Position numbers and translations under genes: made by a program
Source: Methylovorus menthalis
GTDB taxonomy: Bacteria > Pseudomonadota > Gammaproteobacteria > Burkholderiales > Methylophilaceae
NCBI RefSeq assembly: GCF_020523625.1
Contig: NZ_JAJAQH010000006.1
Location: 248,001 to 312,000, forward strand
DNA length: 64,000 nucleotides
Reading direction: 5' to 3'
In this document: piece by piece, positions 1 to 64,000 of the stretch
Layout: every line of letters starts with the position of its first letter
Numbering within the stretch: position 1 is the first letter of the stretch
The notes under the pieces: model-generated
What the model saw: only the letters and a program-made list of their open reading frames with translations
The model's database searches: none
Told to the model about the DNA's origin: nothing

Positions 1-64
1 CTACGCAGTCGGTACAGACGTTTTTACTACGGAAAAGAAAAAGGCCACCGAGGTGGTGGCCTAA
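1..64 (+). CDS. Tyrosine integrase, 3' end only (gene begins before the window)
   Basis: The reading frame entering the window ends with TDVFTTEKKKATEVVA and a stop at 62-64. These 16 residues, and the DNA coding for them, are identical to the end of the integrase that stops at 12939. An 81-base perfect repeat (17-97 against 12892-12972) covers this tail, the overlapping hairpin and the first part of the tRNA-Arg 3' sequence. I infer that a second, related integrase lies just upstream of the window and belongs to another element inserted at the same tRNA. Only the last 20 codons are visible, so whether that gene is intact cannot be judged. Confidence 0.7.
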   Translation, partial: YAVGTDVFTTEKKKATEVVA

Positions 65-120
65 TTCCTTGATGTATGGTGCGCCCGAAGAGATTCGTAC
101 TCCTGACCCCCTTGGTTCGC
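42..120. repeat. att-like copy A: hairpin plus degenerate tRNA-Arg 3' half
   Basis: An 8-bp hairpin (42-49 with 55-62) is followed by the complement of a tRNA-Arg 3' end starting at the CCA (78-80). The match to the real tRNA at 12952-13028 runs to about 118, through the T arm and the 3' side of the anticodon arm. It has one substitution (98), one extra C (near 110) and one more change at the end (120), after which the sequences diverge. This is what a tRNA-targeted integration leaves at the distal end of an element. It is not a functional tRNA. Confidence 0.8.
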
Positions 121-369
121 AGGTTATATTTGATAGTAAGTATTTGACTTAATGACAAATTTCCATAACGTTCCTCTATACTGTGCTGCTTTGCTCACTT
201 GTGTTCCCCGATTTCCACAAATCTCCCCAATGCCGAGAAAAAATAAGACATACCTCTCATATGCAAAAAACTGTATTACTTAGTTTTGTTAGTGGATATT
301 TGTTCATATGAACTTTTCATCAGAATTTTTTTAGTGAATTGGAGCGCTGAGGGTGCCTGAATGGGCTTA

Positions 370-561
370 TCACGAAATTTCGACAATTAAGCGATCAATT
401 TTCGAAGTGACTACTACACCATTATCCCCATCGGATTGATTCGCCCCTTCTACGGCTACGCCTATAAAGAGTTTATTGTTATCAAAATCAGGACCCCCGC
501 TGTATCCGTTGCTTTCAAGCTTAATGTAGCGATTTGTAAAATATTTAATAAATTCAAGTAA
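370..561 (-). pseudogene. C-terminal fragment of a trypsin-like serine peptidase
   Basis: An open frame on the minus strand from about 561 to the stop at 370-372 encodes roughly 63 residues. It contains ESNGYSGGPDFD, which matches the GxSGGP active-site signature of chymotrypsin-fold peptidases, followed by a hydrophobic strand (KLFIGVAVEG) as expected after the catalytic serine. The upstream part that would hold the His and Asp of the triad is missing, and a stop lies at 562-564. I see no start codon or ribosome site. It is best read as the 3' remnant of a peptidase gene cut by island rearrangement. Confidence 0.6.
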
Positions 562-1020
562 TTAAAATTCAGCGAGGATGACTAGATGTAAATAATAAAT
601 TGTATTATCATGATAATGATTCCTATTAACATTAATGGGTTGTGTATAGGTCGCCTGAATTAATGGGTAATTACAGGAGGGGCGCGGACTCAGAATTTTT
701 TTAGACTTGGTGGCTGGGGCCATACATAAAGATTAGCAGGGGATATCTATTTGTGAGCGAGCAAGTTATGCGCAAATAGAGATGAGATTTTAAAGAAAAT
801 TGAGTGACAATCAATGCAAAGTTATCTTGCATTTATAGTGTCGGATAAGTTTGTGAATAAGTTTGGGTTTTTTTAAAGGCAATCAGATTATATGCATAGC
901 TAATAATTACTAGTTATGGCGGATATTATTAAGAAAAGAGTAAATAAAAAATATTTAAATAATAAATGTTAACGCAAGATTTTGCTAAATTTTTGTAAAA
1001 AAATAAGGGGTTGAGAAGGT
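562..1020. other. AT-rich non-coding stretch upstream of the RHS gene
   Basis: I find no convincing gene here on either strand. The stretch includes a perfect 14-base palindrome at 604-617 (ATTATCATGATAAT) that resembles a Fur-type operator, and long A/T tracts just before the RHS start. The ribosome site for the RHS gene, GAGAAGG, lies at about 1012-1018. Promoter assignment is not possible by eye because near-matches to the minus 10 box are too common in such AT-rich DNA. Confidence 0.4.
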
Positions 1021-4000
1021 ATGGGCAAGGCTATTTTATTTTTTATGCTTCAAATTCTGCTTTCTATTAAAGTCGTATATGGAGTTGAGACAAGTCAGGA
1101 TCGTGATTATCGGCAACCACATAGTGATAGGGGGCTTTGGGGACAGGTGGATAAGGTTGATCCATATAACGGAAATCTTATTGTTACTCATACGGATATT
1201 AATATACCGGGTAACGGTGGTTTGGATATAAGTATAAAGCGGATATATAACTTTGCCGCGACCTCTGCCGCATTGACTGCGACTTATGCAAGGTCATATA
1301 AATGGACTGCCCTTGGTCCTGGATGGTCTTTGCGAGCTGCTCCCAGATTAGTTTTTGATAATGTATTTGATATTCAAAATGATAAAGCAAATTATATTTC
1401 CAATTCATTTAAACAATTATGTGGTACAGAGGCAATGGGGCTGGATGCGCATGATCAGATAACCCTTGAGCAGCCCGATGGAAGTGATGAGGTGGTGTTT
1501 TTTGAAGCTGGACATGGAGTTACAAAAAATAATTGGAAAGTAACTTGTGAATCTAATATTGTTACAGCATATTCCCCTGACGGAGTAAAGTTTGAATTCG
1601 GAAATATTTCCAATAGTAAAATTGGTAAATACTCCTTACAGATGTTGGCTCCAGCGCCAGGTCCAGGTACTGGCGGAGTTACGGTCATTGGTAACACTCG
1701 AACCGTAAGTTATCTTGATGCTATAAAAGCAACTAATCCAAATGGAGAATGGATAAGTTACGGTTACACGATGTATGGTACCCCCATCGCTATCTCTATA
1801 CCATCGAATAATAATGGACGAATATTATTCGGAGCGGATGATGATAAATCGACAGAAAAACCATCTTCTTTGCTCACCAGTATAACGGCAAGCGATGGTC
1901 GCAATGTCGCATTGGTCTACAATATGTCAACCGGGAAATTATCTTCAATTAATGATGGTGCTGGGCTTATTTGGACATATGAGTACATTTCAGCGGATTC
2001 GAACACATCTTATACCTTGTCAAAAGTTACCCGCCCTGATGGAGAGAAATGGGAGTATACGTATGTCCCAGGTGCGTTTAGATACGGTACTCAGGACATG
2101 ATAAAACCAGTCTACACATATATAAATAGTTATCCAACGGCGACTCCAGGAACTCGAAGATTGTCGAGTATTAAATATCCTCATGGTGGGGTAATAAATT
2201 ACACCTATAATTATTTGGATTTACAAGCTAATGGTAATTCAACGGCTTATTATTTAAGGGTTGAGCGCGTTGCATCGCGTACTTTTTCAAATGGCTATCA
2301 GTGGTTATATTCATACAATCGTGGCGGAACTGGCGCATACGATATCACAACTATTAATGGTCCAGAAGGAGTGGAGATATATAAATATATAGGTGCTGGA
2401 TATGCTATTTCGACAACTGGTTTACTTTGGCAGAATAATGCGTGGAGAGTTGGTAGTTTAGTTGAGCATGAGTATGCTAATGGTGCGCGAGAATATTATG
2501 TGTGGCAACGTCGAGAAATATTTCCTTATCGACGTCATTTGAAAGAGCTGGGTATGGTTTGGGATGAAAAGATATGGTTCCCTGACATGCAGAAGAGAAC
2601 AGTTGAGCGAGACGGAGCGACCTACACGACGGAGTATTCGAACTACGATGCGTATGGAAATCCAGGCACGATTGTTGAGACTGGATTGAATGGCGGTAAC
2701 CGCACTACCACGAGAACGTATCTGAACGATACGGGGAAGTGGATCATCGGTCGGTTAAAAGATGAGAGCTTCACAGGTAGTTCAACCACGCGTACGTTTG
2801 ATGCGAATGGTAATCTGACCAATATCACTAAAGAAGGTGTCTCGACTAGCTACACCTATGATTCTGCAGGTAATGTTGCTACAGCAACGATGCCAAGGGG
2901 ATTGGTGTATAGCTTCTCAAATTACAAACGTGGCATTCCTCAAACGGAGAATCAGCCAGAGGGTGTCAACATCACTCGTGTGGTAGATGCTGCTGGAAAT
3001 ATCACATCGGAAACCAACGGTGCCGGTAAGACGACCACTTATACGTATGACGGACTGAACCGTGTCACCTCAGTGACGACCCCTTTAGGTAACCCGAAGA
3101 CAACTACCTATACAGCGACCTCAAAAACGACTACCCGTGGCAGTTTGATTGAGACAACACAGTATGATCCGTTTGGGCGAGTTGCGAGTATCACCTTAGG
3201 TGGTATTACGACAAGTTACGCCTATGATGCGCTGGGTCGCCGTACATTTGAGTCTAATCCTGGTGCGACAATTGGTACAACTTACCAATACGATGCCTTA
3301 AATCGCGTTACCAAGATTATAAATGCCGATAACACCTTCCAGACGCATGCTTATGGTGCTGGCACCAAAACCGTTACTGACGAACGTAACAATGCCACCA
3401 CTTATGCCTATAGGGCCTATGGTGACCCAGATAAACAATACCTGATGGGAGTCACAACCCCAATCTCCTCCGCGAGTGTGACGTTGGCGCGCAACAGCAA
3501 AGATCTGATTACATCAGCGACCCAGGGTGGTCTTACCCGGACCTATGGCTATGACAGCCGTTATTACCTCACGACAGTGGTTAACCCTGAAACCGGCACT
3601 ACCACATATGGGCGTGATGCTGCTGGCAATATGACGTCGCTGACGGTGGGTAGCTCTGGCACAACCAGCTATACCTATGATGGGCGTAATCGCTTGAGTG
3701 TTGTAACGTACCCCAATCCATTAACCACTCCCACAGTGACGCATACTTACACACTGACGGATAAACCTTTAAGCGTGAGCTCGTCCGCAGCGACCAAAGG
3801 TTTTATCTATGATGACAATGGAAATCTGAAAAAGGAAACGCTGACAGTCGATAGCATTCCATTTGTGACGGAATACATTTACAACGCAAATGATCAGATT
3901 GCATCAATGATTTACCCTCGCTCTGGTCAGCAGGTTAACTATGTTCCTGATGTGCTGGGTCGTCCAACGCAGGTTTCTGGCTATATCAGTGCGGTGACTT

Positions 4001-4671
4001 ACTGGCCGTCCGGACTAATGAAGCAGATTAACTATGCAAATGGCGTAGTGACCAACTATGAGCAGCAAGCCCGGCTGTGGCCATCGACATTTACAACGAA
4101 GAAAGGGGCAGTTGCATACTCCGACAGTTCATATACGTATGATGAAGTGGGTAATTTAAAAGCGATTGTAGATAGTGCGGATACGAGTTTTAACGTGGCT
4201 TTGGACTATGACAATCTGAATCGAGTCGTGAGTCATACCAATCCGATATTCATCTCAACAATCGCTTACGATGGCGCTGGCAATATTCTTAATCGAACAT
4301 ATTCAGGGGTTTCTTCTAACTACAACTATGACTCATACAATCGCCTGGCAAGTATCACAGGCTATTTACCAACAACCTATGCATACGATGCCTATGGGAA
4401 TATCGCGGCTGGGACAGGTAACACATATAGCTATGATGATGCTTCGAATCTGGCATGTATTAACTGCTCAGATACGGCCAATAAAATCCAGTATGGGTAT
4501 GACGGAAGTAAGAGTCGGGTCACGGTCATTAAGGCCGGTGTGAAGAGCTATGAAGTCTATGGGGCACAGGGAACCCAGTTAGTTGAGTACACACCTAGCC
4601 AGTCTCAAAAGCTGATTGAATATATTTACCTAGGTGGTAAGCGTGTGGCTCAAAGGGTTACTACTCAGTAA
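1021..4671 (+). CDS. Secreted RHS/YD-repeat protein, core truncated at its C-terminus
   Basis: This 1216-residue protein starts with a hydrophobic signal-like segment (about residues 3-21). It contains many YD-type repeats of the YDAxGN / YTYDxxGN form from about residue 545 to the end, typical of RHS shell proteins that enclose and deliver a C-terminal toxin. It ends at YLGGKRVAQRVTTQ, exactly where RHS proteins normally run on into the YYHxDxxGxP segment and the core motif. That continuation is in the next gene, 11 bases downstream. So the shell and the toxin-bearing tail are separate proteins here. Either the gene was split by a rearrangement, or the two parts are exported separately and assemble afterwards. 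Confidence 0.85.
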   Translation: MGKAILFFMLQILLSIKVVYGVETSQDRDYRQPHSDRGLWGQVDKVDPYNGNLIVTHTDINIPGNGGLDISIKRIYNFAATSAALTATYARSYKWTALGPGWSLRAAPRLVFDNVFDIQNDKANYISNSFKQLCGTEAMGLDAHDQITLEQPDGSDEVVFFEAGHGVTKNNWKVTCESNIVTAYSPDGVKFEFGNISNSKIGKYSLQMLAPAPGPGTGGVTVIGNTRTVSYLDAIKATNPNGEWISYGYTMYGTPIAISIPSNNNGRILFGADDDKSTEKPSSLLTSITASDGRNVALVYNMSTGKLSSINDGAGLIWTYEYISADSNTSYTLSKVTRPDGEKWEYTYVPGAFRYGTQDMIKPVYTYINSYPTATPGTRRLSSIKYPHGGVINYTYNYLDLQANGNSTAYYLRVERVASRTFSNGYQWLYSYNRGGTGAYDITTINGPEGVEIYKYIGAGYAISTTGLLWQNNAWRVGSLVEHEYANGAREYYVWQRREIFPYRRHLKELGMVWDEKIWFPDMQKRTVERDGATYTTEYSNYDAYGNPGTIVETGLNGGNRTTTRTYLNDTGKWIIGRLKDESFTGSSTTRTFDANGNLTNITKEGVSTSYTYDSAGNVATATMPRGLVYSFSNYKRGIPQTENQPEGVNITRVVDAAGNITSETNGAGKTTTYTYDGLNRVTSVTTPLGNPKTTTYTATSKTTTRGSLIETTQYDPFGRVASITLGGITTSYAYDALGRRTFESNPGATIGTTYQYDALNRVTKIINADNTFQTHAYGAGTKTVTDERNNATTYAYRAYGDPDKQYLMGVTTPISSASVTLARNSKDLITSATQGGLTRTYGYDSRYYLTTVVNPETGTTTYGRDAAGNMTSLTVGSSGTTSYTYDGRNRLSVVTYPNPLTTPTVTHTYTLTDKPLSVSSSAATKGFIYDDNGNLKKETLTVDSIPFVTEYIYNANDQIASMIYPRSGQQVNYVPDVLGRPTQVSGYISAVTYWPSGLMKQINYANGVVTNYEQQARLWPSTFTTKKGAVAYSDSSYTYDEVGNLKAIVDSADTSFNVALDYDNLNRVVSHTNPIFISTIAYDGAGNILNRTYSGVSSNYNYDSYNRLASITGYLPTTYAYDAYGNIAAGTGNTYSYDDASNLACINCSDTANKIQYGYDGSKSRVTVIKAGVKSYEVYGAQGTQLVEYTPSQSQKLIEYIYLGGKRVAQRVTTQ

Positions 4672-4682
4672 AACAACGAAAA

Positions 4683-5702
4683 ATGACAAAAAATAAAATC
4701 AATTTTACTCTGAGGGTTATTGTGATTAACAATTTTATATTACGTTGCATGGCAACGATGGCATTGACGGCTACATGGATATTAAGTATCGGCTTGAGCC
4801 AGGTAGCCCTTGCAAGCACAGAAGTCATTACTTATTACCATAATGACATTTCCGGTACGCCTATGATTGCAACGGACGCTAATGGAAATGGATACTGGAA
4901 AGAAACATATCTTGCCTATGGTATTAAGTTAACGGGTAGTCCCAATGCTTCAAGCAACAAGATTGGCTATGCGGGGAAGCCATATGACAACAATACCAGG
5001 CTCTCATATATGGGAGCCCGGTATTACAGTCCGGATATAGGTCGCTTTATGGCGGTTGATCCGGTTGGGTTTGATCCTGAAAACGTACACAGTTTTAATC
5101 GCTACGCCTATGCAAACAATAATCCATATAAGTATGTGGATCCGGACGGTCACAGTCCGGTAGATGTAGCATTCCTAGTTTATGATTTGGGTAAGTTAGG
5201 TGTGGCAGCTTACACGGGTGTAGGGGTTGGCGCTGCCGCGATTGATGTTGGTTTAAGTGCTGTAGGTGTGTTGAGTCCAATTCCTGGTGTAGGCCAGGGG
5301 TTGAAAGCTGAGCGAGTAGTTGAGCGTGCTGCAGAGGTTGCAAATGTTACTGATAAGGCTATAGATTCAGGAAAGGCAACTGCGGAAGTGATTCCGCAAT
5401 ATGCACGTAATAAATATAGTTCTGTAAGCAAAAGTGAACGTGAAGCAGTATTAAAGAAAGATCCAGTCTGCGTATATTGTGGAGATAAAAAATCTACGAC
5501 GATAGACCATGTCCGGTCACAAAAGCAAGATTGGGTACAGGGCGGCTGGAAAGATACTAAAGAAGCACGCAGTGCTAGAGTTAATAATCCATCAAATCTT
5601 TCTGGTGCTTGTGTGTCCTGTAACTCAGGTAAAGGCAGCAAGGAGTTGGGAACTCAATGGATTTCCCCTATTGAACGAAATAAAAATGGAATGGGTTATT
5701 GA
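4683..5702 (+). CDS. RHS core tail with own signal peptide and C-terminal HNH nuclease toxin domain
   Basis: The 339-residue protein opens with a signal-like hydrophobic segment (about residues 23-45, ending near ALAS). It then carries the RHS core end: YYHNDISGTP, ARYYSPDIGRF, DPVGF and NNPYKYVDPDGHSP (to about residue 158). A glycine/alanine-rich hydrophobic linker follows. The last 90 residues look like an HNH endonuclease with zinc-binding cysteines: CVYCG, then TIDHV, then NPSNLSGACVSCNSGKGS. In this class of polymorphic toxins the part after DPxG is the variable effector. The gene that follows after 6 bases is the likely immunity partner. The unusual point is the separate signal peptide on a tail that is normally fused to the shell. 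Confidence 0.8.
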   Translation: MTKNKINFTLRVIVINNFILRCMATMALTATWILSIGLSQVALASTEVITYYHNDISGTPMIATDANGNGYWKETYLAYGIKLTGSPNASSNKIGYAGKPYDNNTRLSYMGARYYSPDIGRFMAVDPVGFDPENVHSFNRYAYANNNPYKYVDPDGHSPVDVAFLVYDLGKLGVAAYTGVGVGAAAIDVGLSAVGVLSPIPGVGQGLKAERVVERAAEVANVTDKAIDSGKATAEVIPQYARNKYSSVSKSEREAVLKKDPVCVYCGDKKSTTIDHVRSQKQDWVQGGWKDTKEARSARVNNPSNLSGACVSCNSGKGSKELGTQWISPIERNKNGMGY

Positions 5703-5708
5703 TTTATT

Positions 5709-6233
5709 ATGATTATTGATCACTATTTTAAGAAATTCGGTAGCCCAAGTAGAGAAGCAGAGTTCTCTACTCAAAAGAACAGTATTAAGGTATTAAAATG
5801 GGATCAAGATAAAACTGGTGAAGGTGTGGCTATCTATGCTACAGAAGGGGCATCAAATATCCATGGGGATGAAAATAACGGATGTGAGTTTTTCTTAGGG
5901 ATTGCACCAGAGGTTGACGATGTTGTTGATGCTATTGCTGAAGCTGCTTTGCATGGTAATGGGACTTTATTAATACCCAATAGCGGAGATTCGATAAACT
6001 TAAGCTATCCATTATGGGTGGGAACAGAAGCACATAGTTTTATGTTTACCAATGGTGATGAGATTATCGAGCCAATTAACATAGTAAACAAAAAAATAAT
6101 ATTCATTCAACTGGTTCCAATTTTTGAATCAGAATTGAAATACAAAAATGACCATAGTGAAATAGATTTATGGAAGAGGTTTGAAGCTTTAGAAGTGGCT
6201 TATTGGAATGCAAAACGTAAGCAGGCGTTCTAG
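5709..6233 (+). CDS. Probable SUFU-like immunity protein for the HNH toxin
   Basis: This 174-residue soluble protein starts 6 bases after the toxin stop, so the two are probably cotranscribed and translationally coupled; no strong ribosome site is visible. The pattern GDSINLSYPLW, followed by a beta-rich stretch and IIFIQLVPIFESEL near residues 130-145, resembles suppressor-of-fused (SUFU) domain proteins. That family is a known immunity group for bacterial polymorphic toxins with nuclease tips. The position directly behind a toxin tip supports immunity on its own; the family assignment is by eye and less certain. The protein is acidic and has no signal peptide, as expected for a protector acting in the cytoplasm. 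Confidence 0.65.
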   Translation: MIIDHYFKKFGSPSREAEFSTQKNSIKVLKWDQDKTGEGVAIYATEGASNIHGDENNGCEFFLGIAPEVDDVVDAIAEAALHGNGTLLIPNSGDSINLSYPLWVGTEAHSFMFTNGDEIIEPINIVNKKIIFIQLVPIFESELKYKNDHSEIDLWKRFEALEVAYWNAKRKQAF

Positions 6234-6371
6234 CTAAATCATCGTATAAAAAATACTGAAGCATGACCTTGATTTTGAAGGTTAGGGTTGTATCCTTCGA
6301 TCCTCTTGACGATGAAATTAAAGCTGTTTCGAAAATGAAACCATAAAGAAATTTTTAATGAGGAAAGAAAT

Positions 6372-6449
6372 ATGAGTTGTAATGTTAAATTAATAAACGA
6401 TATTTGGATCGTGCCTCTGAATAGTGCTCACAATACATTTTCTTCCTAG
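6372..6449 (+). CDS. Possible 25-residue small protein, unrecognised
   Basis: An ATG at 6372 with an upstream AGGA-rich ribosome site (about 6361-6364) opens a 25-codon frame beginning MSCNVKLINDIW and ending at 6447-6449. It lies in a 530-base stretch between the immunity gene and att copy B that otherwise holds no gene. It may be the start of a gene whose remainder has been deleted, or chance. Nothing in the sequence points to a function. Confidence 0.2.
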   Translation: MSCNVKLINDIWIVPLNSAHNTFSS

Positions 6450-6485
6450 GAGGCGTGGGAAGAAAAAATCTTTCCCCAAATTAAA

Positions 6486-6570
6486 AAGGGCTAGAAGCAT
6501 ATACTTCTAGCCCTTCAAGTATGGTGCGCCCGAAGAGACTCGAATTCCTGCCCCCTTGATTCATAGGACG
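6486..6570. repeat. att-like copy B: 12-bp hairpin plus degenerate tRNA-Arg 3' half
   Basis: A perfect 12-bp inverted repeat (6486-6497 with 6504-6515) is followed by a copy of the tRNA-Arg 3' half starting at 6522. It is less well preserved than copy A, with several substitutions after the first 18 bases, and fades around 6570. Read on the minus strand, the hairpin is followed by a T run, so it has the form of an intrinsic terminator downstream of the tRNA remnant. The hairpin sequence differs from those in copies A and C although the layout is the same. It therefore came from a related but distinct element. Confidence 0.75.
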
Positions 6571-6763
6571 AAACTCAATTCAAAGCACATTAACAAACAG
6601 TCACTTACGACGTCTGCGAATTCAATATTTAACTACATTTAGTGTGATTGTTAGCAAATTCAGTATCGTTTTGTTACGATTTCCCTACAAAAGCAGGTAA
6701 GGTTGTGTTTGGGTAGTTCAATAAAATTGCTCTGAGAAAATCGGTAGCAAAATAGGGGAGCGT

Positions 6764-8500
6764 ATGTACACAAAGATTACGGCGGATATTGCCCAAAGCT
6801 ATTACCAGCAGAACTTCCCCAATGATGGCCAGCGCTTTGTAGCTTGGTATGTACGCAATATTCACGGTCAAGATTCTAGTCAAGCACGCTATTGCATTAC
6901 AGATGGGGCTGATGACAAGCAGATAGATGCCATCGTAGTGGATGATGACGCACAGGTAGTTTACGTTGTGCAAGGCAAGTTTATAGGCGCTGGTACAGTT
7001 GATGCGTCCCCACTACGGGAGGTCCTGTCGTCATGGATACAACTAAAAGATTTGTCTGCACTACAGGAAAACGCCAACGTCAGACTAAAGCAACGGCTAA
7101 TGGATTTATCAGCAGCGCTCGAAGATGGATATGACATTCATTTCGAACTGATCACCACTGGTGAACTAACCGAAGCTGCACGCAGTGACTTAGCGGTCTT
7201 CCAAAGGGAAATGGCCGAAGCTGACGATCTCCCATCAACGTTGACTTTAATCGATACCGATGAGTTACAGCGTCGATATGAAATGGCACTGGAAAAAGAA
7301 AATCCTTACCTAAAGCATCGACTCACGTTGGCTCCAGGAAAATTTATGAATATGGAGATTGCTGGTACGGCTGTGGTCGTGGCAGCAATTCCATTGAAGG
7401 ATTGCTTAGCATTCCCAGGCATCAAAGATGGCGCTTTGTTCCAGAAAAATGTGCGTCAATCTTTAGGGCTGAGCAATAACGTCAATAAGCAAATCAAGGC
7501 GACCATTTATGGTGATCGCCATCGAGATTTCTTTTTCTTCCATAATGGGATTACCGCGATTTGCTCGCGCCTTGAGTTAAACGGTAACGAGCTTAATCTG
7601 CAAGGGCTGAGTGTGGTCAATGGCTGTCAGTCACTGACTACAATTTTGTCCTGTAGTGAAAAGGTGAAGAAACTAGACGACACCTTCGTGATGTTTCGCT
7701 TCTATGAAATCCCCCAGCATGACCGTGCAGACCGGATCAGCATCTCGACCAATTCTCAATCTACGGTTAAACCGCGCGACCTGCGTAGTAACGACAAACG
7801 GGTGCTGGCTCTTAAAAAGACTTTCGAGCAACGCTATCCAAACGGCCAATTTCTCTCCAAGCGTGGTGAACTGGCACAGGCAGGGAAAGAAGCACTTCGA
7901 GTGGTTGATCTCGGAAGCTTAGGCAAGCACCTAATGGCTTGGCATTCGCAGCGCCCAAACATTTCGTACAGCGAAACCAAAATCTTCGACAAGTATTTCG
8001 AGCAGCTATTTAAGCGCGACTACACCCCAGAGCGCATTGCAGCCCTCCATGACTGGATGCATCTGATATACAAAGGCTGGGGTAAAGATAATCCTCATGG
8101 CTTTAACGAAACTCTTTTAGCCATGCGTTCATATGCCCCTTTCCATCACCTTTACGCAGTGTCAATGTGCTTTGCTGTGGCTAGTAAACATATTGACCGA
8201 GTGCCCGTGCCTGATATTGCATGGCAGCAGGCGGAAACAAAAGGCATTGCAGATTGGGTAATTTCCGTAGCAGCAACCGCGCTCAATTTCGCACTGGAGA
8301 CGGCTGCTAATGAACTCCAGCCCGGCGGCAAGGTGTTCAGTCCTGTTAACTGGATTAAGACCAAGACTTGCTTAAGTGGTATTACGAATGCAATACAGAT
8401 GCAGTTAATGATGATGCCAAATATACCTGGGGGGAAAGAAAAACGAGATTCACTGATGTTAGATGCAGAATCGTTCGAGTATCGCTGGCAAGCGGATTGA
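6764..8500 (+). CDS. AIPR-family (abortive phage infection) protein with PD-(D/E)XK-like N-terminus
   Basis: This 578-residue protein has a restriction-fold signature near its N-terminus: QIDAIVVDDD (Asp55) followed by VVQGK (Gln70, Lys72), a D-Q-x-K version of the PD-(D/E)XK active site. From about residue 225 the order RQSLG-N, FFFFHNGITAIC, VVNGCQSLTT, STNSQSTVKPRDLRS and SKRGE is characteristic of the AIPR family, first linked to abortive phage infection. A GGGGAG ribosome site precedes the ATG closely. The gene converges on the ATPase gene with 36 bases between the stops. Its nucleic-acid target is unknown; a defence role is inferred from the family and the neighbours. Confidence 0.8.
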   Translation: MYTKITADIAQSYYQQNFPNDGQRFVAWYVRNIHGQDSSQARYCITDGADDKQIDAIVVDDDAQVVYVVQGKFIGAGTVDASPLREVLSSWIQLKDLSALQENANVRLKQRLMDLSAALEDGYDIHFELITTGELTEAARSDLAVFQREMAEADDLPSTLTLIDTDELQRRYEMALEKENPYLKHRLTLAPGKFMNMEIAGTAVVVAAIPLKDCLAFPGIKDGALFQKNVRQSLGLSNNVNKQIKATIYGDRHRDFFFFHNGITAICSRLELNGNELNLQGLSVVNGCQSLTTILSCSEKVKKLDDTFVMFRFYEIPQHDRADRISISTNSQSTVKPRDLRSNDKRVLALKKTFEQRYPNGQFLSKRGELAQAGKEALRVVDLGSLGKHLMAWHSQRPNISYSETKIFDKYFEQLFKRDYTPERIAALHDWMHLIYKGWGKDNPHGFNETLLAMRSYAPFHHLYAVSMCFAVASKHIDRVPVPDIAWQQAETKGIADWVISVAATALNFALETAANELQPGGKVFSPVNWIKTKTCLSGITNAIQMQLMMMPNIPGGKEKRDSLMLDAESFEYRWQAD

Positions 8501-8536
8501 GGGAACGAATTTGTATGGAAGCATGGTCCGGAACTT

Positions 8537-11158
8537 CTACGTTAAGGCTGCGTCAAGCTGCTCTAAATTCGCAATAATGGTTTGAACAGTATTTCTATCG
8601 AATTCGGCTCTGTCGTTTTCCTCATGTGTTCCTTTATTGAGATAGCGCCACTCACGTGATTCCCCATTCAGCCCCAATAATGTATCGATGGGGGTAAAAA
8701 CTGAATTCTTGTTCGGATCTGCAAAATCATTTTTTCCAATTTTGCTCTTCAGTTGTTCTGTGAGGTTTCTGAGTTCAATAGGTGCTGAGGATGAGCGCAA
8801 TTTTAGGCTTAGGGTGCCATCCCCATACCTAGTGACATATCTCCAAACTTTATTTTTTGTCAATGATTCAAGTGCTTGGCGCGACTTAGCAAGAGCCTCT
8901 CTGATTTCATTCCGATTTATGTGTCCACGAGCTGCAAGAATGTAGTTTCGAGGAGCGCAATTAAAGTCGACCCGTATATGCGGATCGCCCAAACGAGGTA
9001 AGAAGCTAAAAGACTTGGCTTGACTAGCAGCCTGAGCAGGCAACAGATTCTGAATGTCCTTAAAGAATTCTTCTCCATGACAAGTCAGGAGTATCTGTTT
9101 GTCTGAAAAATATTGATCCTCAAACAACGTTCGCCGAATCGACTCCCTATGATCATCGTCAATGGCGTTTACAGGGTCATCAAATATTAATACCGGAGCA
9201 TTCTCTTTAAGGTTTTTTGCCAGCAATATTGCCAGCCCAAGGCAACGTATATGCCCTTCACTCAGAACGTGTAGGGCGTCATAGAGTTTGTTGGGTTGGT
9301 TTTGGAAGGCAATTTTCAGGCGCTGGTTCTGGGCCAATGGTAGCGTAACGTTTGCTAATAGCTCAGTATGCGCATCATTCCGATTAAAGGCGTTATAAAG
9401 GGCTACGACTGTTTCTCCAAGGTCTGCGACTAGCTGTGCAGGGAGATTATTGCTGTAATCGTTCAGTTTTCTGACAAATGTTACATAGGCGGAAGTGATC
9501 GCCTGGTTCCTCGATATCACGGCTTTTTCTGCTTCAACATCTGTAATCAGCTGGACATTTTCATTTTGAAAATTGTCGATCAGTTGTTGGACGGAAGCTA
9601 TGGTTGCATTGGCTGTCTGCCTTCTAGTTTGAAGCACTGTAATTTGGTGCGCATATTCTCGCAGCTTGTTTAGTTCAATTTGCTTATTGCTTCTTTGTTG
9701 TGCCGCCTGATCGATCTGTTTGTCACTCTCTTCAAGGTGTTGAACCTGCGAGGCTAAATGCTGCCATGGGGTAAAGCCGTCAGATATTTTGTGGTGTAAA
9801 GAATCCCACCAATGAATACTAGGTTGCCCGTTATTTTCCACTTCATATGATTTGATAGGGTTGTTTTGCGGGTAGCTCTTCAGACAAGTATTTAATATTT
9901 GGGAAAGGTGGAACAGGGATTGTTTTGCACTTTGCTCAAGTTGCCCAGCATCATGCTGGATGGCAGCCAATTGCTGAAGTTTTTGCAGCTCTTGGTCTGC
10001 ATTGGTATAAGGGTTTATGGCAACTTGGGCTAGCGAAGTTTTGCATGCTGGGCATGCGCTTGGACTACTTGGTTGTACTTGAGTGACCGCTTCATATAGT
10101 TTTTTAAATGACACCTGCTGGCTTGCAGCAGCTAGCTCTTGCTGTTTTCCATTCATTTCTTGGATGGTTGTGGCAATACTATTGCCCAACGCTTCCAACG
10201 CGACCCTGGTTAGATTACTTTTGGTTGCAATAGGCTGTTGCAGCTCAATCTCAAGGCGCTCTATTGTTCCAGGTGTTTCGTCACTCCCATTTAGTTCTAG
10301 CACCATTTGGCTAAAGTTGGCACCTTCTCTATATTGATTAGCCAGCCTTACTTCCTCAGAAGCAATTATTTGAAGATCATTGTTACTGCTCTGAGTTTGT
10401 TGTCGTGCACCAGACAGTGCCTGCTGCTTCTGTACGAGTAGTGATGCTTTTCGTCCTACAATATCTATGTATCGGTCATCAATTTCTGCTGTGAAGTTGT
10501 GAACAAACTCGGTAAACGATTCCAGGCCAAATAAGGTGGAAATCAGCTCAGTCTGTTTTGCAGGCGCCTGGGCTGCAATTCGGGAAAAGCTGTCGATACG
10601 GTTCTTTTCGACAAAGCAAAAGCGATATGCAGTCTCGTTTGAAGTAACAGCTATTTCATTCCCTTGGCCATCATCCGCGTAGATGTCTGGGGGTGAGAAC
10701 TGGTCAACGTAAGCATTCTTCAAGTATTCGTTTTGATCGCGGAAACGTTTACTGTCAGCTTCTACAACATTACCCAACAAGCCATATTCCAGAGCTTCGC
10801 AGAAGCTTGATTTACCCGTCCCATTGGGGCCATAAATCAATACTAGGCGACTTGCCAGATCAAAAACTTCCTGTCGAGCAAAGCCACGAAAGGGGCCAAC
10901 CGTCATACGTTTAAGCTGGGAGAACTTTGCTACCTGCTCTTCATCGTTTTCTGGGATTGGTTGGATATCGGGGCTAATTGCCTCCCAATTTGTTTGTGCT
11001 AGAGCAACAAGCCGTCTGATCCGCTGGCCTTGATAAGTGCTCAGTGGCACTAACTCATCTAAATTAGCTGCAACTAAATTGGCAATTTTACGGACAGCTT
11101 CAGGTATTGATGGGGTGTTTAATATTTGTAAAAAACGAAAGTACTCAGACCTGATCAT
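8537..11158 (-). CDS. SMC/Rad50-like ATPase with zinc hook (RloC/PrrC-like candidate)
   Basis: This 873-residue protein carries a Walker A motif GPNGTGKSS (about residues 110-118), long glutamine-rich coiled coils, a CPAC zinc-hook motif near residue 367, an ABC signature LSEGH near 631 and a Walker B DDPVNAID near 655-665. The C-terminal 200 residues include a RxxxE (about 756) and an LNKGTHEE segment (about 840). Such residues recall the Arg-Glu-His set of PrrC/RloC anticodon nucleases, but I cannot align them by eye. The gene follows hsdS by 16 bases, the same place prrC holds in hsdMS-prrC-hsdR loci. RloC proteins also combine a zinc-hook coiled coil with ATPase motifs. A general defence ATPase with a different effector domain is the main alternative. 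Confidence 0.7.
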   Translation of the reverse strand: MIRSEYFRFLQILNTPSIPEAVRKIANLVAANLDELVPLSTYQGQRIRRLVALAQTNWEAISPDIQPIPENDEEQVAKFSQLKRMTVGPFRGFARQEVFDLASRLVLIYGPNGTGKSSFCEALEYGLLGNVVEADSKRFRDQNEYLKNAYVDQFSPPDIYADDGQGNEIAVTSNETAYRFCFVEKNRIDSFSRIAAQAPAKQTELISTLFGLESFTEFVHNFTAEIDDRYIDIVGRKASLLVQKQQALSGARQQTQSSNNDLQIIASEEVRLANQYREGANFSQMVLELNGSDETPGTIERLEIELQQPIATKSNLTRVALEALGNSIATTIQEMNGKQQELAAASQQVSFKKLYEAVTQVQPSSPSACPACKTSLAQVAINPYTNADQELQKLQQLAAIQHDAGQLEQSAKQSLFHLSQILNTCLKSYPQNNPIKSYEVENNGQPSIHWWDSLHHKISDGFTPWQHLASQVQHLEESDKQIDQAAQQRSNKQIELNKLREYAHQITVLQTRRQTANATIASVQQLIDNFQNENVQLITDVEAEKAVISRNQAITSAYVTFVRKLNDYSNNLPAQLVADLGETVVALYNAFNRNDAHTELLANVTLPLAQNQRLKIAFQNQPNKLYDALHVLSEGHIRCLGLAILLAKNLKENAPVLIFDDPVNAIDDDHRESIRRTLFEDQYFSDKQILLTCHGEEFFKDIQNLLPAQAASQAKSFSFLPRLGDPHIRVDFNCAPRNYILAARGHINRNEIREALAKSRQALESLTKNKVWRYVTRYGDGTLSLKLRSSSAPIELRNLTEQLKSKIGKNDFADPNKNSVFTPIDTLLGLNGESREWRYLNKGTHEENDRAEFDRNTVQTIIANLEQLDAALT

Positions 11159-11174
11159 AGAACCTCTCCCCTCC

Positions 11175-11951
11175 TTACTTTAAGGTTACCTGTCCGTTCA
11201 TTAGCATGGGTAAAAGCCAATCTCGAAGTTTGATGAGTTCTCGATTTTCAAGGCTTCTTTCGAAAATCATCTTGTTGTAGTTCGTTACTACGTCGTCATA
11301 CATCTTTAGCAGCTCTGGTGTTGGGTATGCCAGTGTGAGAGAGTGCAGGTCGTTTTTCGTGATAGAGCCAAATGTTGTGCCTTCAGAGTTGCGACGATCA
11401 AATACTTGCTTGAAATATTTCATGACATAGAAAAGAAAACCGTCCGAACCGGATTTGCTGTTAAGCGCCGCTAAACCACGCCCGATGCAACAATCACTGT
11501 TGGCTATGTTCATATCGCCCACAGGGGCTCGAACACTCAACAAAATATCGCCTTTCTTTGCTATTCGGGCTGGAGAAGTTGTGTATTGGCGCGTGGCCGG
11601 AAAGAGCCATCCAAAGTCCGTTGACCCTTGGAAGAAAACTGTACCGTTTCCTTCTTCATTGTATGAGCTGCCTTCTGGAGATTGCCCCATGGTGATATTG
11701 GCAATTTGTGACAAAGTTTTGTTACTCCATCCCTTCGGTATTTCGCGTTTCAGGGTTGGGTTGTATACCATTTTTCCGCCTGAGGTTTTGTAGGGCTTGC
11801 CATTGGTGTCAGGGAAGTCGAACTGTACAAACCAGTAGTCGTATAGGGTTTTGGCCATGGTTTCCAGTTCGGCGTTGATGGAGTTGTTGAGGTCGATTTT
11901 TTCGTCGATATTTCTCAGCACCTTGGAGATTTTTCTTTGTAAGTCTATAGG
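11175..11951 (-). pseudogene. hsdS: Truncated type I restriction specificity subunit HsdS (second half)
   Basis: Homology to HsdS starts at IDLQRKISKVL, the start of the central conserved helix, and continues through NAELETMAKTLYDYWF. It then covers a whole second target-recognition domain and the distal conserved helix ending ELIKLRDWLLPMLMNGQV. The first recognition domain (about 170-200 residues) is missing. The frame stays open to an ATG at 12020, but those extra residues are antisense to integrase codons and not HsdS-like. No hsdM or hsdR is in the window. A half HsdS can in principle act as a dimer, but without a methylase subunit it is most likely a relic. Confidence 0.8.
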
Positions 11952-12939
11952 GGAACTGCATGATCGCTTGAAAGCGCAAATGTGGGACCAAAAAAGGCTC
12001 GGTGTTAAGCCGCGCCGCACTTGGCAGGAAGCAGTGTTGCGTTATTTGTCTGAGAAGTCACAGAAAACGACATTGGATGCAGACAAGTCACATTTACGTT
12101 GGCTTGATCCATTTATGCGTGGAAAGTGCCTGGAGGAGATCAACCGTGATCTGATTGCAGAAATCACTGCTGCTCGTCAGGAACCATATGAGATCCCACG
12201 CAAAAAGGGTCCACCGCGTTGGATTGACCCAAAGCCGACAACTGTGAATCGCACATTGGAAATCATACGTGCCATTCTTCGTAAGGCGCGAGATGATTGG
12301 GAATGGATAGCTAACTGCCCTAATATTCCAATGTTGAAGGAACCAGCAAAGCGGGTGCGATGGATCACCAGAGAGCAAGCGGAAATATTGTTGGGTTTGT
12401 TGCCGAGACATCAGCAGCCAATGATGATTTTTGCACTGGAGACCGGATTGCGGCGAAATAATGTGACGCATCTGGAGTGGTCTCAGGTTGATCTGGAACG
12501 GCGCGTTGCTTGGATACATCCTGATCAAGCAAAAGCTGAGAAAGCTATCGGCGTCCCGTTGTCAGATCAGTCTGTCGTTCTCCTTAAGGGGCAAGAAGGG
12601 AAACACTCAACATGGGTGTTTCCATATCGTAGTAAACCTGTAACGCAGACATCAACTAAAGCGTGGCGGGATGCAGTAACAGCAGCTGGAATTGCCGCAG
12701 GTTTTCGGTGGCACGATCTTCGGCACACCTGGGCAAGTTGGCACGCCCAAGATGGAACGCCGTTGAACGTGTTGCAAGAGCTAGGCGGCTGGGCTTCTGC
12801 GGAGATGGTGCAGCGTTATGCACACCTCTCAACTGAGCATCTAGCTCAATGGGTAAATCGTCGTACTGGGTTGCGCGTAGGACAAGGTACTGACGTTTTT
12901 ACTACGGAAAAGAAAAAGGCCACCGAGGTGGTGGCCTAA
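11950..12939 (+). pseudogene. Tyrosine recombinase (phage-type integrase) lacking its N-terminal domain
   Basis: Integrase homology begins at about GELHDRLKAQMW and runs to the stop. It includes TGLRRNNVTHLEW (catalytic Arg I), WHDLRHTWASWH (His-x-x-Arg) and GGWASAEMVQRYAHLS (His/Trp position and the nucleophile Tyr). The catalytic domain is thus complete. Full-length relatives have about 50-60 more residues at the N-terminus, the arm-binding part. Here the frame continues upstream to an ATG at 11851 only by reading antisense through hsdS. The first in-homology ATG is 11980. The gene reads toward the 3' end of tRNA-Arg, and its last codons overlap the tRNA terminator hairpin. It is probably defective in excision; residual catalytic activity cannot be excluded. 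Confidence 0.8.
12917..12937 (-). terminator. Terminator of the tRNA-Arg transcript, overlapping the integrase 3' end
   Basis: The 8-bp stem AGGCCACC / GGTGGCCT with a 5-base loop is followed, on the minus strand, by a T run (complement of 12912-12916). It lies 14 bases past the tRNA CCA end. The same hairpin is duplicated at 42-62. Confidence 0.7.
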
Positions 12940-12951
12940 TTCCTTGATGTA

Positions 12952-13028
12952 TGGTGCGCCCGAAGAGATTCGAACTCCTGACCCCTTGGTTCGTAGCCAA
13001 GTACTCTATCCAGCTGAGCTACGGGCGC
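12952..13028 (-). tRNA. tRNA-Arg (anticodon ACG), integration target
   Basis: The 77-base gene has a full cloverleaf: acceptor GCGCCCG / CGGGCGC, an AGCTC D arm, anticodon stem CTTGG / CCAAG with loop CTACGAA (anticodon ACG), T loop TTCGAAT and an encoded CCA. Its 3' half is the sequence repeated at att copies A and B. The gene stays intact after the insertions because the elements restore the 3' end. Confidence 0.95.
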
Positions 13029-13097
13029 GTGAGGCGTGCATTATACAAGAAGCAGGATTTTATTCCAGTAAAACTTGATGATGTGCCTTTAAAACTT

Positions 13098-13191
13098 TGG
13101 CGGAGAGCGAGGGATTCGAACCCTCGATACAGGTTTAAGCCCGTATGCTTCCTTAGCAGGGAAGTGCCTTCGACCACTCGGCCAGCTCTCC
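13098..13191 (-). tRNA. tRNA-Ser (anticodon GCT)
   Basis: This 94-base class II tRNA has acceptor GGAGAGC / GCTCTCC, anticodon stem CTTCC / GGAAG with loop CTGCTAA (anticodon GCT), a long variable arm (ATACGGGCTTAAACCTGTAT), T loop TTCGAAT and an encoded CCA. It lies upstream of tRNA-Arg in the same direction and downstream of lysC. Confidence 0.95.
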
Positions 13192-13253
13192 GCACGAGGG
13201 CGTAACAATACTTGATTACGCCCCAAAAATCAACGCTCGTGGCGCTTATCTTT

Positions 13254-14477
13254 TTAAGCCTCTTCCAGATCAAATGCTTTATGCAGAACGCGGACGGCGA
13301 GCTCCATGTATTTTTCGTCAATGACGACGGCAATTTTGATTTCGCTGGTGGAAATCATCTGGATATTGATGCCTTCTTCGGCCAGGGTGCGGAACATCTG
13401 GCTGGCGATGCCTACGTGCGAACGCATGCCGACACCGACCACGGATACCTTGGCGATTTTGTCGTCGCCCACGATTTCGCGGGCATTGATGTGGGCTTGT
13501 ACGCCGCGCAGGATGTCCAGGGCCTTGCTCAGCTCATTTTTATGAACGGTGAAGGTGAAGTCAGTGGTGCCATCGGCGCTGACGTTCTGGATGATCATGT
13601 CGATGTCGATATTGGCATCGGCGATGGGGCCGAGGATCTGGTAAGCGATGCCTGGGCGGTCGGGCACGCCGAGCACGGTCACTTTGGCTTCGTCGCGGTT
13701 AAAGGCGATGCCGGAGATGATAGGTTGTTCCATGTTGTCATTTTCCTCAAACGTAATCAGGGTGCCGTCGCCTTCTTCTTCAAAGCTGGACAGCACGCGT
13801 AACTTGACCTTGTATTTGCCTGCAAACTCGACCGAGCGAATCTGCAATACCTTGGAGCCCTGGCTGGCGAGTTCCAGCATCTCTTCAAAGGTAATGGATT
13901 TGAGCCGGCGAGCTTCGGGTACCACGCGCGGGTCGGTGGTGTAGACGCCGTCTACATCGGTGTAGATCTGGCATTCATCGGCCTTGAGCGCAGCGGCAAT
14001 CGCCACGCCAGTGGTGTCTGAACCACCGCGGCCCAGGGTGGTGATGTTGCCGTGCTCATCCACGCCCTGGAAGCCTGCAACGACCACCACATAACCTGCA
14101 TTCAGGTCAGCGCGGATGCGCGACTCATCAATATTCAGGATGCGGGCCTTGGTAAAAGCGCTGTCGGTGACAATACGCACCTGGCTGCCGGTGTAGCTCT
14201 TGGCCTTGAGGCCCAGGTCCATCAGCGCCATGGCGGTGAGGCCGATGGTGACTTGTTCGCCGGTGGAGACCATCACATCCAGCTCGCGTGGGTCTGGTGT
14301 GGGCATGATTTCCTTGGCCAGGGCAATCAGGCGGTTGGTTTCGCCGGACATGGCCGAAACCACGACCACGACTTGATGACCAAGCGCTTTGTAGCGCGCC
14401 ACGCGGCTCGCCAGGTTCTTGATACGCTCTGGGTTGGCGACTGAAGTGCCGCCGTATTTTTGTACGATAAGTGCCAT
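13254..14477 (-). CDS. lysC: Aspartate kinase
   Basis: This 407-residue enzyme phosphorylates aspartate, the first step to lysine, threonine, methionine and diaminopimelate. The N-terminus has KYGGTSV (residues 7-13). GRGGSDTTGVA and TDVDGVYTTDPR complete the kinase site. The C-terminal 150 residues form two ACT domains, expected to bind the feedback inhibitors (lysine, threonine). The length matches the single-domain class I/alpha2beta2 type enzymes. It follows alaS after 78 bases in the same direction and precedes the two tRNA genes, so readthrough from alaS is possible. Confidence 0.95.
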   Translation of the reverse strand: MALIVQKYGGTSVANPERIKNLASRVARYKALGHQVVVVVSAMSGETNRLIALAKEIMPTPDPRELDVMVSTGEQVTIGLTAMALMDLGLKAKSYTGSQVRIVTDSAFTKARILNIDESRIRADLNAGYVVVVAGFQGVDEHGNITTLGRGGSDTTGVAIAAALKADECQIYTDVDGVYTTDPRVVPEARRLKSITFEEMLELASQGSKVLQIRSVEFAGKYKVKLRVLSSFEEEGDGTLITFEENDNMEQPIISGIAFNRDEAKVTVLGVPDRPGIAYQILGPIADANIDIDMIIQNVSADGTTDFTFTVHKNELSKALDILRGVQAHINAREIVGDDKIAKVSVVGVGMRSHVGIASQMFRTLAEEGINIQMISTSEIKIAVVIDEKYMELAVRVLHKAFDLEEA

Positions 14478-14555
14478 GTGTCTTGTAGCCTAATTAATTA
14501 AACTGCAGATGCGCGCCTTTACCGACAGGGCGTGAGGCCTTGTCGATGCGGGAGC

Positions 14556-17180
14556 TTAATTCAACTTTGCTTTTACCCAGCCTTCAACGCTGCTGAGCGC
14601 CTGTGGCAATTTGCTGGCGTCGGTGCCGCCTGCCATTGCCATGTCGGGTTTGCCGCCACCCTTGCCGCCCACTTGCCCGGCGACGAAGTTGACCAGTTCG
14701 CCTGCTTTTACCTTGGCGATCAGATCAGCTGTCACGCCAGCTGCCAGGCTGACTTTGCCGTCGTTGGCACTTGCCAGCACGATGGCAGCCGATTTCAGCT
14801 TGTCTTTCAGCTTGTCCATCGTCTCGCGCAAGGTATTGGCATCTGCGCCTTCCAGCGTGGCTGCCAGCACCTTGATGCCGCCGAGGTCCACCGCCTGATT
14901 CACCAGATCATCCCCTTGCGATGAAGCGAGCTTGGATTTGAGTCGGGCGAGTTCTTTTTCTAGCGTTTTGACGTTGTCCATCAGTTGGCCCAGTTTGGCC
15001 GGGACTTCGCTGGCGGGCGCTTTCAGCTCTGCGGCGATCTGACCCAGCAGGGCTTGCTGCTGCTGCATGAGCTTCAGCGCATTTTCGCCAGTGGTGGCTT
15101 CCACGCGACGCACGCCTGCGGCCACGCCACTTTCGCCGGTGATCTTGAACAGGCCGATATCGCCGGTGCGGCTGACATGGGTGCCGCCACACAGCTCGCG
15201 TGAGCTGCCAATATCCAGTACGCGGACTTCATCGCCGTATTTTTCGCCGAACAGCATCATGGCGCCGGTTTTCTGAGCATCATCAATGCCCATCACGCGG
15301 GCCTGAGTGGCTTCATTAGCCAGAATTTCAGCATTGACAAGCGCTTCTACCTGACGAATTTCGTCGTCGGTCAAGGGCGCGGTGTGCACGAAGTCAAAGC
15401 GGGTTTTTTCGCTATCCACCAGCGAGCCTTTTTGCTGCACGTGGCCGCCCAAGACTTCACGCAGGGCTTTGTGCATGAGGTGGGTGGCGGAGTGGTTGCG
15501 CATGGTGGCAGCGCGGGCGCGGGTGTTGACGCGGGCTTTCAGGCTATCGCCCTTGCTCAGTTTGCCGGTGGTGACCACGCCATGGTGGCCGAATACGCTG
15601 GCTTGTACTTTCTGGGTATCTTCCACGCTAAAAATGCCATCGTTGGCGCGCAACTCGCCGCTATCGCCCACCTGACCGCCGGATTCGGCATAGAACGGTG
15701 TATTGTCCAGCACGACCACGCCAACTTCGCCTTCGCTCAGGCTGTCGACAGCCGCGCCGTCTTTGTACAGTGCCAGCACCAGCGCGTCGCTTTCCAGTTT
15801 TTCGTAGCCATGGAACTGGGTGGCGGCACCTTCGTATTCCAGGTTGGCGGACATCTTGAACTTGCCAGCGGCTCGTGCCTGATCTTTCTGGCGCGCCATG
15901 GCGGCGTCAAAGGCGGCGGCATCCACGGTAACCTCGCGCTCGCGACAAACGTCAGCGGTCAGGTCCAGCGGGAATCCATAGGTATCATGCAACTTGAAGG
16001 CGGTTTCGCCATTGAAGGTCTTGCCACCCTTGGCGGCGATGTCGGCCAGTTCGGTTTCCAGAATCGCCATGCCGTTTTCGATGGTTTCAAAGAAACGGTC
16101 TTCTTCCTGCTTCAGGGTATCCATCACGCGGGTCTGGTTGCTGACTAGCTCGGGGTAGGCTTCGCCCATTTCGATCACGAGGTCCGGCACCAGCTTGTAG
16201 AAGAAGGCAGCGCGCACGCCCAGCTTGTAGCCGTGGCGAATGGCGCGGCGGATGATGCGGCGCAGCACATAGCCGCGGCCTTCATTGCCGGGAATCACGC
16301 CATCGGCAATCAGGAAGCTGCAGGCACGGATGTGGTCGGCCAAAACTTTTAGCGAGGGGCTGTCGAGGTCGGTCGTTTTGGTTTCGCGGGCCGCGGCCTT
16401 GATCAATGCCTGGAATAGATCAATCTCGTAATTGGCATGCACGCCTTGCAGCACGGCGGATATACGCTCCAGACCCATGCCGGTATCCACCGATGGCTTG
16501 GGCAAGGGATGCATCACGCCTTGTTCATCGCGGTTGAACTGCATGAACACGTTGTTCCAGATTTCGATGAAGCGGTCGCCGTCTTCTTCCGGGCTGCCGG
16601 GAGGGCCACCCCAGATGTGCGCACCGTGATCGTAGAAAATCTCGGTACAGGGGCCGCAGGGACCGGTGTCGCCCATCATCCAGAAGTTGTCGGAGGCATA
16701 GCGCGCGCCTTTGTTATCGCCAATGCGGATAACGCGGTCGGCAGGCACGCCCATTTCCTTGGTCCAGATGTCGTAGGCTTCGTCGTCTTCGGCGTAGACC
16801 GTGACCAGCAGTTTTTCCTTGGGCAGCTTGTAGACTTCGGTCAACAGTTCCCAGGCATAGGTAATGGCATCGCGCTTGAAATAATCCCCAAAGCTGAAGT
16901 TGCCCAGCATTTCAAAGAAGGTATGGTGGCGGGCGGTGTAGCCGACGTTTTCCAGGTCATTATGCTTGCCGCCTGCGCGTACGCATTTCTGGCTGCTGGC
17001 TGCGCGGGTATAGGGGCGCTTGTCAAAACCCAGGAATACATCCTTGAACTGGTTCATGCCCGCATTGGTAAACAGCAGGGTAGGGTCGCCATGCGGTACC
17101 AGTGAACTGGATGCCACGACCTGATGCCCCTTGGACGCGAAAAAGTCCAAAAACTGCTGACGTATTTCTTTGCTCTTCAT
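14556..17180 (-). CDS. alaS: Alanyl-tRNA synthetase
   Basis: This 874-residue class II synthetase charges tRNA-Ala. The catalytic core begins with [14 protein letters not shown] and has the motif 2 region around [20 protein letters not shown]. The editing domain carries [12 protein letters not shown] (HxxxH) and [13 protein letters not shown], the zinc-binding residues that clear Ser/Gly mischarging. The C-terminal DHHA1-type domain ends with a glycine-rich [15 protein letters not shown]. Length and order are standard. It lies 30 bases after recX in the same direction, in a recA-recX-alaS arrangement common in proteobacteria. Confidence 0.97.
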
Positions 17181-17210
17181 GTTGTGCCTTATGCTTGGCA
17201 GCGCAGTGCG

Positions 17211-17807
17211 CTACCTGTCTTCACTGTCTGTTGTTTCGACGTTCTTACCCGCGGTTATCACCCGCTTGATGATGTCCATGCTGAAGCCACGGCTTTGCAT
17301 GAATCTTGCCTGCTTCGCCCATTCTTCGCGGCTGGCTGGCAGCTGCGAAAATTTCTTGCGATAAATCTGCAGTGCATGACTGAACTCATCCTGTTTTACC
17401 TGCTGCATGGCTTCGGCAATCAGCGTGTCATCCACGCCTTTTTGCTTGAGCTCATGCGCAATGCGCATGCTGCCAAACTTCTGCTGGCGCGCATGCACCA
17501 CCTGCTCGGTAAAGCGTTGCTCGGATAACCAGCCACGCTGTTTGAAGTCCTGCAGCAGCTGATCCACGTGCTCTTCCAGCTCGTCGTCTGGTATTGCCTG
17601 CTGCTCAGGCTCATCTGCCTGTGCTACTACATCGGCGTCTGCCGAAAAATCTTCAGCATCTTGCCGGGCAACGCGTTTTCGGCCTGGCTGCTGGGGTTTG
17701 CGCATCAATTTGCGTTTCAATTCCAGCGCCGTATGCTCGCGCCTCGCCAGCAAGGCGAGGGCGCGTTCGCGCAGCGCGGTGAGGGCTTTACTCTTCGCCG
17801 TCGTCAT
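17211..17807 (-). CDS. recX: RecX, RecA regulator, with an acidic insertion
   Basis: This 198-residue protein modulates RecA filament growth. Three-helix repeats are visible ([68 protein letters not shown]), and RecX usually has about 150 residues. The extra length is an acidic, proline/glutamate-rich stretch at about residues 37-75 between the first and second repeats. The start overlaps the end of recA by 20 bases, indicating translational coupling. Confidence 0.9.
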
Positions 17808-18822
17808 CCGGTGCGACGGTCATGGCTGCACCGGCTAGATTGGAATTGGCGCGGATTTTGGCGTCGATTTCGTTGGCGATGTCAGCATGCTCGCGCAGGT
17901 ATTCGCGCGCATTATCCTTGCCCTGACCAATCTTTTCACCCTTGTAGCTATACCATGCACCGGATTTCTCAACCAGTTTCAGGTTAACGCCCATCTCGAT
18001 GATTTCGCCTTCGCGCGAAATGCCTTCGCCGTAAAGAATATCGAACTCAGCCTGCTTGAATGGCGGGGCGACTTTGTTCTTGACGACTTTGACCCGAGTT
18101 TCGGAGCCAATCACTTCATCACCCTTCTTGATCGCGCCAGTGCGGCGGATATCCAGGCGTACCGATGCGTAAAACTTCAGGGCGTTACCACCGGTGGTGG
18201 TTTCCGGGTTGCCGAACATCACGCCGATCTTCATGCGGATCTGGTTGATGAAGATCACCAGGGTATTGGTGCGTTTGATATTGGCCGTCAGTTTGCGCAG
18301 CGCTTGCGACATCAAGCGGGCTTGCAGACCCATATGGGAGTCACCCATTTCGCCTTCGATTTCGGCTTTTGGTGTCAGTGCAGCTACCGAGTCCACCACC
18401 ACGATATCCACCGAGCCTGAACGCACCAGCATGTCGGCGATTTCCAGAGCTTGCTCGCCTGTGTCAGGTTGCGATATCAGGAGGTCGGAGACGTTAACAC
18501 CGAGCTTTTGTGCATATTGCGGGTCGAGTGCGTGTTCGGCATCGATAAACGCTGCGGTGCCGCCCATTTTTTGCATTTGAGCGATGACAGACAGCGTCAG
18601 TGTGGTTTTACCGGAAGATTCCGGACCGTAGATTTCAATAATGCGGCCGCGAGGCAAGCCGCCAATGCCCAGCGCGATGTCGAGGCCGAGCGAGCCGGTC
18701 GATACGGCCTGAATGTCGGCTGCGACATCCGTATCGCCCATGCGCATGATAGAACCTTTGCCGAATTGCTTCTCGATTTGCGAGAGGGCTGCGGCGAGCG
18801 CTTTGCTTTTGTTTTCGTCCAT
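17788..18822 (-). CDS. recA: Recombinase A
   Basis: The 344-residue RecA drives strand exchange and LexA cleavage in the SOS response. Walker [10 protein letters not shown] (about residues 66-74), the Walker B region [10 protein letters not shown], and the L1/L2 DNA loops around [14 protein letters not shown] and [17 protein letters not shown] are all present. The C-terminus is acidic (PDDDGEE) as usual. I could not find a clean CTG-N10-CAG LexA box in the 280 bases upstream. Confidence 0.98.
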
Positions 18823-19104
18823 GAATCTGCCTTTGTTGGTGTGCCTGATAAAGCCTGTAATTATTTCATAATTCAGTACTTAAGGTAAGCAAAGACGCGC
18901 ATTGCTGTCGCCTTTCCGCTCTGCAGACTCAAGATAAATGACATGCATCACGGCAAGCGAACCTCATGCGCTGAATACGGTCATAGGTACACAACGGTTG
19001 TGTATAAAAATAAACGTATTGAGTTTTAAAGCGGTAAACAGAATTCGGGGCAAACACGTTTTTAAGCATGACTTCCACGCCATGGAAGTGATGAGGAGAT
19101 GAAA

Positions 19105-19410
19105 ATGAGATTATTCAAACGCTTGCTGCTGGGGTTGACGCTGACACTGGCTAGCATGGGTGCCGCCCACGCCCACGATTCTTTCAGTATTGGTCTGAAC
19201 ATTGGTGGGCCAGGTTATTACGGCCCGCCTCCCGGTGCTTATTACGCACCGCCGCCTGTAATTTATCGCGCACCGCCAGTTGTGTATTTCGGGGCACCAC
19301 CGCCGGTGTACTACCGGCCATATGAGCCACGCATTTACTATCGGGAATATTATGATGGGGGTGGAAGACACCATCATCATGACCGTGGTCGCCATGGTGG
19401 CTGGCGCTAA
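19105..19410 (+). CDS. Small exported His/Tyr/Pro-rich protein, unknown function
   Basis: The protein has a signal peptide (MRLFKRLLLGLTLTLASMGAAHAHD), cleaved probably after AHA. About 75 residues rich in Pro, Tyr, Gly and His follow, with PPPVYY-type repeats and a histidine cluster HHHH near the end. I choose the ATG at 19105 because the AGGAG ribosome site (19094-19098) touches the earlier ATG at 19099 but is 6 bases from this one. Low-complexity envelope proteins of this form are common in betaproteobacteria. The histidines suggest metal binding, but that is inference. Confidence 0.75.
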   Translation: MRLFKRLLLGLTLTLASMGAAHAHDSFSIGLNIGGPGYYGPPPGAYYAPPPVIYRAPPVVYFGAPPPVYYRPYEPRIYYREYYDGGGRHHHHDRGRHGGWR

Positions 19411-19435
19411 CAAGGGCTGCGTTCGCCCAGGATGT

Positions 19436-19472
19436 AAAAAAGCGATTGCTCGAAAAGCAGTCGCTTTTTTTC
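19436..19472 (+). terminator. Intrinsic terminator of the small exported protein gene
   Basis: The near-perfect stem AAAGCGATTGCT / AGCAGTCGCTTT with a 4-base loop and a run of seven T follows the stop at 19410. It lies between convergent genes, and its A-rich left arm gives a T tract on the other strand too. Confidence 0.85.
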
Positions 19473-19513
19473 ATGCCTGCTTCCTAGGCGAGTGTGATGC
19501 GTTTGGGCTACGC

Positions 19514-20014
19514 TCAGGCCTGCATGGGCTGTTTGAGGAGTTGCAGCAACCCCTCAAAAACCGCTTGTACAGCCTGCGCCCGGATTTGTTGGCGATTGCC
19601 ACTGAAATGGCGGGTGGTGCTGACAATATTACCCGGTGTGGCCCAGGCAAAGCACACCATGCCCACCGGTTTGGCCTGCGTGCCGCCGCCGGGACCGGCT
19701 ATGCCGGTAATCGCCGCTGCGATATGGGCGCGACCGCGATGTAACGCCCCGTGGGCCATTTCAATCGCCGTCTGTTCGCTTACCGCGCCATAAGTCTCCA
19801 GCGTCGCCGGATTAATCCCCAGCATGCTGATTTTTGCTGCGTTGCTGTAAGTGATATGCGCGCTCTCAAACCAGGTCGAGCTGCCCGGAATCTCGGTAAT
19901 CAGGCTGGCGGCCATGCCGCCTGTACAAGACTCCGCCAGCGATAGCAGCAAGCCTTGCTGTTGCAAGGTGTTGCCCAAGGTGCGCGTCAGCTCCAGTAGT
20001 TCAGCTTTATCCAT
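19514..20014 (-). CDS. pncC: Nicotinamide-nucleotide amidase (CinA C-terminal family)
   Basis: This 166-residue stand-alone CinA C-terminal domain deamidates NMN to nicotinate mononucleotide, recycling pyridine nucleotides. SLAESCTGGMAAS (about residues 24-36) and TGIAGPGGGTQAKPVG (about 104-119) are the conserved blocks. The 5' end overlaps pgpA by 28 bases, so it is translated from the same message. Confidence 0.93.
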   Translation of the reverse strand: MDKAELLELTRTLGNTLQQQGLLLSLAESCTGGMAASLITEIPGSSTWFESAHITYSNAAKISMLGINPATLETYGAVSEQTAIEMAHGALHRGRAHIAAAITGIAGPGGGTQAKPVGMVCFAWATPGNIVSTTRHFSGNRQQIRAQAVQAVFEGLLQLLKQPMQA

Positions 20015-20481
20015 AAGCCGCCTTGCAAAAAGGCAATGGCATACCCTGCTGCCAGCAAGTCATCCAGCATGACTCCCAGGCCGCCCTTGATATGTCGATC
20101 GCTCAGGTTGATGGGAAAGGGTTTCCAGATATCGAACAGACGAAACAACAGGAATGCGGCAAGCCATGCCTGCCAGCTCAGCGGCGTGAACTCCAGCACC
20201 AGCATGAAGGCCACAATCTCATCCCAGACGATGCTGCCGTGATCAGAGGCGCCGAGCGCCTTGCCCGCAATGCCGCAGATATAGATGCCCAGCAGAAACA
20301 TGCCGGCGAGAATGAGGTAATGCAGCGGCTCGGCCAATTGCATCAGGCCGATAAAGCAGGGGATGCCCACCAGTGTGCCCCAGGTGCCGGGCGCCTTGCG
20401 TGGCAGGCCACTGCCAAACCCCAGCGCCAGGAAATGCGCCGGGTGTCGCAGCAGAAAATGACGGTCGGGCCAGTGGATCAA
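19987..20481 (-). CDS. pgpA: Phosphatidylglycerophosphatase A
   Basis: This 164-residue inner-membrane enzyme dephosphorylates phosphatidylglycerol phosphate. The conserved motifs GFGSGLPRKAPGTWGT, WDEIVAF, FRLFDIWKPFPI and GGLGVMLDDLLA are present, with hydrophobic helices between them. In many betaproteobacteria pgpA follows thiL directly; here a PEP-CTERM gene lies between them. Confidence 0.95.
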   Translation of the reverse strand: MIHWPDRHFLLRHPAHFLALGFGSGLPRKAPGTWGTLVGIPCFIGLMQLAEPLHYLILAGMFLLGIYICGIAGKALGASDHGSIVWDEIVAFMLVLEFTPLSWQAWLAAFLLFRLFDIWKPFPINLSDRHIKGGLGVMLDDLLAAGYAIAFLQGGLWIKLNYWS

Positions 20482-20572
20482 TCTTTATTCCTGAATGACA
20501 TGCATGATTGATCATCATAGCGCATTCATCTCAGGTGCTGCCAACCCTGGCAAGCATATGAAGTGCGCTAGC

Positions 20573-21667
20573 TTATTGGGTAGGGCGTCTTCGCCAGGCT
20601 ACCATCACCCCAATCAGCAGCATCAGCCATGTACTGGGTTCAGGTACCGCGCTGATGGGTTTGAGCAGAAACAGCTGAGATTCCCCTGAAAGGGTGTTGT
20701 TCATGATACCTACTATCCATCCCAGTTCATTGATGTCTGTCGCTTTGCTGAGTATCCAGCCACTCGCCAGAATAGCCGGGTCTACCAACAGATTAAGGTC
20801 CAGCACCTGCCCGGCATGGAAAGAGACTGCGCGGTCATTCGAGTCACCTACCGCGATCCCGGCCTCATTGATTTTATAGGCATTGCTATAGTCGGAGGCA
20901 CCCAAGGTGCCAAGATCCAGCATGCTGCCGTTTTCCCATAAGGTGGCATGCAATCCGGCTTCGTATTCCGCCTGGCCGATCACCTGTCCGGCGTTATTGA
21001 TGTCATTCGCTATACTCTGCCAATAAGCCACAATGTTGTTATCCACATCCGTGATCACTCGGTTGTCCAGCAGCTGCATGCCAGAGGCGGTCCATAATGT
21101 TGCTTGGGCGGCGGTGATCTGTTCATGCGTAATGGCTTGGCCGACCGCATCTCCCACATCATTAAGCCCCTGCAGCGTTGCCCTTCCATAATAGGTACCA
21201 GACCCTAATGTGAGGCCTTCTAACAAGGGGTAGGCAAACTGCTGATTCTCTGCATATCCCACCCAGTGGCCATGGTTGTTTATGTCGGTCAGGGTGCTTC
21301 CCCGGGATGCGCCATCATCGATGCCGGTGGGGGTAGTGCCATTCCAGACGACCGCACCCATATACATGCCCGTGGTCGTTGATGAGCCTACGGTTTGCCC
21401 GAGATTATTAATGCCAGTGACGTAGGCATATCCAGGTCCGGAGTCAAATGAGCCAAGTGGGTTAAGGTAGCTCCAATTGCCTGACGCACTGCGAACACCG
21501 TTGCTGACGGCTATATCCCCCAGGTCATTGATAAATGGGGTGGCGTAGGGATTGGTTAAGCTGGAGTTGTAAATCGAGGTGAGGTTGTAACTTGGAGCAG
21601 CCTGCAGATTGCCGACGGACGCCAGCAGCCCAATAAGGCTTAGTGCAATTCCAGAAATCACTTTCAT
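20573..21667 (-). CDS. HAF-repeat protein with PEP-CTERM sorting signal
   Basis: The 364-residue protein has a signal peptide (MKVISGIALSLIGLLASVG...QAAP). A body of repeated INNxGxxVG / DINELGWIVG units follows, typical of HAF-type extracellular repeats, and the C-terminus is VPEPSTWLMLLIGVMVAWRRR. The last part is a PEP-CTERM signal: Pro-Glu-Pro, a hydrophobic helix and basic residues. It is cut by an exosortase (not in this window) in exopolysaccharide-producing Gram-negatives. I place the start at 21667, 8 bases after GGGGAG, rather than at the upstream codon. It interrupts thiL-pgpA and has its own spacing of 128 bases from thiL. Confidence 0.85.
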   Translation of the reverse strand: MKVISGIALSLIGLLASVGNLQAAPSYNLTSIYNSSLTNPYATPFINDLGDIAVSNGVRSASGNWSYLNPLGSFDSGPGYAYVTGINNLGQTVGSSTTTGMYMGAVVWNGTTPTGIDDGASRGSTLTDINNHGHWVGYAENQQFAYPLLEGLTLGSGTYYGRATLQGLNDVGDAVGQAITHEQITAAQATLWTASGMQLLDNRVITDVDNNIVAYWQSIANDINNAGQVIGQAEYEAGLHATLWENGSMLDLGTLGASDYSNAYKINEAGIAVGDSNDRAVSFHAGQVLDLNLLVDPAILASGWILSKATDINELGWIVGIMNNTLSGESQLFLLKPISAVPEPSTWLMLLIGVMVAWRRRPTQ

Positions 21668-21795
21668 GATAAGTCTCCCCGGATAACGCAAGAAACTGAT
21701 CGTATGCCTGTCTGAAATTTCCCGGTATAGCCCTAATGTACTAATCTCGGCCTAAAAGAATATATTGAATGCAAAGTTTTGATTTGCTGTGAATA

Positions 21796-22758
21796 TTAAG
21801 CCTGGGTGAAATGATCAAAGCCTGGTTTTTTGATATCCAGCTGCATATTGCTGGCATCGTATACATCCACACCTGGCTGAACTCTTGTTTGGCCTATCAT
21901 GCTCATGGTTAAGCCCAATTGTCTGCCCAAGGCGCTGATTTGTTCACGCCTGGCGGATGGCGCCGTAAAGCAAAGTTCATAATCATCACCACCACCTAGC
22001 ACAAAGGATTGCACCGTTTTGTCTGCCATGTGCTGGCGTGCGATGGGAGACAGAGGAATATCGGCAAACCGGATGTCGGCACCGAGCTGGGATGCTTGCA
22101 GAATATGGCCAAGATCGGCCAGCAAGCCATCGGAAATATCAATGGCGCTGTGGGCCATCTGGCGCAATGCGAGGCCGAGCTCAGCGCGGGGCTCTGGTTG
22201 ATGCAGCGCCACGCTGCATTCGGCCAGCGCTTCTGCTGTGAGAGGGTAGTGACCTTGCATGGCGGCGAGAGCCAATGCGGCAGTGCCCAGTGGGCCTGAG
22301 ACCCAGATGTCATCGCCCGCCTTGGCGCCGTTACGGGTAAGTGCCTGCTGCATCGGGACTATGCCCATGATTTGTACGCTGATGGTGAGCGGGCCGCGGG
22401 TGGTGTCGCCGCCTATCAGCGATACGCCAAAGCGGTCTGCACAATCAAAAAAGCCGCGACTGAATTCGGCAAGCCAAGGCGCCTTGATTTCTGGCAGGGC
22501 GAGAGCCAGTGTGGCCCAGCGTGCTTCCGCACCCATGGCGGCCATGTCCGAAATATTGACGGCCAGCGATTTCCAGCCGATGCCATAGGGGTCGGCGTCC
22601 GTAAAGAAATGCGTGCCTGCCACCAGCATGTCCGCTGAAATGGCGAGTTGATGGCCTGGGGGCACCGCGATCAAGGCAGCATCGTCGCCTATTCCCAGAT
22701 CGGTATGCTGCTGTGGGCGGGTAAAGTAGCGGGCGATCAGGTCGAATTCAGGTGTCAT
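21796..22758 (-). CDS. thiL: Thiamine-monophosphate kinase
   Basis: This 320-residue kinase makes thiamine diphosphate, the last step of thiamine synthesis. GIGDDAALI near the N-terminus, [24 protein letters not shown] and [11 protein letters not shown] are all present. I take [12 protein letters not shown] (22758) as the start. The longer frame to 22845 would read antisense-like, low-homology residues and overlap mog. The gene follows mog with a 10-base gap. Confidence 0.95.
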
Positions 22759-22768
22759 GCAGAGGGAT

Positions 22769-23359
22769 TCAGGCTTGCGGTTTGATGGCGGACTTGGGGC
22801 GAAATGCCTTGACGATGCTTTCTTTGGTTTCGATATACGGCGCACCGATCAGATCCAGACAATAAGGCACGGCGGCAAAAATGCCCGGTACAATCGTCTT
22901 GCCATCAGCATCTTTCAGGCCTTCCAGCGTTTCTTGTATGGCTTTGGGCTGGCCGGGCAGGTTGATGATCAGGCTCTGTTTGCGGATGACGGCCACCTGG
23001 CGCGAAAGGATGGCAGTGGGCACAAAGTGCAGGCTGATTTGCCGCATTTGTTCGCCGAAACCGGGCATTTCCTTGTCGGCGACGGCCAGTGTAGCTTCGG
23101 GGGTGACATCGCGTAGTGCCGGGCCAGTACCGCCTGTGGTGAGGACCAGGTCGCAGCCTTCATGGTCGACCAGGTCGCGCAGGATGCTTTCAATCTCGGG
23201 CTGCTCATCGGGGATCACACGTGCGACGGCCTGCCATGGGGTGAGCAGCACATTGTCCAGCCATGCCTTGAGGCTGGGGATACCTTTGTCTTCATACACG
23301 CCAGCAGAGGCGCGATCACTCACGGAAACTAATCCGACGGTAAGGAATTGTTCTGACAT
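22769..23359 (-). CDS. mog: Molybdopterin adenylyltransferase
   Basis: This 196-residue MogA-type protein adenylates molybdopterin before molybdenum insertion. The core motif [20 protein letters not shown] (about residues 74-93), MPGFGEQMR and [12 protein letters not shown] are conserved. It lies first in a mog-thiL minus-strand pair and diverges from the PDZ lipoprotein gene. Confidence 0.95.
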
Positions 23360-23458
23360 AGTGGTTGTCTACGCAATCGTAATTAACAAAATCAATGATG
23401 CCATTATCATAACATCAGCCGACTAACGCTCTCGGCTGAAACTCCGAGGAGAGTCACC

Positions 23459-24235
23459 ATGCAATACATCACGAGCCTGTTACTAGCCGTTGCGTTGGTA
23501 GGTTGCGCCAGTCAGAAGCCACAGCCCGTGCCGATGGAAAATACACGTGCCAGCAATGGCAACCCGTATTCAGATACTTATGTCAGCCATCCGCAGCCAG
23601 CGACCTTGCTGGCACCAGATCCTGCCGGGCCAAAACTCTATCTTGGGGATAAAAAAGAAGACGATTACAAGCGCATGCTGGAGCAAGGCTACGACATGTT
23701 GGGCTACTCCAGTTTTGAATCCGGTGACGTTGCGCCAGAGCTGGCTACCGAGCAGGCCAGGCAGGTAAAAGCTGATTTGGTGCTGGTCTATACCCAGCTG
23801 ACTGGTAGCACGCCCGCCAGCATGAAGTTGCAGCAATTGCGCCAGCAGGCCGCCGCACAAAAAGCAGCAGCGGCAGAGCCGAAAGCCGCAGGCGAGGCGC
23901 CTGCACCCGTGGATGAAGCCAAGCAGCGCTATCATTACTTTGCCTCTTACTGGGTAAAGCTGGCGCCACCCTTAATCGGTGTGCATGTGAATGGCCCGGT
24001 GGCAGAAGATCAGCCTGGCCTGCCTGTGGTAGCCGTTGTGCAGCAATCGCCTGCGGCCAAGGCTGGCCTGGTGAATGGCGATGTACTGACTCGCCTGGGT
24101 GAAGTGAATCTCGACAAGCCGGAAGCCCTGACCCGCGCCGCCAGGCAATATGCCGGTAAAACGGTTGAGGTGGATTTTCGCCGTAGCGGCAGCCCTGGCA
24201 AAGCCATGATTACCCTGAATCAGCGTTCGCAGTAA
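23459..24235 (+). CDS. Lipoprotein with C-terminal PDZ domain
   Basis: This 258-residue protein has a lipobox, LVGCAS (Cys16), so it is lipid-anchored, probably in the outer membrane. Residues 40-125 hold a small alpha/beta unit (YLGDKKEDDYKRMLEQGYDMLGYSSFES...ADLVLVYTQ). An Ala/Pro/Gln-rich linker follows, then a PDZ-like domain from about residue 175 (LPVVAVVQQSPAAKAGLVNGDVL). GAGG lies just before the ATG. It has no protease domain, so it is more likely a scaffold or adaptor. It is followed by a strong hairpin (24243-24273). Confidence 0.75.
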   Translation: MQYITSLLLAVALVGCASQKPQPVPMENTRASNGNPYSDTYVSHPQPATLLAPDPAGPKLYLGDKKEDDYKRMLEQGYDMLGYSSFESGDVAPELATEQARQVKADLVLVYTQLTGSTPASMKLQQLRQQAAAQKAAAAEPKAAGEAPAPVDEAKQRYHYFASYWVKLAPPLIGVHVNGPVAEDQPGLPVVAVVQQSPAAKAGLVNGDVLTRLGEVNLDKPEALTRAARQYAGKTVEVDFRRSGSPGKAMITLNQRSQ

Positions 24236-24242
24236 TGCGCGT

Positions 24243-24273
24243 GAGGCTGCGCATGCTAGGCATGTGCAGCCTC
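24243..24273 (+). terminator. Hairpin after the PDZ lipoprotein gene
   Basis: The stem GAGGCTGC / GCAGCCTC extends inward with CATG / CATG. There is no proper T run behind it, so it may be a Rho-assisted or RNA-stabilising structure. Confidence 0.45.
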
Positions 24274-24352
24274 GCTCTCACTTCCCTTCCATTGGCAGGC
24301 ACGTTCGTGCATGCTTACAATCCAGCCAACGACACAACAAAAGCAATAAACC

Positions 24353-26338
24353 ATGATGGACAAAATCCTCCACGACTACCTGCAACACAAAAGTGAGCCG
24401 GTGCGCTTGCTGGCCGACTTGGTCGATCAGATACGCCCGGCGCGCGGTGATCACCGAGACCATGCCGCGCATGCCATCCAGGCCTTGTGTCATGTGCTGA
24501 ATCGCGAACCCGAACTCGCGCAGGCGCTGCATGAAGCGGTGCTTGGTTTGCTCGGTGGGCGCAGGCCCGTATCGCTTTACGTGGATGCGGGCATCCAGCC
24601 TAGCAGTGGTTTTTTTACCGAAATGTTTCGCCGGGTGGGCCACAAGATTTTGCCTGAGGCGGTCGATCCGCAATATCTGAAAGATATTTTCGGGCAGATT
24701 TTCCGCCGTCGGCAGGATGAAGTCTGGGTGATCGATGTGCCGGACGAGGTGTGGCTGCAATTGCTTGAGGCCATGCGATTTGACGAGGCGGATACTCGTC
24801 TGCTGGAGGCTTGCAAGCGTGGCCTGCTGGATGCCGTGCAGGTGCTGTCGTATCGCCTGTCTGCCTCTGGCCTGGAGCCGGAGCTGATACGCAGTCATCC
24901 TGAGCTGGAAAACCATGCATCGCCCTTCATCATCCAGAATGTGGAGCTGGGTAATTTTCTTGAAGTACCTGAGGATGACAAAAACGACATACGCCATATT
25001 CTGGTGATGCTGGATCAATGCCGACAGGTGGTTGGCAAGATACGCCGTAACAGCTCGCAAACCGGGACCAGCATTCATCTGACCTTTTTGTTACAGCGCA
25101 TGACGCAACAAATTCGCCGCCTGGAAAGCCTGTTGCGCATTATCGCGAGTCAGCGGGTAGGAGAGAGTGCCAACCTGGAGTTTGTGCATCTGCTGAAAGA
25201 GCTGGTCTCCGCCGAGTGTCACAAAAACGATGTCCGCAAGCACTGGCGCGAGAACATGGAGCTGCTGGCACTACGCGTGACCGAAAATGCCAGCCGTACC
25301 GGTGAGCATTACATCACCGCTAACCGCCGTGAGTACTATGGCCTGATGCGCTCGGCCATGGGGGCTGGCATTATCATCGCCTTCATGGCGATGCTCAAGA
25401 TCGTCACAGCGGGCAAGCATTACGCCCCGCTAACTGAAGCTATCCTGTTCAGCCTCAATTACGGCCTGGGCTTTGTCATTATCCATATCCTGCACTTCAC
25501 GGTGGCGACCAAGCAGCCCGCGATGACGGCCGCCGCCATTGCTGCCAGTATTGATGCCAGTGATGGCAAGAGCCGGGAGATGGATAATCTGGTGAATATC
25601 ATCGCGCAGACCATACGCAGCCAGACCATTGCCATTATTGGCAATGTGTCGCTGGCGGTGCCAGTAGCGATGCTGATTGGCTGGTCAATTTATACGCTTA
25701 CTGGCAGTCATTTTATTCCCCCGGAAAAGGCGCATAAGTTGCTGGCAGATATTCACCCGTGGCATAGCGGCGCGCTGATTTACGCCGGTGTTGCCGGGGT
25801 TTGCCTGTTTTTGTCTGGCTTGATAGCCGGGTATCACGACAATCTCGCGATTTACAACAAGATCCCGCAGCGGCTGAAAGCACTCGGCTGGCTGCGGATG
25901 CTGCTGGGGCCTGCCCGACTGGAACGCGTGGCGAAATATGTGGAAAACAATCTGGGTGCCTTGGCAGGTAATTTTTATTTCGGTTGCCTGCTGGGCGGCA
26001 TGTCGGGCCTGGGGGTGTTGCTGGGCTTGCCGATTGATATCCGGCACATTGCGTTTTCATCCGCATTTGTCGGCTTTTCGTTCACCGCCCTCGATTTCAA
26101 CATTACCTGGCAACTGGCTGTTATCGCCGCGGTAAGCGTGTTGCTGATTGGCACCGTCAATCTTCTGGTGAGTTTCAGTCTGGCGCTGTATGTGGCGATG
26201 AAATCACGCAAGGTGAGCTTTGTGCAGTGGCGCCGCTTCCTGGTGACCTTGCTCAAGCGTTTGAACAAGGAGCCCGGCAAGTTTTTTCTGCCACCGCCGC
26301 GTGGCGAGCCGGAGACGGAATCTGGTCATGGGCATTAA
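24353..26338 (+). CDS. Membrane protein of the SpecificRecomb family
   Basis: This 661-residue protein belongs to the family often annotated as site-specific recombinase (named after gonococcal Gcr). The first 330 residues are soluble and helical. From about residue 340 there are several hydrophobic helices (GAGIIIAFMAMLKIV, YGLGFVIIHILHF, AIIGNVSLAVPVAMLIGW, ALIYAGVAGVCLFLSGLIAG, LLGGMSGLGVLLGLP, VIAAVSVLLIGTVNLLVSF). The C-terminus is basic and proline-rich. I see no tyrosine or serine recombinase catalytic signature. The multi-helix layout makes a membrane function more likely than DNA recombination. Confidence 0.8.
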   Translation: MMDKILHDYLQHKSEPVRLLADLVDQIRPARGDHRDHAAHAIQALCHVLNREPELAQALHEAVLGLLGGRRPVSLYVDAGIQPSSGFFTEMFRRVGHKILPEAVDPQYLKDIFGQIFRRRQDEVWVIDVPDEVWLQLLEAMRFDEADTRLLEACKRGLLDAVQVLSYRLSASGLEPELIRSHPELENHASPFIIQNVELGNFLEVPEDDKNDIRHILVMLDQCRQVVGKIRRNSSQTGTSIHLTFLLQRMTQQIRRLESLLRIIASQRVGESANLEFVHLLKELVSAECHKNDVRKHWRENMELLALRVTENASRTGEHYITANRREYYGLMRSAMGAGIIIAFMAMLKIVTAGKHYAPLTEAILFSLNYGLGFVIIHILHFTVATKQPAMTAAAIAASIDASDGKSREMDNLVNIIAQTIRSQTIAIIGNVSLAVPVAMLIGWSIYTLTGSHFIPPEKAHKLLADIHPWHSGALIYAGVAGVCLFLSGLIAGYHDNLAIYNKIPQRLKALGWLRMLLGPARLERVAKYVENNLGALAGNFYFGCLLGGMSGLGVLLGLPIDIRHIAFSSAFVGFSFTALDFNITWQLAVIAAVSVLLIGTVNLLVSFSLALYVAMKSRKVSFVQWRRFLVTLLKRLNKEPGKFFLPPPRGEPETESGHGH

Positions 26339-26346
26339 TGCCATGT

Positions 26347-26380
26347 AAAAAAAGCCCGCTGGTTTGAGCGGGCTTTTTTA
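26347..26380. terminator. Bidirectional terminator between the SpecificRecomb gene and darP
   Basis: The stem AAAGCCCGCT / AGCGGGCTTT has A and T runs on both sides. It lies between convergent stops at 26338 and 26411. Confidence 0.9.
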
Positions 26381-26410
26381 TGCGGCGTGGAGCCTGGTCA
26401 CGTTGGCTCG

Positions 26411-26974
26411 TCACTCTTCCGCTTCGTCTTCTGCTTCTTCCTCAGGAGCTGCGCTGGGGGCAGTGACTTCGCGCAATAACTTGAAGAGTTCGCGGCTGCT
26501 TTTGGGTGGTTTGTTGGCTGCTGCTTCGCGTCGGGCATTGCGTATCAGGGTGCGCAATTGCTGGATATCCACCGCCGGGAAGTGCGACATGAAGTCTTGC
26601 AGCGCGGCTTCTTCTTCAATCAGGCGGGTGCGCCAGCGTTCAAGCTGATGGAAATAGGCAGTCTGCGCGTTGTGTTTGCCTTCCCAGCGTTGCAGCTGGT
26701 CGATGATAGGCGCGGTATCCACATTGCGCATCAGGCGGCCGATGTATTGCATCTGGCGGCGAATCGCGCCATTGGCGGTAATGCGCTTGGCTTCACGTAT
26801 CGCATCATTCAGCGCTTCTGGCAGATCCAGCTTGGCCAGCCGTTCCTTGGGCAGATCGACCAGGGTGACGCCCAGATCCTGCAGTGCGTCCATGGCCGCT
26901 TTGCGCTTGGTCTTGCTGAGCGGGCTGTCTTCGATATCCGCCTCGGCGGCGTTGTTTGTCTCATTAGGTTTCAT
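26411..26974 (-). CDS. darP: Ribosome maturation protein DarP (YjgA, DUF615)
   Basis: This 187-residue highly helical protein binds the 50S subunit during late assembly. The family pattern PLSKTKRKAAMDALQDLGVTLVDLP near the start, IREAKRITANGAIRRQMQYIGRLMR in the middle and DIQQLRTLIRNARRE near the end are conserved. The C-terminal tail is acidic. I choose the ATG at 26974 because homology starts there; the upstream frame overlaps pmbA antisense. It diverges from pmbA with 39 bases between the starts. Confidence 0.93.
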   Translation of the reverse strand: MKPNETNNAAEADIEDSPLSKTKRKAAMDALQDLGVTLVDLPKERLAKLDLPEALNDAIREAKRITANGAIRRQMQYIGRLMRNVDTAPIIDQLQRWEGKHNAQTAYFHQLERWRTRLIEEEAALQDFMSHFPAVDIQQLRTLIRNARREAAANKPPKSSRELFKLLREVTAPSAAPEEEAEDEAEE

Positions 26975-27013
26975 GCTGGGGTATGATAGCAGTTTTTCCT
27001 CAAGAGACTTAAT

Positions 27014-28381
27014 GTGAGCGTAACCCACGTTGCCCCAACCACCGGATTCAGTCATACGCTGGATGACCTGCGCGAGATGAGCGCGCGCGTATTGGCGCTG
27101 GCCAAGGCCGCTGGCGCCAGTGCCGCTGAGGCTGAAGTCAGTTTTGGTGTCGGGCAGAATGTGTCCGTGCGCATGGGCGAGACGGAAACCATTGAGTACA
27201 ACCGCGATAAGGGCATGTCGGTCACGGTGTATTTTGGCCAGCAAAAAGGCCATGCCAGTACCTCGGACCTGAACTCGCAAGCCTTGCAGGACACGGTGGC
27301 GGCAGCATGCAACATCGCCCGTTACACCGCTAAAGACGAGTTTTGTGGTCTGGCTGACGCCGCCTTGATGGCGCGTGACGTGCTGGATCTGAATTTGCAT
27401 CATCCATGGACGATTTCGGTGGATGATGCCATCCGCCTGGCACAGGAGTGTGAAGGTGCCGCCCGTGCAGTCGACGCGCGCATCACCAATTCGGAAGGCG
27501 CCTCAGTCTCGACCTACGAAGGCCTGTTTTCGTATGCTAATAGCCATGGGTTTTCTGGTGGCTACCTGAGCTCGCGCCATAGCATCAGCTGCTCGGTGAT
27601 CGCCGAGGAGGCCGAGGCCATGCAGCGCGATTACTGGTATAGCACGGCTCGCAACGCTGACTGGCTGGATAGCCCGAAAAACATCGGGCAGCTGGCAGGT
27701 GAGCGCACGGTGCGTCGCCTGGGTTGCCGCCGCATCAAGACCGCGCAAGTCCCTGTATTGTTTGATGCCTCGCTGGCTTCGGGGCTGATTTCGCATCTGA
27801 TCAGTGCCGTTTCTGGCGGCAGTTTGTATCGCAAATCATCCTTCCTGCTCGACTCCCTCGGCAAGCCAGTGATGTCATCCATTGTGAATATCAGCGAGCA
27901 GCCGCATATTCCCGGCGCACTCGCCAGTGCCCCGTTTGATAACGAAGGCGTTGCTACTACCCCGCGCATGCTGGTTGAAAACGGCGTATTGCAAGGATAT
28001 GTGCTTTCGAGTTATTCGGCGCGCAAGCTGGGCATGCAAACGACAGGCAATGCAGGCGGCAACCATAATCTGATGGTGACCCAGCAGGGCAAGCCTGCAG
28101 AAGACCTGAGCGGCTTGTTGCGGCAAATGGGCACCGGCTTGCTGGTGACTGAGCTGTTGGGTCACGGCATCAATATGGTGACCGGCGATTATTCGCGTGG
28201 CGCCGCAGGTTTCTGGGTGGAGAATGGCGTGATCGTCCATCCGGTAGAAGAAATCACGATTGCCGGCAATCTGCGCGATATGTTCATGCAGATCGTGGCC
28301 ATAGGCAGTGATGTGCTGGTGCAGGGCTCCAAGCAGGTAGGCTCTATCCTGATTGAACAGATGACCGTGGCGGGTGACTGA
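27014..28381 (+). CDS. pmbA: PmbA/TldE-family metalloprotease subunit
   Basis: The 455-residue protein is the TldE partner of the TldD/TldE heterodimer, which trims unfolded peptides such as microcin precursors and CcdA. MGETETIEYNRDKGMSVTVY (near residue 56), the central SNSHGFSG-like NSEGASVSTYEGLFSYANSHG and the C-terminal TGNAGGNHNLMV and LLVTELLGHGINMVTGDYSRGAAGFWVENG are family blocks. TldE lacks the HExxxH zinc site of TldD, and I see none here. The track frame begins at a non-ATG start (GTG at 27014), fitting the family N-terminus only loosely. Confidence 0.92.
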   Translation: MSVTHVAPTTGFSHTLDDLREMSARVLALAKAAGASAAEAEVSFGVGQNVSVRMGETETIEYNRDKGMSVTVYFGQQKGHASTSDLNSQALQDTVAAACNIARYTAKDEFCGLADAALMARDVLDLNLHHPWTISVDDAIRLAQECEGAARAVDARITNSEGASVSTYEGLFSYANSHGFSGGYLSSRHSISCSVIAEEAEAMQRDYWYSTARNADWLDSPKNIGQLAGERTVRRLGCRRIKTAQVPVLFDASLASGLISHLISAVSGGSLYRKSSFLLDSLGKPVMSSIVNISEQPHIPGALASAPFDNEGVATTPRMLVENGVLQGYVLSSYSARKLGMQTTGNAGGNHNLMVTQQGKPAEDLSGLLRQMGTGLLVTELLGHGINMVTGDYSRGAAGFWVENGVIVHPVEEITIAGNLRDMFMQIVAIGSDVLVQGSKQVGSILIEQMTVAGD

Positions 28382-28438
28382 TTGTCCAGTTAAGGCTATC
28401 TGGATACAAGAAAACCAGATAGCGTGAATCCAGATAAA

Positions 28439-28466
28439 CAAAAAGCCCGGCATGCCGGGCTTTTTG
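28439..28466. terminator. Bidirectional terminator between pmbA and mlaA
   Basis: A perfect palindrome, CAAAAAGCCCGGCATG and its complement, lies between the convergent stops at 28381 and 28488. Confidence 0.9.
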
Positions 28467-28487
28467 TTGGATCAGATCAGGTCTGAC

Positions 28488-29228
28488 TTACTTCTTGTCG
28501 CCATTGACGTTAGGCTCTGGCAGATCATCGTCGTCGTCATTGCTGACACTGACGTTGTCGTTGATCTGGTTGGCACGACGTTGCAGGTAGGCATCACGCA
28601 TGAAAGCATATGGATCCAGTGCTGCATCGTCCAGCAGGTCGCTCGCTGGCAGATATTGTGCGCGCTTGTCGATCAGGTTCAGCAGGCGAGCCTGATTGCG
28701 GGTACGTGGATTATCTACATAGGTGATCGGATCAAACGCCATGGTATCGACGACCAGACCGCCAGTGTCGCGCAGTGTGCTTGGGCCGAGGAAAGGCAGA
28801 ACCAGATAGGCGCCATTGCCTACACCCCAGTAACCCAGGGTTTGACCGAAGTCTTCAGGGTGACGCTCAATGCCATCTTTGGATGCCACATCAATCAGAC
28901 CTGCAACACCGAAGGTGCTGTTGATGACAAAGCGGCCAGCTTCGCTCATGGCGTTATCAATCTTGAACTGCAACAGATTGTTGATAACGGAGACAAAGGT
29001 GCCCAGATTGTTAAAGAAGTTGCTTACGCCAGAACGTACGGGGGACGGCAACACGGCCTTGTATGCCCCGGCGATTGGCTTGATGACAGCTTTGTCAGCA
29101 GTGTCATTGAATTTGTAAACGCCACGATTGAGGCCTTCGAGCGGGTCTTTGTTGGCTTGCGAGGCACAGCCTGATAACAGGGAGGCCAAGACGAGGCTGG
29201 CAATGACGGCATATGATTTGGTGCGCAT
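28488..29228 (-). CDS. mlaA: MlaA (VacJ) outer-membrane lipoprotein
   Basis: This 246-residue lipoprotein has a lipobox LLSGCAS and the VacJ pattern DPLEGLNRGVYKFND, FFNNLGTFVSVINNLLQ, RFVINSTFGVAGLIDVAS and HPEDFGQTLGYWGVGNGAYLVLPFLGPS. MlaA removes mislocalised phospholipids from the outer leaflet and passes them to MlaC. I place the start at the ATG 29228 rather than at a TTG four codons upstream. The gene is alone here, away from any mlaFEDCB operon. The acidic C-terminal tail (NDDDDDLPE) is a species feature. Confidence 0.93.
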   Translation of the reverse strand: MRTKSYAVIASLVLASLLSGCASQANKDPLEGLNRGVYKFNDTADKAVIKPIAGAYKAVLPSPVRSGVSNFFNNLGTFVSVINNLLQFKIDNAMSEAGRFVINSTFGVAGLIDVASKDGIERHPEDFGQTLGYWGVGNGAYLVLPFLGPSTLRDTGGLVVDTMAFDPITYVDNPRTRNQARLLNLIDKRAQYLPASDLLDDAALDPYAFMRDAYLQRRANQINDNVSVSNDDDDDLPEPNVNGDKK

Positions 29229-29271
29229 GCGTTGTTCCAAACTGTATGATTGATATTATTGCGTTGGACGA

Positions 29272-29394
29272 CCGGCCCGGGCCGGAAACCACATCGGACT
29301 TTAACCGACGGCCTGTGCATTGTCCACTTTTTTGCTGAGCTTCACCAGAGATTCAGTTGCGAAAATCTGACAGTGGTGACCAGAATGGTCACCA
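29272..29394. promoter_or_regulatory. Inverted repeats between mlaA and fbp
   Basis: Two perfect inverted repeats lie in this 180-base divergent interval: a 14-base GC palindrome at 29272-29285 and TGGTGACC-N5-GGTCACCA at 29374-29394. The second has the form of a dimeric repressor operator and is about 68 bases before the fbp start. No regulator can be named. Confidence 0.35.
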
Positions 29395-29461
29395 TGCTTC
29401 TGCTGATGATTTTCGCTGGTGAGTGCACCCCATGAATTGTCTATCAGAGGAACCTTGTCGC

Positions 29462-30463
29462 ATGTCATTGATGACCATACAACATTACCTGACGCGCGCC
29501 CAGCAGCAGCATGCCGGCGCGACAGGCGAACTCACGCTGATACTTAACGACATCGTGACCAGCTGCAAGCGCGTGGCGCAGGCGGTCAATCAGGGCGCGT
29601 TGCTGGGCACCATGGGCGACCTCGGCAGCCAGAATGTGCAGGGTGAAGTACAAAAGGCGCTGGATGTGATTGCCAACACGATTTTCCTGGAGAGTAATCA
29701 GGCCAGTGGATTGCTGGCTGGTATGGCCTCTGAGGAAATGGACGATCCATACCTGATGCCGGAGGGTGTGCAGGGTCGGTATTTGCTGCTGTTTGATCCC
29801 CTGGATGGTTCATCCAACGTAAACGTCAATATTTCAGTGGGCTCCATTTTTTCAGTATTGCGTTGTCCGGCAGGGGGCGTAACACCACAAGTGGCAGACT
29901 TTTTGCAGCCCGGCGTGCAGCAGGTATGCGCTGGCTATGCCTTGTATGGTTCTTCTACCATGCTGGTCCTCACGACCGGTAATGGGGTGGATGGGTTTAC
30001 GCTGGATCATGGGACAGGCGAATTCATGTTGACGCATCCGCAAATGCGGATACCCGAGGATAGTCGTGAATTTGCTATCAATATGTCCAACCAGCGTCAC
30101 TGGCCGCCAGCCATCAAGCGCTATGTGGACGAGTGCGTGCAGGGTACCAGCGGGCCACGCGGAGTCGATTTCAATATGCGCTGGGTGGCCTCCATGGTGG
30201 CCGAGGTGCACCGCATTCTGTTGCGCGGCGGCATTTTCATGTACCCCATGGATAATAAAAATGCCGCACAGGGCGGCAGATTACGGTTGCTCTATGAGGC
30301 CAACCCCATGGCGATGCTGGTGGAACAAGCAGGAGGCTTGGCCAGCACAGGGAGCCAGCGTCTGCTGGAGCTTGCCCCGCAAGCCTTGCACCAGCGCGTA
30401 TCGGTGATTCTGGGCTCGCGCCATGAAGTTGAGCGCGTGCAGGACTATTTCAGCGCCGAATAA
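29462..30463 (+). CDS. fbp: Fructose-1,6-bisphosphatase class I
   Basis: This 333-residue enzyme converts fructose-1,6-bisphosphate to fructose-6-phosphate in gluconeogenesis and in the sugar-phosphate cycles of C1 or CO2 assimilation. LFDPLDGSSNVNVNISVGSIFSV is the metal and phosphate site. RWVASMVAEVHRILLRGGIFMYP and KNAAQGGRLRLLYEANPMA follow in the expected order. I favour the ATG at 29462 because GAGGAA lies upstream (about 29449-29454); two other in-frame ATGs exist at 29423 and 29471. Confidence 0.95.
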   Translation: MSLMTIQHYLTRAQQQHAGATGELTLILNDIVTSCKRVAQAVNQGALLGTMGDLGSQNVQGEVQKALDVIANTIFLESNQASGLLAGMASEEMDDPYLMPEGVQGRYLLLFDPLDGSSNVNVNISVGSIFSVLRCPAGGVTPQVADFLQPGVQQVCAGYALYGSSTMLVLTTGNGVDGFTLDHGTGEFMLTHPQMRIPEDSREFAINMSNQRHWPPAIKRYVDECVQGTSGPRGVDFNMRWVASMVAEVHRILLRGGIFMYPMDNKNAAQGGRLRLLYEANPMAMLVEQAGGLASTGSQRLLELAPQALHQRVSVILGSRHEVERVQDYFSAE

Positions 30464-30483
30464 CAGAGGCACCAGAAGCCGAC

Positions 30484-30798
30484 TTAGTGCTCGGTCTCGT
30501 CGTCGTAATCATCCTCGACTTCTTCGTCGTCTTCATCATCATCCAGCAGGGGTTGAATGTCGTCCAGGTAAAGACCGCTGCCGCCGTTATAACTTTCGAC
30601 TTCTTTATCAGTAAATTGCAGCACCTCTGTGGCGACGTGTTCAGAGAATACCTGTTCAATGTTTTCGAACAGTTCTTCAACAAACTCGCTGAAGGTGGTG
30701 TCGGTATCGTTAACTTCATAGGCGTTATCAAAGGCTTGCTGCACCAGTTCGGTAAAACGATCGGCAATGGCTTCAATGGCGGCTTGATTGTGTGACAT
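30484..30798 (-). CDS. Small acidic protein, unknown function
   Basis: This 104-residue protein has no signal peptide. The first 70 residues look helical (AIEAIADRFTELVQQAFDNAY, FSEFVEELFENIEQVFSEHV), and the last 20 are almost all Asp and Glu. It ends 20 bases from the fbp stop, convergent with it. GGAGT before the ATG is a fair ribosome site. I do not recognise the family. The strong charge bias suggests a protein- or nucleoid-binding accessory factor, which is only inference. Confidence 0.7.
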   Translation of the reverse strand: MSHNQAAIEAIADRFTELVQQAFDNAYEVNDTDTTFSEFVEELFENIEQVFSEHVATEVLQFTDKEVESYNGGSGLYLDDIQPLLDDDEDDEEVEDDYDDETEH

Positions 30799-30916
30799 AA
30801 AGACTCCTGTGGTTTACGAATGTTGTCTGAATGACTATGGAAAGCGCGCTTTGTTCAGAAGCTTTTGACGCAGCCCATGCTAACATGCGGCATCAACCCG
30901 GCACAGGAGTTGTTTT

Positions 30917-32317
30917 GTGAGCGAAATACTCTCTGCTACCAGCCGTCATGCCACGCAGGTAAGGCGCAAGGTGTTCATGACCGGCCTGCTTGGCGCCTTG
31001 GCAGGCCTGTTGTTTGGACTGGATATCGGGGTGATTTCCGGTGCGCTGCCATTTATTGCCCGCGAGTTTGATGTGCCCGACCAGGTGCAGGAATGGATTG
31101 TCAGCTCCATGATGTTCGGTGCCGCATTTGGCGCGCTTGCTGCGGGCTGGTTATCTTACCGGCTCGGCCGCAAGTACTCCTTGCTGCTGGGCGCCTTGCT
31201 ATTCGTGGTGGGCTCGTTGTTGTGTGCGGCCGCCTGGGGGCCATTGCCCCTGATACTGGCGCGCGTGCTGCTTGGGCTGGCGGTGGGTATTGCCTCGTTT
31301 ACCGCGCCTTTGTATTTGTCCGAAATCGCGCCTGGCAAAGTGCGTGGTTCCATGATCTCGCTTTATCAACTAATGATTACGCTCGGCATTCTGCTGGCGT
31401 TTCTTTCCAATACCTTCTTTAGCTACAGCGGCGCATGGCGCTGGATGCTGGGCATTATTGCCATCCCGGCCGTGATTCTCTTTTTCGGGGTTTTATTGCT
31501 GCCGCGCAGTCCGCGCTGGCTTATGCTGCGCGGGCGTGAAGCCCATGCCCGCCGCGTCTTGCAGCAGTTGCGCGTGAATGAAACCGAGGTTGAAAACGAG
31601 CTGGATGAAATCAAGCAACAGCTCGCGCAAAAACAGCAGGGCTGGGCCTTGTTCTTTGCCAATCGGCATGTGCGTCGGGCCGTCTATCTCGGCATGTTGT
31701 TGCAGATCATGCAGCAATTGACCGGCATGAATGTGGTCATGTATTACGCACCACGCATTTTTGATCTGGCCGGGTTTAATGACCCCGTGGCCCAGATGTG
31801 GGGCACGGTGATTGTGGGGTTGACCAATGTACTGGCGACGTTCATTGCCATTGCGCTGGTGGATCGCTGGGGGCGAAAGCCAGTGCTCTACGTCGGCTTT
31901 TTGACCATGGGCCTGGGCATAGGTGTGCTGGGCCTGCTGATGCATGTCGGCATTGATAGTCAGGCGCAGCAGATGGCCGCAGTGGCGATGCTGCTGATCT
32001 TTATTACCGGCTTTGCCATGTCTGCCGGGCCGCTGGTCTGGGTATTGTGTTCTGAGATACAGCCTTTGCGTGGCCGTGACTTTGGTATTGCGGTGTCCAC
32101 CTTCACCAACTGGATTGCCAACATGGTGGTCGGTGCGACTTTCCTCACCATGTTGAATGTGCTGGGCAGTGCCCATACCTTCTGGTTCTACGCTTGCTGC
32201 AATTTGCTGTTTATTTTGCTGACCCTGCTGCTGGTGCCGGAAACGCGAGGTGTATCGCTTGAGCGCATCGAGCGCAACCTCTTAAGCGGAAAGGCCTTGC
32301 GCGCGCTGGGTGATTAA
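30917..32317 (+). CDS. Sugar porter (major facilitator superfamily)
   Basis: This 466-residue protein with 12 predicted membrane helices belongs to the sugar porter family (XylE/GalP/AraE). Visible signatures are GLDIGVISGALPFI in helix 1, RLGRKYSLLLGA after helix 2, the QLMITLGILLAF stretch of helix 5, QQLTGMNVVMYYAP in helix 7, DRWGRKP and the C-terminal PETRGVSLERIE. It probably imports a monosaccharide with protons. The start is GTG, 7 bases after AGGAG. Its stop overlaps the convergent phrB stop by 4 bases. Confidence 0.9.
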   Translation: MSEILSATSRHATQVRRKVFMTGLLGALAGLLFGLDIGVISGALPFIAREFDVPDQVQEWIVSSMMFGAAFGALAAGWLSYRLGRKYSLLLGALLFVVGSLLCAAAWGPLPLILARVLLGLAVGIASFTAPLYLSEIAPGKVRGSMISLYQLMITLGILLAFLSNTFFSYSGAWRWMLGIIAIPAVILFFGVLLLPRSPRWLMLRGREAHARRVLQQLRVNETEVENELDEIKQQLAQKQQGWALFFANRHVRRAVYLGMLLQIMQQLTGMNVVMYYAPRIFDLAGFNDPVAQMWGTVIVGLTNVLATFIAIALVDRWGRKPVLYVGFLTMGLGIGVLGLLMHVGIDSQAQQMAAVAMLLIFITGFAMSAGPLVWVLCSEIQPLRGRDFGIAVSTFTNWIANMVVGATFLTMLNVLGSAHTFWFYACCNLLFILLTLLLVPETRGVSLERIERNLLSGKALRALGD

Positions 32318-33759
32318 TGCTCAGGCGCCGGGGCGGCGGAGGCCTTTTTGTAGAGGGACAAGGCTTTTTCGCGCTGCACGCTATGCTCTACCACAGGCGC
32401 TGGATAATCTTTGCTGATAACCAATCCCATACTCTGCTGGCGCAAGAGCGGTATCAGCCAGGGCGCATGAATTTCCTTTTCATGGCAGGCTGCTAATTCC
32501 GGCACGTATTTGCGGATGAATTTGCCCTGAGCATCAAATTTTTCGGATTGCGTAACGGGATTGAAAATGCGGAACCAGGGCTGGGCATCGCAGCCAGTCG
32601 AGGCCGCCCATTGCCAGCCGCCATTGTTCGCAGCAAGATCAAAGTCAATCAACCGTTCGGCAAAATACCGCTCACCCCAGCGCCAGTCGATCAGCAGATC
32701 CTTGACCAGAAAGCTGGCGGCGACCATGCGCAAGCGATTGTGCATGTAGCCGGTCTGGTTGAGTTGGCGCATCGCCGCATCGACTAGTGGATAACCGGTA
32801 AGGCCTTCGCACCAGGCATCGAAAAGTGCCTGCTGATTAGGGAAAGCCAGGGCATCAAATTCCGGTTTGAAGGCGCGGCCAGCAGCCACCTTCGGGTGAT
32901 GATGCAATATCTGAAAATAAAAGTCGCGCCAGATCAGTTCGTTCAGCCAGGTTTCTGCGCCCGCATTATGCTGTTGCCAGGCGGCGCGCGCCAGATGGCG
33001 GATCGACACCGTGCCAAACCGTAAATGCACGGAAAGATAAGATGGGCCTTTGACGGCAGGAAAGTCACGCGCCTCCTTATAACGTGACATGCGCTGCTCA
33101 AACTCTTCGAACAGCCGTTTTCCGCCTGACATCCCCGTCGGCAGCTGCATCTCGCCAAGGTTGGTGCGGGCAAAGCCCATGGATTCCAGTGTCGGGATAT
33201 CCGTTTTTTCAGAAGCGGCCAGATGCTGGCGATAACGGTCTACTGGATACGTTTGCAGATAAAAGTCATTGAGCTTTTTCAGGTGGGCATTTTTATAGGG
33301 TGTGAATACGCCATAAGGTTTGCCAGCCTGCGTCAGCACTTCATCCTGCTCAAAAATCACCTGATCCTTGTATTGATGAAAGGCGATATCGTGGCGGGCG
33401 AGCTTGGCTGCTACCTCGGCATCGCGCGCGACGGCATCAGGCTCATAGTCGCGATTGCTGTAAACCGCGCTGGCCTTGAGTTTAACCGCCAATGCCGGGA
33501 TAGCGCTCCTGGCGGAAGCATGCAGCACGATCAGGTCACCGCCTTGCGACCTTAGTGCCTGTTGCAGCTCACGTACACTTTCCCAGATAAACTCAACCCG
33601 GCGGTCGGCGCGGTCTGCCAGGGCATCCAGAATGTCGGTATCAAACACAAAGGCGCAATAGACTTGCATATGCGCTTTGAGGGCATGGTAGAGCGCGGCG
33701 TGGTCAAAATCGCGCAAGTCGCGGCGAAACCAGACCAGGGCGTAGGACGAGGTTGTCAT
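32314..33759 (-). CDS. phrB: Deoxyribodipyrimidine photolyase
   Basis: This 481-residue flavoenzyme repairs UV-induced cyclobutane dimers with blue light. The N-terminal photolyase domain starts LVWFRRDLRDFDHAALY. The C-terminal FAD domain has LIWRDFYFQILHH, TGYPLVDAAMRQLNQTGYMHNRLRM and NNGGWQWAASTGCDAQPWFRIFNP. The trio of tryptophans for electron transfer appears to be present. The gene lies 15 bases after rlmH in the same direction. Confidence 0.96.
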   Translation of the reverse strand: MTTSSYALVWFRRDLRDFDHAALYHALKAHMQVYCAFVFDTDILDALADRADRRVEFIWESVRELQQALRSQGGDLIVLHASARSAIPALAVKLKASAVYSNRDYEPDAVARDAEVAAKLARHDIAFHQYKDQVIFEQDEVLTQAGKPYGVFTPYKNAHLKKLNDFYLQTYPVDRYRQHLAASEKTDIPTLESMGFARTNLGEMQLPTGMSGGKRLFEEFEQRMSRYKEARDFPAVKGPSYLSVHLRFGTVSIRHLARAAWQQHNAGAETWLNELIWRDFYFQILHHHPKVAAGRAFKPEFDALAFPNQQALFDAWCEGLTGYPLVDAAMRQLNQTGYMHNRLRMVAASFLVKDLLIDWRWGERYFAERLIDFDLAANNGGWQWAASTGCDAQPWFRIFNPVTQSEKFDAQGKFIRKYVPELAACHEKEIHAPWLIPLLRQQSMGLVISKDYPAPVVEHSVQREKALSLYKKASAAPAPEH

Positions 33760-33774
33760 AAAGGTGAGAGCCCG

Positions 33775-34242
33775 CTATTCGCGGTGATAAGGATGATGCT
33801 GAATGACTGTCCAGGCGCGATAAAGTTGCTCGGCCAGCAATACGCGCACCATGCCATGCGGCAGGGTGAGTTTGGATAAGCCCCATAACCAATCGGCTCG
33901 CGATTTGACACTGGCATGCAACCCGTCGGCGCCGCCAATGACCAAGGCAATATCCCGCCCGCTGGTCAGCCAGGTTTCCATGCGGGCAGCCAGCTGTATG
34001 GTGGTGACTTCTTGGCCGCGCTCATCCAGGGCGATCAGATAATCCTTGCCGGCGGCTTCCAGGATGCGTTTGGCTTCCGCTTCCTGTACAACTTCGGCGT
34101 TTTTGCCTGAGGCGCGCTTGTCCGGCTTGATTTCGATAATCTCGACGACCGCTTCACGCGGCATGCGCTTCAGGTATTCACTGCATGCACTTTCCACCCA
34201 GTCAGGCATCTTGTGGCCGACCGAGAGAATACGCAGTTTCAA
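33775..34242 (-). CDS. rlmH: 23S rRNA pseudouridine-1915 N3-methyltransferase
   Basis: This 155-residue SPOUT methyltransferase acts on the 70S ribosome at helix 69. ALDERGQEVTT, IALVIGGADGLHASV and LSKLTLPHGMVRVLLAEQLYRA (the knot region) are typical, and the C-terminus HPYHRE is the family ending. It follows rsfS by 10 bases, the usual bacterial pairing. Confidence 0.97.
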   Translation of the reverse strand: MKLRILSVGHKMPDWVESACSEYLKRMPREAVVEIIEIKPDKRASGKNAEVVQEAEAKRILEAAGKDYLIALDERGQEVTTIQLAARMETWLTSGRDIALVIGGADGLHASVKSRADWLWGLSKLTLPHGMVRVLLAEQLYRAWTVIQHHPYHRE

Positions 34243-34252
34243 GGGAGGAGAC

Positions 34253-34615
34253 TCAGGCGCTGGCGGCCTGGGAGGCAGAGCGACGGCTCTCGGTTTCGCC
34301 CCAGAGTTGTTCCAGATTGTAGTAGGCGCGGGCGGTAGGAATCATGATGTGAACGACGATATCGTCCAGATCGACCAGCACCCACTCACCTTCTTTTTCG
34401 CCTTCGGTGCCACGCAGCGGTACGCCTTTTTCGCGCAGCTTTTCACGCACGTTGTCTGCGATAGCCTTGGCCTGGCGCGTGGAGTTGGCGCTGGCGACGA
34501 TCATGTAATTGGTCATGGAAGTCAGCTTGCGCACATCCATCACGGTGATATCAAAGGCTTTGATATCTTCCAGCGCGTCGATGACGGCCAGTTTCATTGC
34601 TTCTAGTTCTAACAT
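34253..34615 (-). CDS. rsfS: Ribosome silencing factor
   Basis: This 120-residue protein binds ribosomal protein L14 and blocks subunit joining in starvation. Family blocks: DALEDIKAFDITVMDVRKLTS, MTNYMIVASANSTRQAKAIADNV and GEWVLVDLDDIVVHIM. It ends 10 bases before rlmH and begins directly after panD. Confidence 0.96.
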   Translation of the reverse strand: MLELEAMKLAVIDALEDIKAFDITVMDVRKLTSMTNYMIVASANSTRQAKAIADNVREKLREKGVPLRGTEGEKEGEWVLVDLDDIVVHIMIPTARAYYNLEQLWGETESRRSASQAASA

Positions 34616-35008
34616 TCAGGCGGCCTGTGAAGATACTTGTACGGGGATTGCCTGGCGCTGGTCTTTGATGCGGTTTTGAGCATCAACGTAAACCAGCTGG
34701 GGCTTGAATTTTTCCAGCTCAACTTCGCTATAGGTGGCATAGGTCGCAATAATCAGCAAATCGCCAGGGCTTGCCTTGCGTGCGGCTGCGCCATTGACCG
34801 AAATGACACCGGAATTGCGTTCTGCACGAATGGCATAGGTCGTGAAGCGTTCGCCATTGTTGACGTTGTAAATGTCGATCTGCTGGTACTCGCGAATATC
34901 GGCGGCGTCCAGCAATGCCTCGTCAATCGCACAGGAGCCCTCATAGTCCAGCTCCGAGTGCGTCACGCACACACGGTGCAATTTGGATTTGAGCATGGTT
35001 CTTTGCAT
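34616..35008 (-). CDS. panD: Aspartate 1-decarboxylase
   Basis: This 130-residue proenzyme makes beta-alanine for pantothenate. It self-cleaves in YEGSCAID between Gly and Ser to form the pyruvoyl group. [17 protein letters not shown] and the C-terminal beta strand [10 protein letters not shown] are conserved. I set the start at [13 protein letters not shown], which matches the family N-terminus; an upstream TTG is less likely. panB and panC lie 1.2 kb further along. Confidence 0.95.
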
Positions 35009-35158
35009 GGTTGGTCTGGGTTTGTTCAATTCGGTCGATCATTATAAGGTAAACAACACGCTGAATAAACGAAGTTTTTAGCGTGCTGCCGACAAACTCG
35101 GCCCTTACCCTGGTGATCGCAGCCTGATGAATGGCGCGGATACCGCCTTGCTGGAGGG

Positions 35159-36121
35159 CTAGGGCTTGCTCCCCAGTTTTTCAGATAAGCCTGCCGATTG
35201 CTCCGATATAAATTTTTCCACGCGCTTGGTATAGGGATTTTCCAGCCCAAGTTGACCATTGATCTCGCCATGGTTGAGGTTCTGCTCCAGCACCTCAACG
35301 CGTACACCCAGTTCCTGCGCCCGGCGTTGATAGCCGTATGCCTGTTCGCACGGGTTATCCCGGCGCTGGGTAGAGCATACGGCGAGCAGGGGGAGTGACT
35401 GCTGAGTGAGTTGCTGTAGCGGGGAGGTGGCGCGCCAGTAGTTGGCGTCTTTGCCAAAGGCCTGGTCATAAAAGCGTGGGTGGCGGCGCTGCATGATAGT
35501 GGGGACATCCAGTGCGGCACTATCCAGTGAGATGGTCGCAAGCCAGGGTTTGGCACCGAAGGCGGTAGCGATGGACGGCTGTGATGAAAGCAGGCTCACC
35601 AGGTGCGCACCTGCGGAGTGGCCCATCAAGATGAGCTGGCCTGAGTCTCCTTTCCAGCCGGGCGCTTTTTGCTGGATCACCGAGAGGGCGAGGGCGACAT
35701 CCTCAGCCTGTGCCAAGGGGGCGGTGCCGGGCAGCATGCGGTAGTTGAGCGAGACGAGAATGATGCCTTTGGGCACCCAGCGGGCTATTTTGTTGGTGAC
35801 TACCTTGCTGTGGGTTTTGTCGCCTATGCGCCAGGCGCCGCCGTGCACCATGACAATAATCGGAGCTTGGGCAGTGGGGGCCTGAGCGGCTTGTGACGGC
35901 AGATATACATCCATTTTTTGCAGCTTGTCCGAACCGTAGGCAACATCGGCCAGCAGCTTGACGCCTGCGGGGAGGGCCGCGCCGGTGTCGGCGGCATCTT
36001 CTTCTTCCATGTCGCTGTTGCGAGCGTCGGCACGCTTGTTGATCAGGTCGCGCAAGGGGCCAGCCTCAGCCATATGGCTGATGAAGAGCAGACTGCTTAA
36101 AACCAGAACCAGCAAACGCAT
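35159..36121 (-). CDS. Secreted alpha/beta hydrolase (esterase-like)
   Basis: This 320-residue protein has a signal peptide (MRLLVLVLSSLLFISHMAEA). The mature part shows the esterase/lipase pattern VMVHGGAWRIGDK (oxyanion hole) and LMGHSAGAHLVSLL (nucleophile Ser). A late NHGEING is the probable catalytic His region. This subgroup hydrolyses small esters or acts on feruloyl- and peptide-type substrates in the periplasm; the substrate cannot be named. It lies between panD and panC but is not related to that pathway. Confidence 0.85.
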   Translation of the reverse strand: MRLLVLVLSSLLFISHMAEAGPLRDLINKRADARNSDMEEEDAADTGAALPAGVKLLADVAYGSDKLQKMDVYLPSQAAQAPTAQAPIIVMVHGGAWRIGDKTHSKVVTNKIARWVPKGIILVSLNYRMLPGTAPLAQAEDVALALSVIQQKAPGWKGDSGQLILMGHSAGAHLVSLLSSQPSIATAFGAKPWLATISLDSAALDVPTIMQRRHPRFYDQAFGKDANYWRATSPLQQLTQQSLPLLAVCSTQRRDNPCEQAYGYQRRAQELGVRVEVLEQNLNHGEINGQLGLENPYTKRVEKFISEQSAGLSEKLGSKP

Positions 36122-36193
36122 GGTGAGCTCCCGGTGAAGGTTAGCGCGAAAAGGTATTCCAGTCAGCTTTTCGCCGCTGATGATGGGGGTAAA

Positions 36194-37036
36194 TCAAGCT
36201 TGGTGGCTTGCGTCAAATTCCAGATTGTCGATCAGCCGCGTTTTGCCCAGCCGTGCAGCTGCCAGTGCGACCAGCGAGGTATCTGTGGCGGTGGCGGGTT
36301 GCAGGGTCGATGCTGCACGCACCTCAATATAATCAACGATCCAGCCGAGCTGCGTCAAATACTGGCGTGTCTGCTCGCAGATGGCGGGGTAATCATGATT
36401 GCCTTTTTGGATCGCCTGCTTCACCAGCTGCAATGCAGCATGCAGGCGCTTGGCCTCTTGCCGTTGCGCCGGGCTGAGGTAGCCATTGCGTGAGCTCATC
36501 GCCAGGCCATCGGCCTCGCGCACGGTTTCGCCGCCGATGATGGTGATCGGCAGATTGAATTGCTGCACCAGCGCGCGGATCACGCTGAGCTGCTGGTAAT
36601 CCTTTTTTCCGAATATGGCCACTTGCGGCTGCACGAGGTTAAAGAGCTTCATCACCACGGTGGCGACGCCGGAAAAATGGCCGGGGCGGCTGGCGCCACA
36701 GAGACTGTCGGCAATGGGGGGCGCGCTGATGGTCATGGTTTGCGCGGTGGGGTACATCTCGCTGACCGAGGGTGCGAACACCACATCGGCACCGGCTGCT
36801 TGCAGGCGAGCGCAATCCTGCTCCAGCGTGCGCGGGTAGTTATCCAGATCTTCGTTGGGGCCAAACTGCAGTGGGTTGACGAAAATGCTGACGACCACAC
36901 AGTCGCCATGCTCGCGCGCCAGGTTCACCAGATGGAGATGCCCATCATGCAAATTACCCATGGTGGGCACAAAGCTTATGCGGGTTTCGCCAGCGAGGCG
37001 GGCACGGAGTTCGGTAACGCTGTGTAGGATGTCCAT
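36194..37036 (-). CDS. panC: Pantothenate synthetase
   Basis: This 280-residue ligase joins pantoate and beta-alanine using ATP. PTMGNLHDGHLHLV is the HIGH-like motif. FGKKDYQQLSVIRALV, DGLAMSSRNGYLS and the C-terminal RLGKTRLIDNL are conserved. It follows panB by 26 bases in one operon. Confidence 0.97.
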   Translation of the reverse strand: MDILHSVTELRARLAGETRISFVPTMGNLHDGHLHLVNLAREHGDCVVVSIFVNPLQFGPNEDLDNYPRTLEQDCARLQAAGADVVFAPSVSEMYPTAQTMTISAPPIADSLCGASRPGHFSGVATVVMKLFNLVQPQVAIFGKKDYQQLSVIRALVQQFNLPITIIGGETVREADGLAMSSRNGYLSPAQRQEAKRLHAALQLVKQAIQKGNHDYPAICEQTRQYLTQLGWIVDYIEVRAASTLQPATATDTSLVALAAARLGKTRLIDNLEFDASHQA

Positions 37037-37062
37037 AAATGCTCGATGGAGAAGTGCAACGC

Positions 37063-37875
37063 TTAGTAAGCGTGGGCCGCGGAGGGGAATTCACCAGATT
37101 TGACCGCCTGCACATAGCGGCTAACGGCTTCCTGAATGCTGGTGCTTTCCTGCAAAAAATTGCGCACGAAACGCGGTGATTTGAAGCTGGCCGGGTCTTT
37201 GTCAGCCGGGCCGGTGTAGATGCCGAGCAGGTCCTGAATCACCAGCACTTGGCCGCTACACTCTGCACCAGCACCGATGCCGATAGTCGGCGCAGCAATA
37301 CGGCGCGTGATGTCGGCAGCCAGCGCGGCGGGCACCATTTCCATCAATACCAGACATACGCCAGCTGCGCTCATGCCTTCGGCATCAGCCATGATCTGGG
37401 TGGCGCTATCTTCGGTTTTGCCTTGAATCTTGTAGCCGCCCAGCTGCTTGACTGATTGCGGCGTGAAGCCTAGGTGCGCGCACACCGGAACGCCATGCTC
37501 GACCAGATACTGCGCCGTGGTGACCATGTGGCCGCCGCCTTCGATCTTGACGATATGGGCGCCCGCGGCCATCAATTGCCTGGCGTTATCAAGCGCTTCT
37601 TCGGGGCTAGCTTCATAGCTGCCATAGGGCATGTCGGTCATGATCAGGGTGTGGCGGCTACCTGCGGCTACGCTGCGGGTGTGGTAGACCATATCCGTCA
37701 TGCTGACGCTCAGTGTATCGGTGGCGCCTTGCAATACCATCCCCAGCGAGTCACCCACCAGCAGCACATCCACGCCAGTCGCTTCCATCAGCTTGGCAAA
37801 GCTGGCGTCGTAGCAGGTCAGCATGGCGATTTTTTCGCCTCGGGCCGCCATGGTCTGCAAATCGTGTACGGTCAC
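37063..37875 (-). CDS. panB: 3-methyl-2-oxobutanoate hydroxymethyltransferase
   Basis: This 270-residue enzyme makes ketopantoate using methylene-tetrahydrofolate. AMLTCYDASFAKL, VGDSLGMVLQG, HIVKIEGG, HLGFTPQSV and GIGAGAECSGQVLVIQDLLG are standard. It starts 2 bases after the deoxynucleoside kinase gene, so the pcnB-folK-kinase-panB-panC run is one transcription unit. Confidence 0.97.
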   Translation of the reverse strand: MTVHDLQTMAARGEKIAMLTCYDASFAKLMEATGVDVLLVGDSLGMVLQGATDTLSVSMTDMVYHTRSVAAGSRHTLIMTDMPYGSYEASPEEALDNARQLMAAGAHIVKIEGGGHMVTTAQYLVEHGVPVCAHLGFTPQSVKQLGGYKIQGKTEDSATQIMADAEGMSAAGVCLVLMEMVPAALAADITRRIAAPTIGIGAGAECSGQVLVIQDLLGIYTGPADKDPASFKSPRFVRNFLQESTSIQEAVSRYVQAVKSGEFPSAAHAY

Positions 37876-37877
37876 GC

Positions 37878-38525
37878 CTATTCCAGGTTCGGGTTGAAAA
37901 ACTCGCGACGGCCACGCATCTGCAAGGTGCGCTCGATCAGCAGGTCCAGCGCGCCTTCACGCTTGGTGATGTCGAGATTCTCATTATTGACGATGAGCAC
38001 GGGCGCAGCATCGTATTGGTGGAAAAACTCGCTGTAGGCATCGGCCAGCCGCTTCAGGTATTCGCGCGGAATCTCCTGCTCATAGCTGATGTTGCGCTGA
38101 TTGACGCGTTCGGCCAGGGCGTCGACGGGTGTTTGCAGGTAGATCACCAGGTCAGGCGTCGATACCTGCACTTGCAGGTGCTGGTAGATCTGGCGATAGA
38201 GAGCAAACTCTTCATCGTCCAGATTCATACGGGCAAACAGCGGGTCTTTTTCCAGAAAGAAATCAGCGATGGTGGCTTTGCCAAAGAGATCGCGCTGGCT
38301 CAGGTCACGGATCTGTTCGCAACGCTGAAACAGGAAAAACAGCTGTGTAGGCAGGGCGTAACGGGGCGCATCCAGGTAAAACCGTGGCAGGAAGGGATTG
38401 CTCTCGGCATTTTCCAGCAGCAAGCTGGCGGAGAATTTATCCGCCAGCTTGCGCGCAAGCGTGGTTTTGCCGCTGCCTATCGGGCCTTCAATGACGATAT
38501 ACGGAAATTTGTCGATCAAACTCAT
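37878..38525 (-). CDS. Deoxynucleoside kinase (dGK/dAK type)
   Basis: This 215-residue kinase has a P-loop IEGPIGSGKTTLA near residue 13 and the DRS-like and lid regions PDLVIYLQTPVDALAERVNQR. Family members phosphorylate deoxyguanosine or deoxyadenosine for salvage. The substrate cannot be fixed from sequence alone. It lies between folK and panB, a conserved betaproteobacterial order. Confidence 0.88.
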   Translation of the reverse strand: MSLIDKFPYIVIEGPIGSGKTTLARKLADKFSASLLLENAESNPFLPRFYLDAPRYALPTQLFFLFQRCEQIRDLSQRDLFGKATIADFFLEKDPLFARMNLDDEEFALYRQIYQHLQVQVSTPDLVIYLQTPVDALAERVNQRNISYEQEIPREYLKRLADAYSEFFHQYDAAPVLIVNNENLDITKREGALDLLIERTLQMRGRREFFNPNLE

Positions 38526-38529
38526 GGTG

Positions 38530-39018
38530 CTAACTTTCAGCCTTTATTTTGATAACGCCCTGATCGCCACAGGCTTTAGCCAGATCGTTGGCCGTGCCGT
38601 ACTCGGCAATCTTGAGTTCTGGTGCAATCTCGGCCAGCGGCAGCATCACAAAGCCGCGTTCATGCATGCGCGGGTGCGGTAGCGTCAGCTCGGTGGTCTG
38701 CATTTGCACATCTTCATATAGCAGCAAATCCAGATCCAGCACGCGCGGCGCATTGGGGAAAGGCCGCTCGCGTCCATAGTGGTTTTCCAGCGCCAGCAAC
38801 GCGCGCAGCAGCTCAACAGGAGGGAGCGTGGTGTCCACTTCGGCAACCGCATTGATGAAATCGGGCTGGTTGTCATAGCCCACCGGTGCGGTGCGGTAAA
38901 GGGATGACGGGCGAATGACCCGCGTGTCAGGCAAGGTGTTCAGCGCGGTTAGCGCCGAACTCACCTGCGCTTGCGGGTCTTTGAGGTTGCTACCCAGTGC
39001 AACAAAGGCGCGACTCAT
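38530..39018 (-). CDS. folK: HPPK (folate pyrophosphokinase)
   Basis: This 162-residue kinase pyrophosphorylates 6-hydroxymethyl-dihydropterin in folate synthesis. ALGSNLKDPQAQV, FINAVAEVDTTLPP and RPFPNAPRVLDLDLLLYEDV, then LPHPRMHERGFVMLPLAEI, are diagnostic. Its start overlaps the end of pcnB by 4 bases. Confidence 0.96.
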   Translation of the reverse strand: MSRAFVALGSNLKDPQAQVSSALTALNTLPDTRVIRPSSLYRTAPVGYDNQPDFINAVAEVDTTLPPVELLRALLALENHYGRERPFPNAPRVLDLDLLLYEDVQMQTTELTLPHPRMHERGFVMLPLAEIAPELKIAEYGTANDLAKACGDQGVIKIKAES

Positions 39019-40382
39019 GCCGCTTCAGGTTTTGCCGCCGGTTTTTTGCGCGAACGGCGGCGACGTTTCTTGGGTTCGGCAGTCGCGGGTTGCAGCATCG
39101 CGGTGCGTTGCTCGCCATCGTTATTGGCAAAGTCGGTCCACCATTGGCCCAGTTCCATGGGCAGCTCGCCAGACTCGCAGCGCAACAGCAGGAAGTCATA
39201 AGCCGCACGGTAACGCGGGTGTTCCAGCAAGGCATAGGGACGCTTGCCTGAGCGTTGCTCAAAGCGTGGCTGCATGCCCCAGATTTCCTTCATGGTGGTG
39301 CTATAGCGTTTGTGAATGGCGAGTTTTTCAGCCTGGATATCGCATACCTCATGCATGGCGAGATGCAGCGCAGGGATAGGGCGCTCGCCATTGTCCTGAT
39401 ATTGCTGCCAGGCGGTGAGCACCTCATGCCAGAGGAGTGTGGCAAACAGAAAGCTGGGCGACACCGGCTTGTCCTGCAGTACGCGTTCATCGGTATTTTT
39501 CAGCGCCAGCGTGACAAAACGTTCGCCCATGGGTTGTTCCAGCACGACATCGAGCAGCGGCAGCAAGCCATGATGCAGGCCATGCTGACGCAAGGCCTTG
39601 ACGCTTTCCATGGCATGACCGGAAAGGAACAGCTTGAGCATTTCATCAAACAGGCGTGAAGCGGGGACTTCCTGCAATTCGTCAGCCAGTTTGGGGATAG
39701 GCGCTTCCGTGGCTTTATCCAGCTTGAGGCCGAGCTTGGCGGACAAGCGAATGGCGCGCAGCATGCGCACCGGGTCTTCACGGTAGCGTGTGACCGGGTC
39801 ACCGATCATGCGCAGGATGCCTGCCTGGATATCTTCGTAACCATGGTGAAAGTCCAGCACATCTTCGCTGGAGGGGTCGTAATAGAGAGCGTTGGCGGTA
39901 AAGTCACGCCGCAGGGCATCGTCTTCCTGGCTGCCGAATACGTTGTCGCGCAGAATGCGACCGCTGTCGGCAATCTTGGCATCGCCATCATCATTCAGGT
40001 GGCTGCCGCGGAAGGTGGATACCTCAACCGTCTCATCGCCGAACAAGACATGCACCAGGCGAAAGCGCCGACCAATGATGCGCGAGCGGCGGAAAACGCG
40101 ATTTACCTGCTCGGGCGTGGCGTTGGTCGCGATATCAAAGTCTTTGGGGCGCTTTTTCAGTAGGAGATCGCGCACGGCGCCGCCCACAATGAATGCCTCA
40201 AACCCGGCTTTTTGCAGGCCTTCGGTGGTTTTGATGGCCCCTGTGCTCAGCAGCTTGCGGTTGATTTTATGCGTCTTAACCGGGATGCGATTGACGGAGC
40301 CGCTGGCCTTGGCGGTGCGAGGGCCAGCTTTGGATGTGGAGGTAGAGCCTTTAAAAACGCGTTGCAGCAGTTTTCTGATCAT
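39015..40382 (-). CDS. pcnB: Poly(A) polymerase I
   Basis: This 455-residue nucleotidyltransferase adds poly(A) tails that speed RNA decay. FIVGGAVRDLLLKKRPKDFDIATNA holds the GG and DxD catalytic residues, and RRDFTANALYYD and ILRMIGDPVTRYREDPVRMLRAIRLSA follow. The C-terminus is strongly basic (KKRRRRSRKKPAAK), as usual for RNA binding. It is the first gene of the pcnB-folK-kinase-panB-panC unit. Confidence 0.96.
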   Translation of the reverse strand: MIRKLLQRVFKGSTSTSKAGPRTAKASGSVNRIPVKTHKINRKLLSTGAIKTTEGLQKAGFEAFIVGGAVRDLLLKKRPKDFDIATNATPEQVNRVFRRSRIIGRRFRLVHVLFGDETVEVSTFRGSHLNDDGDAKIADSGRILRDNVFGSQEDDALRRDFTANALYYDPSSEDVLDFHHGYEDIQAGILRMIGDPVTRYREDPVRMLRAIRLSAKLGLKLDKATEAPIPKLADELQEVPASRLFDEMLKLFLSGHAMESVKALRQHGLHHGLLPLLDVVLEQPMGERFVTLALKNTDERVLQDKPVSPSFLFATLLWHEVLTAWQQYQDNGERPIPALHLAMHEVCDIQAEKLAIHKRYSTTMKEIWGMQPRFEQRSGKRPYALLEHPRYRAAYDFLLLRCESGELPMELGQWWTDFANNDGEQRTAMLQPATAEPKKRRRRSRKKPAAKPEAA

Positions 40383-40501
40383 TATGAAGTTTAGCCTGAC
40401 GTCCAGAAGCGCTAAATGATGCGATTATAGCCTAAGGTGTCGCGGATATGTTGGCAGCGCAGGCTAATTCCTGCGCGCCGACATGACAGGAAGGAAGACG
40501 G

Positions 40502-40906
40502 TCAGGAGAGTTTGCTGCTGACCCACATGCCGCCCAGCATGGCGGCGGTGAAAATCAGGGGCTGGGTGTAATCACTCAGCAGGCTGGCAATGGCGGGGCC
40601 AGGACAGTAGCCTGCCAGCCCCCAGCCAATACCAAACAGCAAGCTGCCGCCTAGCAGTTTTTTATCAATGCTGTGGCTGGTGGGGAGTTGCATGGTGTTG
40701 CCGAGCAGGCTGGTTTTGCGGGATTTGGCATAGCCAAAGGCAAACACGCCCACCAGGATGGCGCCGCCCATGACCAGACCGAGGGAGGGGTCCCAATGAC
40801 CGAAAATATCGAGAAAACCAATGACCTTGGCCGGGTTGGTCATGCCGGAAATGATGAGGCCCAGACCAAAGATCAGGCCGGAAACAAACGCGGTCAATAA
40901 GCGCAT
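40502..40906 (-). CDS. YeeE/YedE-type transporter subunit (second half)
   Basis: This 134-residue membrane protein (DUF6691-type) has four hydrophobic helices and the conserved [19 protein letters not shown]. The cysteine in that motif is thought to relay thiosulfate in YeeE proteins. I take [16 protein letters not shown] (40906) as the start; the longer frame overlaps the upstream gene. With its neighbour it forms a split, two-gene YeeE/YedE. It stands at the left edge of the sulfur region. Confidence 0.85.
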
Positions 40907-40929
40907 GGTGGTTGTCCAGTCAGGAAAGC

Positions 40930-41358
40930 TTATGCCAGCAGGTGGCGAACAACAGGCACAGTGACGATGCCTGCCAGCATGAAGGTAATGGTCGCCGCCA
41001 GTGAACGTAGTGACAAACGCGAAAGCCCGCACACGCCATGGCCGCTGGTACAGCCCGAAGCCAGGCGTGTACCGATGCCAACCAGCAAACCGGCAATAAT
41101 GAGGCGCGCATGTCCCGCTTCAATTTGTGCTTCTGGCAGGGGCGCTGCCAGGCTGTAAAACCATGGCGCCAACACCAGGCCCAATATAAACAGCACGGAC
41201 CATGCGCTTTCCTTTCCCCAGCTCTGCAGCAGCCGGCCCAATATGCCACTTACCCCGGCAATACGGCCATTGAGGAGGATTAGCATGGCGGCTGCCACGC
41301 CAATCAGCAAGCCGCCAACAAAGGCGGGAATGGGGGTGAAGTTTGCCCAGGCTATCAT
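40930..41358 (-). CDS. YeeE/YedE-type transporter subunit (first half)
   Basis: This 142-residue membrane protein contains the signature [23 protein letters not shown], again with a cysteine that may carry thiosulfate or another sulfur anion. [25 protein letters not shown] near the N-terminus is also conserved. It is followed 23 bases later by the second half, so the two are cotranscribed. Full-length YeeE in other bacteria is one chain of about 350 residues. Confidence 0.87.
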
Positions 41359-41442
41359 GAGGGTTCCTAAATGAAGGGACTGCAGATGGCGGCTATTCTA
41401 GGCCAAAGCACGTCATCTGTCCGCATGCCTTGCCTATGCTTT

Positions 41443-42729
41443 TTACAAGACCCAGCTATAAGCCACGCCCAGTGAATCCTGGTACATCTTGAGGTTGACG
41501 TCGCCACCCCCAAACGCGGCAGGAATGGAGCCATTACCCTTGATTTCGTTTTCAAAGGCATGGGTATAGCTGAATGACAGCTCGCTGCTATTGGCAAACT
41601 TCCAGGTAGCACCGAGGGAGACATGGTCTTCCACAACTGCCGGGGCCAGCGTATTGAACAAGGTCTGGCTGCTGGGGATGGGCTGGTTGACATGGTTATA
41701 CCCGGCGCGCAGGGTCAGTTGTTCGCTGTAGGCATACAGCGCGCCCAGTTTGAAGACGGTGGCATCTTTCCAGCCAAAGCCTGCGCCGTTATCCGTGCCT
41801 AGTTGCGCGGTAAAGAAGTTGGCGATGCTGGCGCCGACCGCATCGACCTCGCTATAGCGTATGCGCTGGATGTCGCCCGCCAGCGTGAGCGCAGGGGTGG
41901 CCTTGACGGCAATGCCCACGCCAAAGTTGGCGGGAATGTCAAAATCGCCCTGTTCGGCAAACAGGCCTTTGTAGCGGTCAAACCTGGTCATGTAGGTGCG
42001 TGTCTGGTAATGCGCACCCAGGGTCACCTGGTCGTTGATCTTGCCTTGCCAGCCAAGATGCAGGCCTGCGCCGTAGGAGCTGTCTGCGCCTTTATTGGTG
42101 ACATGGTCCGGCGATGATGAAAAGGAGCTATTGGCAAAGATTTGCAGGCCCTTGGCTTCAAAACGCTGATATGCCAGATTGAGGCCGATGCCCACGGATT
42201 GGGTCGGACTCAGTTTCCAGGCAATGGTGGGCGTGACGAAGGCCTGAATGAAATTGACCCCTACCCGGCTGCCGGTGTTGTTAAACAGGGGAAAGCCATT
42301 TTTGTAGTCGGTGTTCATGCCGCCATTGCCATACAGGGCGACACCGATGGTAGTGGTGTCATTCAGCTGCTTGCTGTAACCAAACTCCGGGATCAGAAAG
42401 TTCTTGGTGTCATTACCGTCGTACTTGCCATTGATGGGAGATGGGCTGCCCTCGATTTCAGCATCGCGTACCGGTCTGAACCAGGTGGCGCCAATATCGA
42501 GGCGATTGCCAATCGCTGTGAGGCCTGCCGGGTTGGATGCGATGCTCAAGGTGTCTTGCGGCAATGCAATCCCGACGCCGCCAGCGCCTTGTGCCTTGAC
42601 GCCATAGCCATGGGAAAAATAGCCATCGGTCGCATGGGCTTGGAGGGGAATGGCGGCGCCCAGGGCCAGCCAAAGTAAAGAAGACGAAGGGGCAGGCAAT
42701 GCCTTGAAAAGGTGATGTTGTTTTCTCAT
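41443..42729 (-). CDS. FadL/OmpP1-family outer-membrane channel
   Basis: This 428-residue protein has a signal peptide (ending about AHA). The mature start TDGYFSHGYGVKAQGAGGVGIALPQDTLSIASNPAGL is the FadL hatch region with its NPA motif. Alternating hydrophobic strands follow, ending in a Trp (AYSWVL) as in beta-barrels. The family moves hydrophobic compounds across the outer membrane. The substrate here is unknown. Confidence 0.9.
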   Translation of the reverse strand: MRKQHHLFKALPAPSSSLLWLALGAAIPLQAHATDGYFSHGYGVKAQGAGGVGIALPQDTLSIASNPAGLTAIGNRLDIGATWFRPVRDAEIEGSPSPINGKYDGNDTKNFLIPEFGYSKQLNDTTTIGVALYGNGGMNTDYKNGFPLFNNTGSRVGVNFIQAFVTPTIAWKLSPTQSVGIGLNLAYQRFEAKGLQIFANSSFSSSPDHVTNKGADSSYGAGLHLGWQGKINDQVTLGAHYQTRTYMTRFDRYKGLFAEQGDFDIPANFGVGIAVKATPALTLAGDIQRIRYSEVDAVGASIANFFTAQLGTDNGAGFGWKDATVFKLGALYAYSEQLTLRAGYNHVNQPIPSSQTLFNTLAPAVVEDHVSLGATWKFANSSELSFSYTHAFENEIKGNGSIPAAFGGGDVNLKMYQDSLGVAYSWVL

Positions 42730-42780
42730 GATGATTCCCTGTTGATTGGTTCTGTCAGGTCGACTTGTGTTTGTCGACTC

Positions 42781-42816
42781 GAAAAAAAAAGAGGCTAGTA
42801 CTTGCGTACTAGCCTC
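42781..42816 (-). terminator. Terminator of the cysTWA operon
   Basis: A perfect 11-bp stem (42791-42801 with 42806-42816) with a 4-base loop is followed on the minus strand by nine T. It lies just after the cysA stop. Confidence 0.92.
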
Positions 42817-42866
42817 CAGTCGTCTGGTTGGCCTGTGCTGTCAGGTCGGGTGTTTAGCTGGGGTGT

Positions 42867-43934
42867 TTAATTTGGCACATCCAGAAACACGCGAACATTG
42901 CGCGGCTGGATATACACCGCTTCACCCTGTTGCAGGGCCAGTTCGCGGAAGCGTTCACGGGTAAGCTCGGCTTCGACGATGCTCTGGTTATCCTGACGTT
43001 GCAGCTCTACGCGCACCAGCGGACCTATCGCATTGATATAGCTGACCACGGCGCTGAATGCGGGCTGGGTGCCGCGCTCGCGTAGCACTTCAATATCATG
43101 CGGACGAACGAAGGCATGCGCCGGCGTGTTGTCGGTCTCGTGATGGTCGTCGATATCCAGTGCCAGCGTATCGATATGCGCCTTGCCTGCATGCACGCGG
43201 CCATGGAACTGGTTAACGTTGCCGAGGAACTTGTAGACGAACGGCGATGCCGGTTGGTCATACACGTCCTGCGGGCTGCCAATCTGCTCGATATTGCCCT
43301 GGTTCATGACCACGATACGGTCTGCGACTTCCAGCGCCTCTTCCTGGTCGTGGGTCACAAATACACTGGTGATGTGCAGTTCGTCATGCAGGCGACGCAA
43401 CCAGCGACGCAAATCTTTGCGCACCTTCGCATCCAGCGCGCCAAATGGCTCATCCAGCAGCAGTACCTTGGGCTCCACTGCCAAGGCGCGGGCCAGGGCG
43501 ATACGCTGACGCTGACCGCCAGAGAGCTGCGGTGGATAACGGCCAGCCAGCCAGTCCAGCTGCACCAGCTCAAGCAGGGCATGCACGCGACGGTGGATTT
43601 CTGCTTCGGATGGACGTGTTTTGCGTGGGCGTACGCGCAGACCAAAGGCGACGTTTTCAAATACTGTCATGTGGCGGAACAGGGCGTAATGTTGGAAGAC
43701 AAAGCCGACTTCGCGTTCACGTACATCGCGGCTGGTGGCATCGCTCCCATGAAACAGAATGCTGCCTTCATCGGCGGCTTCCAGGCCGGCAATAATGCGC
43801 AGCAGCGTGGTTTTGCCGCAACCGGACGGGCCGAGCAAGGCCACAAGTTCACCTGTGGGAACATCCAGGTTGATGTTGTTCAGGGCATTGAATTTGCCGA
43901 AGCGTTTATGGATATTGCGAATTTCGATGCTCAT
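42867..43934 (-). CDS. cysA: Sulfate/thiosulfate ABC transporter ATPase
   Basis: This 355-residue ATPase energises sulfate import. Walker [13 protein letters not shown] (about residues 34-45), signature [15 protein letters not shown], Walker [13 protein letters not shown] and the switch His in [15 protein letters not shown] are present. A C-terminal TOBE-like domain follows (about residues 235-355). It is the last gene of cysT-cysW-cysA with an 11-base gap from cysW. Confidence 0.97.
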
Positions 43935-43945
43935 TGCGGCCTCTT

Positions 43946-44842
43946 TTATTCTTCAGATAATTGTTCGGTAGTACGTGCGCTGCGGGCTGATTGCCATTCG
44001 ATGAAGGTTTTCAATGCCAGGGTGACCAGCGCCAGGAAAGCCAGCAGCGATGCCACGGCAAACGCGGCAGCGTAGTTGTATTCGTTATAGAGAATCTCGA
44101 CATGCAGTGGCATGGTGTTGGTCATGCCGCGAATGTGGCCTGACACAACGGATACGGCCCCAAACTCGCCCATGGCGCGGGCATTGGTCAGAATCACGCC
44201 ATACAACAGGCCCCATTTGATATTGGGTAGCGTCACGCGCCAGAGTATCTGCCAGCCGGAGGCACCCAGTACCAGGGCGGCCTCTTCCTCTTCCTTGCCT
44301 TGCGCCTGCATCAGTGGAATCAGCTCACGCGCTACAAAGGGAAATGTGACGAACACCGTGGCGAGCACAATGCCCGGGATGGCAAAGATGACTTTGTAAT
44401 CATTGTCGATCAGCCATTCGCCAAACCAGCCTTGCAAGCCAAAGATTAGTACATAGATCAGACCGGCAATCACCGGTGATACGGCGAAGGGCAGATCAAT
44501 CAGCGTGATCAGCACGCTTTTGCCCTTGAAATCGAATTTAGCAGTGGCCCATGCGGCGGCCACGCCGAACACCAGATTCAGTGGGACGGAAATGGCGGCG
44601 GCAATCACGGTGAGCTTGATGGCGGAAAGCGCATCCGGCTCTATCAGTGCCGCAATATAGGTTTCAAAGCCCTTGCGCAAGGCTTCGGTAAACACCGCTG
44701 CCAGCGGAATGAACAGGAACAGGCTGAGGAATGCCAGGGCAATGGCGATCAATGACCAGCGTATCCACGCAGGCTCAGAGGTGGCGCGGCTGCGGGCAAC
44801 CTTGGCTTGGTAATGACCGAGATGAGAGACAGTAGATGACAT
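43946..44842 (-). CDS. cysW: Sulfate ABC transporter permease CysW
   Basis: This 298-residue permease has six hydrophobic helices and the EAA loop [25 protein letters not shown] that contacts CysA. It follows cysT by 27 bases. Confidence 0.96.
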
Positions 44843-44869
44843 GCGTGCTTGCCTTTGACTTTGTGTATG

Positions 44870-45703
44870 TTATTCGGCGGATTTAGCGTTGCGCTGACTG
44901 CTCCACCATTGCAGACCATTGATGGCCAACAATAGGATGAAGGAGATCACCAGCATGACAACGGCAATGGCGGTAGCGCCGGTGTAGTCGTATTGCTCAA
45001 GCTTGGTAATGATGATCAGTGGCGTGATTTCAGACACCATGGGCATATTGCCTGCGATGAAAATGACCGAGCCATATTCGCCTACGGCGCGAGCGAAGGC
45101 CAATGCAAAACCGGTGAGCAGCGCGGGCCAGATCGCAGGCAGGATGACTTTATGGAAGGTCTGCCAGCGGTTAGCGCCCAAACTCGCGGCGGCTTCTTCG
45201 GTTTCGGCTTCGAGGTCCTCCAGCACCGGCTGCACGGTACGCACCACGAACGGAAGGCCGATAAAGGTGAGAGCGACCACCACCCCCAATGGGGTAAAGG
45301 CGACTTTGATGCCATGCGGTTCGAGCAAAGAGCCCAGCCAGCCATTGCCCGCATATACGGCGGTAAGTGCGATACCGGCCACTGCTGTTGGCAGCGCGAA
45401 TGGCAGGTCCACCAGTGCATCCACCAGGCGTTTGCCGGGGAAGGTGTAGCGCACCAGCACCCAGGCCGTGAGCAAACCGAATACGGCATTGATCAGCGCG
45501 CCTATCAACGAGGCGCCGAAGGTGAGTTTGTAGGAAGCCAGCACGCGAGGTGCGGTAACCGTTGTCCAGAATTCAGCAAAGCTGAGTTCTGTGGTTTTCA
45601 GGAAGGCTGCTCCCAGCGGGATCAGCACGATCAGGCTCAAATAGAGGATGGTGTACCCGAGGGAAAGATTGAATCCAGGTAAAACGTGATGTCTTTTAGC
45701 CAT
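44870..45703 (-). CDS. cysT: Sulfate ABC transporter permease CysT (CysU)
   Basis: This 277-residue permease starts MAKRHHVLPGFNLSLGYTILYLSLIVLIPL. The EAA loop is TEEAAASLGANRWQTFHKVILPAI. It is the first gene of cysTWA. The AT-rich stretch upstream (45704-45822) is a good place for a CysB-type promoter. Confidence 0.96.
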   Translation of the reverse strand: MAKRHHVLPGFNLSLGYTILYLSLIVLIPLGAAFLKTTELSFAEFWTTVTAPRVLASYKLTFGASLIGALINAVFGLLTAWVLVRYTFPGKRLVDALVDLPFALPTAVAGIALTAVYAGNGWLGSLLEPHGIKVAFTPLGVVVALTFIGLPFVVRTVQPVLEDLEAETEEAAASLGANRWQTFHKVILPAIWPALLTGFALAFARAVGEYGSVIFIAGNMPMVSEITPLIIITKLEQYDYTGATAIAVVMLVISFILLLAINGLQWWSSQRNAKSAE

Positions 45704-45822
45704 TTTTATCGTCGTTGTAGGTGCATTAAAGTGCAGTAATCGGGCGCCAATGTAACAAACTTGCTTATATATTAAAAATACTATGTTTTTATATTGATAT
45801 AACTAAATGATTATAAAAAATA

Positions 45823-45851
45823 ACCGGGGCATGCCACGCATGCACACCGGT
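45823..45851 (-). terminator. Probable terminator of the sbp-EAL pair
   Basis: The inverted repeat ACCGG...CCGGT with internal GCATGC / GCATGC lies 29 bases after the EAL stop. On the minus strand it is followed by a T-rich run (complement of 45809-45822). It separates sbp-EAL from the cysTWA promoter. Confidence 0.65.
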
Positions 45852-45879
45852 CTTAAGGAGGAGATATGAACTGGGATAA

Positions 45880-46749
45880 TCAGGCCGCGACCCGGATACT
45901 GGGCTTGAAAACCGAGACGGCTTGCAACTCCTTGGCCGTGACTGGTTTGCCGAGGAAATAGCCTTGCAGCAAGCTCGCGCCGGATTCAATCGCAATATCA
46001 AACTGAATCTGGGTTTCAATACCTTGAATGACAGGTTGCGCGCCCAGATCGCTAATAATGCCGAGCAGTTTCGGAATGATTTTGCGTACACGTGGATTGC
46101 GCTCGGCCTCCTGAATCAACTGGATATCCAGCTTGACGAAATCAGGAGAAAGCTTCCACAGGCGATCCAGATTGGAATGCCTGCTGCCGAAGCCATCAAT
46201 CGCAATCTTGTAGCCGCGGTCGCGGTAGTTTTCTACCGCCTCCGTCAGCGGTTTTTCCTGGTCAACTGCGCTTTCCTGAATCTCGATGACCACGCGGTTG
46301 GTTGGCACCGAATTGCTATGCAGGATGCGCTCAAATACCTTGCCGTGGGCATTCACACTTGCCAGCAGCTTGGTATGCACATTCAGGAACAGCAGGCCGT
46401 TTTCGGCATGCAGCTGGCGGAAATTCAGCACATGCAAGGTGCGGCTGACGCGGTCAAACTTCACCAGCTTGCCTGATTGCTCGGCGTAGTAAAACGCAAA
46501 GTGCGGGCTGACTTCCTGCACGCCACCGAGGGATGGCCGCAGGAAGGCTTCGTGGCCGAAAAGGTCGCCAGCTTCGCTGTCATAAATCGGCTGAAAAGCC
46601 GTGTGCAACTGGATGCCCAGGAAGGTGTTGCTGAACTCGCCACGCGAAAGCTCGTCCAGGCCGTAATCATCAAGGTCCAAATGCAGCGTCTCACGCAGCT
46701 GGGATTTCAGGGTTTCAAGATAACTCAGATCTTGGTTGGGAATAGTCAT
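45880..46749 (-). CDS. EAL-domain protein with degenerate active site
   Basis: This 289-residue protein is a lone EAL domain with no sensor or membrane part. It keeps the fold markers HTAFQPIYD, FLNVHTKLL (the Asn metal ligand), VVIEIQES, DFVKLDIQ (Lys and Asp) and GASLLQGYFLGKP. Key positions have changed: EAL is EAF, the DDFG metal pair reads IDGFG (second Asp lost), and the E of AEGxE reads IQGIE. These changes predict little or no cyclic-di-GMP hydrolysis; it may bind the nucleotide or a protein partner instead. It starts 12 bases after sbp, so it is in the sulfate operon, an unusual place. Confidence 0.85.
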   Translation of the reverse strand: MTIPNQDLSYLETLKSQLRETLHLDLDDYGLDELSRGEFSNTFLGIQLHTAFQPIYDSEAGDLFGHEAFLRPSLGGVQEVSPHFAFYYAEQSGKLVKFDRVSRTLHVLNFRQLHAENGLLFLNVHTKLLASVNAHGKVFERILHSNSVPTNRVVIEIQESAVDQEKPLTEAVENYRDRGYKIAIDGFGSRHSNLDRLWKLSPDFVKLDIQLIQEAERNPRVRKIIPKLLGIISDLGAQPVIQGIETQIQFDIAIESGASLLQGYFLGKPVTAKELQAVSVFKPSIRVAA

Positions 46750-46761
46750 GAATGGACTCCT

Positions 46762-47745
46762 TCATTTTGCGTAAATTTGGTCAAAGATACCGCCATCAGC
46801 AAAATGTGTTTTTTGTGCTTTGGTCCAGCCACCGAATACTTCTTCAACAGTAAAGAGGTCAATCGGCTTGAAGTCGGCTTTATGCTTGGCGGCAACACTT
46901 TCCAGCTTGGGACGCAGGTAATGGCGCGCGGCGATTTCCTGACCTTCTTCTGAATACAGGTAATTCAGATATGCCTCGGAAACTGCACGGGTATTGCGCT
47001 TGTTGACGACTTTGTCGACGACGCTTACCGGATTCTCGGCAAGGATGCTGGATGACGGATACACCACGTCGAATTGATCATTGCCCAACTCCTTTTTGAT
47101 CAGAAACACTTCGTTTTCAAAGGTCAGCAGCACATCGCCAATCCCGCGTTGCGCAAAGGTCGTAGTGGCGCCACGGCCGCCGGTGTCCAGCACAGGCACA
47201 TTGCGGAACAGCTTGCCGACAAATTCTTTTGCCTTGTTTTCATCCGCGCCATTACGGACGGCATACCCCCATGCGGCAAGATAACTGTAGCGACCATTGC
47301 CGGAGGTCTTGGGGTTCGGCACTACGACGGCCACGCCTGGTTTTACCAGATCATTCCAGTCCTGGATTTTCTTGGGGTTGCCCTTGCGCACCAGGAATAC
47401 CGTGGTTGATGCGGTGGGGGAGCTGTTATAAGGCAGGCGTTTTTGCCAATCCTTGGGTATCAGCTTGCCGCGCTCGTAGAGAATATCAATGTCATTGCTC
47501 TGGTTCATGGTGATCACATCGGCCTCGAGTCCATCGGCCACGGCGCGGGCCTGCTTGCTAGAGCCGCCATGCGACTGGTTGATGGTGATTGTCTCGCCGG
47601 TTTTTTGTTTCCAGTAACTGGCAAAGGCAGGGTTGAAGTCCTTATAAAACTCGCGCGTCACATCGTAAGAAACATTCAGGATTGAGGTATCTGCCCAGGC
47701 AGATTGGGAAAACAGCAGGGCAATGATGGCGATGCGCTTGAACAT
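46762..47745 (-). CDS. sbp: Periplasmic sulfate-binding protein 1
   Basis: This 327-residue protein delivers sulfate to CysTWA. Signal peptide MFKRIAIIALLFSQSAWA, then the family blocks ILNVSYDVTREFYKDFN, INQSHGGSSKQARAV, NPKTSGNGRYSYLAAW and [24 protein letters not shown] start at 47745, where the signal peptide begins; the upstream frame has no ribosome site. It diverges from the serine acetyltransferase gene across a 310-base regulatory interval. Confidence 0.95.
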   Translation of the reverse strand: MFKRIAIIALLFSQSAWADTSILNVSYDVTREFYKDFNPAFASYWKQKTGETITINQSHGGSSKQARAVADGLEADVITMNQSNDIDILYERGKLIPKDWQKRLPYNSSPTASTTVFLVRKGNPKKIQDWNDLVKPGVAVVVPNPKTSGNGRYSYLAAWGYAVRNGADENKAKEFVGKLFRNVPVLDTGGRGATTTFAQRGIGDVLLTFENEVFLIKKELGNDQFDVVYPSSSILAENPVSVVDKVVNKRNTRAVSEAYLNYLYSEEGQEIAARHYLRPKLESVAAKHKADFKPIDLFTVEEVFGGWTKAQKTHFADGGIFDQIYAK

Positions 47746-47806
47746 GCGGGCTCCGTAAATGAATAAGTTGGAATGGACGCCATGATAAGCAAGCATTTAA
47801 ATAATG

Positions 47807-47817
47807 TAAAAGAATAT
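47807..47817. promoter_or_regulatory. AT-rich element shared by sulfur promoters
   Basis: TAAAAGAATAT occurs here, 62 bases upstream of sbp, and again at 55480-55490 upstream of the YezD-porin-sbp operon. Both sit in long AT-rich stretches of the kind bound by CysB upstream of cys genes. The link to CysB is inference. Confidence 0.35.
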
Positions 47818-47910
47818 AAAAATATATTTATATTCATAATATTTATTATGAATTGCCTCAATTGCCATGAAACAATGCATTTTTTAGCGTAGCTTTACTT
47901 CAATATAACC

Positions 47911-47939
47911 TTGCGGTTTCTTAAATAACTAAATAGAAT
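47911..47939 (+). promoter_or_regulatory. Candidate promoter of the cysE-encapsulin operon
   Basis: TTGCGG (47911-47916), a 17-base spacer and TAGAAT (47934-47939) resemble a sigma-70 promoter with a good minus 10 box and a weak minus 35 box, as expected for an activated gene. Transcription would start near 47946, at the edge of the first leader hairpin. Confidence 0.5.
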
Positions 47940-47945
47940 TAGCTT

Positions 47946-48030
47946 ATAACTGGTTGTTATAGCCAGTTGCTGACCGGACAACCGGAAGCCAGTGCGCCTC
48001 ATGTCGAGGCCGCTGGCTTTTTTGTTTTTA
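47946..48030 (+). promoter_or_regulatory. Structured leader with intrinsic terminator (attenuator candidate)
   Basis: Hairpin 1 is AACTGG / CCAGTT (47948-47953, 47963-47968). Hairpin 2 is CCGG-ACAA-CCGG (47974-47985), whose ACAA loop is complementary to TTGT in loop 1. A strong terminator stem, AAGCCAG...CTGGCTT with inner GCCTC / GAGGC (47986-48019), follows and ends in a T-rich run to 48029. AGCCAG occurs twice (47961-47966 and 47987-47992), and either copy can pair with CTGGCT at 48013-48018, giving mutually exclusive folds. No upstream gene needs a terminator here, because the neighbour is divergent. Confidence 0.6.
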
Positions 48031-48055
48031 GGGCCGCCGATTTGGGAATAACGAG

Positions 48056-49060
48056 ATGACCGATGCAGTGGATTTAACGGCAAGCCAACCCGTTGCGGAT
48101 TGGGATCTTGCCAGCATTGTGGATGCGCTTCGCACCGTGCGGCTTAATGCGCTGGAGCATCGCAAGCGCCGACAGAACCCGCCAAAACTCCCCTCACGTA
48201 TAGCGCTTGAGGCTATTGTTGATGGCCTGGCAGCAGCCTTGTTCCCCAACAGGCTGGGCTTGCCCGATTTAAAGGAAGACGGCCTCGATTATTTTGTGGG
48301 CCACACACTGGATGTCGCATTAAAAGACCTGCACACGCAAATTCGCCTTGAACTGGCGTTTGTATCCTCCCTCGATGCCGACAAGACGGATGCTGATATT
48401 CCTTCGGCGCGTGGCATTGTCAGCCAGTTTGCCGCTGCACTTCCCCAAATACGTCAGACCCTGGATACCGATATTCTCGCGGCCTATGAGGGTGACCCTG
48501 CCGCCCGCAGTGTTGATGAAGTGCTCGTGTGCTATCCGGGCATTACCGCCATCATTCACCATCGCCTTGCCCATCAGCTTTACAAGCTTGGTGTGCCGCT
48601 CGTCGCGCGCATGATTGCCGAGATTGCGCATTCGCGTACCGGGATTGATATCCATCCTGGCGCCACCATTGGGCATAGTTTCTTTGTCGATCATGGCACT
48701 GGCGTGGTGATCGGTGAGACCACCATCATCGGCAATCACGTTCGGCTTTATCAAGCCGTGACCCTTGGTGCAAAGCGCTTTCCTGCCGATGAAAGTGGAG
48801 TGCTGATCAAAGGCAATGCGCGCCATCCCATTGTTGAAGATGATGTCGTGGTGTATGCCGGAGCGACGATCCTGGGCCGCATCACCATCGGTCGCGGTTC
48901 CTCTATTGGTGGCAATGTCTGGCTGACCCACAGCGTGCCACCGGGCAGCAATATTACCCAGGCGCAAATGCGCAGCGGTGTGCTGCCTCTGCCTGAAGGC
49001 CAGATGGCTGCCAATGCCGTTCCTGGCGCTAATCCCACCGGGCCTGCCCAATATGGCTAG
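48056..49060 (+). CDS. cysE: Serine O-acetyltransferase (EpsC type)
   Basis: The 334-residue enzyme makes O-acetylserine, the acceptor for sulfide in cysteine synthesis. The C-terminal half is the left-handed beta-helix hexapeptide domain: IDIHPGATIGHSFFVDHGTGVVIGETTIIG, with the catalytic His/Asp in that stretch, then RHPIVEDDVVVYAGATILGRITIG. The N-terminal 170 residues are helical and longer than in CysE of enteric bacteria, as in EpsC proteins. It is the first gene of the encapsulin operon, 48 bases before the shell gene. SAT genes are known neighbours of family 2A encapsulins. Confidence 0.93.
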   Translation: MTDAVDLTASQPVADWDLASIVDALRTVRLNALEHRKRRQNPPKLPSRIALEAIVDGLAAALFPNRLGLPDLKEDGLDYFVGHTLDVALKDLHTQIRLELAFVSSLDADKTDADIPSARGIVSQFAAALPQIRQTLDTDILAAYEGDPAARSVDEVLVCYPGITAIIHHRLAHQLYKLGVPLVARMIAEIAHSRTGIDIHPGATIGHSFFVDHGTGVVIGETTIIGNHVRLYQAVTLGAKRFPADESGVLIKGNARHPIVEDDVVVYAGATILGRITIGRGSSIGGNVWLTHSVPPGSNITQAQMRSGVLPLPEGQMAANAVPGANPTGPAQYG

Positions 49061-49108
49061 GCCTGTTTTACCCCCTTGTAACTAACCCACACTAGACAGG
49101 AGATTTAA

Positions 49109-50026
49109 ATGGCAGATATTCATGAAGGACAAACCGCACTTGGAGATGTAGCGGCCCGTACGCTAGCAAATGCCACCAAAACGGTGCCCATGCTCAGCAC
49201 GATTACACCGCGCTGGCTGGTGCATTTGCTGCAATGGGTGCCCGTAGAAGCCGGTATCTATCGCGTTAACAAGGCCAAGAATCCGAATGCGATTGAAGTG
49301 GATTGCTCCAACAAGGATGAGCGCGAGCTGCCAGCGACCTTTGTTGACTACGAAGAATGGGGCCGTGAGTATGTGTTGAACGCTGTGAATACGGTCGTGG
49401 ATGTGCACACCCGCGTATCCGATCTGTATAGCAGCCCACATAACCAGATCCGCGAACAGTTGCGTTTGACCATTGAAACCGTCAAAGAGCGTCAGGAAAG
49501 CGAACTGATCAACAATGCCGAATATGGTCTGTTGAACAATGTGGCTGACTCGCAAAAAGTGAAATCCCGCACTGGCGCTCCAACACCAGATGACTTGGAC
49601 GAGCTGATCAGCAAGGTATGGAAAGAGCCCGCGTTCTTCCTGGCGCATCCGCAAGCGATTGCTGCTTTTGGTCGCGAGTGCACTCGCCGTGGTGTACCTC
49701 CACCTACTGTTGCCATGTTTGGCTCGCAGTTCCTGACATGGCGTGGTATTCCGCTGATTCCTTGCGACAAGCTGAAGGTCACCAAAGGCAAAACCAATAT
49801 TCTGTTGTTGCGCACCGGTGAAAGCCGTCAGGGCGTGGTTGGTCTGTATCAGCCTAATTTGCCAGGTCAGCAAACCATGGGGTTGTCGGTGCGTTTCATG
49901 GGTATCAACCACAAGGCGATTGCCTCCTACCTCGTGTCGTTGTATTGCTCAGTCGCTGTTCTGACGGATGATGCGATTGCCGTGCTGGAGAATGTCAGCG
50001 TGGACAACTACTATGACTACAAGTAA
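49109..50026 (+). CDS. Family 2A encapsulin shell protein
   Basis: This 305-residue protein has the layout of SrpI-type encapsulins (HK97 phage-capsid fold). The N-terminal arm ALGDVAARTLANATKTVPMLSTITPRWL, the VEAGIYRVNK region, the E-loop-like VDCSNKDERELPATFVDYEEW and the A-domain end MGLSVRFMGINHKAIASYLVSLYCSVAVLTDDAIAVLENV are recognisable family blocks. Such proteins assemble into a T=1 compartment of about 25 nm. AGGAGATT precedes the ATG. The stop overlaps the cargo gene start by 14 bases, so shell and cargo are made together. Confidence 0.93.
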   Translation: MADIHEGQTALGDVAARTLANATKTVPMLSTITPRWLVHLLQWVPVEAGIYRVNKAKNPNAIEVDCSNKDERELPATFVDYEEWGREYVLNAVNTVVDVHTRVSDLYSSPHNQIREQLRLTIETVKERQESELINNAEYGLLNNVADSQKVKSRTGAPTPDDLDELISKVWKEPAFFLAHPQAIAAFGRECTRRGVPPPTVAMFGSQFLTWRGIPLIPCDKLKVTKGKTNILLLRTGESRQGVVGLYQPNLPGQQTMGLSVRFMGINHKAIASYLVSLYCSVAVLTDDAIAVLENVSVDNYYDYK

Positions 50027-51884
50027 TTTCAACGATCTTTCGGCATTTGAGCCGGAAGCCATTCTGGCCGCATTGCCGGGTGAGCATCCTCGCATGGCAG
50101 CAGGCCTGGCTGTTGGTCGTGCCGCGGCTGAGTCCGGGCATCTGGATGTAAGCGAGCTGGCACGTATCGCCAACGAGCTTTACGCTGAGGGGTTCCCTGC
50201 AGGGGCGGCTTTTGGCCAGGCCCCGGATGTTTACTCCACCACTGCACTGCCCGATAGCTCAGGTGCTGCTGCCGGTATCCGTACTGGCTCACCTGGCCCT
50301 GCAGTCCCCGTTAGCTCGCACCCTCATGCCTCAGCCGCTGGTCTTGAAAGTATCAACTTGTCCGAGACTTCGTTGCTGCCACCGCAGTTGGATATCGCAA
50401 GTGCAGCGGCTACGAACAGCGGTGGCCAATATCAATCCGCGATCAGTGTGCCCAATGGTGGGGAACTGGAGATCAGTCGTTTGCTCGGCAGCGTTGAGAT
50501 CCCCTATGCGGGCGATTTGCAGCATTTGCTGACGTCCTTGAGCGCGCCGGCATCCGCGGCGAGCGCCCAGCCAACCGCCAGTCCGTATTACTTTTTGCAG
50601 GGTGCCTCGGTCAATTCGCTGAATCCTGGCGTACAACATGGCGGCGCGTTAGCACCTTCTGCGCATCCGCCCTTTGATGCCAATCTGGTACGCAAGGATT
50701 TCCCCATTCTGCGTGAGCAAGTGAATGGCCGTCCACTCATCTGGCTGGACAACGCGGCTACCACGCAAAAGCCCCAAGTCGTCATCGACCGTCTGGCGTA
50801 TTTTTACCAGCATGAAAACTCCAATATTCACCGTGCTGCCCATGAATTGGCTGCCCGTGCAACCGATGCATATGAAGAGGCGCGCGAAACCGTGCGTCGA
50901 TTCATCAATGCGCCATCGGTCAATAATGTGGTGTTTGTCCGTGGAACGACGGAAGCGATTAATCTGGTAGCGAAGACTTGGGGCAAGAAGCATTTGCGCG
51001 AGGGCGACGAGATCCTGATTTCGCATCTGGAGCATCATGCCAATATCGTGCCCTGGCAGCAGTTGTGCCAGGAAACCGGAGCCAGGCTGCGTGTGGCCCC
51101 GGTGGATGATAGCGGCCAGGTGTTGCTCGATGAATACCAGAAGTTGCTGACTTCGCGTACCAAGCTGGTGTCATTCACCCAGGTTTCCAATGCACTGGGA
51201 ACCGTGACGCCTGCGCGTGAAATGATCCAGATGGCCCATGCGGCAGGGGCAAAGGTTCTGCTGGATGGCGCACAGTCGGTATCGCACATGCGTAGTGATG
51301 TGACGGCTCTGGATTGCGACTTTTTCGTGTTCTCTGGTCACAAGGTATTTGGCCCGACTGGCATTGGCGCGCTCTATGGCAAGGCCGATGTGCTGGCAGA
51401 GATGCCCGCATGGCAAGGTGGCGGCAATATGATTCAGGATGTCACGTTTGAAAAAACCGTGTATCACGAAGCCCCTGCCAAGTTTGAGGCGGGCACGGGA
51501 AATATTGCGGATGCCGTTGGCATGGGGGCTGCGCTGGAATATGTGGAGCGTCTAGGCATCGACAATATTGCGCGTTATGAGCATGATCTGTTGGTGTATG
51601 CCACCGCGGCGATGTGCAAGGTGCCGGGCTTGCGTTTGATTGGTACCGCCCGTGAAAAGGCCAGTGTGCTGTCCTTCAGCTTGCCGGGGTATCGGAGCGA
51701 GGAAGTGGGGGCCGCCTTGAATGAAGAGGGCATTGCTGTCCGTTCCGGACATCATTGCGCCCAGCCGATTTTGCGCCGATTTGGTGTGGAAACGACAGTA
51801 CGGCCTTCATTGGCGTTTTACAACACCGCCCAGGAAGTGGACGTCATGGTGGATGTATTGCAAAAGCTGGCGCGTACCCGATAA
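50013..51884 (+). CDS. Encapsulated cysteine desulfurase (SufS-like) with long N-terminal targeting region
   Basis: This 623-residue protein has about 225 N-terminal residues rich in Ala, Ser, Gly and Pro, with a short helical block at the start (AFEPEAILAALPGEHPRMAAG). In family 2A systems this is the disordered segment that loads the enzyme into the shell. The rest is a type II cysteine desulfurase: FDANLVRKDFPIL, WLDNAATTQKP, HRAAHELAARAT, the PLP lysine in FSGHKVFGPTGIGALYG and the persulfide cysteine in VRSGHHCAQPILRRFG. It removes sulfur from cysteine to give alanine and bound sulfur. I start at 50013, where the targeting region begins and the ATG overlaps the shell gene. Confidence 0.93.
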   Translation: MTTSNFNDLSAFEPEAILAALPGEHPRMAAGLAVGRAAAESGHLDVSELARIANELYAEGFPAGAAFGQAPDVYSTTALPDSSGAAAGIRTGSPGPAVPVSSHPHASAAGLESINLSETSLLPPQLDIASAAATNSGGQYQSAISVPNGGELEISRLLGSVEIPYAGDLQHLLTSLSAPASAASAQPTASPYYFLQGASVNSLNPGVQHGGALAPSAHPPFDANLVRKDFPILREQVNGRPLIWLDNAATTQKPQVVIDRLAYFYQHENSNIHRAAHELAARATDAYEEARETVRRFINAPSVNNVVFVRGTTEAINLVAKTWGKKHLREGDEILISHLEHHANIVPWQQLCQETGARLRVAPVDDSGQVLLDEYQKLLTSRTKLVSFTQVSNALGTVTPAREMIQMAHAAGAKVLLDGAQSVSHMRSDVTALDCDFFVFSGHKVFGPTGIGALYGKADVLAEMPAWQGGGNMIQDVTFEKTVYHEAPAKFEAGTGNIADAVGMGAALEYVERLGIDNIARYEHDLLVYATAAMCKVPGLRLIGTAREKASVLSFSLPGYRSEEVGAALNEEGIAVRSGHHCAQPILRRFGVETTVRPSLAFYNTAQEVDVMVDVLQKLARTR

Positions 51885-51923
51885 GTAATCATGTACCGAG
51901 TTAGGCCTTAAAAAGCAGCAAAC

Positions 51924-51959
51924 AAAAAGCCGATGGTAAACACCATCGGTTTTTTTATT
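51924..51959. terminator. Bidirectional terminator after the encapsulin operon
   Basis: The stem CCGATGGT / ACCATCGG with A5 before and T7 after lies between the convergent desulfurase and molbindin stops. Confidence 0.9.
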
Positions 51960-51988
51960 ACGGTATTGCTTTAATTACCCGCTGAGAC

Positions 51989-52204
51989 TTATATCTTGGC
52001 GATGGAAACCTCCGTCGCCTTGATCAATGCCAGTACCTCGGTACCGACTTGCAGATTGAGCTCAATCACCGAACGAGTAGTAATGACGGAGGTAACAATA
52101 CCTCCGGCTGTTTCAACATCAACTTCAGAAACGACGGGGCCGGTAATAATCTCGACGATGCGTCCTCTTAGCTGGTTGCGCACATTAATGGCTTTGATGG
52201 TCAC
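51989..52204 (-). CDS. Molbindin (Mop, TOBE domain)
   Basis: This 71-residue single TOBE domain protein has the pattern AINVRNQLRGRIVEIITGPVVSEVDVETAGG and TTRSVIELNLQVGTEVLALIKATEVSI. Molbindins bind molybdate or tungstate as small oligomers in the cytoplasm and buffer it. It is the last gene of the sulfate-binding-protein operon, which fits anion chemistry because molybdate is a sulfate analogue. Confidence 0.9.
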   Translation of the reverse strand: MTIKAINVRNQLRGRIVEIITGPVVSEVDVETAGGIVTSVITTRSVIELNLQVGTEVLALIKATEVSIAKI

Positions 52205-52250
52205 GGGAGCCTCCTTTGCGGCAGTGAATGACAGTTCGGGAATTTCGCGA

Positions 52251-52592
52251 TCAGGCTGCGATCGGCCAGTGATGATTGTCGGATGGACACTCGCCCTCCG
52301 ACAGGGTATCCAGATTCAGTTTGTCCAGTCTGGCCTGCAGCGCAGCTGGGCCATTCGGGGTGTAAACAATCCGTACGCCACGTTTGGCCGCGGTTTGTTT
52401 GATCTTGTGGGTAAAGGTGTGGCTGATCCAGTTGGTGACCAGCACGATGAGCTCTGTGTTGTGTGGGATGGTTTTCTTGCCATCGCCAACTTTGCGCCCT
52501 GACCAGTGGTCAATGCGTGTAATGCCGTGCTGGGCTAGCACCTGTTTAATGCCGTCTATCTGGTCGCCGCCTACTATCAATGCTGTACTCAT
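52251..52592 (-). CDS. DUF2325 protein
   Basis: This 113-residue protein has ALIVGGDQIDGIKQVLAQHG, HWSGRK and ELIVLVTNWISHTFTHKIKQ, the pattern of the DUF2325 family, which has no established reaction. The start MSTALIVGG at 52592 fits the family; AGGAG lies upstream. It is found between molbindin and the second sulfate-binding protein gene, all in one direction. A role in sensing or handling oxyanions or redox state is inference only. Confidence 0.8.
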   Translation of the reverse strand: MSTALIVGGDQIDGIKQVLAQHGITRIDHWSGRKVGDGKKTIPHNTELIVLVTNWISHTFTHKIKQTAAKRGVRIVYTPNGPAALQARLDKLNLDTLSEGECPSDNHHWPIAA

Positions 52593-52661
52593 GGTGAGAG
52601 TCTCCTGTTGAAATGGGGCCACCGAATTTTGTCCGGAAGGCCCCTGATGTTGTAAGTGTGT

Positions 52662-53672
52662 TTATTTCAGGTAAATCTGGTCAAACGTGCCGCCATCAGA
52701 AAAGTGCGTTTTCTGCGCTTTTTGCCAGCCACCGAATTCGCTATCCACCGTTACCAGATTCAGTTTTGGGAAGTTCTTTTCGTACTTCTTGGCCACCGAT
52801 TCCAGAGTAGGACGGTAGTAATTCTTGGCAGCAATTTCCTGGCCTTCTTCGGTATACAGGTACTGCAGGTAGGCTTCGGCAACTGCGCGGGTACCACGCT
52901 TGTTAACGACTTTGTCTACCACAGTCACTGGAGGCTCAGCCAGAATCGATAGAGACGGCACAACGATTTCAAACTTGTCCGGACCTAGTTCCTTTTGCGC
53001 CAGGAACGCTTCGTTTTCCCAAGCCAGCAATACATCACCAATGCCGCGCTCTACGAAGGTGGTGGTGGAGCCGCGGGCACCAGAGTCAAGTACTGGTACG
53101 TTCTTCAGGATTTTGCCGATGAAGTCGCGGGTTTTGCTTTCGTCGTTATTAAACTTGCGCTGACCGTATGCCCAGGCTGCCAGGTAGTTCCAGCGAGCGC
53201 CGCCCGATGTTTTGGGGTTAGGGGTAATCACGGAAATGCCTGGCCGTGCGATGTCATCCCAATCCTTGATGTTCTTGGGGTTGCCCTTGCGCACCAGGAA
53301 TACGATGGTCGAGGTGTAGGGCGAGCTGTTGTGAGGCAGACGTTTTTGCCAATCCTTGGGGATCAGCTTGCCTTTTTCATACAGCGCATCAATGTCATAA
53401 GCCAGTGCCAGCGTTGCCACGTCAGCTTCCAAGCCGTCAATAATGGCGCGGCCTTGCTTGCCAGAACCACCATGCGATGCCTTGATGGTGACATTGTCAC
53501 CGGTCTTGGCTTTCCAGTACTTGGCAAACGCGGCGTTGAAGTCCTGATACAGCTCACGCGTTGGATCGTAAGATACATTCAGCAGGCTGATGTCGGCCGC
53601 CGAAGCCGCCAATGGGGCAGCCAGGGCAAGCGCTACAGCGGCGCTACGCAAATGTTGGAGAATATTTTTCAT
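52662..53672 (-). CDS. Periplasmic sulfate-binding protein 2
   Basis: This 336-residue paralogue of the protein at 46762-47745 shares [50 protein letters not shown] and [23 protein letters not shown]. Its signal peptide ends near AASA. It lies downstream of a porin gene with 29 bases between them. It probably shares the CysTWA permease, as no other permease is in the window. The substrate could be sulfate, thiosulfate or another sulfur anion. Confidence 0.92.
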
Positions 53673-53701
53673 TGGTTTTTCCTGTCTTTCAAGTTGTCTA
53701 G

Positions 53702-55126
53702 TTAAAACTGGAATTGCAAGCGACTGAACAGAATGCGCTCGTCATCACGATCGCGGATGTTGGCAAATGTACCTGCACCTCCGTCAAACTTCGTCTGCTC
53801 GTAATTAGTTGCCAAGCGCACCCACTGATTGAGGTACCAGTTCACGCCAATGCCCCAAGTTTTGGCTTCTTTGGCGCTCGTGGTTGGGTTGGCGAAACGG
53901 GCAGCTACACCTGATGCTGCTGTACCAAATGCGCTGCTGTCGATGCTGTTTTCCTGATAGCGTGCGACCAGTTCCCATGCACCCCAACCATCTTTGCCGG
54001 TTTCAAATGGGCTCTTGGGCTTTACGCTCTTGAACGAAGCATCTTCACCGGTCAATACCCACGAAGCTGCAATCTGCCATGCGTCATTTTTCAAAGTGTC
54101 ATGGACGGTATCCGCAGCATTACGAACCTCCTGAGAGGTGCGGGCGTATTCTGCAAGCACACCAAATGGGCCGTAGTAGTAATACGCTTGTGGGGAAACA
54201 CGTACACGGCTGCCATCCCCTACGGTACCTGTGGTGTAGGTAAAGAAGTTGAGCTGTTGCGAAGGCGTCCTGTAATTTGGCAATGCGCCTGTGGCTGAAT
54301 TGGTGTAGGTTCCGGCAATGCCGAAGCCCAGGCCTTCCAGCACGCTATCGCTACCCTTGAATGGAGTAGTGAAAATGCGGGCGGTGTAGTCTTTGTCATT
54401 ATCAGTGTCGATGCGTGTGTTTTCTTCACCACCATCTACTGTGCCGTTGAAAATCCCTAGGGCATAGTTGACTTTGTTATCCAGAACATCGCCGTAAATA
54501 GATGCACCTAGGCCACGGTTAGGCAGGAAGTTGTTACTTACATAACTGCGCTCAATGAACTTGATGTCGCCACCGCCCTGCAAGCGTTCCAAGCCTACGA
54601 AAGGCTTGAATTTACCAGCGCGGATTTTGAATGCCGGATCAAAGCGAGCATCGACATAGGCATCAATGACGCGCGAATTGTTGCTGGATGGTGATGTTGC
54701 ATTGTTGTTCAATGTTTCACCAAACTCAGGCGTAAAGCGGAAGTCATATTTGCCGAACAAGGTGCCTTGGAAAGTTGGGCGAATACGGCGAGCTGTGAAG
54801 CCGTCATCGGAACTTTCGGGCTTGTCGAAATGGCGATAGTCCAATTGGATCAAGCCCTTCAGGCTGTATTCAAACTGACCATCCGGAGACTTGATGCCAA
54901 AGCCGCTTGGGCCTGCCACCACAACAGGTGTTTCTTTCTTTTTGGCAGCTGCATCTTCAGCAGCAATTTCATTCTTGCGCTCGAGAACGCGGATCTTCTG
55001 ATCCAGCTCTTCAATAGTCTTGCGCAGTGTTTCGATATCAGGATCTGCAGCGAGCGATACCTGTGCAGAAAGCAGGATGCCGCTGGCGAGCAAGGCGGAG
55101 GTAATATTTTTGAGTTTGAATTGCAT
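53702..55126 (-). CDS. OprO/OprP-type outer-membrane porin
   Basis: This 474-residue protein has a signal peptide ending near LAA, an N-terminal coiled-coil segment ([24 protein letters not shown]) and then barrel strands such as [33 protein letters not shown] and [17 protein letters not shown]. It ends [11 protein letters not shown] with a terminal Phe. The family makes anion-selective trimers. In an operon with a sulfate-binding protein, sulfate passage is likely; this is inference from context. Confidence 0.9.
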
Positions 55127-55186
55127 GATGAGCCCCTGTAAATTTATTGCTTCCGGCGGTCCGGTCAGGTCATCGATATTTTTTAA

Positions 55187-55387
55187 CTAGATTGCGGCCG
55201 CTGCAGTTGCAGTAGGCTTGGATTTTTGCGGTTCGTTACCGAAGCGGACTTTTTCGCGACGCTCGATTTGCGTCACGCGGCCATCGTGTACCGTGATCTC
55301 GACAGCGCCAAAGCGCAGCTGCTCTACCGCACGCAGGATTTCCTGTACGACCTCGGCAGGAAGTGAGGTTTGAAACGGTTGTGACAT
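55187..55387 (-). CDS. YezD-family small protein (DUF2292)
   Basis: This 66-residue protein has VVQEILRAVEQLRFGAVEITVHDGRVTQIERREKVRF, the core of DUF2292, often found beside sulfate assimilation genes. Its function is not established. It is the first gene of the minus-strand operon YezD-porin-sbp-DUF2325-molbindin; 60 bases separate it from the porin. GGAGC lies before the start. Confidence 0.85.
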   Translation of the reverse strand: MSQPFQTSLPAEVVQEILRAVEQLRFGAVEITVHDGRVTQIERREKVRFGNEPQKSKPTATAAAAI

Positions 55388-55479
55388 GGCGTTGCTCCAG
55401 CAAATTTAAATCGAATGCTGCGCACTTTACCAATCTAATTTAATAATAAAAAATAATTTGTTTTTATAATTTTATAACT

Positions 55480-55490
55480 TAAAAGAATAT
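55480..55490. promoter_or_regulatory. AT-rich element upstream of the second sulfate operon
   Basis: This is the second copy of TAAAAGAATAT, in a very AT-rich stretch (55430-55502) about 95 bases upstream of the YezD start. It is a candidate CysB-type site, as at 47807. Confidence 0.35.
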
Positions 55491-55503
55491 TAAGCTCAAA
55501 ATA

Positions 55504-55529
55504 AAAGCCCAACGTAGGCGTTGGGCTTT
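55504..55529 (-). terminator. Terminator after the cobalamin adenosyltransferase gene
   Basis: The perfect 11-bp stem AAAGCCCAACG / CGTTGGGCTTT with a 4-base loop lies 17 bases past the stop of the adenosyltransferase gene. Confidence 0.85.
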
Positions 55530-55546
55530 CTCGTGAATCAAGGCGT

Positions 55547-56098
55547 TTATTGACGGCTATCGTTCTGCCATAAAACATCACTTACGCCTTGTTCTTTATT
55601 CAGGTAGCGACAAAGTACGAAAAGCAGGTCTGAGAGGCGGTTAAGGTAACTGCGTGCAATCGGTGTCACCTGTTCTGTACGCGATAGCTCGACAACCTCA
55701 CGCTCCGCCCGGCGGCACACCGTGCGCGCCAGGTGGCAATATGCCGCGGCGCGCGAGCCGCCTGGAAGAATGAATTCCTTGAGAGGGCTTAGCGTTTCAT
55801 TCATTACGTCCAATATTCTCTCCAGATCATCCACGCGCTCTGGTTTTACCATGCTGTGGCCGGGAATACAGAGCTCACCGCCCAGATCAAAAAGATCATG
55901 CTGGATGCGCGTGAGGTGAGAGGGAATGTCGGCGGGCAGTGACTCGGTCAGCAAGATGCCGATAATCGCATTCAGCTCATCCACGGTGCCCATGGCGTGT
56001 ACCCGAAGGCTATCTTTTGCAATGCGTGAGCCATCGCCGAGGCCGGTGTCGCCTTCGTCGCCGGTGCGAGTGTAGATTTTACTAAGTCGATTGCCCAT
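55547..56098 (-). CDS. Cob(I)alamin adenosyltransferase (PduO type)
   Basis: This 183-residue enzyme transfers the adenosyl group of ATP to cob(I)alamin. KIYTRTGDEGDTGLGDGSRI at the N-terminus is the ATP-binding motif. FILPGGSRAAAYCHLARTVCRRAERE and YLNRLSDLLFVLCRYLN are the other conserved blocks. I start at MGNRLSKIYTRTG (56098), 6 bases after AGGAG; the longer frame has no support. Confidence 0.94.
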   Translation of the reverse strand: MGNRLSKIYTRTGDEGDTGLGDGSRIAKDSLRVHAMGTVDELNAIIGILLTESLPADIPSHLTRIQHDLFDLGGELCIPGHSMVKPERVDDLERILDVMNETLSPLKEFILPGGSRAAAYCHLARTVCRRAEREVVELSRTEQVTPIARSYLNRLSDLLFVLCRYLNKEQGVSDVLWQNDSRQ

Positions 56099-56217
56099 GA
56101 TGATCTCCTGAAGAAGGCTGAATTGTAGTACATGCGGCTGAATGACTGTGCCATGCCCCTGCAAGTTCGGCTACACTGGCGCGATTCATTCATTTTTTAC
56201 ACGGCTTATTTTTCACT

Positions 56218-57039
56218 GTGTTGGCTACCTCACCTTCTGCTAGCCAGGATATCCCGGTTGGCGTGTTTGATTCCGGCGTCGGCGGCTTGTCGGTGCTTGC
56301 CCATATTCGCCAAGCTCTGCCGCAGCAGTCACTTATCTACGCGGCAGACTCCTTGCACGCGCCTTATGGCAGCAAGTCGCAGGCATTTATTGTTGATCGA
56401 TCCATACAGCTATCTGATTTCCTCATCTCGCGAGGGGCTAAGGCCCTGGTGGTGGCGTGCAATACGGCTACGGCTGCGGCCATCGGCGAGTTGCGTCGGC
56501 GCTATGCCATTCCGATAGTGGGCATGGAGCCCGCGGTTAAACCGGCTGCTGCGGCCACACGCTCCGGTGTGGTGGGCGTGCTTGCGACCAGCGGTACCTT
56601 GCTGAGTGCACAGTTTGCCGCCTTGCTTGAAAGCTATGGTCGCCAGGTGCGGGTGGAAACACAGGCGTGTATTGGGCTGGTAGAGTGCATTGAGCGTGGA
56701 GAGCTGCAAGGTGCTGCAACGCGGAAGTTATTGCAAAAGTATATCGCTCCTTTGTTGGAGGCAGGTGCAGATACCCTGGTGCTTGGCTGCACGCATTATC
56801 CCTTTCTGCGACCGCTGATCGAGGATATTGCTGGGCCTGATGTGGTGATTATTGATACCGGGGCGGCAGTCGCCCGCCAGTTGAAGCATCGCTTGCAGGA
56901 TGCAAACCTGCTTGCCGATGGTTTGGCGGGGAGGCCTGGTGTGACAGCGTTCTGGAGTAATGCAGATGCTGGATCAGCACAGTCGGTGATCAGCCTGCTA
57001 TGGGGAAAATCGGTCGAGGTGTTGCGCTTGCCAGATTAA
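56218..57039 (+). CDS. murI: Glutamate racemase
   Basis: This 273-residue enzyme makes D-glutamate for peptidoglycan. GVFDSGVGGLSVL, VVACNTATAAAI (first catalytic Cys) and LVLGCTHYPFLRP (second catalytic Cys) are present. The start is a GTG at 56218. It diverges from the adenosyltransferase and converges on the small zinc-finger gene. Confidence 0.95.
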   Translation: MLATSPSASQDIPVGVFDSGVGGLSVLAHIRQALPQQSLIYAADSLHAPYGSKSQAFIVDRSIQLSDFLISRGAKALVVACNTATAAAIGELRRRYAIPIVGMEPAVKPAAAATRSGVVGVLATSGTLLSAQFAALLESYGRQVRVETQACIGLVECIERGELQGAATRKLLQKYIAPLLEAGADTLVLGCTHYPFLRPLIEDIAGPDVVIIDTGAAVARQLKHRLQDANLLADGLAGRPGVTAFWSNADAGSAQSVISLLWGKSVEVLRLPD

Positions 57040-57057
57040 GCGCGAGGCCAGCAATGG

Positions 57058-57252
57058 TCAGTGATGATGAGCGACAGCCTCGCCCGCCTTCAGTCTGTAT
57101 TTGGTGCCGCAATATGGGCACATGGCCTGACCACTCGCAGTAATGTCGAGAAATACGCGGGGGTGGGAACACCACAACGAGACTTCCTTGGTAGGACAGT
57201 GCAACGGCAGGTCGCTGGCCGTGACTTCAATCTCTTTTGCTTCGTATGCCAT
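57058..57252 (-). CDS. Small zinc-finger protein (CHCC type)
   Basis: This 64-residue protein has LHCPTKEVSLWCSHPRVFLDI followed by AMCPYCGTKYRL, giving the Cys-His-Cys-Cys ligand set of the zf-CHCC family (related to the NDUFS6 zinc domain). It follows ilvE by 18 bases and is probably cotranscribed. Its role in bacteria is unclear; a link to respiratory-complex assembly is by family only. Confidence 0.87.
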   Translation of the reverse strand: MAYEAKEIEVTASDLPLHCPTKEVSLWCSHPRVFLDITASGQAMCPYCGTKYRLKAGEAVAHHH

Positions 57253-57270
57253 GATGTTCCCTCTGTTGCT

Positions 57271-58191
57271 TTAAACGATGGTGAGCCAATCCATGTGCTT
57301 GGCGGATTTGCCGGTAACCACGTCAAAATACATCTTTTGCAGTTGCTCGGTAACCGGGCCGCGTTTGCCCAAGCCAATAGCACGATTATCCAGCTCGCGA
57401 ATCGGTGTTACTTCAGCAGCCGTGCCAGTGAAAAAGGCTTCGTCAGCGGAGTAGACTTCGTCGCGGGTAATGCGCTTCTCAATGACGGTATAACCAAGCT
57501 CGGCTGCCAGTTGCACGATGGTGTCGCGCGTGATGCCTTCCAATGCGCTGGTCAGATCAGGCGTGTAGATCTTGCCGTTGCGCACGATGAAGATGTTCTC
57601 GCCCGAACCTTCGGCAACAAAACCATCCACGTCCAGCAACAGGGCTTCATCATAGCCGTCAGCAGCGGCTTCCTGATGTGCCAGGATGGAGTTCATGTAG
57701 TTGCCATTTGCCTTGGCTTTACACATGGTGATGTTGACATGATGACGTGAGAAGGACGAAGTCTTGACGCGAATGCCGCTTTGCAGGGCTTCTTCGCCCA
57801 TGTAGGCGCCCCATTTCCATGCGGCGACGATCAAATGCGTAGACAGTGTCTTGGCTGAAATGCCCATCGCTTCAGCACCGTAAAATGCCATCGGACGCAT
57901 ATAGGCGGATTCAAGGTTGTTTTCGCGCACAGCGGCTTTCTGAGCTTCAACAACAGTCGCTTTGTCGAAAGGCATTTTCATTCCAAGAATATGCGCGGAA
58001 CGAAACAGGCGGTCCGTATGTTCTTTCAAGCGGAAAATGGCTGTGCCTTTGTCAGTCTTGTATGCGCGCACGCCTTCAAATACACCCATCCCATAGTGTA
58101 ATGTGTGGGTTAAAACATGCGTGGTTGCTTCACGCCATGGCACCATTTTGCCGTCATACCAAATTAGACCATCACGGTCAGCCATCGACAT
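57271..58191 (-). CDS. ilvE: Branched-chain amino acid aminotransferase
   Basis: This 306-residue PLP enzyme makes valine, leucine and isoleucine. LIWYDGKMVPWREA, GMGVFEGVRAY, RLKEHTDRLFRSA, the PLP lysine in TMCKAKANGNYMNS and DVDGFVAEGSGENIFIV are conserved. The start at 58191 is 8 bases after GGAG, and homology begins there. Confidence 0.96.
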   Translation of the reverse strand: MSMADRDGLIWYDGKMVPWREATTHVLTHTLHYGMGVFEGVRAYKTDKGTAIFRLKEHTDRLFRSAHILGMKMPFDKATVVEAQKAAVRENNLESAYMRPMAFYGAEAMGISAKTLSTHLIVAAWKWGAYMGEEALQSGIRVKTSSFSRHHVNITMCKAKANGNYMNSILAHQEAAADGYDEALLLDVDGFVAEGSGENIFIVRNGKIYTPDLTSALEGITRDTIVQLAAELGYTVIEKRITRDEVYSADEAFFTGTAAEVTPIRELDNRAIGLGKRGPVTEQLQKMYFDVVTGKSAKHMDWLTIV

Positions 58192-58439
58192 CTTCAGTTC
58201 TCCATCAATACTAAAGCTATTAAAAGTACCATTGTAATCGCAAGCCCTTGTATTTGAATAGCGGAAATCGGCGCTATGTAGCGGTGTTGCCAAAGATTTG
58301 CTGGTCGTGGATATAGGCTTGGCCGGTGAAAAGGCTAAAGCCGAGCATTATGGTCAAGTATAAACCACTTTTAAAATATGGTTAATGCGTGTAAAGTTAA
58401 TCCATGTTCTTTTTATGGTCATTTCAAGAGGGGATTATC

Positions 58440-59138
58440 ATGCATAAAAAAATTCTGGTTTCTTTGTTGGCTTTAATGACGCCCGTGGCCGCAATGGCTG
58501 AGGCAGGTGATTGGGTTGTTCGTGCCCGTGCAGTGAATGTCAGCCCAAATGAAGATAGTAAGTTGGGACGTACTGTGAATGGTTTGGGGCTGGGCAATGT
58601 CATGAGCCCAGGTGCCAAGCTCGAAGTGGATAGCAACACTATCCCTGAAGTGGATGTTTCCTACTACTTTACCAAGCATATCGCCGCCGAGCTGATTCTG
58701 GCGCTGGGTACGCGTCATGATGTCAGCATTCATGGGGATTCGGCAGGCGTGATCGGCAATCAGAACTTGGGGTCGGTAAACATGCTGCCACCCACCCTGA
58801 CTTTGCAATGGCACTTTCTTCCAGATCAGAAATTTGATCCTTATGTTGGTGCTGGTGTGAACTATACCTTTGCCCTTGATCGCAATCTGAAGTTTGCAAC
58901 TGGTGCGACTGCGGGTGAGAAGATCCGGATTGATCGAGACAGTGTTGGTCTGGCACTGCAGGCAGGCTTTGATATTAATCTGCAGGATGGCTGGCTGATC
59001 AATGCTGACGTCAAGTATGTCTGGATGGATACCGACGTTGAGATGCGTAGCGCACTTACGGGTAATAAATGGACCAAAATTGACAGTCTCGATATCAATC
59101 CATGGGTGGTCGGCGTAGGGTTCGGCAAGAAGTTTTAA
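58440..59138 (+). CDS. ompW: OmpW-family outer-membrane protein
   Basis: This 232-residue protein has a signal peptide (MHKKILVSLLALMTPVAAMA). The eight-stranded barrel carries WVVRARAVNVSPNEDS, VSYYFTKHIAAELILALGTRHD, LPPTLTLQWHFLPDQKFDPYVGAGVNYT and a terminal Phe (GFGKKF). OmpW channels pass small hydrophobic molecules and in many bacteria respond to low oxygen, in line with the cbb3 oxidase next door. AGAGGGGA lies upstream of the chosen ATG. Confidence 0.93.
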   Translation: MHKKILVSLLALMTPVAAMAEAGDWVVRARAVNVSPNEDSKLGRTVNGLGLGNVMSPGAKLEVDSNTIPEVDVSYYFTKHIAAELILALGTRHDVSIHGDSAGVIGNQNLGSVNMLPPTLTLQWHFLPDQKFDPYVGAGVNYTFALDRNLKFATGATAGEKIRIDRDSVGLALQAGFDINLQDGWLINADVKYVWMDTDVEMRSALTGNKWTKIDSLDINPWVVGVGFGKKF

Positions 59139-59371
59139 TAATAAGAAAATAGTGAATGGTTAGGTGTGGACGGGCGCCTGCTGGCTGTGGCGCCTGTCAC
59201 ATCGGGCTAAAGTCCCTTGGCGAGTGAATTTTCAGCAAATCTGAATAACGCCGGAATATGAATGTGTGAAAACTCATGTAGTAAAAAGGGTTTTTATGTT
59301 GTTCTGTAAAGCTGTTACAGAATATAATCGCAACTCTTTACTTTAGCTGTTTTTGATCGGGAGACGTAGTA

Positions 59372-60835
<1,464 letters not shown>

Positions 60836-60862
60836 TACGGAATAGAGGGTATTGGAGTCAAA

Positions 60863-61597
60863 ATGAAACACGATAATATTGAGCGCAACCTTGGCATCCT
60901 GCTGGTGCTGACTATGCTGGCTATCAGTGCTGGTGGCCTGGTTGAAATTGTTCCTCTGTTTTTTATCAAGGAAACGGTTGAGAAGGTAGAGGGGGTTCGT
61001 CCTTATAGCCCTCTTGAGCTGCGTGGTCGCGATATCTATGTGCGTGAAGGCTGCTATTTATGCCACTCGCAGATGATTCGCCCATTCCGGGATGAGGCGC
61101 TGCGTTATGGTCACTACTCACTGGCTGCCGAGTCCAAGTACGATCACCCGTTCCAATGGGGTTCCAAGCGTACTGGTCCTGATCTGGCCCGTGTTGGCGG
61201 CAAGTATTCGAATGACTGGCAAACCCAGCACTTGAATGCACCTCGCTCGCTGGTGCCACAGTCGGTGATGCCTAACTACCCATGGCTGCTGAAGACCGAT
61301 CTCGATTACTCGGATATCGAGTTGCGCATGAAAGCCTTGCGTACTACTGGCGTTCCTTACTCCCTCACACAGGCCGAATACGACCGTAATGTGAAGGAGT
61401 TCGGTGAAGACGTTGCCAAGAGCCTGCATATTCCTGATGCTGAAAAGAATCTGGTGGCGCAGGCCCAGCTGGGTAACTACGACACTGATCCGGGCAAGTT
61501 GAGTGAAATGGATGCTCTGGTGTCTTACCTTCAGGTGCTGGGTACGATGGTCGACTTCAAGAAATACGACGACGATTACTTCGTTAAATTCCGTTAA
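60863..61597 (+). CDS. ccoO: cbb3 oxidase monoheme subunit CcoO
   Basis: This 244-residue membrane-anchored cytochrome c has one N-terminal helix (about residues 10-34) and a heme site [13 protein letters not shown] (Cys64, Cys67, His68). It accepts electrons from CcoP and passes them to Cco[16 protein letters not shown] and [10 protein letters not shown] (Met ligand) are conserved. Confidence 0.97.
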
Positions 61598-61615
61598 TAG
61601 ACTGCAAGAGGCTTC

Positions 61616-61780
61616 ATGATGGAATGGTTGATGTGGTTTACCAAGTTTGAGAATACCAAGCCGGTTTCATTGGTGATTTTCTTTGTCTTGTTCTGCGGGG
61701 TCATGATCTACCTTTACGGTAGCCGTTCCCGCGGCGAGAAGCTGGAAAACTTCAAGAACATTCCTCTGCAAGACGATTAG
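61616..61780 (+). CDS. ccoQ: cbb3 oxidase small subunit CcoQ
   Basis: This 54-residue protein lies between ccoO (18-base gap) and ccoP (18-base gap). It has one membrane helix (SLVIFFVLFCGVMIYLYG) and a charged C-terminus (RSRGEKLENFKNIPLQDD), as in CcoQ, which stabilises the complex. Two ATGs stand side by side (61616, 61619); either may be used. Confidence 0.93.
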   Translation: MMEWLMWFTKFENTKPVSLVIFFVLFCGVMIYLYGSRSRGEKLENFKNIPLQDD

Positions 61781-61798
61781 ATTTAATTAGGACGAATC

Positions 61799-62737
61799 AT
61801 GAGTCAGGACAAAATCAAGACACCGACGACCACAGGACACGTGTGGGACGACGATCTTCAGGAGCTTACCAATCCATTGCCTAACTGGTGGGTGTGGGGT
61901 TTCTACATTACGTTTGTATTCACCATTGTGTACTGGCTGTTTTACCCGGCCTGGCCAATTGGTCATACCTACACCAAAGGTATTCCTGGCTGGAACAGCA
62001 TTACCTACACGGCTACGACAGTGGATGGTAAGGAAGTCGAGAAAACCACGCACTGGAACATGCGCTCCAAGTTCATGCATGAGATGAATGAGCAGCAAGC
62101 CGAGCAAAAGAAATGGTTCGACAAGGTAGCGGGTTCTTCTTATGAAGACGTATCCAAGGATGCCGACCTGATGCAGTTCGTTAACTCGGCCGGTAAGACC
62201 CTGTTTTCGGACAACTGCGCACCATGTCACCAGTCCGGTGGTCAGGGTAAAGTCGGCTTCTCGCCTAACCTGACGGATGACCATTGGCAGTATGGTGGTA
62301 CCTATGACCAGATTCACACCACGATTGTGGGTGGTCGCCGCGGTTATATGCCTCCTTTCAAGGAAGTATTGAATGATCAGCAGATCACCCAGTTGGCCAA
62401 TTATGTATTGAGCCTGTCTGGCGAACCCCATGATGAGACGGCCGCTGCAGCTGGCGCCAATATTTTCAAGGGCGATTCGGCTGCTTGTTACTACTGCCAT
62501 GGTGCCGATGCCAAAGGCCGTATCGAGCTGGGTTCTGCCAACCTGACCGACAAAATCTGGTTGTGGGCTGATGTGCCCGCAGCCAAAGATGCGACGGCCA
62601 AGCTGGATGCTGTCAAGCATGTGATTTCTGGCGGTCTGGACCGTGGTGTAATGCCTAACTGGGATCACCGCCTGAAGCCTGAGCAGATCAAACTGTTGAC
62701 GGTGTATGTACACGATAGTCTGGGTGGCGGTAAGTAA
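61799..62737 (+). CDS. ccoP: cbb3 oxidase diheme subunit CcoP
   Basis: The 312-residue subunit has an N-terminal helix (WVWGFYITFVFTIVYWLFYPAW) and two c-type heme sites: DNCAPCHQSGG (Cys140, Cys143, His144) and ACYYCHGADAKG (near residue 230). It takes electrons from soluble cytochromes. The cytoplasmic start with DNLPNWWVWG-like ELTNPLPNWWVWG is typical. It closes the ccoNOQP operon and is followed by a terminator. Confidence 0.97.
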   Translation: MSQDKIKTPTTTGHVWDDDLQELTNPLPNWWVWGFYITFVFTIVYWLFYPAWPIGHTYTKGIPGWNSITYTATTVDGKEVEKTTHWNMRSKFMHEMNEQQAEQKKWFDKVAGSSYEDVSKDADLMQFVNSAGKTLFSDNCAPCHQSGGQGKVGFSPNLTDDHWQYGGTYDQIHTTIVGGRRGYMPPFKEVLNDQQITQLANYVLSLSGEPHDETAAAAGANIFKGDSAACYYCHGADAKGRIELGSANLTDKIWLWADVPAAKDATAKLDAVKHVISGGLDRGVMPNWDHRLKPEQIKLLTVYVHDSLGGGK

Positions 62738-62778
62738 TACGTTTTACTCTAAGTACCATCTGAACGATGCAACTTAAT

Positions 62779-62817
62779 CAAAGGCTCACGCCCTAATGTG
62801 GGCCTTTGTCGTTTTTT
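62779..62817 (+). terminator. Terminator after ccoP
   Basis: The stem CAAAGGC / GCCTTTG with inner CAC / GTG is followed by GTCGTTTTTT. It lies 41 bases after ccoP and 33 bases before ccoG, so ccoG may be transcribed separately or by partial readthrough. Confidence 0.8.
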
Positions 62818-62850
62818 AGCGGTTATTTTCAAAGCGAGTCAGAAACAGCC

Positions 62851-64000
62851 ATGGAAGCAAGCAAAGCCAGTCAGTCTGCCCTCTACGCCAAGCATATTCC
62901 GATTTTTACGCGCTCGGTCAAAGGCAAGTACCGCAACTTCAAGACCGCGGTCATGATCGTGGCGTATAGCGTTTATTTCCTGCTGCCGTGGATGCCTTGG
63001 GAGCGTGCTAGTTCTGCCAGCCAAGCATTGCTGTTTGACCTGAGCACCCGCCGGTTTTTTATTTTTGATCTGATTGTCTACCCGCAGGATATCTTCTGGC
63101 TGGCGATGTTATTGTTCATCGCCGCCGCCTTGCTGTTTTTTGCTACTGGCCTTATCGGCCGTGCCTGGTGTGGTTACTTCTGCTTTCAGACCTTGTGGAC
63201 TGATCTTTTCATCATGGTGGAAAAGGCCATTCAGGGGGAGCGTCCTGCACGCTTGCGCTTATACAAGCAGCCCTGGAATGCTGAAAAAATCCTCAAGATA
63301 GGCTCCTCGCATTTCCTGATGCTGCTCATTTCCTTCTGGACGGCGTTCACGTTTGCCGCCTACTTCAATTACGCCCCGGATTTTCTGGTCAACCTGTTTA
63401 CCGGCCATGCCGCGGATGCGGCCTACATTACAGTGGCCGCGTTGACGGTCACGACCTATGTGGCTGCAGGCCTGTTACGCGAGAATATCTGTACGCTGGC
63501 TTGTCCTTATGCGCGCTTTCAGGGCGTGATGTATGAGCCAGATACACTGGCCGTCAGTTACGACGCCAAGCGTGGCGAAGGCCTGGCCGGCCGCACTCTG
63601 CCGATAGCCGGTTTGAAAACCCGCGAAGAACGTCAGGCCAAAGGGCATGGCGATTGCATTGATTGCGGTTTTTGCGTGCAGGTTTGCCCGACCGGTATTG
63701 ATATCCGCAATGGCCTGCAATATCAATGCATCTCATGCGGCCTGTGTATTGATGCCTGTAACAACATCATGGATTCCGTGGGGTATCCGCGTGGTCTGAT
63801 CCGCTATGATTCTGAGAAAAACCTGGCAGATGCAACGCCACATGCCCCCCGCCTGGAGTGGAAGCGCCTGAAAGTGCTGGGCTACGCCATTGCCATTGTG
63901 GTGATGACAGGAACGCTCTTTTACAATATTGGTACCCGTACCAATGTGGAAGTATCTGTACAACAGGTGCGGCAGCCTATGTTCATCATGTTGTCGGATG
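62851..64000 (+). CDS. ccoG: cbb3 oxidase assembly protein CcoG, partial at window end
   Basis: An open frame from the ATG at 62851 to the end of the window gives about 383 residues of CcoG (RdxA/FixG family). It begins MEASKASQSALYAKHIPIFTR, has membrane helices, and carries GRAWCGYFCFQTLWTDLF and two 4Fe-4S motifs (CIDCGFCVQVCPTGID and CISCGLCIDACN). CcoG reduces copper for the oxidase. The last part, an Ig-like C-terminal domain, lies beyond the window. Confidence 0.95.
   Translation, partial: MEASKASQSALYAKHIPIFTRSVKGKYRNFKTAVMIVAYSVYFLLPWMPWERASSASQALLFDLSTRRFFIFDLIVYPQDIFWLAMLLFIAAALLFFATGLIGRAWCGYFCFQTLWTDLFIMVEKAIQGERPARLRLYKQPWNAEKILKIGSSHFLMLLISFWTAFTFAAYFNYAPDFLVNLFTGHAADAAYITVAALTVTTYVAAGLLRENICTLACPYARFQGVMYEPDTLAVSYDAKRGEGLAGRTLPIAGLKTREERQAKGHGDCIDCGFCVQVCPTGIDIRNGLQYQCISCGLCIDACNNIMDSVGYPRGLIRYDSEKNLADATPHAPRLEWKRLKVLGYAIAIVVMTGTLFYNIGTRTNVEVSVQQVRQPMFIMLSD

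Follow-up and report, generated by a model that had tools for sequence, protein, structure and literature searches.

The leader of the operon encoding a serine O-acetyltransferase (SAT), a family 2A encapsulin and its cargo cysteine desulfurase in Methylovorus menthalis contains what is, as judged from sequence comparisons, a real conserved cis-regulatory RNA, probably of an unrecognised class of RNA switches that turn sulfur genes on. That this RNA is a cis-acting terminator/antiterminator switch, and that its input is the sulfur (cysteine) status, are two propositions that we hold, each of them, with high confidence. We also consider it likely that it functions as a sulfur-starvation antitermination element, in which a signal would stabilise a short hairpin and the polymerase would pass.

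The leader of the SAT-encapsulin operon

The features of this leader and its surroundings are given below for the window, i.e. the whole stretch of 64,000 nucleotides that was analysed.

46762-47796, minus strand: sulfate-binding-protein-like gene, divergent, upstream of the leader
47911-47916 and 47934-47939, plus strand: promoter-like TTGCGG and TAGAAT, separated by 17 nt
47939-47943, plus strand: UUAGC, able to pair with GCUGA (47969-47973), a pairing formed in the minimum free energy (MFE) structure
47948-47968, plus strand: hairpin 1 (AACTGGTTGTTATAGCCAGTT), genus-specific
47969-47989, plus strand: conserved putative antiterminator hairpin, identified by its pairing and by double changes in alignments
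47987-48018, plus strand: intrinsic terminator stem, AGCCAGTG...CGCTGGCT, whose first 3 nt are common to the antiterminator
48019-48029, plus strand: terminator U-tract, from the sequence
48056-49060, plus strand: SAT of the EpsC/CysE type, first gene of the operon (NCBIfam NF041874, above cut-off)
49109-50026, plus strand: family 2A encapsulin shell protein (NF041162, E 5e-164; Pfam SrpI-like)
50010-51884, plus strand: encapsulin cargo cysteine desulfurase (NF041166, E 1.5e-274)

The original prediction had placed a strong terminator in this 5' leader, behind a gene that is divergent, and both statements hold. It had also described TTGCGG-17-TAGAAT as promoter-like: the sequence and the spacing are correct, but the match is weak and does not figure among those of a consensus promoter scan. 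The region 47938-48030 folds with a free energy of -42.7 kcal/mol, far more stable than shuffled sequences (z -6.2). When the leader of the window is folded in isolation, the MFE structure is the terminator state, the GCU being paired with the upstream UUAGC.

A hairpin that shares one arm with the terminator

The conserved unit extends from 47969 to 48029 and consists of a 21-nt hairpin followed by the terminator. The 5' part of the hairpin is made of GCU (47969-47971), GA (47972-47973) and the P2 arm CCGG (47974-47977); its 3' part, of the loop ACAA (47978-47981), the second CCGG (47982-47985), a single A (47986) and AGC (47987-47989). As this last arm, AGC, doubles as the first arm of the terminator, the hairpin and the full terminator are mutually exclusive.

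The alignment of 45 Methylophilaceae leaders displays an invariant core, GCYGA-(4 bp)-NNNN-(4 bp)-AAGCC, which continues without gaps into the terminator. In every true instance the A-RGC that follows P2 can pair with the GCY that precedes it, giving a longer hairpin—a 3-bp outer stem, a GA/A internal loop, the 4-bp P2 and a 4-nt loop, and RGC is at the same time the foot of the terminator. Among 104 sequences P2 is paired at 99.8%, with three of its four pairs doubly changed, the extended antiterminator hairpin at 99.3%, and the terminator stem at 94.7%, with double changes at 8 of 11 pairs. In an alignment of 55 diverse sequences, some of whose Paenibacillus rows were picked by a scan that required pairing, the antiterminator hairpin is paired at 98.4% and doubly changed at six of seven pairs; none of 500 shuffles was as good, and controls in which the arms were slid drop to 11-56%. 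The test was repeated on Paenibacillus instances found with model R2, which was built without the outer stem: 23 of the 30 arm pairs are complementary, versus a mean of 16.6 and a maximum of 21 when the arms are permuted (0 of 2000 permutations). The outer arms encountered are GCU/AGC, GCC/GGC, GCU/GGC, GUU/AAC, GUU/GAC, GUC/GAC, ACU/AGU and UCC/GGA. A general form of the element, for comparison with other leaders, is GNY-GA-CCRG-NNNN-CYGG-A-RNC with a terminator after it. The GA/A internal loop stays constant while both stems vary, and the apical loop varies as well (ACAA, ACCA, ATAA etc.). With just 3 bp the outer stem is short, and six Proteobacteria instances carry a C-A mismatch in it (GCC/AGC).

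Covariation in the leaders of homologous SAT-encapsulin operons had been proposed as a check, and a conserved structure with covariation is indeed what they contain. The switching layout first imagined, on the other hand, survives in part: the attenuator idea stands, but the conserved competition is that of GCY for RGC across P2. The two hairpins predicted ahead of the terminator exist, as do the complementary TTGT and ACAA loops and the two AGCCAG copies said to compete for CTGGCT. However, only the three genomes of the window's genus (L001-L003) have hairpin 1, its TTGT loop and the first AGCCAG copy; the remaining leaders of the alignment lack them, so that neither the loop-loop contact nor the AGCCAG competition can be the conserved mechanism, and we rejected the kissing loops and double AGCCAG in that role. 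Other readings were also set aside: a pairing of GCY with the GGC of the terminator 3' arm does not covary; kink-turn and CsrA (GGA) sites fit, by eye, neither the consensus nor its variation; and pattern-scan matches lacking GCY before GA are due to chance.

The pairing between UUAGC and GCUGA is retained as a local refinement at most. Over 44 Methylophilaceae leaders 80.5% of the cells pair, without double changes, and it is absent from the other lineages; it is possibly a lineage-specific anti-antiterminator, acting as an extra brake in Methylophilaceae.

A second copy in the window

The window contains a second copy, which the original prediction did not include. It spans 42832-42782 on the minus strand, between cysA and a FadL-like gene:

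42867-43934, minus strand: CysA, sulfate ABC transporter ATPase (Pfam CysA_C_terminal), upstream of the second copy
42812-42832, minus strand: second putative antiterminator hairpin, GCC/AA/CCAG/ACGA/CTGG/A/GGC (model R2, E 2.9e-5; E-values from short-calibrated models are rough)
42782-42816, minus strand: its terminator (GAGGCTAGTACGCAAGTACTAGCCTC followed by 9 U)
41443-42729, minus strand: FadL/TodX-like outer-membrane transporter (Pfam PF03349, E 5e-34), downstream of the second copy

When the two strands of the window were scanned under strict structural criteria, admitting any dinucleotide at the GA position, five matches were returned, of which two only—the operon leader copy and this one—combine GA or AA with a proper terminator. 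The order cysA, element, FadL-like gene recurs in Methylobacillus (L066, L135). Lying between codirectional genes, the second copy could act partly as an ordinary operon terminator. The FadL-like protein beside it may be a porin for sulfur compounds.

Distribution and downstream genes

The unit precedes the SAT-encapsulin operon in 46 of 187 Methylophilaceae genomes, distributed over 14 of 24 genera; the matches cover only window positions about 47960-48030. The gene that follows is nearly always SAT, and in two loci (L014, L041) the unit is placed between SAT and encapsulin. A search of 399 genomes of the order with model R1 brought up no true relative elsewhere. In a class-level sample the same model gave two strong matches, both in one Methylococcales genome (G707). 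The unit is carried by 76 of 201 Methylococcales genomes, some of which have as many as four copies, before cysK, SAT, encapsulin, cysJ, a sigma-54 activator, OsmC-like and FadL-like genes; one set counts cysK 59 times, SAT 35 times and encapsulin 7 times, duplicates included, as the same species may be reached via two collections. The sigma-54 activator gene is preceded by the element in seven Methylococcales loci (L144, L156, L168, L214, L239, L241, L243), which suggests a regulator under sulfur control. Before cysK, decayed copies that have kept the terminator and lost the core are also found in Methylococcales (L254, L261, L259); behind L254 and L261 it is a second cysK.

Two Paenibacillus matches of the pattern scan pointed the search to Bacillota. 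The element was found in 33 of 240 genomes of a Bacilli sample, in 14 of 199 genomes of a Bacillota sample, and in 28 of 37 genomes of one Bacillota genus at a loose cut-off that admits false matches. The downstream genes are there ssuA (six Bacilli loci: L350, L352, L355, L357, L370, L376), ssuE, ssuD, tauD, cysH, cysP, sat, sbp, metN, metQ, those of an O-acetylhomoserine sulfhydrylase and an arylsulfatase-like protein, and others. Some targets—an MFS exporter, NRPS, NifX-like and CobW-like genes—are without clear link to sulfur; the last three (L332, L388, L389) may hint at the ligand. In one cysH leader (L364, 1501-1888, minus strand) the element is preceded by an S-box SAM riboswitch, and the two possibly form a two-input leader. 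Pairs of complete units in tandem, with one terminator per unit, also occur, in G976 (L237, 965-1094, 78 nt apart) and at G1526:C1:1948420-1948572.

Outside Methylophilaceae and Methylococcales, the matches in a sample drawn from the whole phylum Proteobacteria were nothing but plain terminators. The distribution is thus patchy, which suggests horizontal transfer. The association with sulfur genes is near-exclusive and spans two phyla.

Comparison with known elements

The original prediction could not assign the leader to a named class, and the Rfam search agrees: none of the Rfam 15 covariance models matched the element at its gathering cut-off, and window positions 47800-48100 gave no match even at E 10. 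The T-box model, which includes the specifier and the antiterminator T-box sequence, did not match the element. Guanidine-II riboswitches have two hairpins with ACGR loops; each unit here has one hairpin, with loops such as ACAA, ACCA or ATAA. Like SAM-I (S-box) riboswitches the element would control sulfur genes by transcription attenuation; unlike it, SAM-I has an aptamer of about 105 nt and is an OFF switch for SAM, and this aptamer is absent from the window and, among the element leaders, present only in L364. The RAT hairpins of BglG/LicT are similarly short, have asymmetric internal loops and overlap the 5' arm of a terminator, but they differ in sequence, depend on PTS-regulated antiterminator proteins and precede sugar genes.

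A comparable architecture is that of the compact HMP-PP (thiS motif) riboswitch, whose aptamer is embedded in an intrinsic terminator and whose metabolite causes read-through (PMC6478431). Here too the terminator houses the alternative structure: its foot is at the same time the 3' arm of the outer stem, and the alternative fold would break the terminator stem near the U-tract. By contrast the HMP-PP fold is longer, pseudoknotted and of another sequence, and it belongs to thiamin genes where the element precedes sulfur genes.

The description of the 'ABC-leader' (PMC2965389, 2010, Fig. 4d) is that of an unclassified attenuator before an alkanesulfonate transporter operon of bacilli. It shares with the element a premature terminator and an antiterminator ahead of bacilli sulfonate-transport genes, as at the six ssuA loci, but as described there it concerns one operon type only, and the two are compared by description alone; the ABC-leader is possibly the same element seen at one site. 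We did not find the element described in the literature searched, which comprised main texts. Likewise, a keyword search of five papers on candidate RNAs (PMC11109978, PMC8632094, PMC6429828, PMC2864571, PMC7266159), limited in the same way, found no such motif named; PBC-10, as it appears in PMC6429828, may be a relative.

Proposed mechanism and alternatives

Computed for 188 instances, the energy difference averages 3.3 kcal/mol in favour of the terminator state, and premature termination would therefore be the default: the terminator folds and transcription ends before the operon. Such a gap could be closed by a bound ligand or protein. The short hairpin could fold soon after the transcript starts. 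Under sulfur shortage, the signal would bind the GA/A internal loop and hold the outer stem shut; the closed stem would open the terminator foot adjoining the U-tract, and RNA polymerase would then read into the SAT-encapsulin-cysteine desulfurase operon. We infer the ON direction under starvation, as well as what the signal is and its nature, metabolite or protein. The encapsulin SrpI is induced by sulfur starvation (PMC8049743).

The original prediction had left the choice between a riboswitch and a protein-controlled attenuator tied to sulfur, and in this general form it is well supported by the covarying structure, the internal terminator and the sulfur genes. Whether the hairpin binds a metabolite directly, i.e. 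is a riboswitch, is for us an even question. O-acetylserine is the usual starvation signal; as the bound metabolite, taken by itself, it is rather unlikely. The fuller reading, in which the GA/A hairpin of about 21 nt would be an ON-type riboswitch class common to Bacillota and methylotrophic Proteobacteria, binding directly a starvation metabolite such as O-acetylserine or another intermediate of the cysteine pathway, is tentative, a little short of an even chance.

The best alternative keeps the same antiterminator hairpin but assigns its closing to an RNA-binding protein, perhaps a sulfur enzyme or a regulator dedicated to it, instead of a metabolite, in the way that BglG/LicT proteins act on RAT hairpins. 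The small size of the conserved element (21 nt) and its variable apical loop are what a protein site would show, an overlap with a terminator arm is also found in RAT hairpins, and the same possibility is raised for the ABC-leaders in their description in PMC2965389. On the other hand, the element is common to distant Bacillota and methylotrophic Proteobacteria, so that the partner must have moved along with it or be universal, and an unsystematic look beside the copies did not notice its gene. We regard this protein as a serious possibility, if a less probable one than direct metabolite binding.

Ordinary terminators, or stand-alone small RNAs, that would precede sulfur genes by chance seem improbable. 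Some matches of models R1, R2 and R3 are certainly plain terminators (L240, L263, L264 and most of the phylum matches), and these were discarded. The true instances, by contrast, are sense-oriented before many unrelated families of sulfur genes, the upstream gene is often divergent, and termination has no need of the GCY-GA...A-RGC part.

P2 and the outer arms also form an inverted repeat, and operators covary too, so that the hairpin could be incidental to a DNA site for a CymR- or CysB-like regulator. In the Bacilli instances (L278-L398), the sequence immediately upstream, near the promoter, is enriched in AAACCGAT and TCGGAAT boxes; we take them to be CymR-like, as a lead only. However, these boxes are distinct from the repeat, which is asymmetric (GA, 2 nt, on one side; A, 1 nt, on the other) and always adjoins a terminator with an arm in common, and the terminator that follows shows covariation of its own. 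An operator is thus very improbable; boxes and element together rather suggest a double control in Bacilli, of initiation and of termination.

Of the 196 motif instances, 49 have a promoter scoring at least 10 of 12 in their upstream region, as compared with 1 of 196 shuffles; the distance from promoter to motif is mostly 10-70 nt, which places the unit near the RNA 5' end. Control by charged tRNA, through T-box-like sensing of tRNA-Cys or a cysteine-rich leader peptide, is known for cysteine and methionine genes such as these, but it hardly deserves credit here: Rfam gave no T-box match, and neither a specifier loop nor a leader peptide would have much room.

Significance

Explanations of how sulfur and cysteine genes are controlled usually invoke proteins (CysB, CymR), S-boxes and T-boxes. 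For the sulfonate genes of B. subtilis the control includes 'termination', in the words of a title (van der Ploeg 2001, cited in PMC10708946). The element would define a minimal sequence for this 'termination' half. It would also provide a very small ON-type switch, usable as a sensor of sulfur status, and, if the riboswitch reading is true, its aptamer would be among the smallest natural ones. If our interpretation is true, sulfur and cysteine control would share an RNA layer across two bacterial phyla.
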